Shown piece after piece: positions 1 through 41,439 of a stretch of DNA of 41,439 bases (the first letter of the stretch is position 1; every line of letters starts with the position of its first letter). Location: positions 1 through 41,439 of the forward strand of contig JAAENK010000062.1 in assembly GCA_024224415.1 (NCBI GenBank), given 5' to 3'. Source of the stretch: Gammaproteobacteria bacterium. GTDB lineage: Bacteria; Pseudomonadota; Gammaproteobacteria; GCA-001735895. A model generated the notes under the pieces. The model was not told the origin of the DNA and made no database searches. It was given only the letters and a program-made list of their open reading frames with translations. Position numbers and translations under genes: made by a program.

Positions 1-546
1 GCCATTTGCCAGTACCGACGGATCGAACCGAATAGATATATGCCAGTAGTCGCTGCTGACCTGAACACCGTCTGCCGCTGCTTCGCTGGGTGCTTCATTT
101 TGTACTATGACGGGCTTTGGTGTTACCGGTTCTCCGCCATCAAGATACTGTTGCAATTGCTCCAGTAATCCATCGCCAATTTGTTTGATTGAATCGGGTA
201 GTGGCTCATCAGGGTTGTCGATGACCTGGCGAACCAGATGATTCATCTGATCTCTACTGTCGAGCAGCAGGGTCATCAGGTCTTCGCTTAGAGTCAGCTC
301 TTTATCACGTAGCATACCCATTACTGATTCGGCAACGTGCGTAAATGCAACTACGTCATTGAAGCCAAAAATACCAGCCGAACCCTTGATGGTATGCACC
401 GCCCGAAATAAGTCATTTATCAGTTCATCACTGTCGGGTTCATCTTCGAGCTTGAGTAAAATGGACTCAGACTGCTCCAGTAGCTCAGTAGCTTCTTCTG
501 CAAAGGCCTGGCGCCCTTCAGCAAGATAATCGTTGTCATCACTCAT
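1..546 (-). CDS. cheA: Chemotaxis histidine kinase CheA, N-terminal part (Hpt domain); runs off window edge
   Basis: Reverse-strand ORF from ATG at 546 translates MSDDNDYLAEGRQAFAEEATELLEQSE...FRAVHTIKGSAGIFGF, with the Hpt HTIKGSAG motif; last gene of an MCP-cheY-STAS-cheA set. Confidence 0.85.
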   Translation of the reverse strand, partial: MSDDNDYLAEGRQAFAEEATELLEQSESILLKLEDEPDSDELINDLFRAVHTIKGSAGIFGFNDVVAFTHVAESVMGMLRDKELTLSEDLMTLLLDSRDQMNHLVRQVIDNPDEPLPDSIKQIGDGLLEQLQQYLDGGEPVTPKPVIVQNEAPSEAAADGVQVSSDYWHISIRFDPSVLANG

Positions 547-554
547 GATGCTGT

Positions 555-875
555 CTACTTTTTAGTGGACCAGTCGAACTGGTCTTTGATGTTTAACACA
601 TTCATTACTTCGGCGGTCTCGTCTGAAGCTGAGGAAATTTCAAGTGTTTTAGATTTTTTCTCGGCGCTGTGCTTTAGTGCGAGTAGGAGCTGAATGCCAC
701 TGCAATCTATTTCCTCAACGGCGGACAAGTCGATTTCAAAGCTGCTGTATTCAGCAAAGTGGTCGACTAAATCCTGATGGTTCTGGCTCGCGCTATAGAT
801 GGTCATGTCGGATTCGGCTTTGAGCTTACAAACTCCCGACTTTTTACTGCTAGTTTCTTCCAGTTCAATTGTCAT
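555..875 (-). CDS. STAS-domain protein (anti-anti-sigma factor-like)
   Basis: 106 aa; FEIDLSAVEEIDCSGIQLLLALKHSAEKK is the STAS core with DCSG phospho-site-like motif; sits between cheY and cheA. Confidence 0.85.
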   Translation of the reverse strand: MTIELEETSSKKSGVCKLKAESDMTIYSASQNHQDLVDHFAEYSSFEIDLSAVEEIDCSGIQLLLALKHSAEKKSKTLEISSASDETAEVMNVLNIKDQFDWSTKK

Positions 876-884
876 GGTTTTTTC

Positions 885-1253
885 CTATGGCAGAACCAGT
901 TTGGAAACCGCATCCAGCAGCTTTGGTGGCTGGAACGGTTTGACGATCCAGGCCTTTGCGCCCGCTGCTTTGCCTTCGGCCATCTTGCTTTGTTCAGATT
1001 CCGTGGTGAGCATGCAGATCGGGGTGAACCTGTAATCTGGCATTTGCTTTATTGCTTTCACCATCTCGATACCATTCATATTCGGCATATTGACGTCGCT
1101 GATAATGAGGTGGACCTTTTGACCAGTCAGCTTGGAAATGCCGTCCTTGCCGTCAGCGGCTTCGATCACGTCGTAGCCGGCGCCCATTAGCGCGGCCTTT
1201 ACCACGATTCGAACGGATGAGGAATCATCCACCACTAATATTGTTTTACTCAT
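885..1253 (-). CDS. cheY: CheY-like response regulator receiver protein
   Basis: MSKTILVVDDSSSVRIVVKAALMGAGYDVIEAADGKDGISKL...LIISDVNMPNMNGIEMV...WIVKPF; DD, D, T and K receiver residues present. Confidence 0.92.
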   Translation of the reverse strand: MSKTILVVDDSSSVRIVVKAALMGAGYDVIEAADGKDGISKLTGQKVHLIISDVNMPNMNGIEMVKAIKQMPDYRFTPICMLTTESEQSKMAEGKAAGAKAWIVKPFQPPKLLDAVSKLVLP

Positions 1254-1265
1254 AGATTTGCTCCA

Positions 1266-2483
1266 CTAAAAGAAATTAACTTCACCACTTTCCTGGTCTG
1301 CCTCGTTGTCATAGATATCTCCGCTCACCTCGCTGTGTATCGATTTTTCAGGAGCTGTGGTATAGGTATCTTTCATCTGATCAAGCCAGTTAAGTGATTC
1401 GGCAATTCTTTCCGCGTCACCCGATTCCTGGGCGGCTATTACCGATTCGATGCTGGACTTCATTTTTTCCATATTTACGTTGATGTTTTGCAGTATTTGC
1501 GATGACCGATCCTGAAACTGCAGAGATATCAAGGCACTATTAATATCGGTCTGGATTTCATTGCTGATACCCACAATAACCTCCGCGCTGATCGAAATAC
1601 TGACTTCCGAATCCTGGTATCTCTTAACCACTGACTGGATGATTTCGTCAGCGTGTTCCATTTTCAGCGTCTCCTCTTCTGACTGCTGGGCTACCTGTTC
1701 CATCGTCAGGGCTATTTGTTTGTTTATTTCATTGGCATTCTGGATGATTTTCTGGCCTGATTCATTGGCATTGTTAGCCAGCGATCTCACTTCGTCGGCA
1801 ACCACGGCGAATCCTCGACCCTGGTCACCTGCGCGGGCAGCCTCGATGGCAGCATTGAGCGCCAGCAACTCGGTTTGACTGGCTATGGTGCTAATGTCAT
1901 TTGCCATTTCGGTGAGGGCTTCGGTGTAATTAGTTAAAGGTTTGATATGTTCGATTACCTCGTGCTTGGATTCGAGGACTGTGTGTATAGATTCGGTGAC
2001 GCCGTCAAGCCGGTCGCGGATTTCGGATGTCAATTTGCTGGATGATTGACCATCGCCATCGACTTTTTGGGAGTTGATAGTTTCGTGGAACACCGCCATC
2101 GCGGAATTGAGGCGTGTCATCACGTTCGAAAATTCTAAGGCAAGTTTATCGGTCTCGGCTTTGCCATCATCACAAACATGGTCTAACTGTTTTCTCCAGA
2201 TCTGTGTTGATTCGTCGATGGTGAGGCTTAATTTTGATAAAACCTGGTTATTGGTTATGTGCTCCTGATCCTCAATGTCGTCAGTATCAGCTGATTCGTT
2301 TTCCAGGGTTTGAATTATTCTTTTCTGGCTTAGGTAGGCTGCACCAAAGCTTGATGGCAGCATAATCAGCAGGTACCACAACACAATTTGCGAAAAGTCT
2401 GTGCTGACCGCGATTACCATAGCACTTATCATTGCTATGCCAACCGGGATGTAAATGGTTTCCCTGAACATGAATTTGCCCAT
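1266..2483 (-). CDS. Methyl-accepting chemotaxis protein
   Basis: N-terminal TM hairpin without large periplasmic domain, then the MCP signalling tip [37 protein letters not shown]. Confidence 0.93.
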
Positions 2484-2771
2484 ATAATCGTTTTGTTTAA
2501 CTTTAGTTAATACATGTAACGGTTTTATATAGATGAACTTGAGGGGTATTTCATAAATAATTTCGGTTAGGCCGATAAATTAGGCGTGAGATTTCAGGCT
2601 TCATGGTTAAATACCAAAATTCCAGCACGGTTGATCTATACTCTAACCACAACGAAATATCGTGAAGAAATCTATCAAATACGGGTTAATGCTTAATTGC
2701 TACCGAAATCTACCTGTTAGCTACAAGATACCGATTCCTGAAGTTTTTTTAACGGGGCTGTATTTTCCCTG

Positions 2772-3149
2772 GTTACAAGCCGTCAAATTGATGTTATTGA
2801 GGTACAGCTCGGTTACAAAGTTGATGTTGCCGAAAATGGCCTGGAGGCCATTGCAGCATTAGAAAAAATCCTATGCGAGCTGGTTTTTATGGATATGAAA
2901 ATGCTCAAAATGGACGGTGTAACAGCAACGAAGACCATCCGTCGTGTTGCGTCGATGGTGCTCAACTCCACAGTCACTATCATGGCAATGACTGCCAAAG
3001 TGATCGAAGGAGATCGGAATAGGTGCGTTTACGCTGGTATGAATGATTATCTTGCAAAGCCAGTTAAACCAGGTCCGTACAGGATATGCTTGTTAAGCGG
3101 CCGCCGACATTATTGGCAAGCTCTTAGGGCTGAAGATTTTCCAGATTGA
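2772..3149 (+). pseudogene. Truncated response-regulator receiver remnant (hybrid-kinase-type REC)
   Basis: Frame upstream of the listed 2889 ORF reads VTSRQIDVIEVQLGYKVDVAENGLEAIAALEKILCELVFMDMKMLKMDGVTATKTIRR...IMAMTAKVIEGDRNRCVYAGMNDYLAKPVKP: most of a REC domain without its N-terminal acidic-pocket segment or any start codon in register. Confidence 0.7.
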
Positions 3150-3893
3150 ATGACGCCTATGGCTTCCACCACACTCGTCATTCAATCGCATAAAAACCCC
3201 TTACCTTTTCAATGGTTGCGAGCATGTCTCGATTCGGTTGAGAGTTGGGCGCGTCACAATCAATTTGATTATCGTTTTATTACTGATGATGTCCTGTTTG
3301 CTAGCCTACCAGTAGACTTGCTCGGAAAAATGGAGGATCAAAAAGTGATTGCCACCGACCTGGGCCGACTACGCGTATTGCTGGCCGGTCTTATGGAAGG
3401 TTACCAAACCGTCGTATGGTGTGATGCCGACTTTCTGATTTTTCACCCAGACAACTTCGTCTTGCCAGAGTCTGATTACGCCCTGGGGCGAGAGGTATGG
3501 GTACAACACAATGAACATGGAAAATTAAAATCTTACACCAAGGTCCACAATGCTTTTTTAATGTTTCGACAGGGTAATCATTTTCTTGATTTTTATGCAG
3601 ATACTGCCGAACGGTTATTACGACTAAACCAGGGCAGTATGCCAGCCCAGTTTATAGGGCCAAAGCTGTTGACCGCGTTACATAACATCGTCGTCTGTCC
3701 CGTCATGGAAAATGCTGGCATGTTAAGCCCGGTGGTGATGCGTGATCTGCTCAGTAATAGTGGAGATGCATTGGTGTTGTTTCGGAATAAATCTCCGGTA
3801 AGAATTGACGGTGCGAATTTGAGTGCTTCGTTGAGCGATGAAATTGGCGATATCGATCAGGTTATAGATATGTTGCTGGCGTCGGGAATTTAA
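3150..3893 (+). CDS. Putative glycosyltransferase (GT-A-like)
   Basis: 247 aa; ATDLGRLRVLLAGLMEGYQTVVWCDADFLIFHPDNF contains a DxD-like motif in a GT-A context; start may be ATG at 3159. Confidence 0.55.
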   Translation: MTPMASTTLVIQSHKNPLPFQWLRACLDSVESWARHNQFDYRFITDDVLFASLPVDLLGKMEDQKVIATDLGRLRVLLAGLMEGYQTVVWCDADFLIFHPDNFVLPESDYALGREVWVQHNEHGKLKSYTKVHNAFLMFRQGNHFLDFYADTAERLLRLNQGSMPAQFIGPKLLTALHNIVVCPVMENAGMLSPVVMRDLLSNSGDALVLFRNKSPVRIDGANLSASLSDEIGDIDQVIDMLLASGI

Positions 3894-3911
3894 CTTTATA
3901 AGGAGAACGTC

Positions 3912-3933
3912 ATTGCGGCCCCCGAGCCGCAAT
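3912..3933. repeat. Perfect 8-bp inverted repeat (hairpin) ATTGCGGC-CCCCGA-GCCGCAAT
   Basis: Direct reading between convergent genes; no T-tract follows on either strand. Confidence 0.6.
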
Positions 3934-3955
3934 CCATTACGACTAACCGTGTTAA

Positions 3956-5320
3956 TCAATCTAGCCCGGATAAATCAGGTTCAGGTACGCAAAACCCCAA
4001 TGCACTCTCGATTAATTGTGCAACACAAAGCAACGCCTCATCTCCATAATGCCGCCCAATCAACTGTGCTGCCATCGGCAAACCTTCGGTATGCATACCA
4101 CAGGGAAAGGTAATCGCAGGATGCCCGGTCATATTGAAGAAAGAGGTATAACGCGTAATCGCATTACCGGCAGGTTCGCTATAGCTACCTATACTCACCT
4201 CAGTCACGCCAATTTTTGGTGCGATTGTGGGTGTTGCCGGTGTCAGCAATACATCGACTTCGGCAAATGCCCGATTCGTATCGCGACGGTAAGTTTCGAT
4301 AAAGCGTTTGGCGCGGACATAGTGCTCGGCCAGCAGGTTTTGTGCGAGTGCGAGTCCGGCACGAAAATCCGGGCTGTATAATTCACCCCGTGATTCAAGG
4401 TAACGGCTGTGATAAGACAGCGCTTCGGGCATTTGTACGGTGAGTGAAACCGTGCGCGTATATTCCATCGACGGCATAGCTACTTTTTTCATGGTAGCGC
4501 CTGCCTGTGTTAACAACTGCATCAGTTGCTCGATGCTTGTGAGAATTTCGCTATCGGCATTTTCGAAGAAGAATGTCTCGGGGATGCCGACAGTTAAGTT
4601 CTTCAAATTTAGTGCCTTATCTACCCGTTGACCATCCAGTGCGCTAAAAACCAGTGCGGCATCTGCAACGCAACGAGTAATACCGCCAATATGATCCAAT
4701 GCCCAGCTATATGGAATAACCCCTTCGGTGCTGATGCGACCGTAAGTCGGTTTGAAACCAACCAGTCCGCAAAGTGCAGCCGGGGCGCGTACCGAGCCGC
4801 CGGTGTCGGTGCCGAGTGCGGTGCTGCATAAACCATAGGCCACAGCCGCAGCAGAACCACTGCTAGACCCGCCCGCTAGTCGGGTCTGATCGTAGGGATT
4901 GGGCGGCGTGCCGTATACAGCATTCTCTCCTGTGGCGCCGTAGGCGAATTCGTGCAGGTTGTTTTTGCCGAGGAATATTGCACCGGCATTGTTCATCTGT
5001 GTTATACAGTCGGCGTCCTGCGTGGCGACATTGTCATGTAGTACACGTGATCCGCCGGTGGTAGCAATACCTTCAACATCGAACAGGTCTTTGCAAGCGT
5101 AGGGAATACCGGCGAGAATTTTCCTGTTGGATAAGTGATCCAGCTGTTCAGCTTGCTTAAGCGCATTGTCAATATCAAGGCTGATGAATGCCTTACTGGT
5201 TTGGTTGAGGCAATTTATCCGCTCGGCAAATATTTGAGTAAGTTCAACGGCGAGAATTTCGCCGGAATCCAGCAGACCCCGTAAGGTCTTGATATTAGAG
5301 AAAGCGGTGGATTCATTCAT
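3956..5320 (-). CDS. Amidase-signature family hydrolase
   Basis: 454 aa; GIPYACKDLFDVEG (catalytic Lys), GGSSSGSAAAVAYG and TDTGGSVRAPAALCGLVGFKPTYGR amidase signature. Confidence 0.9.
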   Translation of the reverse strand: MNESTAFSNIKTLRGLLDSGEILAVELTQIFAERINCLNQTSKAFISLDIDNALKQAEQLDHLSNRKILAGIPYACKDLFDVEGIATTGGSRVLHDNVATQDADCITQMNNAGAIFLGKNNLHEFAYGATGENAVYGTPPNPYDQTRLAGGSSSGSAAAVAYGLCSTALGTDTGGSVRAPAALCGLVGFKPTYGRISTEGVIPYSWALDHIGGITRCVADAALVFSALDGQRVDKALNLKNLTVGIPETFFFENADSEILTSIEQLMQLLTQAGATMKKVAMPSMEYTRTVSLTVQMPEALSYHSRYLESRGELYSPDFRAGLALAQNLLAEHYVRAKRFIETYRRDTNRAFAEVDVLLTPATPTIAPKIGVTEVSIGSYSEPAGNAITRYTSFFNMTGHPAITFPCGMHTEGLPMAAQLIGRHYGDEALLCVAQLIESALGFCVPEPDLSGLD

Positions 5321-5523
5321 ATTGATGTTTTTATATCGGCGGCTGGTGGCGTATCACCCAGGTCGACCTGGCGCAGTATTTCCAGTTGATCAAGCAAGTC
5401 CTGGAAGCCGGTAATAATGCCCAGCTTCGGGTCAACCAGTTCATTGAGTTCGTCATCATCCCAGGCATAGCTTGCAAACTGATCACGAATGCCGGTGAGG
5501 GTTTCTATTTGCAGTTTCTTCAT
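5317..5523 (-). CDS. Small GatC/AtzG-like amidase partner protein
   Basis: 68 aa, stop/start overlap with the amidase; FASYAWDDDELNELVDPKLGIITGFQDLLDQLEILRQVDLGDTPPA resembles short GatC/AtzG-like subunits. Confidence 0.5.
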   Translation of the reverse strand: MKKLQIETLTGIRDQFASYAWDDDELNELVDPKLGIITGFQDLLDQLEILRQVDLGDTPPAADIKTSI

Positions 5524-5620
5524 ATTTATATTGCTAAAACCAGTGTTTGTCTCGGCGCGAGTTTACGCTAGTATGTCGATATTCCAAGCGTTAACAATCG
5601 TGCCGACGTAGAGGATCACA

Positions 5621-7186
5621 GTGCCTTATTTACATCCCGGAGTTTATGTAGAAGAAACCCCACGCGGCTCAAAGCCGATAGAAGGTGTGGGGACATCGAC
5701 CGCGGCATTTATTGGATATGCTTACAAAGGTTCGATAGGTGAACCGAAGCTGATCTCTAAATGGGGCGATTACAATACTGAATTTGGTGGCGTGCAAAAC
5801 ATGGGGAATAATACTCAGGGTGATTCCATGGGATTATCGGTTTCTGCATTTTTCCTGAATGGCGGTGGTAAGGCTTATATTGTTCGCATCACCGAAGACT
5901 GGATGGAAGAAGATCCGACCATTACCCACGCTGAGAAGGCGCTGGCCTATGTTGATAACCCAATCGATCCGGCAAATAAGGCGTTGAAATTCAGCGCTGT
6001 AAACGAAGGAGCATGGGCGAATGGCATTGTCGTCAAACTGTCGGTAAGTACGCTCGCTATTAGTTTGTACGATGTCGAAGTAGGTCGGAACGACGATAGA
6101 GATGAGTTTTATGCAATAGAAAGCTTCGCCAGCGTTAGCCTGAATGATACCGATCCGAAGTATATCGAGAGTGTCATCAATGGCCTCTCCAGTCTGGTCA
6201 CGGTCGAACTGGTAGACGGTATTTCATCCACGGAGGTCATCCCCGATAGCGATATCCTACTGGAAATGCTCGACGGCGGTGCCGATGGTGGAGAACCGGG
6301 TACCGAAGACTACAACAAGATATTCACGCAATTTATCAAGATTCGCGATATTAATACCATTTGTTTACCTGGCCAGCATTGGTCAACCGACAATTCGGGG
6401 AATCCAGTCATCCAGAATGCGATAACACATGCGGAAAAGATGAAGAGTTGCATGGTTATAGTCGATCCACCTCCCGGCCACGAACTGGACTCGGAGAAAA
6501 AGGTGGTTGACATGGAACTACCGAGCCAGCCTTATTGTGCGCTGTATTATCCATGGGTGCAGACCACCAACCAGTTCTACCACGCCGAATATTATCCGGG
6601 GTTGCCGAAAAATGTACTGGTGCCGCCAAGTGGTTATGCCGCGGGCATGTGGGCCAAGATTGACGGCAGGCGAGGGGTCTGGAAAGCACCCGCAGGCACG
6701 GCAACAGGTTTACTGGGCATTTCTGAACTGGAATATGTCGTCGAGAACGATGAACAGGGTTCGCTCAACCCGTTGGGAATCAATTGTTTTAGAAGTATGC
6801 CAGGCGCTGGCAAGGTTATTTGGGGGGCGCGCACGCGGGCCACCAGGACTGATCCCGAGTGGCGTTATATACCAGTACGCAGAACCGCGATCATGATCGA
6901 ACAAAGTATTTACATCGGCACACAGTGGGCAGTGTTCGAACCCAACGATCATCGCCTGTGGTCTGCGCTTCGAGCCACTATCGGTAACTTTATGAATGAC
7001 CTGTTCCGTGGTGGGGCATTCCAGGGGCGAAAAGCATCGGATGCCTTTTTCGTGCGCTGTGGGCTGGGTGACACCATGACGCAGAGTGAAATCGACGCTG
7101 GTCAGGTTGTTGTGATTGTTGGCTTCGCGCCACTCAAACCCGCCGAATTCGTCATCATCAACATTCGGCAGAAAGTAAACCAGTAA
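5621..7186 (+). CDS. Contractile tail sheath family protein (orphan)
   Basis: 521 aa, GTG start with AGAGGA upstream; N-term PYLHPGVYVEETPRGSKPIEGVGTSTAAFIGYAYKG; C-term ...VRCGLGDTMTQSEIDAGQVVVIVGFAPLKPAEFVIINIRQK. Confidence 0.88.
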   Translation: MPYLHPGVYVEETPRGSKPIEGVGTSTAAFIGYAYKGSIGEPKLISKWGDYNTEFGGVQNMGNNTQGDSMGLSVSAFFLNGGGKAYIVRITEDWMEEDPTITHAEKALAYVDNPIDPANKALKFSAVNEGAWANGIVVKLSVSTLAISLYDVEVGRNDDRDEFYAIESFASVSLNDTDPKYIESVINGLSSLVTVELVDGISSTEVIPDSDILLEMLDGGADGGEPGTEDYNKIFTQFIKIRDINTICLPGQHWSTDNSGNPVIQNAITHAEKMKSCMVIVDPPPGHELDSEKKVVDMELPSQPYCALYYPWVQTTNQFYHAEYYPGLPKNVLVPPSGYAAGMWAKIDGRRGVWKAPAGTATGLLGISELEYVVENDEQGSLNPLGINCFRSMPGAGKVIWGARTRATRTDPEWRYIPVRRTAIMIEQSIYIGTQWAVFEPNDHRLWSALRATIGNFMNDLFRGGAFQGRKASDAFFVRCGLGDTMTQSEIDAGQVVVIVGFAPLKPAEFVIINIRQKVNQ

Positions 7187-7284
7187 TTCGGTGATACACT
7201 TTTAATTGTTCGTTTGGGTTTTCAATCTTGCCGTAAACGTTTTCCAGCGCGATGGAAAATCTATCCAGTCACTGAAAGGATTTT

Positions 7285-8160
7285 TTATGTGGCCAGCTGA
7301 CGGAGCCAGTCGACCACTATTTTATTCTCGCGTCGCGCCGTGGAATTTGGAGATTGGCGCAAATAGTAATCACTGTGAAGATAATATGGTTTTTCGAAAA
7401 CTTCAACCAGATCTCCGGATGCAAGATAACGATTAATGAAAGGTCGTCTGCCGAGCATTATACCGTCGCCGCGTTGTGCAGCTTCTATGGCGATTAGCGA
7501 ACCGTCGACCGATAAGCTACCCGGTACGTTTACTTTATCCTGGTGATGATAGTCAAACCAGCGATGCCAGTCATCGTTGTAGCCCAGCACATGAATCAAA
7601 TTGAATGCGAGCAAATCAGCAGGCTTTCCAGGCTTGTTTCCCTGTGAAAATAATTTTGGTGAACAAACGGGTGTGATGGTCGAAGTCAGTAGTTTTTGCG
7701 CATGTGTATCTACTGCACTGTCGCCGGGAATATAAATCTCCAGGTCTGAATCAGCGAATGGTCGATGGGCGAAATCCAGTGTTTGAATGCGTAGTTCAAC
7801 CTCCGGGTGACTGGTTTGCAGGTTGTTTAGTTGAGGTGCCAGCCACAATGTGGCGATTCCCGATGTGCAGCGTAAGGTTACTGTTTGTCGATGTTTGCCG
7901 GGAAAGAGTTGGTCTGTGACCGTATCCAGGCGGTCGAGTGCTTCGTGTACGACATCAAAATAAGCCTGTCCGGTGCCGGTGAGTGACAGACGACGATGGT
8001 GACGAACAAACAAAGCTGCATCCAGGTAGGTTTCGAGTTGACGCATTTGCTGACTCACTGCAGCCTGGGAAATATTTAGTTCTTCAGCTGCCCGGGAAAA
8101 ACTCAAGTGTCGACCTGCTGCTGCAAAGGTACGTAAAATATTGAGTCGAGGTCGTTTCAC
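7285..8160 (-). CDS. LysR-family transcriptional regulator (GcvA-like)
   Basis: RPRLNILRTFAAAGRHLSFSRAAEELNISQAAVSQQMRQLETYLDAALFVRHHRRLSLT; divergent from the mttB-like gene. Confidence 0.88.
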   Translation of the reverse strand: MKRPRLNILRTFAAAGRHLSFSRAAEELNISQAAVSQQMRQLETYLDAALFVRHHRRLSLTGTGQAYFDVVHEALDRLDTVTDQLFPGKHRQTVTLRCTSGIATLWLAPQLNNLQTSHPEVELRIQTLDFAHRPFADSDLEIYIPGDSAVDTHAQKLLTSTITPVCSPKLFSQGNKPGKPADLLAFNLIHVLGYNDDWHRWFDYHHQDKVNVPGSLSVDGSLIAIEAAQRGDGIMLGRRPFINRYLASGDLVEVFEKPYYLHSDYYLRQSPNSTARRENKIVVDWLRQLAT

Positions 8161-8274
8161 AGATACTTCTTGAATAAGTTTTACTTATAGATAGTGACAG
8201 CATTTATTGTTTGACGCAAGACGGAGAGCTACCTACAGTCTGTTCGAATGTGACAGTTTCTGGATAGCACTGAA

Positions 8275-9801
8275 ATGAACTTTTTTTCTTATCTGACCTC
8301 CGACGATATTCAATACGTGCACGAGGCTTCGCTGGAAATTCTCGAAGAAGTCGGCCTGTTGGTGCGTAACGAAAAAGCCAGAAAGCGATTCGCCGAACAT
8401 GGTGCGATTGTCGATCACGCAACCGAGGTGGTGCGCATACCGCTTGCTGTGGTCGAAAAGTATCGTGCGCTGATACCGCCGACGTTTACTTTAAGAGGCC
8501 GTGACCCAGCCTACGATGTCACCTTCCCGCGCAAGCTACCGGTAATCGCAACGGCAAGCTCTGCGCCTGATATAGTCGATCCGGTGACTGGTGTGACGCG
8601 CAGGTCAAGGTCCGATGACATCGCTCGTATCGCCCATCTGGTTAATGAGCTACAGGGTTTCGACCTGTTTTCTATCTCGACGCTGGCCGATGATGCCCCC
8701 ATTGATCAATTCAGTCTTACACGTTTCTACGCGGCGTTGAAGAATTGCCTCAAACCTTGCCGTACCTCGGTTTACAATATTCAGGAGGCCGAGCAGGTCA
8801 TCCAACTCGGTGAACTCATCGCTGGCTCAAAACAGGCATACTGGGAGCGGCCATTTATCAATTTCGGATATTGCTCCATCGTCTCCCCTTTGACCATGGA
8901 TTTCGACAGTACCGATACCATGATGTACTTTGCCGAACAGGGTATTACCGCATACGGTACTATCGCGCCGATGGGTGGGTTAAGTACGCCGCTGACTCTG
9001 TCCGGCATGCTGGTCACCATGAACGCCGAATGGCTAGCTACCGCAACACTGGTGCAAATGTCCCGTGCGGGGACGGCCCAGATGTATAACTTTCTGCCGG
9101 TGTTCGCCGACATGCGCGATGGCGCATATGCGCCGGGGGCGATTGAAATCGGCATGATGAATTCGGCGGTTTGCCAGATGGCGCGATTCTATAATGTACC
9201 CGGTGGCGGCTATCTCGGTCTGACTAACTCCAAGCTTGCCGATGCGCAGGCTGGTTTTGAAAAAGGCATGTCGCCGTTGATGGGTGCGCTGTCCGGGGTT
9301 GATTTTATTGCCATGGGAGGCTTGCAGGATGCTTTAATGTCTTTCGATTTTGGCCAGGCCGTTATCGACAATGAAATTGCACTGATGATTAAACATGTGC
9401 GCGAAGGCTTTGGATTTAATCGGGAATCAGTATCGTTACAGGAGATTAAGGACACCGGTCCGGCAGGTATGTTTGCGGCCAATCCAACGACGCTGGAACG
9501 CATGCATACTGCAACCTTTATGCCCGAACTGGCCGACAGGAAGTTGCGCGAACAGTGGGAACTTGAGGGTAGTTCGAGTATTCATCAACGTGCTTTGAAT
9601 AAAGCATGTTCGATACTGTCATCGCCAAATGCCGCCGCGCTGGATGCCGCTACCGATGCCCGCATTCGCAGTGCATTTGACGGTCTGGTGACGGGCGATT
9701 CTACACTGCCAGAAGGTTGGCAACCATCGAAAGTGGGTGGACAGGCACCAGTGCGACAGCGTCGCCCGAGCCGTCGTCGGCAAAAACAAAACGCGGGTTA
9801 A
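8275..9801 (+). CDS. MttB/COG5598-family methyltransferase, non-pyrrolysine type
   Basis: 508 aa; SKLADAQAGFEKGMSPLMGALSGVDFIAMGGLQDALMSFDFGQAVIDNEI and NIQEAEQVIQLGELIAG are MttB-superfamily features; no in-frame TAG interrupts the ORF. Confidence 0.87.
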   Translation: MNFFSYLTSDDIQYVHEASLEILEEVGLLVRNEKARKRFAEHGAIVDHATEVVRIPLAVVEKYRALIPPTFTLRGRDPAYDVTFPRKLPVIATASSAPDIVDPVTGVTRRSRSDDIARIAHLVNELQGFDLFSISTLADDAPIDQFSLTRFYAALKNCLKPCRTSVYNIQEAEQVIQLGELIAGSKQAYWERPFINFGYCSIVSPLTMDFDSTDTMMYFAEQGITAYGTIAPMGGLSTPLTLSGMLVTMNAEWLATATLVQMSRAGTAQMYNFLPVFADMRDGAYAPGAIEIGMMNSAVCQMARFYNVPGGGYLGLTNSKLADAQAGFEKGMSPLMGALSGVDFIAMGGLQDALMSFDFGQAVIDNEIALMIKHVREGFGFNRESVSLQEIKDTGPAGMFAANPTTLERMHTATFMPELADRKLREQWELEGSSSIHQRALNKACSILSSPNAAALDAATDARIRSAFDGLVTGDSTLPEGWQPSKVGGQAPVRQRRPSRRRQKQNAG

Positions 9802-9807
9802 ATATTT

Positions 9808-12237
9808 ATGACTGCATCAATTCCAGCCAGCACTCGCATCGTGGTGATTGGTGGTGGCGTGATTGGAACCAGCATTGCTTATCATCTGGCTCGCGCGGGT
9901 GCGAAAGATGTGTTGTTGCTGGAGAAATCCAAACTCACCGAGGGTGCAACCTGGCATGCGGCCGGGCTGGTCGGCCAGTTTCGCTCGCAACAAAATCTCA
10001 TGAGCCTGATGAACGACAGCGTAAAGCTATTCGACCGACTAGGGCAGGAAACCGGGCAGGATCTTGGCTGGCGCAAATTTGGCAGTATCAGGCTGGCGCA
10101 AACCGAGAATCGTTGGAAAGAGTTGCTCAAATCGTATTCCGCGGCGCAAGCGGTTGGTTTCGAGATGAATCTATTAACGCCGAGTGAAGCCGGTGAGCTA
10201 TACCCGCTGATTGAAACAGCCGACCTGGTCGGAGCGGCGTTTATTCCGGCCGATGGCTATATCGATCCTAACAGCCTTACGCAGGCTTACGCTAAAGGTA
10301 TCCGCGCCAATGGTGGTCGAATTGTCGAAGGCGTGATGGTCACGGATATGGTACATGACAAAAATCGAATTACTCAGGTAGTGACCGATCAAGGCTCGAT
10401 AGCAGTCGAAACCGTGGTGAATGCAGCAGGTCTGTGGGCCAGACAGCTCGGCTGGATGGCTGGTGTCGAAATCCCTGCCGCGGTGGTTGAGCACCAATAT
10501 CTGGTAACAGAGAAATCCGACCTGATCCCCGATGGCCTACCCGCGCTACGCGACCCGGATGGTGGTTTCTATGCCAAACCAGAACCCGGTGCGCTAGCTA
10601 TCGGTGGCTGGGAGCGACAAACAAATAAAGTCAACCCTCGGGAAGGATTCCCCTGGCAAAATGAGCGATTTCTGTTTGACGGGAATATGGATCGCCTGGC
10701 GGAATTCTTCGAACCGGCAATGCAACGTATCCCTGCGCTTGGCGAACTGGGTATGCGTAGCATTGTAAATGGCCCTATACCGATTTCACCAGATGGCGAG
10801 CCGATCATGGGGCCGGTGCCGGGGCTGGACAATTTTTTCAGCGCCTGCGCATTTACTTCGGGCATTGCTGCATCGGGAGGTGCGGGTAAGGCGATGGCTA
10901 ACTGGATTCTCGAAGGTGATCCCGGGCTTGATTTGTGGCCATTTGATATTCGTCGTTTTGGGCCACTACACGCCGGGCAGAAATTTCTGCACGATCGAGC
11001 AGTTGAAAGCTATAGCAAATACTACGCGATTCACTGGCCCGGCGAGGAACTCGAAGCGGCGCGAGGCGTTCGACGCAGTCCGTTGTATCAAACCTTGAGA
11101 GATCAAGGCGCGGTATTCGGTTCAAAATTTGGTTGGGAACGAGCCAACTGGTTTGCGCACAATAGTATAGCTCAACAGGATGTACATGGCTTTGACCGTC
11201 CGCAGCAGGATATCACCGTTGGATGCGAGCATCGCGCCGCGCGTGATGGCGTCGTGCTTGTTGATATGTCATCCTTCACCAAATTCGAAATCAGTGGCGT
11301 CGATGCCTGTCGGTTCCTGCAATACCTGGCGGTAGCCAATGTTGACAAACAACCGGGTGGTGCAAGCTATACGCAATTGTGTAATCAACGCGGTGGCATT
11401 GAAGCCGACGTGACTATTATCAGGCGTTCAGAAGATTGCTTCTGGTTGATTACCGGATCTGGCTTCGGCGTTCGTGACCGGCACTGGATTGAAAGAAATC
11501 TGAAAGGCTATGGCTCAGCCACAGTTGAAATACGCGATATCACATCAACCTATGGCGTGATTAACCTGGCAGGACCTTTGGCTCGTAAGGTATTACAAAA
11601 GGTTTGCGATGATGATGTCAGCCACGAGGCTTTTCCTTTTATGGCTGCAAAGGATATCCGAATTGGCTACGCACCAGCGCTGGCCTACCGTGTAAGTTAC
11701 ATTGGTGAGCTGGGATGGGAGCTTTATATCCCCTCCGAGTATCTGCAATACGCGTATGAAACCCTGCAACAGGCTGGTGAGGAATTTGATATCACCAATA
11801 TGGGTTATCGCGCCATCGATAGCCTGAGACTGGAAAAGCGTTACCTTGCCTGGGGTGTCGATATAACACCCGATTACAATCCCTTCGAGGCAGGGTTACA
11901 GTTTTCAATTGACTGGAATAAGGGGGATTTCGTCGGCGCCGAAGCACTGGAAAAAATTAAGCAACAGGGTGTGTCGCAGAAACTGGCCTGTCTTGCGCTA
12001 AATAAGCCACTACCGGTGTTCGGCGGGGAGGCAGTCTTTCTGGGCGACAAAGTGGTTGCGCAAACCACCAGTGGTAATTTCGGTTACATGGTTGGCAAGA
12101 GTCTGGTGCTTTGTTATCTGCCGGTGGATATACTTGATGAAAACAAATTTATGGTGCAGTCGTTTGATGAGAAAAGTAGTGCTTCGCTGGTTAAAGGTGC
12201 GGCATATGATCCGGAGCGGAAGAAAATGCTTTGTTGA
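9808..12237 (+). CDS. FAD-dependent oxidoreductase with C-terminal GcvT/aminomethyltransferase domain (dimethylglycine/sarcosine dehydrogenase-like)
   Basis: IVVIGGGVIGTSIAYHLARAGAKDVLLLEKSKLTEGATWHAAGLVGQF (FAD motif, WHAAG), then GcvT-like ISGVDACRFLQYLAVANVD...SYIGELGWELYIPSEY...YRAIDSLRLEKRYLAWGVDITPDYNPFEAGL. Confidence 0.9.
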   Translation: MTASIPASTRIVVIGGGVIGTSIAYHLARAGAKDVLLLEKSKLTEGATWHAAGLVGQFRSQQNLMSLMNDSVKLFDRLGQETGQDLGWRKFGSIRLAQTENRWKELLKSYSAAQAVGFEMNLLTPSEAGELYPLIETADLVGAAFIPADGYIDPNSLTQAYAKGIRANGGRIVEGVMVTDMVHDKNRITQVVTDQGSIAVETVVNAAGLWARQLGWMAGVEIPAAVVEHQYLVTEKSDLIPDGLPALRDPDGGFYAKPEPGALAIGGWERQTNKVNPREGFPWQNERFLFDGNMDRLAEFFEPAMQRIPALGELGMRSIVNGPIPISPDGEPIMGPVPGLDNFFSACAFTSGIAASGGAGKAMANWILEGDPGLDLWPFDIRRFGPLHAGQKFLHDRAVESYSKYYAIHWPGEELEAARGVRRSPLYQTLRDQGAVFGSKFGWERANWFAHNSIAQQDVHGFDRPQQDITVGCEHRAARDGVVLVDMSSFTKFEISGVDACRFLQYLAVANVDKQPGGASYTQLCNQRGGIEADVTIIRRSEDCFWLITGSGFGVRDRHWIERNLKGYGSATVEIRDITSTYGVINLAGPLARKVLQKVCDDDVSHEAFPFMAAKDIRIGYAPALAYRVSYIGELGWELYIPSEYLQYAYETLQQAGEEFDITNMGYRAIDSLRLEKRYLAWGVDITPDYNPFEAGLQFSIDWNKGDFVGAEALEKIKQQGVSQKLACLALNKPLPVFGGEAVFLGDKVVAQTTSGNFGYMVGKSLVLCYLPVDILDENKFMVQSFDEKSSASLVKGAAYDPERKKMLC

Positions 12238-12252
12238 AATGGAATTGTTTTA

Positions 12253-13221
12253 TTATTTTGTATTCTGAGAAAACTTTGCCTTGAATGCTCCGGGTGTCAG
12301 TTTAATAAATTTTTTAAACTTATTTCTAAATGCGCCGACGTCCTGGTATCCGACTTTGAGTGATATCATCTCGAATGAAAGCCTTGATGTCTCGATCAAC
12401 TCACAGGCATTTTGAATCCGTATGCGTTGGATATATTCGGTGGGTTTATAACCAGTTGCACTGAAGAAGCGCCTTAAAAAGGTTCGTTCTTCTAACAGGC
12501 AGTGTTGTGATAGCTGATTGATAGTGAGGAGTTCACCGTAGTTTTTCTGAATATAATGCTGTGCTTTCACAATGGCCTTATCGGCGTGATCCTGGCGGGG
12601 TGAAAACACCTGGTAGTAAGCTTGCTCGCGCGTTCCAGTATCGACGACTAATTGCTTTCCCAGTTCACGCATCACATAACCATGGAGAAACTGCTTAACA
12701 AGTTCCAGACCCAGGTCTACCCAGGACATCAGGCCACCAGCGGTAATGATATCTCCATCATTGATTAGGATTTTATCGACATCTAAATTGACCTCTGGAT
12801 ATTTGTCAGAAAAAAGCCCAGCCAGGTTCCAGTGTGTCGTCGCACGACGTTGCTTAATAATCCCGGTAGCCGCGAGAAGGAAAGCCCCCGCACAAATAGA
12901 ACATATCAGCGTACCTTCCGCATGACGTTCGATTATCCAGTGCTTAAGCGACTCGCTGGGGTTTAGGCAAAAGCTGTTTTCCATCGCGGGTGGGATAATA
13001 ATAATCTGGAGAGATGGTTCTGCTTTTTTATTTGATTTTTCTAAATTGATTGCTTCATAAAATTCACTAACCTCGTATTGCTCTACGACAAATTGTTTTT
13101 TCACTCTGCGTTTTTCACAAATAACATTTGCCAGCTCAAATAACTCTCTTAAGCCAATCACCGCCGATTGCATAGCTCCAGGATAATTTATTATTGCTGT
13201 ATTAATTGTCAAAATGGCCAT
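12253..13221 (-). CDS. GlxA-family AraC transcriptional regulator (DJ-1/GATase-like domain plus HTH_18)
   Basis: ICSICAGAFLLAATGIIKQRRATTHWN nucleophile-elbow-like segment and C-term AraC HTH LLEERTFLRRFFSATGYKPTEYIQRIRIQNACELIETSRLSFEMISLKVGYQDVGAFRNKFKKF. Confidence 0.88.
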   Translation of the reverse strand: MAILTINTAIINYPGAMQSAVIGLRELFELANVICEKRRVKKQFVVEQYEVSEFYEAINLEKSNKKAEPSLQIIIIPPAMENSFCLNPSESLKHWIIERHAEGTLICSICAGAFLLAATGIIKQRRATTHWNLAGLFSDKYPEVNLDVDKILINDGDIITAGGLMSWVDLGLELVKQFLHGYVMRELGKQLVVDTGTREQAYYQVFSPRQDHADKAIVKAQHYIQKNYGELLTINQLSQHCLLEERTFLRRFFSATGYKPTEYIQRIRIQNACELIETSRLSFEMISLKVGYQDVGAFRNKFKKFIKLTPGAFKAKFSQNTK

Positions 13222-13325
13222 ATGTCAGTTTTGACTCTTTTATTGTCATTTACGCCAGTAGTGTATCTCATCGAAACCGCTGATAATAGTCGGACAATAT
13301 TCAATACAGACAGAGTGAAACCATA

Positions 13326-13874
13326 ATGAAAAATTCAGCCTTGCTTCTCATAGATCTTCAAAATGACTATTTCCCAGGTGGAAAACATCCGTTACACGAG
13401 CCCGAGCCGGCAGTCGAGCAGAGTGCGAGAATTCTTTCGGCATTTAGAGAAAAAGGTTTACCAGTTATCCATATTCGGCATGAATCAGTGGGGGATAACG
13501 CACAGTTTTTCTTAGCCAACACGGAAGGTGCAAATATTCATCTGTCGGTGACACCCTTGGCCGAAGAGACAGTAATTGTAAAGCATCAGGTGAACAGCTT
13601 TTTAAATACGGGTCTTAAACAACATCTCGACGAAAAGCAAATAGAGCAACTAGTTATCGTTGGTGCGATGAGTCATATGTGCATAGACGCAGCAACCCGT
13701 GCAGCAAGTGATCTGGGGTACAGTTGCCGTCTGGTGCATGATGCCTGTGCAACATTGGGGCTCGAATTTAATGGCGTCAGTGTGCCAGCTTCTCAGGTCC
13801 ATGCATCCATCATGGCTGCATTACAGGCTTATGCCAGGGTAATGGGTACCGATGAATTGTTGGAATCTTTATAG
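13326..13874 (+). CDS. Isochorismatase-family cysteine hydrolase
   Basis: SALLLIDLQNDYFPGG (catalytic Asp), VIVKHQVNSFLNTGL, VIVGAMSHMCIDAATRAASDLGY (catalytic Cys). Confidence 0.9.
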   Translation: MKNSALLLIDLQNDYFPGGKHPLHEPEPAVEQSARILSAFREKGLPVIHIRHESVGDNAQFFLANTEGANIHLSVTPLAEETVIVKHQVNSFLNTGLKQHLDEKQIEQLVIVGAMSHMCIDAATRAASDLGYSCRLVHDACATLGLEFNGVSVPASQVHASIMAALQAYARVMGTDELLESL

Positions 13875-13917
13875 ATTTATGCGAAGTACTAAATACTGCT
13901 TGCTACGATTTTTTTTA

Positions 13918-15186
13918 TTATTCCACTGTATAAATGGGAAACCGTTCGCAGAGTGCGGCAACGGTGTCCTGTGCCGATGACACAACCTGCGCCAGGTTGT
14001 CATCGCTCGCCGCCAAAATTAAATCAGCGATCTTATTGGCAAGTTCGGTCATGCCGATTTCATCAATTCCACGCGTAGTCGCCGCCGAGACACCGAGTCG
14101 CAATCCAACCCAGTCTGCAGGCTTCGGTTCATCAAATGGAATTGGGTTTTTATTCGAGGTAATGTTTGCTGCCGCAAGTGCCGCTTCGCCTTCGCTGCCG
14201 ATCATTTGCTGCGGTGACAAATCGAGTAACACCATATGTGTATCGGTGCCATCTCCAACGACTTTTATACCACGCTCCATCAGCACGTGCGCAAGCGCTC
14301 TGGCATTTGTAACGACCTGTTGCCCATAAGCTTTAAATTCGGGTTGCAAGGCTTCGCCGAGACATACCGCTTTGGCAGCCAGTACATTCGAATGCAGACT
14401 ACCCTGCACACCCGGAAAGATGGCTGATTGTAACTTTGCCGCAAACTTGTCACTGCGGGACAGAATTAATCCACCGCGTGGCCCGCGTAATGTTTTTGTC
14501 GTCGTGCAGGTGACGATATCAGCATGCGGCAGCGGCGATGGATGTACACTGGCGGCGACAAGCCCGGCAATATGCGCCATATCCACCAGAAACAATGCGC
14601 CGGATTGTTTTGCAATGGCCGCCATGCGCTCAAAATCGATTACCTGGGGATAAGCCGAGCCTCCAGCGATGAGTAAATCTGGTGATAATTCCAGGGCCTG
14701 CGCTTCAATTTGATCGTAATTCAAGCGGCCCGAATCCTGGTCCACCGTGTAATGATGTGACTCAAACCAACGGCCCGACAGGTTCGGTTTGGCGCCATGG
14801 CTCAAATGTCCACCGGCGGCCAGATCGAGGCTCAGAATACAATCACCAGGTTTCATCAGGGCGAAGAATACCGCCTGGTTTGCCTGTGTTCCCGAATGTG
14901 GCTGTACATTGGCATATTTTGCATTAAACAATTGTTTTGCACGGTCAATAGCGGCCTGCTCGACCACATCGACAAATTGCCCACCACCGTGAAATCGGCT
15001 TCCAGGATAACCCTCCAGAGTCTTGTTCGTCATTTCATGACCCAGTGCCGATAACACTCCCGGACTGACAATATTTTCCGAAGCAATCAATTCGATTTGT
15101 GTCTGCTGGCGATGTTTCTCATTCGCCAGAGCATCGGCAATAACCGGATCAGAGTCTGCCAGGTTGTTGTTCATTGTTATATTCAT
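13918..15186 (-). CDS. glyA: Serine hydroxymethyltransferase
   Basis: QTQIELIASENIVSPGVLSALG, EGYPGSRFHGGGQFVDVVE, DIVTCTTTKTLRGPRGGLIL (PLP Lys). Confidence 0.95.
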   Translation of the reverse strand: MNITMNNNLADSDPVIADALANEKHRQQTQIELIASENIVSPGVLSALGHEMTNKTLEGYPGSRFHGGGQFVDVVEQAAIDRAKQLFNAKYANVQPHSGTQANQAVFFALMKPGDCILSLDLAAGGHLSHGAKPNLSGRWFESHHYTVDQDSGRLNYDQIEAQALELSPDLLIAGGSAYPQVIDFERMAAIAKQSGALFLVDMAHIAGLVAASVHPSPLPHADIVTCTTTKTLRGPRGGLILSRSDKFAAKLQSAIFPGVQGSLHSNVLAAKAVCLGEALQPEFKAYGQQVVTNARALAHVLMERGIKVVGDGTDTHMVLLDLSPQQMIGSEGEAALAAANITSNKNPIPFDEPKPADWVGLRLGVSAATTRGIDEIGMTELANKIADLILAASDDNLAQVVSSAQDTVAALCERFPIYTVE

Positions 15187-15233
15187 AATTCGTTACTATA
15201 GGTATCCCTGAATGTCATGGCAAAGAACCAAAA

Positions 15234-15665
15234 TCATTCAATTCCGTCTCCTTCAATTTTTGCATTGACCTTATCTGTCAGGCTGTCCATTGCGTCCGAG
15301 AGTGTTGCCTGAGGATTATCTTTGCACCAGCGGGCTATTGAAAATGTCATGTAATCCAGCTCTGAACTGTATATGTCTCGCGCTTTTGCCTGCCGGTTAG
15401 TTGCAGACATGTATCCGGCAATCCAACCCAGTGTCTGGCCATAGCTGGCGTCTGTATTGTTGCTGTCAGGATTCTCCTCATACTCCTTCATAAAGTTTTT
15501 GCAGCTATCCTGTCCAGCGCCATATGCAGAATAGGAATCAGCTGCACATCCACAACTATGCCCCTGTTTAACCTCTGCGCTCGATGCAGCTGGGATAGCC
15601 ACAAAAATTGTTATCAACAGAACCATGGTGCTGATAACTGTCTTACTCACAAGTGATGGCATCAT
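15234..15665 (-). CDS. Small secreted Cys-containing protein (possibly HdeA/Rap1a-like)
   Basis: 143 aa with signal peptide (TMVLLITIFVAIPAASSAE); GQTLGWIAGYMSATN and ARWCKDNPQATLSDAMDSL suggest this fold; family assignment is weak. Confidence 0.45.
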   Translation of the reverse strand: MMPSLVSKTVISTMVLLITIFVAIPAASSAEVKQGHSCGCAADSYSAYGAGQDSCKNFMKEYEENPDSNNTDASYGQTLGWIAGYMSATNRQAKARDIYSSELDYMTFSIARWCKDNPQATLSDAMDSLTDKVNAKIEGDGIE

Positions 15666-16363
15666 TTATTTTTATGAGAAGAAAAATTAATAGATTTTAT
15701 TCGTGGTGTTAACTGCACATCGTCAAACACAATATTGTCATTGCTTGCCAGGATATAGTCGACCAATTCGGCGATCTGGGCAGGTTCGATAGCATTTTCA
15801 GGCTGGTCTGCTGGCGCGAACCTGAGTTTATCGAAGAAGGGGCTACGTACCATGCCGGGGTTAATCAGCGACACCTGGATACCATCGCTGGCGCAATCCT
15901 CGCGCAGGGCCTGACAAAAACCCCGTAAACCGAACTTGGCTGCGCTGTACAGAGCACCCTTGCGGCCAGCATTCAGCGCCGATTCTGAGCCAATAAAAAT
16001 CAACCGGCCACTTTGTTGCTTTCTGAAAGCAGGTACCAGTAGTCGAGCGATTAGCAACGCGCTGGTGAGGTTTACCTGTATTGCGCGTTCAATCTGTGTT
16101 ACTGAGAATTGTTCTATTGAACCAAATCCACCATAACCTGCAGCATGAATAAAGCCGTCAAAAGAGGTTGTCTTAAGCAACTGTTTCAAACACTTATCGA
16201 TGTCATGGCTGTTTGCCAGGTCGAGCTGGATGGTCTTAAATTTGTCATCGTGTTCAGTCTTACGGCTGATTCCAGTCACACTGTAACCTTTCTCCAGCAG
16301 CAACCGGGCCGTTGCCTGGCCAATACCAGAACTGGTACCAGTAATAAGTATTCGCCTGGTCAT
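15662..16363 (-). CDS. Short-chain dehydrogenase/reductase
   Basis: RRILITGTSSGIGQATARLLLEKGYSVTGISR; YSAAKFGLRGF active site. Confidence 0.92.
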   Translation of the reverse strand: MTRRILITGTSSGIGQATARLLLEKGYSVTGISRKTEHDDKFKTIQLDLANSHDIDKCLKQLLKTTSFDGFIHAAGYGGFGSIEQFSVTQIERAIQVNLTSALLIARLLVPAFRKQQSGRLIFIGSESALNAGRKGALYSAAKFGLRGFCQALREDCASDGIQVSLINPGMVRSPFFDKLRFAPADQPENAIEPAQIAELVDYILASNDNIVFDDVQLTPRIKSINFSSHKNK

Positions 16364-16950
16364 TGGTTGATTTTAAGGTGCTGAAGATCGTTGGCGAAAG
16401 CATCAATTTTGGCCATGTTCTGCTGGATTAACTGGCTGATTTTTGCTTTGTTGCGTTGTGGTGGCTGGTTTTGATTGTCGCTGATGACTTTCAGGCAATG
16501 TACCAGTTCGATGGCGCTGAATTGTGTTGCGGTGGTGAAGAAAGCGCTAGCTTCCATATCGAACAGCAGGTCAGGTTTGTAGTCGGTGCTGGGGTTGTCG
16601 AGCGTAAAGCAGCTACGTGATTCGATGCTGTTATTGTTTATTGGTACCGGGGAACAGGGTTCTGTATTAAGGCTCATGATTTTATCCATCCAGAAAATGC
16701 TGCCGACCGAATCCTGCGCCGTGCCGGCGATGCCGATGTTTATCCATGCTATCGCCTGTTCAGATTTATTCAATGCTGCAACCCAGGCTGTTGCAGCTGC
16801 AGAAGCTGTTTGGCCAATGCCGCTGACTACGCAACAATAGTCAGCATTTATATATAAATCAAAAGCACGATGTTGGTTGGATTTCTTCAAATGATAGTAA
16901 TCGATGATTGGTTTTACTTCACAACGCAAGGCAGCAATCCAGACTAACAT
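16360..16950 (-). CDS. Nucleoside phosphorylase/MTA-SAH nucleosidase-like protein
   Basis: WIAALRCEVKPIIDYY...CCVVSGIGQTASAAATAW...AWINIGIAGTAQDSVGSIFWMDKI...LLFDMEASAFFTTATQF. Confidence 0.75.
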   Translation of the reverse strand: MLVWIAALRCEVKPIIDYYHLKKSNQHRAFDLYINADYCCVVSGIGQTASAAATAWVAALNKSEQAIAWINIGIAGTAQDSVGSIFWMDKIMSLNTEPCSPVPINNNSIESRSCFTLDNPSTDYKPDLLFDMEASAFFTTATQFSAIELVHCLKVISDNQNQPPQRNKAKISQLIQQNMAKIDAFANDLQHLKINQ

Positions 16951-17759
16951 GTAGCCAGCAAAGGTTGAAACTCATCGATAACCTGCTGGTTGCCGTGCTT
17001 TTTTGCACCTTTTAGCAGGATACCTAATTTATCTTCGAGCATGGCTTGTGCAGCCCGACGATTTTCTTCGGTAAGTTCATGAGTTGTTAATAAATTCCGT
17101 AAAGCACGAATCCGAAACCGATCCATGCCCCAGTAACGTCGTGAGAGTTGATCCTCATGCCCCCCGTATTTGGTAATGAGTGGTTTGTCGATGTAACAAA
17201 CCGGGTATTGATGGCAAATGCGTAGCCATAAGTCGTAGTCTTCGCAGGCTGGCAGCGATTCATCGAACATATCCACATCGCTGAACAACTCACGTTTCAT
17301 TATCACGGCTGAAGGTGAAATCACGCACAAAGGCAGACACTGTGGAAAGATCCAGCCGCCGAATTTCTGGTGTTTGTTCATTGCATTGACGCGCACACCA
17401 TTTCGAATCCAGATTTCGTTGGAATGGAATAAAAGAAAATCCGGCTGTTGTTGCTGGGAATCACGAGTTTTTTCAATCTTGTCAGGCAACCAGCTATCGT
17501 CTGAATCGAGAAATGCGATCCAGGGATATTGCGCCTGGCGAATGCCATAGTTGCGCGCCGCACTGACGCCGCTGTTTTGCTGGTAAAGGTAGTTAACCTG
17601 AGGGAACTGTGAGCTTATCTGGTTTACGGTATCGTCATCGGATCCATCATCGACAACGATGATTTCATCGACCGGACTGCTTTGCGCAAGCACTGATTTG
17701 ATAGCGCGGATCAGTACTGGTAAGCGATTGTAACTCGGAATAACGACCGATATTTTCAT
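16944..17759 (-). CDS. Glycosyltransferase family 2
   Basis: MKISVVIPSYNRLPVLIRAIKSVLAQSSPVDEIIVVDDGSDDDTVNQI...GVSAARNYGIRQAQYPWIAFLDSDDSWLPDKIEK. Confidence 0.95.
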   Translation of the reverse strand: MKISVVIPSYNRLPVLIRAIKSVLAQSSPVDEIIVVDDGSDDDTVNQISSQFPQVNYLYQQNSGVSAARNYGIRQAQYPWIAFLDSDDSWLPDKIEKTRDSQQQQPDFLLFHSNEIWIRNGVRVNAMNKHQKFGGWIFPQCLPLCVISPSAVIMKRELFSDVDMFDESLPACEDYDLWLRICHQYPVCYIDKPLITKYGGHEDQLSRRYWGMDRFRIRALRNLLTTHELTEENRRAAQAMLEDKLGILLKGAKKHGNQQVIDEFQPLLATC

Positions 17760-17764
17760 TCCGG

Positions 17765-18097
17765 TTAATTCTTATGTGGTGCGATGTGTGAGCCGGGGAA
17801 GCTGGTGATGGTGCCACCTTCGGCATCCAGGATACGATTTTTACCACTTTGCTCAACTTCATCGATACGGATGACCGCATGGTGTGGCACATAGGTATGT
17901 TTTACATTGGCAAATTCGGTTTTGAGCTTTTCCTCAGCCGGGTCGATTAACAGCTTCGATTGTTCACCAAAAATGATTTCACCAATTTCGATAAAGCCAA
18001 TCATTTGAGACTGGCTGACTTCGTGGGCATACAGTTCATAGATACGGTTATTGTTATGGAACTGAATGCGGAAAGTGTTTTTTTGAGGTTTGGCCAT
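17765..18097 (-). CDS. DUF1820-family protein
   Basis: FRIQFHNNNRIYELYAHEVSQSQMIGFIEIGEIIFGE...VKHTYVPHHAVIRIDEVEQSG. Confidence 0.75.
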   Translation of the reverse strand: MAKPQKNTFRIQFHNNNRIYELYAHEVSQSQMIGFIEIGEIIFGEQSKLLIDPAEEKLKTEFANVKHTYVPHHAVIRIDEVEQSGKNRILDAEGGTITSFPGSHIAPHKN

Positions 18098-18105
18098 GAT
18101 GTCTA

Positions 18106-18366
18106 CTATGCCGATTGCATGAGATCGTCGAGATCGCCATCCATGTGTAATTCTGTCAACTCTGAAAATCCACCGATGCAGTTTCCGTCGATGATGATTT
18201 GTGGAACTGAGCGAGCACCCCGGGTAACTTTGGCGAATTCACGTTGTGTACTGGCATCAGTATCAATGGCAATTTCGTTAAATTCAATATTCCATTTACG
18301 CAGCATGTTTTTAGCACGATCACAAATTGGGCAGCTAGCTGTACTATAGACTGTTACTCGGCTCAT
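18106..18366 (-). CDS. grxC: Glutaredoxin 3 (GrxC-like)
   Basis: VTVYSTASCPICDRAKNMLRKWNIEFNEIAID...TRGARSVPQIIIDGNCIGGFSEL; C-P-x-C active site. Confidence 0.9.
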   Translation of the reverse strand: MSRVTVYSTASCPICDRAKNMLRKWNIEFNEIAIDTDASTQREFAKVTRGARSVPQIIIDGNCIGGFSELTELHMDGDLDDLMQSA

Positions 18367-18412
18367 GGGTATCTCATTGACGACGGGGCGCGAATTCTAC
18401 AACAAAATACTA

Positions 18413-18874
18413 TCAATGATCCAATTGCCTCAACTGTTCAAGCATCAATCCACGACAATTTGTTGCCCCACATTTACACTCAAAGGCTCTTACTAAATTG
18501 TCTTCAGTTAGCTGATAATCGCAGGTCACGATATCCTTTGGATTGATTGCTTTGATAGCAACGAAAGTCTCTTCATCCGGATTAAAATAAGTATTCGGAT
18601 CGCAGGAGTGTAATACCAGACCCGTAAACCATTCGTCATAGATATGTACTCCAGGCCTTTTTTGCACGGTGTGTAGTTCCGGATCATCTTTAATGATACC
18701 ACCGTAAATGCGGGCAAGCACGTCACCAGGACCAAAATGAGATTTGGACAGGATGCAATAGCCATATTCTGGACGATTGGCTTTTTCGAAATCATCTCCG
18801 CTTGGTTCATTTTCTGCGATTGGAACCCAGTCAGGGTAGAGTCGATTTGGTTTGTCGTTTATTTTTATAGACAT
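18413..18874 (-). CDS. SET-domain protein with post-SET-like Cys motif
   Basis: VLHSCDPNTYFNPDEETFVAIKAINPKDIVTCDYQLTEDNLVRAFECKCGATNCRG. Confidence 0.75.
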   Translation of the reverse strand: MSIKINDKPNRLYPDWVPIAENEPSGDDFEKANRPEYGYCILSKSHFGPGDVLARIYGGIIKDDPELHTVQKRPGVHIYDEWFTGLVLHSCDPNTYFNPDEETFVAIKAINPKDIVTCDYQLTEDNLVRAFECKCGATNCRGLMLEQLRQLDH

Positions 18875-18942
18875 CTTTATATTCAGGCTCGACGTTGCTG
18901 GCGTATTTTCTGTCAGTTATTAACTTATCGGCCAGCATTATA

Positions 18943-21408
18943 CTAACGCAAGTTTTTGATTGCCAATATAGCTTGATTCCGTAGAGTTTTGAGCAGGCTA
19001 AGTTGGGAATCGCTTACTGAAATGGAACTACTCTGTGCATTATCAATATAAATCAATGCAATTGGCGAATGCTTGATGCTGACGGGAAAGATGGTAAAAC
19101 TTTTAGCGCCGATATCCCGATGATACCATTCTGGAATTCGTTTTCTTATATTTTCTTCCTTGGTGTCTTCGATACGAATATCCTGATTATTTTTAAATGC
19201 GATATGGAAGACATCGGCCTGATAGGCTAGTGGGATGACAAATTTATCGATTATCTGTTCAACGTTTTCCCCATATCCGAACCGGGCATCAATCGATTTG
19301 CCTGATTTGTTTTTCAGGCATAACACTACGCGTGATCCGGATAAAGCGCGATAAATAATTTCCAGAATCATTTGAAAAATCTGGTTAATGGTGTATTCAC
19401 CTGTGAGGGTATTGGTAATATCCTGGATACCATTAGTCAGTGCTTTATCGGCGGACTGATTGAAGGCTTCGATATCTTCCTCCAGTATTCTTACACTCCC
19501 CGTAGTTTCGAGTTCTGAATGTGGTGAATGATCGGTATCCTCAATGTTTGATGAATTGTCCTGGTTCGATGAGAGCTTGAGATAAAATGGGTTATCTTTC
19601 AAATTAAACTGGATAAGGCGAGCAAACTCTACGAGTTCCTTCTGGCAATTACCGATTATTGCACTGACCTTCTCGCTGTCGATTTTCAGGCTTCTGGCAT
19701 AGTTTGAGGTTAAACTTTTCAGTGCGGCAGTCTGCTGTTTAGCAGGTAGTTTGAGTACAGTGCCGAGTGAATTACTAAACTGAGATATGACCTGCAGGCT
19801 TGCTGCGGTTGAGTTATTTTTTCCAAGGATCGAGATGTCCAGTGGTTGCATACTGTCGATAATCTGTTCTGGGAAGCCCCATTCGCGAGCAACTGACATG
19901 CCTAGCTGATGATAACTTGTGCCCAATACCCTGACGGCTGCATTGGCTTCACTAATCTCCTCCTGTGCTGTGAGCTTTTCGATAGCCTGGGCTTCTTCGT
20001 GAAGATAAAAACGCACCAGTCGTTTTCCCAGTTGCTGTAGCAATGCGCACAGAAAGGCTTCTTCGTGGTTAGTCAGGTCCAATGAACTCGACAACTCGTT
20101 CGCAACCAGTGCACTAAACAGTGACTCAACGGCGTCTTCCTTTAGTTGGCTTGATTGCAATTTATTTTGCATATGTTCAAACAGCATCAAGGCTGCTGCG
20201 ATGCTCCGCACCGGATTAATGCCAAGCATCACGACTGCACGTGATATTGTATTAATCTTACTACCGCCACGATTATAATGGGCTGAGTTGACCAGCCGTA
20301 GCACTTTGTTAGTCAACGAATAGTCCTTAAGAATGGCATTGGAAACACTGGCCAGGCTTTCGGTATCGCTGGATGTGGCTTTGTTGAGTATGCTGATGGT
20401 TTGTGAAAAAACTGGAAAGTCACTTTTGTGCCGCATGCGGCGCAATAGAAAGGCGACTGTGGCGTCATGGTTCTCGCCGTTAGAGGCCTGATCGCTAACA
20501 GAGAGATAATCGTTGAATGCCTGCAACATCACCCCTGCATCGGCAAAACGTTGTTGCGGATCCTTGACCAATGTTTTCAATATCAAATCATCGAGTCCCT
20601 CATCAACGGCCTTGTTGACGCTGGACGGTGCTTCGAATTTTTCGTTGCTAATACGATTCAGGATTTGATAAATATCGTCACCGTCGGCCGCCGGTTTACC
20701 GGTTAACATCTCATAAAAAACCAGGCCGATTGAAAATACATCTGATACGATCTGGTGTCGGCGCGTCTCGATATACTCGGGCGCCATGTAAAGCGGAGTA
20801 CCCGATAATCCACTGTCTTCAATTTGCGCCGCCTCGGCAAAATGTGCGAGACCAAAGTCTGCTACCTTGGCATGTCCCTCGGCGTTAATTAAAATATTGG
20901 CCGGTTTAATATCGCCATGCGCAATTTTCTGGGCATGTGCGGCAGCAACGCCTGCGAGAATATCGCGCATAATACGCAGGGCTTCGTCTATTTTCAGGCC
21001 GCTGCGAATTTTTTGCCTGAGTGATGAACCCTTAATATATTCGAGCACCAGGTAAGGTCGATAGTCCGAGATACCGACGTCGTAAACCGTAACAATATTG
21101 GCATGTTGCAAGCGGCTCACCATGCGTGCTTCCGAGAGCAATTGCTCCATGGTTTCCTGGTGCTGCAATTCACTATTCAAATGCACCGCCTTGATCGCAA
21201 CTTGCCGATGCAAATCGGGATCCCGAGCCAGGTAAACTATACCCTGCTTACCATGCCCGAGTTCTTTCTCGATAATAAAACGGTCAATAATTTGTGGCGC
21301 AAGGGTTTGTAACACGAATAGCGTCCTGATTGGTTTGTTATCAGAAGTATAGTTGGGGATTGCTGGCCTGCCGCTGAATTCAACGGATTGAGTATTCCAT
21401 TGAAACAA
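18943..21408 (-). CDS. Serine/threonine protein kinase with HDOD and C-terminal GAF-like region
   Basis: Kinase: VAIKAVHL, HGDIKPANILI, VADFGLAH, GTPLYMAPEY; HDOD: FPVFSQTISILNKAT...LTNKVLRLVNSAHYN...ISRAVVMLGINPVRSIAAALMLFEH; GAF-like end ALSGSRVVLCLKNKSGKS...ALIYIDNAQ. Confidence 0.88.
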   Translation of the reverse strand: MFQWNTQSVEFSGRPAIPNYTSDNKPIRTLFVLQTLAPQIIDRFIIEKELGHGKQGIVYLARDPDLHRQVAIKAVHLNSELQHQETMEQLLSEARMVSRLQHANIVTVYDVGISDYRPYLVLEYIKGSSLRQKIRSGLKIDEALRIMRDILAGVAAAHAQKIAHGDIKPANILINAEGHAKVADFGLAHFAEAAQIEDSGLSGTPLYMAPEYIETRRHQIVSDVFSIGLVFYEMLTGKPAADGDDIYQILNRISNEKFEAPSSVNKAVDEGLDDLILKTLVKDPQQRFADAGVMLQAFNDYLSVSDQASNGENHDATVAFLLRRMRHKSDFPVFSQTISILNKATSSDTESLASVSNAILKDYSLTNKVLRLVNSAHYNRGGSKINTISRAVVMLGINPVRSIAAALMLFEHMQNKLQSSQLKEDAVESLFSALVANELSSSLDLTNHEEAFLCALLQQLGKRLVRFYLHEEAQAIEKLTAQEEISEANAAVRVLGTSYHQLGMSVAREWGFPEQIIDSMQPLDISILGKNNSTAASLQVISQFSNSLGTVLKLPAKQQTAALKSLTSNYARSLKIDSEKVSAIIGNCQKELVEFARLIQFNLKDNPFYLKLSSNQDNSSNIEDTDHSPHSELETTGSVRILEEDIEAFNQSADKALTNGIQDITNTLTGEYTINQIFQMILEIIYRALSGSRVVLCLKNKSGKSIDARFGYGENVEQIIDKFVIPLAYQADVFHIAFKNNQDIRIEDTKEENIRKRIPEWYHRDIGAKSFTIFPVSIKHSPIALIYIDNAQSSSISVSDSQLSLLKTLRNQAILAIKNLR

Positions 21409-21433
21409 TATGTCCTGTGCTGGATATGTTTCA

Positions 21434-21745
21434 CTAACAATCCTGCACCAACACCCAGGGCTTCACCACCACCGCCCAGACCTGGCTATCGTTTTCAATC
21501 CAGTCTTTCGCCTGTGCCGTGGAAACGGCGGTAATTTTTTCCTGTTTAATCCAGTTATCGACCTGCTCGGTACGGTCTTCCTGAAAGGCATAGGCAGCTT
21601 TTACGAGGTCGAGTTCTGCGGTTAGATAAAGGGTTTTTCCTGTGGCGAAAAACCGTTGTAAATCCCGCCAGGGAATTCTGGCGGTTTCGCTGTTAATCTT
21701 TGCCTGTATCAGTTTGCTGTCAGTGTTGTTAAGTTGCTCTTTCAT
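21434..21745 (-). CDS. DUF2288-family protein
   Basis: In-frame ATG at 21745 gives MKEQLNNTDSKLIQAKINSETARIPWRDLQRFFATGKTLYLTAELDLVKAAYAFQEDRTEQVDNWIKQ; the longer listed start overlaps oxyR and is unlikely. Confidence 0.72.
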   Translation of the reverse strand: MKEQLNNTDSKLIQAKINSETARIPWRDLQRFFATGKTLYLTAELDLVKAAYAFQEDRTEQVDNWIKQEKITAVSTAQAKDWIENDSQVWAVVVKPWVLVQDC

Positions 21746-21752
21746 GGTAACT

Positions 21753-22673
21753 TCAGTGGATGATTTCGACACCGCTGAGTGATGTCTCCTGAATGGTATC
21801 ACGGATGGTGTATATGGCTTCTTTACGCGGAAAGTGCTTGCGCCAGGCAATTGCCACGGTGCGGTTGGGTGACGGGTCTTTAAATGGTTTGATATCGATC
21901 AGACTTTCATTTTGATTGCTGTGCAAAATACTAGTGCGGGGTAAGACAGTAATACCAGTGCCGGCCGCAACCATATGTCGTATGGTTTCCAACGAGCCTC
22001 CTTCAAGCGTGCGTGTCAGTTCGCTATTGCCCGATATGCAATTTGGACAGGCCTCGATAACCTGGTCACGAAAGCAGTGGCCCGCGCCGAGTAGCATTAA
22101 ATCCTGATTGGCGAGGTCTTCTGTGGGTATTTCGTTCCTGTCCTGCCATTCGTGCCCACGAGGCAGGGCGACAATGAATGGCTCTTCGTAAAGCGGTGCG
22201 GTTTCGATGCCGGGTTTTTCAAACGGAAGCGAAATAATGATCGCGTCGAGTGCGCCCTGTTTCAAAGAGTGAAATAAATTTGTGGTGAAATTCTCTTCGA
22301 TGATGAGCTTTAAATTTGGCGCAGTTTTGGTTAGGCGAGGTATCAAATCGGGTAGCAGGTACGGGCCGATGGTGAAAATTACACCGAGTTTGAACTGACC
22401 TGATAGTGGATCCTTACCCTGCTGTGCGATTTCGCTGAGGATTTGGGCTTCCTGCAATACGATATATGCCTGATTGATGACTTGCTGCCCAATTTCGGTA
22501 ATTTTGATTTCATTTTTTGAACTTCGTTCGAACAGCCTGACATTTAGTTCGTCTTCGAGCTTTTTAATGGCGATGGAAAGGGTTGGTTGACTGACACAGC
22601 AAGCTTGCGCCGCGCGGCCAAAGTGATTCTTTTGCGAGACTGCCACTATGTAGCGCAATTCGGTCAAAGTCAT
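21753..22673 (-). CDS. oxyR: Hydrogen peroxide-sensing LysR regulator OxyR
   Basis: LTELRYIVAVSQKNHFGRAAQACCVSQPTLSIAIKKLE; GAGHCFRDQVIEACP matches the OxyR redox-Cys segment. Confidence 0.92.
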   Translation of the reverse strand: MTLTELRYIVAVSQKNHFGRAAQACCVSQPTLSIAIKKLEDELNVRLFERSSKNEIKITEIGQQVINQAYIVLQEAQILSEIAQQGKDPLSGQFKLGVIFTIGPYLLPDLIPRLTKTAPNLKLIIEENFTTNLFHSLKQGALDAIIISLPFEKPGIETAPLYEEPFIVALPRGHEWQDRNEIPTEDLANQDLMLLGAGHCFRDQVIEACPNCISGNSELTRTLEGGSLETIRHMVAAGTGITVLPRTSILHSNQNESLIDIKPFKDPSPNRTVAIAWRKHFPRKEAIYTIRDTIQETSLSGVEIIH

Positions 22674-22732
22674 AATAGCTAAAATATATTGAAAGCTTTT
22701 ATATTTTTACATGACAAGACCTGGTCTCGCAA

Positions 22733-23338
22733 TTAAAAGCTACCCAGGTAAACAATAGGTGGGACAACCAGCATTTTCAACACCATAATGCCCAGCGTGG
22801 CAAAAAGCGGTGAGAGGTCGAGGCCGCCGAGAGATGGTAGTAACTTCTGAAAAGGGCGTAACGCAGGCTGTGCGATACTGTGGACCAGCCCGATGACTGG
22901 ATTATATTGTCCGGGGTTCACCCAGCTCAGGATGACTTGAATGATTATTGCGATTAAAAACACGGTTAGCGTTAACGAAATCAGATCGGCTATGGTGAAA
23001 ATAAAGAGACCCAGGTAACTGACACCGCCGATGGGTGCGGTGACGTTGCTAATTGGCACGCCGGGGATGTCGAGCATGCGTAGCAGGATGAATTTGGCGT
23101 AAATCAGTAACAGACACAAAACGATGGCTGCAGCATCCTGACCGGCGACACTGGGGATAATGCGTCGAAGAAATCGTAGTGGTGGTGTGGTTGCCTTGAC
23201 AATAAATTGTGATACCGGGTTGTAAAAATCGGCACGGAAAGCCTGTAGCATGAATCGCAATAGTACCAACAAGATATACAAATCAAACACGGTGTTGATA
23301 ACAAGTGTAAGTGGTGAGATTAAATAATTAGAACCCAT
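22733..23338 (-). CDS. yggT: YggT-family membrane protein
   Basis: Two YggT repeats: VFDLYILLVLLRFMLQAFRADFYNPVSQFIVKAT and IIIQVILSWVNPGQYNPVIGLVHSIAQPALRPFQKLLP; next to proC. Confidence 0.92.
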   Translation of the reverse strand: MGSNYLISPLTLVINTVFDLYILLVLLRFMLQAFRADFYNPVSQFIVKATTPPLRFLRRIIPSVAGQDAAAIVLCLLLIYAKFILLRMLDIPGVPISNVTAPIGGVSYLGLFIFTIADLISLTLTVFLIAIIIQVILSWVNPGQYNPVIGLVHSIAQPALRPFQKLLPSLGGLDLSPLFATLGIMVLKMLVVPPIVYLGSF

Positions 23339-23361
23339 GTTTGATCCAGATATATAAAGTG

Positions 23362-24183
23362 TTAATTTTGGTTTGCTAATTCGTCGCCAAGTTCAGTGGC
23401 ACGATCAAATGCTGCCCTGGTGGCCGCTTCAAGCAATGAGTCGAGCCGGTTTTTCTGTAGCGATAAAATAGCCTGTTCGGTGGTGCCTTTCTTAGAAGTA
23501 ACTCTGGCGCGCAAATCAACTGCGTCGTCGTGCATCGCCATATTAGCAGCACCCAATGCAGTCTGGCGAGCGAGGATGAGTGAAGTTTCGGCATCGAGTC
23601 CGAGTTTTATGCCCGCCTGTTGCAGTAGTTCGATAAAATAAAAGAAATACGCCGGGCCGCTGCCGGATATTGCCGTAACAGCATCGAGCGCAACCTCGTT
23701 ATCGACCCAGACGGTGATGCCTACGGCGTCGAGAATCGACTGGGCTATCTGTTTCTGGGTTTCCTGCACCTGTGGATTGGCGTATAAAGCGGTTGCACCG
23801 AGTTGCATCAGTGAAGGCGTGTTCGGCATACAGCGGACAATCGCGCGGTTCCCACCCAGCCAACGATTGATATCGGTTTCGCGTACACCGGCGGCAATGC
23901 TGATAAACAGGCGCGGTTTGTTATTATCGGTACTCGCCAGTTGTTCGCAGACGGTTTGCATGACCTGGGGTTTAACTGCGAGCAGCACGATATTAGCAGT
24001 CGTTACCGGGCCGATATTGTCGGTTGAGGTATTGATCGCAAAATCCTGTACGAGCCTTTCCAGTTGATCACCATCGATGTCACAAGCAGTAATTTGGTTT
24101 GTATCGAAATTATTCGCTAGCAAACCACCGATCAAGCTGCTGGCCATGTTACCGCCGCCAATAAAGCAGAGTCTTTGTTTCAA
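23362..24183 (-). CDS. proC: Pyrroline-5-carboxylate reductase
   Basis: LCFIGGGNMASSLIGGLL, VRCMPNTPSLMQLGATALYAN, AVTAISGSGPAYFFYFIE. Confidence 0.95.
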   Translation of the reverse strand: MKQRLCFIGGGNMASSLIGGLLANNFDTNQITACDIDGDQLERLVQDFAINTSTDNIGPVTTANIVLLAVKPQVMQTVCEQLASTDNNKPRLFISIAAGVRETDINRWLGGNRAIVRCMPNTPSLMQLGATALYANPQVQETQKQIAQSILDAVGITVWVDNEVALDAVTAISGSGPAYFFYFIELLQQAGIKLGLDAETSLILARQTALGAANMAMHDDAVDLRARVTSKKGTTEQAILSLQKNRLDSLLEAATRAAFDRATELGDELANQN

Positions 24184-24863
24184 GGTCTTTCCCCAAATAT
24201 TGCTGTGCCTATTCTAACCAGAGTGGAGCCTTCCGCAATGGCGGCTGACATATCGTGTGTCATGCCCATCGACATGGTGTCGCAGTTCAGGCCCTTTTGA
24301 TTCAGTGTTTCGAGCATCTCACGGAGTCTGGCGAAAGGTTTACGTTGTAATTCAAAGTCATCCGCCGGCGCCGGGATGGCCATCAAACCACGCAAACGCA
24401 GGTTGGGTAAACCTGCTATTTGTTCGGCGAGTGCAGGGACTTCAGATAACATAATTCCAGACTTGCTGGCTTCCTGCTCAACATTGACCTGTATGCAGAC
24501 GTTAAGCGCCGGCATTGATACTGGTCGCTGTTCGCTCAAGCGCCGCGCAATTTTGAAACGATCAATGCAGTGGGCCCAGTCGAAGTTTTGTGCCACCACC
24601 CTGGTTTTATTCGATTGTATTGCGCCGATAAAATGCCAGCATATATCAAGATCAGATAAAGCACTGATTTTTTGTTCGGCTTCCTGCAGATAGTTTTCGC
24701 CAAAATCGTGCTGGCCGCAGGCGTAAGCAGTTTCAATATCGCTGACCGGCTTCTTCTTACTGACGGCGAGCAACAAAATGTCTGCTGGGTTGCGGTGATA
24801 TTTAATCGCCGCTGTCTCCATTTGCTGTTTAATCGCGATAAGATTTTTTTCGATGTTCTGCAT
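24180..24863 (-). CDS. yggS: YggS/PLPBP-family PLP homeostasis protein
   Basis: LLLAVSKKKPVSDIETAYACGQHDFGENYLQEAEQKI...WHFIGAIQSNKTR...MGMTHDMSAAIAEGSTLVRIGTAIFGER. Confidence 0.95.
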   Translation of the reverse strand: MQNIEKNLIAIKQQMETAAIKYHRNPADILLLAVSKKKPVSDIETAYACGQHDFGENYLQEAEQKISALSDLDICWHFIGAIQSNKTRVVAQNFDWAHCIDRFKIARRLSEQRPVSMPALNVCIQVNVEQEASKSGIMLSEVPALAEQIAGLPNLRLRGLMAIPAPADDFELQRKPFARLREMLETLNQKGLNCDTMSMGMTHDMSAAIAEGSTLVRIGTAIFGERP

Positions 24864-25049
24864 AGGTTTTGCTATAGTCTAGCTGTTGCATTATTCACTG
24901 TGGTTTGGAACGATGGTTAAAAGGCATTGTTCCAATTATCAAATTATAAGTTGTTTGACGTCGGGCTGTTATATAAAAATGGCCCAGTATAATAAAACAA
25001 TTATTAAAACATGGTGTTTCTATAACATAAACCAAATACAGGAATTTCC

Positions 25050-26084
25050 ATGGATATAGCTCAATTGTTAGCTTTTGGTGTTAAACAGGGGGCATCTGAT
25101 TTGCACCTCTCTGCCGGGTTGCCGCCAATGATCAGAGTAGACGGTGATATCCGCCGCATCAATGTGCCCGAGATGGATCATAAGCAGGTCCACGACATGA
25201 TTTATGACATCATGAGCGATAAACAACGTAAGGATTACGAAGAATTCCTGGAAACCGACTTTTCTTTCGAGATACCGGGCCTCGCTCGTTTCCGTGTTAA
25301 TGCCTTTAATCATAACCGTGGTGCCGGTGGTGTATTCCGGACTATCCCATCCAAAATCCTTAGTCTGGAAGATTTGAATGCGCCAAAAATATTCCAGGAG
25401 ATATCTGAATATCCACGTGGCATCGTACTGGTGACCGGACCAACAGGTTCGGGTAAGTCGACCACATTGGCCGGCATGGTCGATTATAAAAATGATTCTG
25501 AATATGGCCATATATTAACCGTCGAAGACCCTATCGAGTTTGTGCACGAGAGCAAGAAATGCCTTGTTAACCAGCGCGAAGTACACCGCGATACTCTCGG
25601 TTTCAACGAAGCGTTGCGCTCTGCCTTACGTGAAGACCCGGATACTATTCTAGTGGGCGAGATGCGTGACCTGGAAACCATTCGTCTAGCGCTGTCGGCG
25701 GCGGAAACTGGCCACCTGGTATTGGGTACCCTGCATACCAGTTCCGCTGCAAAAACCATTGACCGAATCGTTGACGTCTTCCCCGCGGCGGAAAAAGCCA
25801 TGGTGCGTTCGATGTTGTCCGAATCGTTAAAAGCGGTCATCTCGCAAACGCTGTTGAAAAAAATCGGCGGTGGTCGTGTCGCCGCGCACGAAATCATGAT
25901 TGGAACACCTGCGATACGAAATCTGATTCGTGAAGATAAGATAGCGCAAATGTATTCGGCTATCCAGACCGGGCAAAATGTTGGTATGCAAACCCTCGAT
26001 CAGAATTTAAAAGGCTTGCTGGCGCAGGGTGTTGTATCGAAAGATGAAGCGCAGAAGAAAGCCGCGCATCCAGATCAGTTATAG
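25050..26084 (+). CDS. pilT: Type IV pilus retraction ATPase PilT
   Basis: MDIAQLLAFGVKQGASDLHLSAGLPPMIRVDG; Walker A GPTGSGKS; GTPAIRNLIRE (AIRNLIRE motif). Confidence 0.96.
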   Translation: MDIAQLLAFGVKQGASDLHLSAGLPPMIRVDGDIRRINVPEMDHKQVHDMIYDIMSDKQRKDYEEFLETDFSFEIPGLARFRVNAFNHNRGAGGVFRTIPSKILSLEDLNAPKIFQEISEYPRGIVLVTGPTGSGKSTTLAGMVDYKNDSEYGHILTVEDPIEFVHESKKCLVNQREVHRDTLGFNEALRSALREDPDTILVGEMRDLETIRLALSAAETGHLVLGTLHTSSAAKTIDRIVDVFPAAEKAMVRSMLSESLKAVISQTLLKKIGGGRVAAHEIMIGTPAIRNLIREDKIAQMYSAIQTGQNVGMQTLDQNLKGLLAQGVVSKDEAQKKAAHPDQL

Positions 26085-26103
26085 ATTAAAACGGGAGTAA
26101 AGA

Positions 26104-27273
26104 ATGGATCGCAATAAGGCGATAAGTTTTATGCACGACCTGCTACGTATGATGGTGAGCAAGGATGGGTCGGATTTGTTTATCACATCAGGCTCACCAC
26201 CAGCGATGAAAGTCGATGGTAAGGTGACTACCGTATCGAAGCAGAATTTGTCACCGAATCATACTCAGATGCTGGCGCGTTCGATTATGAATGACAAGCA
26301 GGTTTCCGAGTTTGAAGAAAAACAGGAGTGTAATTTTTCTATCGCTTTGCCGGGTGTCGCTCGATTTCGTGTTAATGCTTTCATTCAGCGTGGTAGCAGT
26401 GGTCTGGTTTTGCGTATCATTAATTCCGAAATACCGAGTTTTGAGGAATTAAACCTGCCGCCGATTTTGCAGGATATTTCGATGACCAAGCGCGGGCTGG
26501 TTATTTTTGTCGGCGGTACCGGTTCGGGTAAATCGACTTCGTTGGCGTCGATGGTGGACTATCGCAACAAGCAAAGCTATGGCCACATTATTACCATTGA
26601 AGATCCAGTCGAATTTGTCCACGAACACCAGAATTGCCTGGTTACCCAGCGTGAGGTAGGGGTCGATACCGAATCCTATGAAATTGCTCTGAAAAATACC
26701 TTACGGCAGGCGCCGGATGTAATACTGATCGGTGAGATCCGCGATCGCGAAACTATGGAACACGCCATTGCGTTTGCAGAAACCGGCCACCTGTGTCTGT
26801 CTACCCTGCATGCCAATAGCACTAACCAGGCGCTGGACCGGATTATTAACTTTTTCCCGGACGAGCGTCGCTCGCAACTGCTAATGGATTTGTCTTTAAA
26901 CCTGAAAGGTTTGATTTCACAACGGTTGATTCCGAATATTGACGGCGCGGGTCGAATCCCGGCGATTGAAGTCATGCTCAATACGCCATTAATGGCCGAT
27001 TTGATTTTCAAAGGCGAAGTGCATGAAATGAAGTCTTTAATTGCCAAGTCGAACGAGGCGGGTATGCAGACCTTTGATCAGGCCTTATTTGCCCTGTTCG
27101 AAGCACGCAAGATTACTTTCGAGGACGCCTTGCGTAATGCTGATTCGGTAAATGATATTCGTTTACGCATCAAACTGGAGAGCGATACCGCTCGCAAAAC
27201 GGGACTGGTTGAAGACCATCGTGAATTCGAGCTGGAAGAATCCGATGACGAAAGTCCAGGTGGGTTGATTTGA
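26104..27273 (+). CDS. pilU: Type IV pilus retraction ATPase PilU
   Basis: DLLRMMVSKDGSDLFITSGSPPAMKVDGKV; GGTGSGKSTSLASMVDYRN; LRQAPDVILIGEIRDRETMEHAIAFAETGHLCLSTLHANS. Confidence 0.92.
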   Translation: MDRNKAISFMHDLLRMMVSKDGSDLFITSGSPPAMKVDGKVTTVSKQNLSPNHTQMLARSIMNDKQVSEFEEKQECNFSIALPGVARFRVNAFIQRGSSGLVLRIINSEIPSFEELNLPPILQDISMTKRGLVIFVGGTGSGKSTSLASMVDYRNKQSYGHIITIEDPVEFVHEHQNCLVTQREVGVDTESYEIALKNTLRQAPDVILIGEIRDRETMEHAIAFAETGHLCLSTLHANSTNQALDRIINFFPDERRSQLLMDLSLNLKGLISQRLIPNIDGAGRIPAIEVMLNTPLMADLIFKGEVHEMKSLIAKSNEAGMQTFDQALFALFEARKITFEDALRNADSVNDIRLRIKLESDTARKTGLVEDHREFELEESDDESPGGLI

Positions 27274-27274
27274 T

Positions 27275-28447
27275 ATGAGTCGCGAACCGACAACAAAACT
27301 GCTAGAACCCTATTTAAAAATCATTGTGGAAAAACAGGGCTCCGACCTGTATTTCATCTCGGGCGCGCCGCCGAATATGAAAGTGCAGGGCAAAACAACC
27401 GCCATCGCCAAGAATGCCTTCCAGATTGGCCAGGTCGAGAAACTTGCTTTCAGCCTCTTAAATGATGAGCAGGAGCGCGATTTTCAAATTAATCGCGAAC
27501 TCAATCTCGGTTTCACATTGCCTGATGTTGGACGATTTCGCGTTAATATATTTATCCAACGCTCAGAGGTGTCGATGGTAATTCGATACATTAAATGGGA
27601 AATCCCGAGCATTGATGAACTGGGTTTGCCACAGGTTCTGAAGCAAATAGTTATGAGTAATAACGGTCTGGTGCTGGTGGTGGGATCAACCGGCTCGGGT
27701 AAGTCGACTTCGCTGGCATCGATGATCGATCACCGCAATAAAAGCGAAGGTGGTCATATACTCACTATTGAAGATCCCATCGAATTTGTGTTTAGGCATA
27801 ACAAATCGATCATTTCACAACGTGAAGTAGGTATCGATACCCTGAGTTATCAAAATGCGCTGCGCGAGGCACTACGCGAAGCCCCTGAGGTGATTATGAT
27901 CGGCGAGGCGCGCGATGCCGAAACTATGAAAGCCGCGATCAATTTTGCCGATACTGGCCATTTATGTCTGACTACCTTGCATGCTGTTAACTCTAATCAG
28001 GCAATGGACCGGATTATGAATATGTTCCCGACGGAAATGCGCAAACAGTTATTGATGGATTTGTCGCTCAACCTGAAGGCGGTTATTTCGCAACGGCTGG
28101 TGCCTGGCATGCACGGCAAGCTTGCCTGTGCTGTCGAGGTGATGGTGAGTACGCCTTATATTTCAGAGCTAATGCGCGACGGCAATTTCAACGAAATTAA
28201 GGAGATCATGGAAAAGGGTGATACCACCGGTATGCAAACTTTCGATCAGTCGCTCTATAACCTCTATAAATCTGATGTTATTACCATTAAGAGCGCGCTC
28301 GCATATGCGGATTCGAGTACCAACCTGGAATGGAAGATCAACTTTGGTGGTGATCAGGAAAAACCAAAATCAGACAGTGATACACGGCATAACCTGAACC
28401 AGATGGGTGGGCTTGAGGATCTGACTTTGCCCTCCGAAGAAATTTAA
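27275..28447 (+). CDS. Additional PilU-like type IV pilus ATPase
   Basis: IIVEKQGSDLYFISGAPPNMKVQGKT; GSTGSGKSTSLASMIDHRN; LREAPEVIMIGEARDAETMKAAINFADTGHLCLTTLHAVN; starts 1 nt after the pilU stop. Confidence 0.9.
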   Translation: MSREPTTKLLEPYLKIIVEKQGSDLYFISGAPPNMKVQGKTTAIAKNAFQIGQVEKLAFSLLNDEQERDFQINRELNLGFTLPDVGRFRVNIFIQRSEVSMVIRYIKWEIPSIDELGLPQVLKQIVMSNNGLVLVVGSTGSGKSTSLASMIDHRNKSEGGHILTIEDPIEFVFRHNKSIISQREVGIDTLSYQNALREALREAPEVIMIGEARDAETMKAAINFADTGHLCLTTLHAVNSNQAMDRIMNMFPTEMRKQLLMDLSLNLKAVISQRLVPGMHGKLACAVEVMVSTPYISELMRDGNFNEIKEIMEKGDTTGMQTFDQSLYNLYKSDVITIKSALAYADSSTNLEWKINFGGDQEKPKSDSDTRHNLNQMGGLEDLTLPSEEI

Positions 28448-29727
28448 CTATTGTCGTTGTAGACAACCTCTCCAGATATAATAGTGGTCTGGACACGACC
28501 TTTGAGATCCCAGCCTTCGAACGCAGTGTTCTTACCCTGCGACACAAACTCATTGCCGTGGCAAACATAATACGCATCCGGATCTACTATTGCGATGTCG
28601 GCCAATTCTGCAGCCTCCAGTTTACCTGCCGGTAGTCCAATGATCTGTGCCGGGTTGACGCTAACTCGCGCAATGATATCGGCCAATGGCAATAACTCCT
28701 CTTCCACAAGTCGTAGCGCCAGGGGTAATAGTGTATCGAGACCGCTGATGCCTGGTTCCGCCGATGGGAAAGGACGGAGTTTGGCGTCGGTTTCATGAGG
28801 TTGGTGATCCGAGCACAGGCAGTCGATAGTGCCATCTGCAACGCCCTCGCGCAGGGCTGCTTTGTCGTATTGACTGCGTAACGGCGGCAACGTCAGTTTG
28901 CTGCTATCGAAGTTGCCGATGTCCTGATCGGTTAAAAATAGCTGATGTATCGCGCAATCAGCAGTTATCGGTAATCCTTTAGCTTTGGCGCGGCGTACCA
29001 TATCCACAGAGCGTGCACAGGATAGCTGGCCAAAATGAGTGCGAGCACCTGTTTGAGCCACCAATTCTATATCTTTCGCCAGTGCTGCGGTTTCTGCTGC
29101 TTCAGGGATTGCGGGTAAGCCGAGGCGAGTTGCAATTGCACCTTCATGCGCGCAGCCATGTCCCTGTAAATCGTGATCAATCGGTTGAATGATGACCAGC
29201 ATGTCTTCTCCAGCTGCATAGTCCATGGCTCGCCGCTGCACCAGGTTACTTGCAAGTGGTCTGGTGGCATTGCTGATTGCAACACAACCATTGGCCTTAA
29301 GACTGGCCACATTGCTCAACTGTTCACCACCAAGTTCTCGTGTCAATGCAGCGATTGGATACACACGTGCGCTGTGACCAAATGTTGCATTACGGTGGTG
29401 GATAAGTTCAACAGTAGCCGAGTTATCGATTACCGGCTGGGTGTCGGGTGGCAGGCATAAACTGGTGATGCCATTCTTGATCGCGGCAGCGGTTTCGCTG
29501 GCAATATTGGCCTTTTGAGGTTGGCCGGGGTCACGTAACCTTGCCTGAATATCGACCAGTCCGGGCAAAACCCAGTGACCTTTGGCATCGATAGTTTGCT
29601 CTGCGTTGAAGTTCGCGGGTGGTTTGCCGATGCTAGAAATTTTGTCCTGCACTACATAAATGTCGGATTGCTTTGTGTTGCGGGCGACGGGATCGATCAA
29701 CAGGCCATTTTTTATCAGCAAGCTCAT
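28444..29727 (-). CDS. pyrC': Dihydroorotase-like protein, probably non-catalytic PyrC'
   Basis: [28 protein letters not shown] has QAR where active dihydroorotases carry HxH; directly downstream of pyrB. Confidence 0.88.
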
Positions 29728-30710
29728 GACTCGTCACCAGTTTGCAGGCCAGATTGGCCGACAATCATCGACATCACCGCCATACGCACCGAGATGCCGA
29801 AACTTACCTGCTGCAATATCACCGACTGGTTGCCATCCATTACACTCGATTCAATTTCGACACCACGATTAGCTGGACCCGGATGCATCACGATGGCATC
29901 GGGTTTTGCCAGATTTAGCCGATCCTGCGACAAGCCATAAAGTCTGAAATACTCTTTTTCGCTTGGCAACAATGCGCCACGCATGCGTTCCTTTTGCAGT
30001 CGCAGCATGATCACCACATCAGCATCTTTTAAGCCCTGGTCGAGGTCTTCGAAAACCTGCACTCCGAGGGATTCGGTATTGACCGGTAGCAATGTGCGTG
30101 GTGCGATGACACGAACTTCCGCCGTATTGAGCAGGTTCAGGGCGTGAATTTGTGAGCGCGCGACGCGTGAATGCAGAATATCACCAACGATAGCGACGCG
30201 TAGTTGGCTAAAATCTTTTTTGTAGTGCCGAATGGTGTACATGTCGAGCATAGCCTGGCTAGGGTGTTCGTGCTGACCATCGCCCGCATTTAAAACACTC
30301 ACACCGGGACCAACATGCTGCGCGAAAAAGTAGGCACTGCCACTATCCCGATGGCGGATCACAAACATGTCGATTTGCATGGCTTCCAGGTTTTGTAGAG
30401 TGTCGAGTAGCGACTCGCCTTTGGTGGTTGCCGAAGTGCTGACGTTAAGGCTGAGAATGTCCGCCGAAAGACGTTGCTCGGCGAGTTCAAATGTCGAACG
30501 TGTGCGGGTGCTCGATTCAAAAAAGAGGTTGGCCACTGTTTTACCGCGTAATATCGGCACTTTCTTAACATTGCGTTCGGACACCGAAGTGAAAGATTCA
30601 GCCGTATCGAGAATCTCAGTTAGAATCGACTGGTTAAGCCCTTCAATGCTGAGGAAGTGTAGCAGTTTGCCATTATCATCAAGTTGGATGTTGTCAGCTG
30701 GCATGGTCAC
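29724..30710 (-). CDS. pyrB: Aspartate carbamoyltransferase catalytic subunit
   Basis: [58 protein letters not shown]. Confidence 0.97.
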
Positions 30711-31215
30711 CTGTTGATTGCAGGGTTAGTTTAAGCAGTTGCGGGCCCTCCAGCTTGATATGATCGTCAGGGTTTATTTCAACCGTTTCAGCAACAATAT
30801 CAGCCTGGATCGGGATCTCGCGTTCCCCACGATCGATTAAAATGACCAGTATGATGCGTCGTGGTCGACCATAGTCGAAGATTTCATTCATCGCCGCGCG
30901 TACAGTGCGTCCAGAATAGAGTACATCATCGACAAGAATAATAGTTTTATCATCAATATCAGTTGGTAGGCTAGAAGGCTTGACCGTCGGATGTAGGCCA
31001 ATCTTGGTAAAGTCATCGCGGTAGAAAGAAATATTCAACCGACCCAGCTCAGTGTCGGGTTGGATCGCCTCGTGTATAGATCTTGCTATCCAGTAACCTC
31101 CGGTTTCTATGCCGACGATGATGGGTTGTTCTGAAATTGGGAGACTGGAATTAAAATAAGGTTTTAGTGCCTGGGTGAGCTTATCGATTAATATTTCGAC
31201 GGACGGTAACGACAC
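30694..31215 (-). CDS. pyrR: Bifunctional pyr operon regulator/uracil phosphoribosyltransferase
   Basis: [65 protein letters not shown]. Confidence 0.95.
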
Positions 31216-31414
31216 AAATCTTCCAAGGGTTATTATGCGAACGCTTTATAACATAATTTCTGGCTGCATTCGATAAGCGGTGGTAATTATCTCGCAGAAA
31301 AAGTAGATTTTTGACGCCACCAAAAATTCCAATGCGAGCAAGCACGAAGACATTGGTGGATGATGTTCTGCAACATAGCGCCACTCTTTTGTAATAATCG
31401 ATATAAATCCTGTG

Positions 31415-31447
31415 ATGTTATAAAGTTGTGAACATTTTGTGATCGTG
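31415..31447 (+). promoter_or_regulatory. Three tandem 11-nt repeats upstream of the Met-rich gene (putative response-regulator site)
   Basis: ATGTTATAAAG / TTGTGAACATT / TTGTGATCGTG, contiguous 11-mers sharing xTGTKA; end 17 nt before TTTAAT at 31465-31470; in register with the msrAB upstream array. Confidence 0.6.
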
Positions 31448-31478
31448 GAGTGATTCACCACGGGTTTAATAGCGTTTC

Positions 31479-31500
31479 CAGTTTGGTCAGTGGCCAACTG
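31479..31500 (+). promoter_or_regulatory. Predicted 5'-leader stem-loop of the Met-rich transcript
   Basis: CAGTTTGGTC-AGT-GGCCAACTG pairs as 9 bp with a single-T bulge and one G-U pair, just downstream of the predicted transcription start. Confidence 0.45.
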
Positions 31501-31532
31501 GATGCTTCAATTAAACTAAACACAGGTACCCA

Positions 31533-31784
31533 ATGATGAAAACCAGCAAACTTATTAGCTTTGCCTTGATGGCATTATTAACACTTGGCGCAGGTGCAAC
31601 TATGGCGGCGCCCGACGAATCTGAAGAAATGCAGAAAATGGATGAAATGAACAAGGAAAGTATGGAGAACACGGACTGCATGAAAACCAAAGAGATGGAC
31701 AAGATGGATGGTGAGATGAAAGGAGAAACGATGGACAACATGGATGGCATGCAAGAAGACTGTATGCAAAAAATGGATGGTTAG
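31533..31784 (+). CDS. Small exported Met-rich acidic peptide (MrpX-like or metal-binding candidate)
   Basis: Signal peptide MMKTSKLISFALMALLTLGAGATMA, then a 58-aa predicted mature region with 13 Met and 2 Cys: APDESEEMQKMDEMNKESMENTDCMKTKEMDKMDGEMKGETMDNMDGMQEDCMQKMDG. Confidence 0.8.
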   Translation: MMKTSKLISFALMALLTLGAGATMAAPDESEEMQKMDEMNKESMENTDCMKTKEMDKMDGEMKGETMDNMDGMQEDCMQKMDG

Positions 31785-31906
31785 ATGGAGAAAAATATAT
31801 AAAGAAAACGTAGATTGATAGTTGATATGGCGCTATTTTGTGCTGCAGATTGCCCTCTGAGCGGTTACGCTTGGAGGGTTACCCGTTTAGAGTTACTAGT
31901 TTTTGT

Positions 31907-32611
31907 GTGAATCGTAAAATACTTATCATCGAAGACGACCCGGATATCGCGCAATTAATCACTATGCACGTGATGGAGGCGGGGTATGAGGCGTTGCACG
32001 TCAATAGTGGTGAACAAAGCCTCGAGGAATTCGAAAAATCGCTCCCTGATTTACTGGTGCTGGACCTTATGCTGCCGGGTATTGACGGTTTGGAGGTGTG
32101 CAAGCGTGTTCGTAAAAAGAATGAGCATATTCCGATATTGATGCTAACTGCAAAATCAACCGAACTGGACCGCGTTCTGGGTCTGGAACTGGGTGCAGAT
32201 GACTACCTGACCAAACCGTTTAGCGTAGTTGAGCTGGTGGCGCGCATCAAGGCGCTTTTGCGACGGGTTGATGCATTGGGCGTATTACCTGCATCGGAAC
32301 AATCGCCGACAGTCTTGAAATTCCACAATCTTACGATTGATACCGGGCGGCATAAAGTAGAGACGACTGAAGGCGTTATTGAATTGACCGCACGCGAGTT
32401 TGATTTACTATTGTATCTCGCTTCTTCCCCCGGGCATGTGTTCAGTCGTGCGCAGCTGCTGGATGCAGTATGGGGTTATAATCACGACGGTTATGAGCAT
32501 ACGGTTAATACGCATATAAACCGCCTGCGCATTAAAATTGAAGTGGATCCTGCCAAACCGGAATACGTGCAAACTGTTTGGGGTGTAGGGTATAAATTCG
32601 GTGACTCGTGA
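31907..32611 (+). CDS. OmpR/PhoB-family response regulator
   Basis: From GTG at 31907: VNRKILIIEDDPDIAQLITMHVMEAGY...LLVLDLMLPGIDGLEV...YLTKPF, C-term winged helix DAVWGYNHDGYEHTVNTHINRLRIKIE...VWGVGYKF; the listed 31838 start adds non-homologous N-terminus. Confidence 0.93.
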   Translation: MNRKILIIEDDPDIAQLITMHVMEAGYEALHVNSGEQSLEEFEKSLPDLLVLDLMLPGIDGLEVCKRVRKKNEHIPILMLTAKSTELDRVLGLELGADDYLTKPFSVVELVARIKALLRRVDALGVLPASEQSPTVLKFHNLTIDTGRHKVETTEGVIELTAREFDLLLYLASSPGHVFSRAQLLDAVWGYNHDGYEHTVNTHINRLRIKIEVDPAKPEYVQTVWGVGYKFGDS

Positions 32612-34071
32612 ACGGATTTAAGTCTCTTTATACGCGACTGGCCTTTGGCCTGATCCTTTTGCTGTTTGTTATTGGTGTTTTATATACCGCTCTAAATACC
32701 ATTGCGACACAGAGATTTGTCGCGCAGCTTAACCAGGATTTACACCGGACACTGGCACAGAATCTGGTAGCGGATAAAAACCTGGTCGCGCAGGGCAAAA
32801 TCGATGAAGCCGCACTTAAGAAAACCTTTCAGCAATACATGGTGGTGAATCCAAGTATTGAAATATACCTGCTTGATCTTGAGGGTAAATTGCTTTCGTA
32901 CTCAGCTGATCCTGATGTGGTGATGCGTAGCCGTGTTAGCCTTGAGCCAATCAAGGCCTTTTTAAGCGGAGTAGAGAAATATCCCCTGGGTGATGATCCA
33001 CGTAGCCATGATAAACAAAAATCGTTTTCAGTAACCGAAGTACCCTCGGGCTCTGCACCGGAAGGTTATTTGTACGTAGTGTTACGTGGCGAACAGTACG
33101 ACGCACTGGAATCAATGGCGTTTCAGGGTTTCTGGGCGCTTGCCGGCTTGTGGTCAATGGCACTCAGCCTGTGCGTTGGCTTACTCGCTGGCCTGGCAAT
33201 ATTCTACTGGCTGACAAAGCGGCTGCGGCGGGTATCACGCCGTATTGAAGTTTTCAGTGAGAGTGATTTCAAATCGTGGTCGGCCTCAGAAATTTCCGAC
33301 AGTAGCGAGGATGAGATTGCTCAGATAGAACAGATCTTTGAGCAGATGGCAGCTCGAATTCAAAGCCAGCTTGCGGCCCTGATAGATAAGGATAAGCAGC
33401 GACGCCAACTGGTAGCGCAGGTGTCACACGATTTGCGTACCCCGCTGGCCTCCATGTTGGGCTATATCGAGTCACTAAAAATAAAGCGCAATAAACTCTC
33501 AGCGAAAGAACAGGAAAAGTTTCTTGAAGTTGCGTATCGGCAGGGAAGACGCCTCGGTCACATGGTTGACAGTTTATTTGAACTCTCCAGTCTTGAGGCC
33601 AAAGAGATCAAACCGCAACTCGAACCCTTTGTGCCGCTGGAACTGTTGTTCGATATTCGCCAGAAATATGCTATTCGCCTCCGCGAGGCGGGTTTGTCAC
33701 TTGAGATCGAGTTTGATCAGCAGGGTGCATTTGCAATGGGTGATGTGTCGCTGTTTGAGCGCGTGCTGGATAACCTCATCGAAAACGCAATGGTTCACGC
33801 CGCAACCTCAAGTCAGATTATGTTGCGTATTGAGAGTAGTGCAGAGAGTATCGGTGTTTCGGTAAGTAACCAGGGTGAACTTATAAATGAAAAAGAGCTA
33901 AGTTCTTTGTTTGATCCTTTCTATCGGGCTGATTCGCAATCGGTTGACAGGCGCCACGCTGGACTTGGCCTGGCAATATCCAGGCAAATTATGGAAAGCC
34001 TGGAGGGCTCGATTCTAGCCAGCAACACGGTCGACGGAGTGATCTTTACGGTCTATTTGCCTATAGCCTGA
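32608..34071 (+). CDS. Sensor histidine kinase, membrane-bound with periplasmic sensor domain
   Basis: TM1 LAFGLILLLFVIGVLYTAL, periplasmic domain, TM2 LWSMALSLCVGLLAGLAIFYWL; QVSHDLRTPLASMLGYIE H-box; VLDNLIENAMVHA N-box; RRHAGLGLAISRQIM G-box; overlaps RR by 4 nt. Confidence 0.94.
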   Translation: MNGFKSLYTRLAFGLILLLFVIGVLYTALNTIATQRFVAQLNQDLHRTLAQNLVADKNLVAQGKIDEAALKKTFQQYMVVNPSIEIYLLDLEGKLLSYSADPDVVMRSRVSLEPIKAFLSGVEKYPLGDDPRSHDKQKSFSVTEVPSGSAPEGYLYVVLRGEQYDALESMAFQGFWALAGLWSMALSLCVGLLAGLAIFYWLTKRLRRVSRRIEVFSESDFKSWSASEISDSSEDEIAQIEQIFEQMAARIQSQLAALIDKDKQRRQLVAQVSHDLRTPLASMLGYIESLKIKRNKLSAKEQEKFLEVAYRQGRRLGHMVDSLFELSSLEAKEIKPQLEPFVPLELLFDIRQKYAIRLREAGLSLEIEFDQQGAFAMGDVSLFERVLDNLIENAMVHAATSSQIMLRIESSAESIGVSVSNQGELINEKELSSLFDPFYRADSQSVDRRHAGLGLAISRQIMESLEGSILASNTVDGVIFTVYLPIA

Positions 34072-34115
34072 GTCCAGCAATACTTGTCACCGCAAAAGCA
34101 GAGAGCGTGGGGGAA

Positions 34116-34159
34116 TTGTTATAGATTTGTTAAGACTTCGTGAAAGTTCTGTCATGTGC
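34116..34159 (+). promoter_or_regulatory. Tandem 11-nt repeats upstream of msrAB (putative response-regulator site)
   Basis: TTGTTATAGAT / TTGTTAAGACT / TCGTGAAAGTT / CTGTCATGTGC; third repeat ends at 34148, 17 nt before TATTAT at 34166-34171. Confidence 0.6.
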
Positions 34160-34199
34160 CCAGTTTATTATTACTTACTCACTATGATGGGAACTTGAT

Positions 34200-35357
34200 A
34201 TGAACAGGAAAACACGAAATACCATTAGCTTTATTAGCGTAATGTTGGTCGCGGGATTGGCATTTATGCGGCTCAATGCCGAGCAAGTGCCGACAATGGA
34301 AGCAATGCAGGATGATAAGGGCCTGGCAGTTGCCACCTTTGCCGGTGGCTGCTTCTGGTGTATCGAATCCGGATTTGAGAAACTGCCAGGTGTTGATGAT
34401 GCGGTCTCAGGTTACACCGCCGGAGAGCTTGAGAATCCTACGTATAAGCAGGTTTCGCGTGGAGGGACGGGCCACACCGAAGCCGTGCAGGTGCATTATG
34501 ACCCGACTGTTATTAGCTATAATGATTTACTGGAAGGGTTTTGGCGCCAGTTCGATCCGACAGATGGCGAAGGCTCATTCGTCGACCGCGGGAGCCAGTA
34601 TCGACCAGGAGTTTATTACAATAATATAGCTGAGAAAAAAGCGGTGGAAGCATCCATCGCCAAATACGAGGCGTCGGGCCAATACGACAAATCCTTTGCG
34701 GTAGAAGTTGCGCCACTGGATGTATTTTATCCGGCTGAAGATTATCATCAGGATTATCATGTAAAAAACCCTATACGTTATAAATATTATCGCTTTGGAT
34801 CGGGGCGTGATCAGTATCTTGAGAAATTCTGGGGAGATGATTTACATTATATGGTTAAAGGCCCGATGAAAGGCGGTGTGGATACTACGAAGAAGATGAA
34901 CGATGATGCAGGCAAGTTATATATTAAACCGAGTGATGAGGTGCTGCGTGTGCAGTTGACAGATTTGCAGTACAAAGTAACCCAAAAAGATGGCACTGAG
35001 CAGCCATTTGCCAACGAATACCACGACAACAAGAAGGCAGGGATCTATGTTGATATTGTTTCCGGTGAACCCTTGTTTTCCTCTCTTGATAAGTTTGATT
35101 CGGGTACTGGATGGCCGAGTTTTAGCCAACCAATCGATGCTCGACATATTGTCACCAAAACAGATTACAAACTATTGTTACCGCGCACTGAAGTTCGTAG
35201 CGCCGGTGCAAATTCACATCTTGGGCACGTGTTCAAGGATGGGCCCGAGCCAACCGGGCTGCGCTATTGCCTGAATTCAGCATCCCTGCGATTTGTTGCC
35301 AAATATGACCTGGTTACTCAGGGTTATGAGCAGTATGAAGCATTGTTCGCACGGTAA
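34200..35357 (+). CDS. msrAB: Exported/membrane-anchored MsrA-MsrB fusion methionine sulfoxide reductase
   Basis: N-term hydrophobic leader [20 protein letters not shown]; Msr[35 protein letters not shown]; Msr[50 protein letters not shown]. Confidence 0.94.
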
Positions 35358-35446
35358 TTTTCTATATGGTAAAGACCCTTTTTCAGGGAAGGGCTACCAA
35401 CAATAACTGCCAATAGATAGAAGATTACTTAAATGGAATATAGGGG

Positions 35447-35875
35447 TCACCTGCAATTATGCTCACGTAACCAGGATTCGGTGATCAACATTGCTGCGAT
35501 ACTGTCGATCTCGGGCTTGCTTTTATATTCGGCGCTCTCGATAGCGATGTTATAGGCTTCTCGCGTGGTCAGGCGTTCGTCAACCAGTTCGATATCGATG
35601 TGGTAACGCCCATACAACTGGCGTGCGAATTTTTTCACAGGTTCGGTCATTTCATCGTCAGCACCATCGAGTTGAGTGGGTAGGCCGACGATCAGTTTTT
35701 GAGGTTGCCATTCTTTCAGCAGATTTTCGATGGTTTGCCAGTCTGGCTTTGAATGTTTCGATTTGATTGCGCTTAACGGGCGCGACTGGACAGTTAAGGT
35801 TTGACCGACAGCAACACCGGTCCAGTGAGTACCAAAATCGAAACCGAGTACGGTTTTGATTTCGGCTTCAGGCAT
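35447..35875 (-). CDS. ruvX: Putative pre-16S rRNA nuclease/Holliday junction resolvase RuvX (YqgF)
   Basis: VLGFDFGTHWTGVAVGQTLT, LIVGLPTQLDG, LVDERLTTREAYN. Confidence 0.94.
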   Translation of the reverse strand: MPEAEIKTVLGFDFGTHWTGVAVGQTLTVQSRPLSAIKSKHSKPDWQTIENLLKEWQPQKLIVGLPTQLDGADDEMTEPVKKFARQLYGRYHIDIELVDERLTTREAYNIAIESAEYKSKPEIDSIAAMLITESWLREHNCR

Positions 35876-36434
35876 TTCCGCTAACAGGTGACAGACTGCT
35901 GAGATCGAAACCTAATGTATCGAAGGCCATCTGCCATTTATCGTCGGAATTTTGGTGGAATAACAAGTCGGTGCCCGCCGACGAGGTTAACCAGGAATTT
36001 TCATGTAACTCGGATTCGAGTTGTCCGGAAGCCCAGCCGGAAAATCCGAGTATCACCATATACTCTTTGGGGCCCTCGTCTACCGCGATTGCTTCAAGGA
36101 TATCCATCGAGCTGGTCAAATAGATCCCGGAGGAAACCTCGATGCTCTTTTGCCAGCTTCCGGCGCTGGTGTGTAGTATAAACCCCTGTTCGAGTTTTAC
36201 CGGACCACCGAGGTAAACTGGCTGATTACGAATTTCTTCGTCCTTGCATTCGATATGAAGTTGATCAAATATTTCTTCGAGATTTTGTGTAGTTGGATGG
36301 TTGATCACCAGGCCCATACTGCCGTCTTCGTTGTGTTCGCACATATACACCAGACTCGAAGCAAAAAGCGGGTCTTTTATCGCTGGTGTCGCAATCAGGC
36401 ATTTATTCACCAGGTTGGCGTTTTCCTCAGACAT
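35868..36434 (-). CDS. yqgE: YqgE/AlgH-family protein
   Basis: CLIATPAIKDPLFASSLVYMCEHNEDGSMGLVINHPT, PVYLGGPVKLEQGFILH, LGFSGWASGQLESEL. Confidence 0.95.
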   Translation of the reverse strand: MSEENANLVNKCLIATPAIKDPLFASSLVYMCEHNEDGSMGLVINHPTTQNLEEIFDQLHIECKDEEIRNQPVYLGGPVKLEQGFILHTSAGSWQKSIEVSSGIYLTSSMDILEAIAVDEGPKEYMVILGFSGWASGQLESELHENSWLTSSAGTDLLFHQNSDDKWQMAFDTLGFDLSSLSPVSGNA

Positions 36435-36435
36435 A

Positions 36436-37332
36436 TTAACTTACTCCACTGTCGGTTCTGAATTGATTACTGTTAAAGTCCCAGGTGCGTATTATAACAA
36501 TTTGGTCGGCGTGTTCCTGCATTTCCTGCGGGAATGGTGAGAATGGTTCAGCTAACCGTAAAATGCGCTTGGCAGCTTCATCCAGCAAGCTGCTACCCGA
36601 CGAACGGGTAATGTTGACATCGACTATGTTTCCAGCCGCGTTAAGACGAACACTCATGCGTAAGTGGCCTTCGACCCTCTTTGCGCGAGCTTCTGCCGGA
36701 TAATTGAGATTACCAATATGTTCGATTTTCTGCACCCATGTGGCGAGATATCCGGCTTCAACCACTTTTTTGGTGCTCGCTGTCAGAGTAATGACTTTTG
36801 GTCGCCTGGAGTAGGCTTGCGTCATTTGTCGGATTTCCGCCTGTAGCTTTGCGATTTGACTTTGTCTTTGTTCGGCCTTGTCGCTACGTTTTGATTCATT
36901 TTGCTTTTTATGATCCTTTTTTTGCTGGTTAATGCGATGCTGCGATTCTTGCTGGCTAACAAAATAGAGTTGATTAATGGCTAACTGGTTTTTCTGCAAA
37001 GCTTCACGCGCCTGGTCGGCCATACCACGTTGGTCCAGCGGTGTATTGGCCGAAACCGGTGCACTGGGGCGAGCTTTTTCTTCTGACTCGCCGCCACCAG
37101 TCTGATCTACCTGAGCGAGGAAGTCTGGATTTTCAACCTGCTCCAGACTTCTTGAGTTGGCGAGTATGATTTCCAGGCTGGGTAGAGCGTTTGAATCGGG
37201 TTTACTGCTGCGTGTGAAACCAACACCAAGCACCACTATGGCGTGAAGGGTCAGGGCCAGAAATAATGTGAATCCAAGACGGTCGCTGGCGCTGATGCGG
37301 GGATTACTCGCTGATGATTGGTATTGGGCCAT
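36436..37332 (-). CDS. tonB: TonB-family energy transducer
   Basis: N-terminal TM anchor LGFTLFLALTLHAIVVLGVGF, charged linker, C-term IGNLNYPAEARAKRVEGHLRMSVRLNAAGNIVDVNITRSSGSSLLDEAAKRIL. Confidence 0.9.
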   Translation of the reverse strand: MAQYQSSASNPRISASDRLGFTLFLALTLHAIVVLGVGFTRSSKPDSNALPSLEIILANSRSLEQVENPDFLAQVDQTGGGESEEKARPSAPVSANTPLDQRGMADQAREALQKNQLAINQLYFVSQQESQHRINQQKKDHKKQNESKRSDKAEQRQSQIAKLQAEIRQMTQAYSRRPKVITLTASTKKVVEAGYLATWVQKIEHIGNLNYPAEARAKRVEGHLRMSVRLNAAGNIVDVNITRSSGSSLLDEAAKRILRLAEPFSPFPQEMQEHADQIVIIRTWDFNSNQFRTDSGVS

Positions 37333-37383
37333 TTGGAGGGCTATTTTGCCAAGTTTCTAACGCCTTCACCAGCAATCACATGG

Positions 37384-38418
37384 TTAATTTTTATCATTAA
37401 CGATGATGTAAGGTGTATCGGTGGTGAATTCAATTTTGCTGGATAAAGCTCGGGAGACAATGATTTCCATTTCATCGCTGACAATCAAATAGTCAGTGAT
37501 GTCCAGCGATTGGGCCAGGGTAGCGTGATTACGCCAGCCATCGATCATCAATGTGGTTGCGGCGACATCAGCCAGTACTGGGTCGTCGGCCAGTACTGTG
37601 GCTGAGCTGATTTGCTGCGAAGGCTTGCCGGTTCGAGGGTCGATAATATGGTGCACGATTTTTTCATTTTCCAGATAATAGCGCTGATAGTTGCCCGACG
37701 TGAATAGATTTTGATCGCCCTCCAGTGTCAGTTTTGCTATAGCCCCGGGTTTAAACGGGTTTTGTATGCCGATAGTCCAGGGTTTGCCAAGGCGCGTACC
37801 AGCGCTTATCAAATCACCGCCAGCATTGATCAAAAAGTGCCCAAAACCAGATTTTTTTAAATAGTTTGCGACCAGTGATATGGCGTAGCCCTTGGCGATG
37901 CCGCCTAAATCAAGCAGTAAATGGGGGTTGTCGCTGCTGGCCATGCCGGAGGCAATTTTTAGATCCAGCATAGTTGGCATGTCTTGTTGGATTATCCTGA
38001 TTAATTCCTCGTTTGGCTGGTCATTACCATGGAAGCCATAGGCGGCGACTAGCTTGCCGATAGCGGGGTTGAATAACTGTTGTGAGCTGTGGTAGTAATC
38101 CTGACTCAAATTGATTAGCTCGATCAACGACTCCGGTATTGGAGTGGTTTTCCCCTCGGTGAGTGACTGGTTGAAACGGTACAAATCACTGTCTTCCCAG
38201 GCATGCCAATAGGTTCGATACTGCTGAAGTTGTTGTTCGATTGCATGCAGGGTTGACTCTGCTTTATCGATGTCACTATGAACCAGGGTAATATCGATTA
38301 CAGTACCAAACTGCAGGATACGTTGTTCAACTATCTGCTGGCTGGTTTCACAGCCAACCAGCAGGCAAACGCTAAATAGTAGAATTTTGATCAGTTGCTG
38401 ATACGTTGTTCTATACAC
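37384..38418 (-). CDS. apbE: ApbE-family FAD:protein FMN transferase (lipoprotein)
   Basis: Lipobox LLVGC; DSDLYRFNQS, LLLDLGGIAKGYAISLV, FLINAGGDLISAGTRLGKPWTIGIQNP, HHIIDPRTG. Confidence 0.92.
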   Translation of the reverse strand: MYRTTYQQLIKILLFSVCLLVGCETSQQIVEQRILQFGTVIDITLVHSDIDKAESTLHAIEQQLQQYRTYWHAWEDSDLYRFNQSLTEGKTTPIPESLIELINLSQDYYHSSQQLFNPAIGKLVAAYGFHGNDQPNEELIRIIQQDMPTMLDLKIASGMASSDNPHLLLDLGGIAKGYAISLVANYLKKSGFGHFLINAGGDLISAGTRLGKPWTIGIQNPFKPGAIAKLTLEGDQNLFTSGNYQRYYLENEKIVHHIIDPRTGKPSQQISSATVLADDPVLADVAATTLMIDGWRNHATLAQSLDITDYLIVSDEMEIIVSRALSSKIEFTTDTPYIIVNDKN

Positions 38419-39344
38419 TGAAACAGTTCGGCGCTAATGTTGAGGTTAAACTCGCTATCGAGTTCACGAATACAGGTCGGACTGGTGACATTGATTTCGG
38501 TGATGTAGTCGCCAATCACATCGATGCCGACAAAGACCAATCCACGTTTACGCAATTCATTACCCAGCTGTGCGCATAACCAACGATCTCGGTCACTGAG
38601 TGGCTGGCCTCGGGTGCTTGCACCGGCTGCGATATTACCCCGGTTTTCGCCAGCGGCAGGTAATCGCGCCAGTGCATAGGGTACGGGTTCGCCGTCAATC
38701 AGCAAAATGCGTTTATCACCGGCTGTAATTTCCGGAATATAGCGCTGCACCATGGTTTGTGAATTACCTAAATGGGTGACAGTCTCGAGAATTACATTGG
38801 TATTACTATCACCTTTTTTTACACGGAATATCGACTGGCCACCCATGCCGTCGAGCGGTTTGACGATGCAGTCCTGGTGGGTATTGATAAAATCCATGAG
38901 CAGTTTCGGGTCACGGCTGACACGTGACTCAACACAGCATTGAGGAAACATCAGGGTGAACAGCTTTTCGTTACAGTCACGTAGACTGGACGGTTTGTTG
39001 ACTACTAAAACACCATTTTCCTCGGCCTGATCGAGCAGGTAAGTGCAATAGATATACTCGAGGTCGAAGGGCGGATCCTTGCGCATAAGTATGACCTCGA
39101 ATTCGTCGAGGCGACAGTGACCCGAATCGATAATGCTGTACCAGTCGTCATTATCGTCACGTAGTTTTAGCTGGCTATATCGAGCAAAACTGATGCTATT
39201 ATCCATGTACAGGTCATCGATTTGCATATAGTAAATATCCCAGCCACGTCGCTGGGCTTCGAGCATCATAGCGAAACTTGAATCTTTCCAGGGTTTGATG
39301 GACTCGATTGGATCCATCACGATTCCGAGTTTTATGTGACTCAC
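38391..39344 (-). CDS. gshB: Glutathione synthetase
   Basis: GTG at 39344 gives VSHIKLGIVMDPIESIKPWKDSSFAMMLEAQRRGWDIYYM; VLMRKDPPFDLEYIYCTYLLDQAE; KPLDGMGGQSIFRV; listed 39389 start adds non-conserved residues. Confidence 0.94.
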   Translation of the reverse strand: MSHIKLGIVMDPIESIKPWKDSSFAMMLEAQRRGWDIYYMQIDDLYMDNSISFARYSQLKLRDDNDDWYSIIDSGHCRLDEFEVILMRKDPPFDLEYIYCTYLLDQAEENGVLVVNKPSSLRDCNEKLFTLMFPQCCVESRVSRDPKLLMDFINTHQDCIVKPLDGMGGQSIFRVKKGDSNTNVILETVTHLGNSQTMVQRYIPEITAGDKRILLIDGEPVPYALARLPAAGENRGNIAAGASTRGQPLSDRDRWLCAQLGNELRKRGLVFVGIDVIGDYITEINVTSPTCIRELDSEFNLNISAELFQCIEQRISN

Positions 39345-39656
39345 GATTGACGTTGAAAAGCAAATATTGGGGGAAACGATTCTACGCAAGTTTGGTGATT
39401 TAGCCTATCAAATTATTGCTTGTGAATTTAGTCACTAAGCTATTCAGGTTGTGACTTAGAATTGTGCTATATATAGCAGGTTAACGACTCAAAAATTTGT
39501 TTGCCAAAAGCCTGAAATTTTCCAATTTGGCCCCTGGTAAATGGTAGAATTTACATCAGCAAGTTTAAATAAATCACTGGTTTTACATGAAAAAATCCAT
39601 ATAATCTACCGAAATATTAAGTTGTCGAAATCCAACCAACAATCCTTGGGGGATAT

Positions 39657-40076
39657 GTGAACGAAGAGTCTTTGCAAACAGAAGGCGCATCCGACCTCAG
39701 TGCCTTGAATGTCAAGGTGATGGTGATAGACGACAGCAAAACAATTCGACGAAGTGCTGAAACCTTGTTGAAGAAAGTTGGCTGTAACGTCGTTACCGCA
39801 ATCGACGGGTTTGAAGCCCTGGCAAAAATCACCGTGCATAAGCCGGATATTATTTTTGTCGATATTATGATGCCACGACTTGATGGCTACCAAACCTGTG
39901 CATTGATTAAGAATAACCAGACATTTAAAGCCACACCTGTGATTATGCTGTCGAGTAAAGATAGTATTTTTGATCGCGCCCGAGGACGTATTGTCGGTTC
40001 GGAAGAATATTTGACCAAGCCATTTTCCAAAGAAGACTTAATACAAGCTATAACAGCGCATGTTGGTCGGGCATAG
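39657..40076 (+). CDS. pilG: Twitching motility response regulator PilG
   Basis: LNVKVMVIDDSKTIRRSAETLLKKVGCNVVTAIDGFEALAKI...IIFVDIMMPRLDGYQTCALIK; upstream of pilH. Confidence 0.93.
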   Translation: MNEESLQTEGASDLSALNVKVMVIDDSKTIRRSAETLLKKVGCNVVTAIDGFEALAKITVHKPDIIFVDIMMPRLDGYQTCALIKNNQTFKATPVIMLSSKDSIFDRARGRIVGSEEYLTKPFSKEDLIQAITAHVGRA

Positions 40077-40115
40077 CTTAATGCCTGTGTTAGTGAATGA
40101 AGAGGTAAAACACAA

Positions 40116-40481
40116 ATGTTGCATATCCTGATAATTGACGACTCACCAACGGAAATCCATGTGTTTAAGTCGATTCTGGAGAAACACGAAATTCAGGTGT
40201 CGGTTGCTACCAATGGTGAGGAAGGCATCGAAAAAGCCATCGCAATCAAACCCGATCTAATTCTTATGGACGTGGTTATGCCGGGGAAAAATGGTTTCCA
40301 GGCGACCCGCGATTTGAGCAGAAATCCGCAGACTTCAGCGATCCCAGTCATCATTATTACCACCAAAGACCAGGAAACTGACAAAATCTGGGGTATGCGT
40401 CAGGGTGCGAAGGATTACATTGTTAAACCTGCCAGTGAACAGGATTTAATAAATCGTATTCATCAGGTCCTGGAAGAATAG
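40116..40481 (+). CDS. pilH: Twitching motility response regulator PilH
   Basis: HILIIDDSPTEIHVFKSILEKHEIQVSVATNGEEGIEKAIAIKPDLILMDVVMPGKNGFQATRDL. Confidence 0.93.
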   Translation: MLHILIIDDSPTEIHVFKSILEKHEIQVSVATNGEEGIEKAIAIKPDLILMDVVMPGKNGFQATRDLSRNPQTSAIPVIIITTKDQETDKIWGMRQGAKDYIVKPASEQDLINRIHQVLEE

Positions 40482-40484
40482 CGT

Positions 40485-41018
40485 ATGGCGATAACTTCAC
40501 CTTTTGAAATATTGCAAGGGCTGGATGTTCGGTGCCGACAAAATGCTAGTGGTTTGCCTGTTAACAAGGCAGTGGTGGAAGACTGGATAGGCATCGGCTT
40601 TCGTATCAGCGACGTGTCGCTACTGGCGAAAATGGACGAAGTCAGTGAAATTTTGCCGCTACCGCCGACAATTCGTGTTCCTGGTGTTAAACACTGGGTG
40701 AAAGGGCTGGCGAATGTTCGCGGCAGTTTAATGCCAGTGCTGGATATGAATGCATTTCTCAATGGTGTGGATACCCATGTCCGCAAGGAAAGCCGTGTGT
40801 TAATTATCGATATCCTGGGTGTTGTTGCTGGTTTGCTGGTAGAGGAAGTGTATGGATTAAGGCGGTTCAAACCCGAAGAACATCAGCACAAGTCGGCTGC
40901 TGATATGGGTTCGGTGGGCAAGTATCTGGCGGGAATATTTGCCGATCAGAGTCAACGATGGAATGTTTTTAGTGTCGAGAAACTGGTTAAGCATGATCAG
41001 TTTATTCGAGTTGCATAA
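40485..41018 (+). CDS. pilI: CheW-like protein PilI
   Basis: GFRISDVSLLAKMDEVSEILPLPPTIRVPGVKHWVKGLANVRGSLMPVLDMNAFL CheW motif. Confidence 0.92.
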   Translation: MAITSPFEILQGLDVRCRQNASGLPVNKAVVEDWIGIGFRISDVSLLAKMDEVSEILPLPPTIRVPGVKHWVKGLANVRGSLMPVLDMNAFLNGVDTHVRKESRVLIIDILGVVAGLLVEEVYGLRRFKPEEHQHKSAADMGSVGKYLAGIFADQSQRWNVFSVEKLVKHDQFIRVA

Positions 41019-41048
41019 TAGACCTTTTAAGTAGTTAATGAGGGGCCA

Positions 41049-41439
41049 ATGGCACTGTTAGATAAAATAAAGAGTCTTCTTTCAAAAGGTAAACAGGGGA
41101 CGGTAAAGGCTGATAAAAACGTCAACCGGAGAGTGATATTTATCGGTGTATTGTTGGTTGTGGCAATCGTTATTACGATTGCGCTAATTAGCATGGCGAC
41201 ATTGCAGTCGCGAACCAACGCTAGCTATCTTGACCTGATTGCGGAGCAGCAAATCATATCCCAGCAAATTGTGATCAATGCCGTAGAGGCGTCCTATGGT
41301 AGAGACAACGGCTTTGCCAGCCTGAAGGCAAATCACGATCGCTATCTCGAAATCCTCGGAACCTTTGATACAGGTGATGTACTGCTCGATATTTCTCCAT
41401 TACCGGAAACTTACAGTGTTGAATATTTGGGTTTGAAAA
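41049..41439 (+). CDS. pilJ: Pilus chemotaxis MCP PilJ, N-terminal part; runs off window edge
   Basis: ATG at 41049: MALLDKIKSLLSKGKQG...RRVIFIGVLLVVAIVITIALISMATLQSRTNASYLDLIAEQQIISQQI; TM segment and position after pilI. Confidence 0.88.
   Translation, partial: MALLDKIKSLLSKGKQGTVKADKNVNRRVIFIGVLLVVAIVITIALISMATLQSRTNASYLDLIAEQQIISQQIVINAVEASYGRDNGFASLKANHDRYLEILGTFDTGDVLLDISPLPETYSVEYLGLK

Follow-up and report, generated by a model that had tools for sequence, protein, structure and literature searches.

The window analysed here, a 41,439-nucleotide stretch of DNA from a member of the Gammaproteobacteria, contains four adjacent genes on the + strand that encode, in order, a Met-rich exported peptide, an OmpR-type response regulator, a sensor histidine kinase, and an exported MsrAB. 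Sequence and domain matches agree with the first-pass annotation in this respect. Two predicted regulator boxes accompany the genes, one upstream of the peptide gene and one upstream of msrAB:

31417..31453, + strand: predicted regulator box 1, GTTA-N7-GTGA-N7-GTGA-N7-GTGA, 80 bp 5' of the peptide start
31533..31784, + strand: exported Met-rich peptide (MrpX-like), 83 aa, recognised from sequence
31907..32611, + strand: OmpR-family response regulator (OrhR-like), Response_reg and Trans_reg_C domains
32608..34071, + strand: sensor histidine kinase (OrhK-like) with a PDC/PAS-like periplasmic domain, HAMP, HisKA and HATPase_c domains
34118..34154, + strand: predicted regulator box 2, GTTA-N7-GTTA-N7-GTGA-N7-GTCA, 46 bp 5' of msrAB
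34200..35357, + strand: exported MsrA-MsrB fusion (peptide-methionine sulfoxide reductase), PMSR and SelR domains

The unit was originally taken to begin at position 31415, which almost coincides with box 1, and this box belongs to the unit. Translation of the regulator probably starts at the GTG at 31907, with the listed open reading frame (ORF) from the TTG at 31838 being an over-extension, and the start of the kinase gene overlaps the stop codon of the regulator gene.

In MsrAB, the PMSR (1.6e-57) and SelR (6.8e-46) domains lie behind a hydrophobic N-terminal signal or anchor segment, and the protein scores above cut-off for both TIGR00401 and TIGR00357. The catalytic cysteine motifs GGCFWC and RYCLNS are present, and the protein can be assigned to the exported MsrAB enzymes on the basis of its two domains, these motifs, and the N-terminal signal, from which export is predicted. 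Orthologues are found in relatives (82-61%). A search for MsrP and MsrQ gave no match in the window locus, which has MsrAB instead.

The predicted mature peptide, which begins APDESEEM, is 58 residues long, with 13 methionines, two cysteines, and no histidine. The sequence and a rule-based scan show a signal peptide and, behind it, charged repeats rich in Met and in Lys/Asp/Glu, as in the penta_MxKDx/MrpX-like peptides. The penta_MxKDx profile TIGR02953 did not match the window peptide at E ≤ 1; several of its positional counterparts (26-32 bits) and the peptides of the uropathogenic E. coli (UPEC) type (35-39 bits) also fall under the family cut-off of 41 bits. A match to the HvfA RiPP metallophore family (E = 0.0095, 16.5 bits vs a cut-off of 95) was rejected as chance. 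Across 41 genomes of the order, a homology search with the window peptide matched only the peptide itself, as expected for low-complexity sequence, and counterparts were therefore judged by position and composition.

A probable OrhKR-type two-component system

The window regulator is 55% identical to a regulator from Burkholderia multivorans, 50% identical to OrhR of UTI89, and 38% identical to HprR and CusR. In a tree of regulators, OrhR falls within a 69-row clade that includes the window regulator and is separated from HprR and CusR with 100/100 support, although the bootstrap is rough and had not stabilised. A profile built from the sensor domains of 53 kinases of the window family matches OrhK with an E value of 1.6e-46, compared with 0.13 for HprS and 0.43 for CusS. 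The system thus has both an OrhK-like periplasmic sensor domain and a regulator of the OrhR clade. Assignment to HprSR was rejected on the sensor E value and the 38% identity of the regulators, and assignment to CusSR or the heavy-metal two-component systems was rejected on the sensor E value and a regulator score of 179.5 against the TIGR01387 cut-off of 279.2. Following plasmid-encoded homologues of the kinase, we reached a locus of E. coli/Klebsiella in which an MsrPQ-like pair is accompanied by a Met-rich peptide; this locus also has a chromosomal copy in UTI89, where His278 of the kinase and Asp55 of the regulator agree with the residues reported for OrhK and OrhR.

A fold model of the sensor domain is PDC/PAS-like (pLDDT 80) and weakly resembles many PDC domains, including that of silver-bound CusS; the sensor profile itself gave nothing significant against solved structures. 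Met78 of the kinase is invariant in 53 of 53 orthologous sensor domains and is also found in OrhK. Since HOCl sensing has been reported for periplasmic methionines of HprS (El Hajj et al, 2022, as cited in PMC10151825), it is plausible by analogy that Met78 has a similar role, and the residue can be named as a candidate periplasmic oxidant sensor.

Recurrence of the gene set and a predicted common regulator box

Kinase orthologues occur in 64 of 369 sampled Gammaproteobacteria, and we compared neighbourhoods of ~12 kb around 60 kinase matches, together with 7 more from one family. Exported Msr genes lie within a few kb of the two-component system at 14 of these 67 orthologue loci, the window not counted, and encode MsrAB, MsrB with a twin-arginine-like start, MsrA or, once, an MsrPQ pair (L160). 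The kinase is present in 16 of the 20 genomes that have an exported MsrAB vs 64 of 369 overall (Fisher p = 3e-10, 12 families, uncorrected for relatedness). In three sister genomes of one genus (G365, G267, and G151), an exported MsrAB beside the same two-component system has a long N-terminal MxKDMMEKSSMEKMPMKK repeat fused to it. In these genomes, msrAB follows a DUF1223 gene that encodes a CSSC motif, and the two-component system is flanked on its far side by a CcdA-like gene. The association is conserved in other Gammaproteobacteria, but the nearest MsrAB-bearing relatives (L004-L006) have neither a linked two-component system nor a linked peptide. MsrAB matches on Vibrio plasmids had no linked two-component system in the one of the two stretches that is annotated. 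At ~27 of 68 orthologue loci, Spondin_N proteins are found and Msr genes are absent, which suggests a regulon broader than methionine repair; a model of methionine repair leaves these loci unexplained.

With a fixed rule that combines a signal peptide and a Met-rich hydrophilic tail, a scan retrieved seven ORFs from 0.84 Mb of two-component system loci vs none from 1.03 Mb of background loci. Five of the seven are directly 5' of the regulator gene, while the remaining two resemble an EF-hand protein and a spurious ORF. Besides the window, positional counterparts of the peptide lie directly 5' of the regulator gene at four further loci (L121, L124, L125, and L131, with L131 and L011, isolate B4_G11, being one locus). 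The peptides found at this position are unrelated in sequence and alike in their Met/Lys/Asp/Glu-rich make-up, and L125 encodes a second exported protein that is rich in GPGMM. Most Msr-linked loci have no Met-rich peptide.

Upstream regions share a four-fold tandem repeat with 11-bp spacing, GTGA-N7-GTGA-N7-GTGA-N7-GTGA. A matrix trained on 38 other loci, with the window left out, has box 1 (31.7 bits) and box 2 (31.0 bits) as its top two window sites; the next independent window site scores 6.4 bits, and the best of 20 random sequences scores 11.4. A second matrix, trained only on 20 loci that have Spondin_N genes and no Msr genes, recovers the same two sites at 31.5 and 28.7 bits, respectively, and also detects the peptide and DUF1223-msrAB promoters of L118-L121, L124, L125, and L131, with L121 showing the same two-box arrangement as the window. 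Across the 1.03 Mb of background, no site exceeds 18 bits except at the msrAB promoters of relatives L003 (32.4) and L005 (30.7). L195 and L201, where msrAB is unlinked, also have the box in front of this gene. No strong box was detected in relatives L004 and L006 or at the DUF1223 gene of the source genome, and matrix scores are low for the UPEC-type plasmid and Burkholderia promoters. A pattern fitted to both window boxes, which unlike the matrices is post hoc, matches nowhere else in the assembly of 3.07 Mb when up to one mismatch is allowed. From these sequences we infer that the boxes are binding sites of the phosphorylated regulator, common to the peptide and msrAB promoters, and the predicted box could be used to find further targets of the regulon.

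A candidate regulon for methionine oxidation in the envelope

Because the sensor domain resembles that of OrhK, with no match to HprS or CusS, and because OrhKR activates an Msr operon that includes a gene for a Met-rich peptide, the locus probably represents an OrhKR-type regulon for methionine oxidation in the envelope, in which the two-component system would control the peptide operon and msrAB, and the peptide would be a sink recycled by MsrAB. A scavenger and its recycler under a two-component system of their own had been suggested for this locus, and the neighbourhoods, the fusions, the common box, the co-occurrence of kinase and MsrAB, and the homology to OrhKR all point in the same direction. 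In the proposed mechanism, the kinase would sense a periplasmic oxidant, possibly through a methionine that is conserved in the PDC-like domain, and the phosphorylated regulator would bind the tandem GTGA boxes. This binding would turn on two transcription units: the regulator's own operon, headed by the peptide gene, and msrAB. The methionines of the peptide could then be sacrificed to take up hypochlorous acid, peroxide or similar oxidants, with exported MsrAB reducing both sulfoxide epimers, in the peptide and in other envelope proteins, at the expense of thiol electrons that may come from a thioredoxin-like chain. More tentatively, the Met-rich segment and MsrAB, which are separate here and fused in the sister genus, might form a catalytic cycle that destroys oxidant with thiol electrons, with the sensor of the two-component system switched by oxidation of a single invariant methionine. 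The natural fusion of bait and enzyme would allow the idea of sacrificial methionines to be tested in one polypeptide.

It is unlikely, by comparison, that the locus belongs to a general regulon for envelope stress and protein repair, in which msrAB would serve many envelope proteins and the peptide would be chaperone-like, a signal or an oxidant reporter for the kinase, and no bulk scavenger. Such a regulon would be consistent with the frequent association of the two-component system with Spondin_N or thiol-redox genes and no Met-rich peptide, and with the scarcity of the peptide at Msr-linked loci. However, peptides of the same composition, despite unrelated sequence, recur in this position, and one genus has MsrAB fused to a Met-rich repeat; a role as substrate or sink therefore fits best.

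Metal handling, raised in the first-pass annotation as an alternative, found no support and appears quite improbable. In this scheme the peptide would be a copper or silver sponge with MxxM motifs, the two-component system would sense the metal, and MsrAB would keep the methionines reduced. Known proteins do bind Cu(I) through Met-rich motifs, and in E. coli CusSR induces msrPQ (PMC9302797), with MsrPQ keeping the methionines of CusF reduced. The weak resemblance of the sensor fold to silver-bound CusS, among many PDC domains, and the GPGMM-rich protein of L125 would also agree with a role in metal handling. Against it, the sensor profile does not match CusS, the regulator scores well below the heavy-metal cut-off, the window peptide lacks histidine, and inspection of the listed loci by eye recognised no Cu/Ag efflux gene beside the two-component system. 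Finally, the absence of a linked two-component system and peptide from the nearest MsrAB-bearing relatives could be taken to mean that an ordinary two-component system, an unrelated low-complexity ORF, and msrAB are neighbours by chance, but this is scarcely credible given the co-occurrence and the fusions, and is contradicted by the out-of-sample box test and the recurrence.

Comparison with known systems

The first-pass annotation took MrpX/YedY1 and HprSR as the parallels for the locus, yet the OrhKR-type reading brings it closer to OrhK/OrhR and C3566-C3568 of UPEC. The two share the kinase sensor domain (1.6e-46), the regulator (50%), an adjacent exported Met-rich peptide with two cysteines, and adjacent Msr genes. 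According to the available passages of PMC8550376, OrhR binds the c3566 promoter directly, and OrhKR directly activates the MsrPQ-like operon, including the gene for the Met-rich peptide, in connection with H2O2 and organic peroxide stress, with the operon responding to tert-butyl hydroperoxide and host-derived H2O2. The same passages attribute the UPEC phenotype to the Msr genes and ascribe none to the peptide gene c3568. In the window, control of the adjacent peptide and Msr genes by the regulator is predicted from gene order and the boxes. The systems differ in several respects. The UPEC reductase is MsrPQ-like (molybdopterin/cytochrome b), whereas that of the window is MsrAB, and the UPEC peptide is encoded by the last gene of the msr operon, whereas the window peptide heads the regulator-kinase operon. 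The site proposed for OrhR is TCACA-N15-TGTGA, in contrast to the tandem GTGA boxes, and the UPEC locus shares its transcript with a toxin operon that the window locus does not have. The first-pass annotation regarded the architecture as a different one, but a local system, a Met-rich peptide, and Msr are already joined in OrhKR-C3566-C3568, so that the architecture of the window amounts to a reductase swap. The best reading of the sequence is that the thiol-dependent MsrAB stands in for the MsrPQ of the OrhKR system. We found no description of OrhKR combined with MsrAB, or of a Met-rich repeat fused to MsrAB, in the searchable papers, a set that largely excludes the subscription literature.

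MrpX-YedY1 of Azospira and BcrXQP of Brucella, which is controlled by an ECF sigma factor and induced by HOCl, similarly pair a Met-rich periplasmic peptide with a methionine sulfoxide reductase (PMC8315932 and PMC8550376), but they use an MsrPQ-type reductase and sigma/anti-sigma control where the window has MsrAB and a two-component system. In HprSR-MsrPQ of E. coli K-12, repair of methionine sulfoxide in the envelope is likewise controlled by a two-component system, but HprS and HprR are distant by sensor profile and sequence identity, the reductase is MsrPQ and not MsrAB, and the K-12 locus examined has no Met-rich peptide. The msrB-dipZ-msrA genes of Burkholderia (L211; B. multivorans), with a divergent two-component system, share the clade of that system and adjacent thiol-type exported Msr enzymes with the window, but MsrA and MsrB are separate and accompanied by DipZ, with no Met-rich peptide among the annotated genes. 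Because UPEC has an MsrPQ-like enzyme, Burkholderia has msrB-dipZ-msrA, and the window has MsrAB, one type of two-component system appears to operate with interchangeable Msr enzymes. The isolated reports of MrpX, BcrXQP, OrhKR, and exported MsrAB could be joined as one widespread family of regulons with interchangeable reductases.

Methionine-rich proteins and methionine sulfoxide reductases

At three loci fetched around orthologues of the sensor kinase (L118, L119 and L120, from genomes G365, G267 and G151 of one genus), the exported MsrA-MsrB fusion (MsrAB) carries a Met-rich repeat fused to its N terminus, and genes for a DUF1223 protein and a CcdA-like protein are found close to this fusion. 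At another such locus, L125, a second exported Met-rich ORF of 193 aa with GPGMM repeats lies some 3.1-3.7 kb upstream of the kinase gene. In the sensor domain of the kinase encoded in the window, residue 78 (about 32839-32841) is a methionine that is conserved without exception across all 53 sensor domains compared.

Two further genes lie on other contigs of the window's own assembly:

Contig C115, 16019-16480: a second MsrA
Contig C327, 5354-5950 (locus L207): a DUF1223 gene

No strong regulator box was found at this DUF1223 gene.

Other genes in the window

The window also contains the following features, the second and third of which were read by eye:

5621-7186, + strand: a lone ORF resembling a contractile-tail sheath protein, with no obvious phage cluster around it
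8275-13221: an MttB-like methyltransferase and a dimethylglycine/sarcosine dehydrogenase-like pair, adjoining a GlxA/AraC-like regulator
18943-21408, - strand: an apparent Ser/Thr kinase fusion with HDOD-like and GAF-like parts
25050-28447, + strand: three PilT-like ATPase ORFs in succession

The gene set at 8275-13221 suggests use of methylated amines or betaine.

OrhKR-like systems at other loci

Exported Spondin_N (PF06468) proteins adjoin the OrhKR-like two-component system in 27 of 68 loci with this system (L122-L172 and others), frequently as two per locus, and these loci carry the same predicted GTGA box. Within the fetched stretches, no locus was found to combine Spondin_N and methionine sulfoxide reductase genes. 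Across the E. coli genome collection, a copy of the OrhKR-type kinase is present in 348 of 5426 genomes, the majority of them chromosomal with ~73% identity; copies with at least 99% identity are plasmid-borne in 69 genomes.
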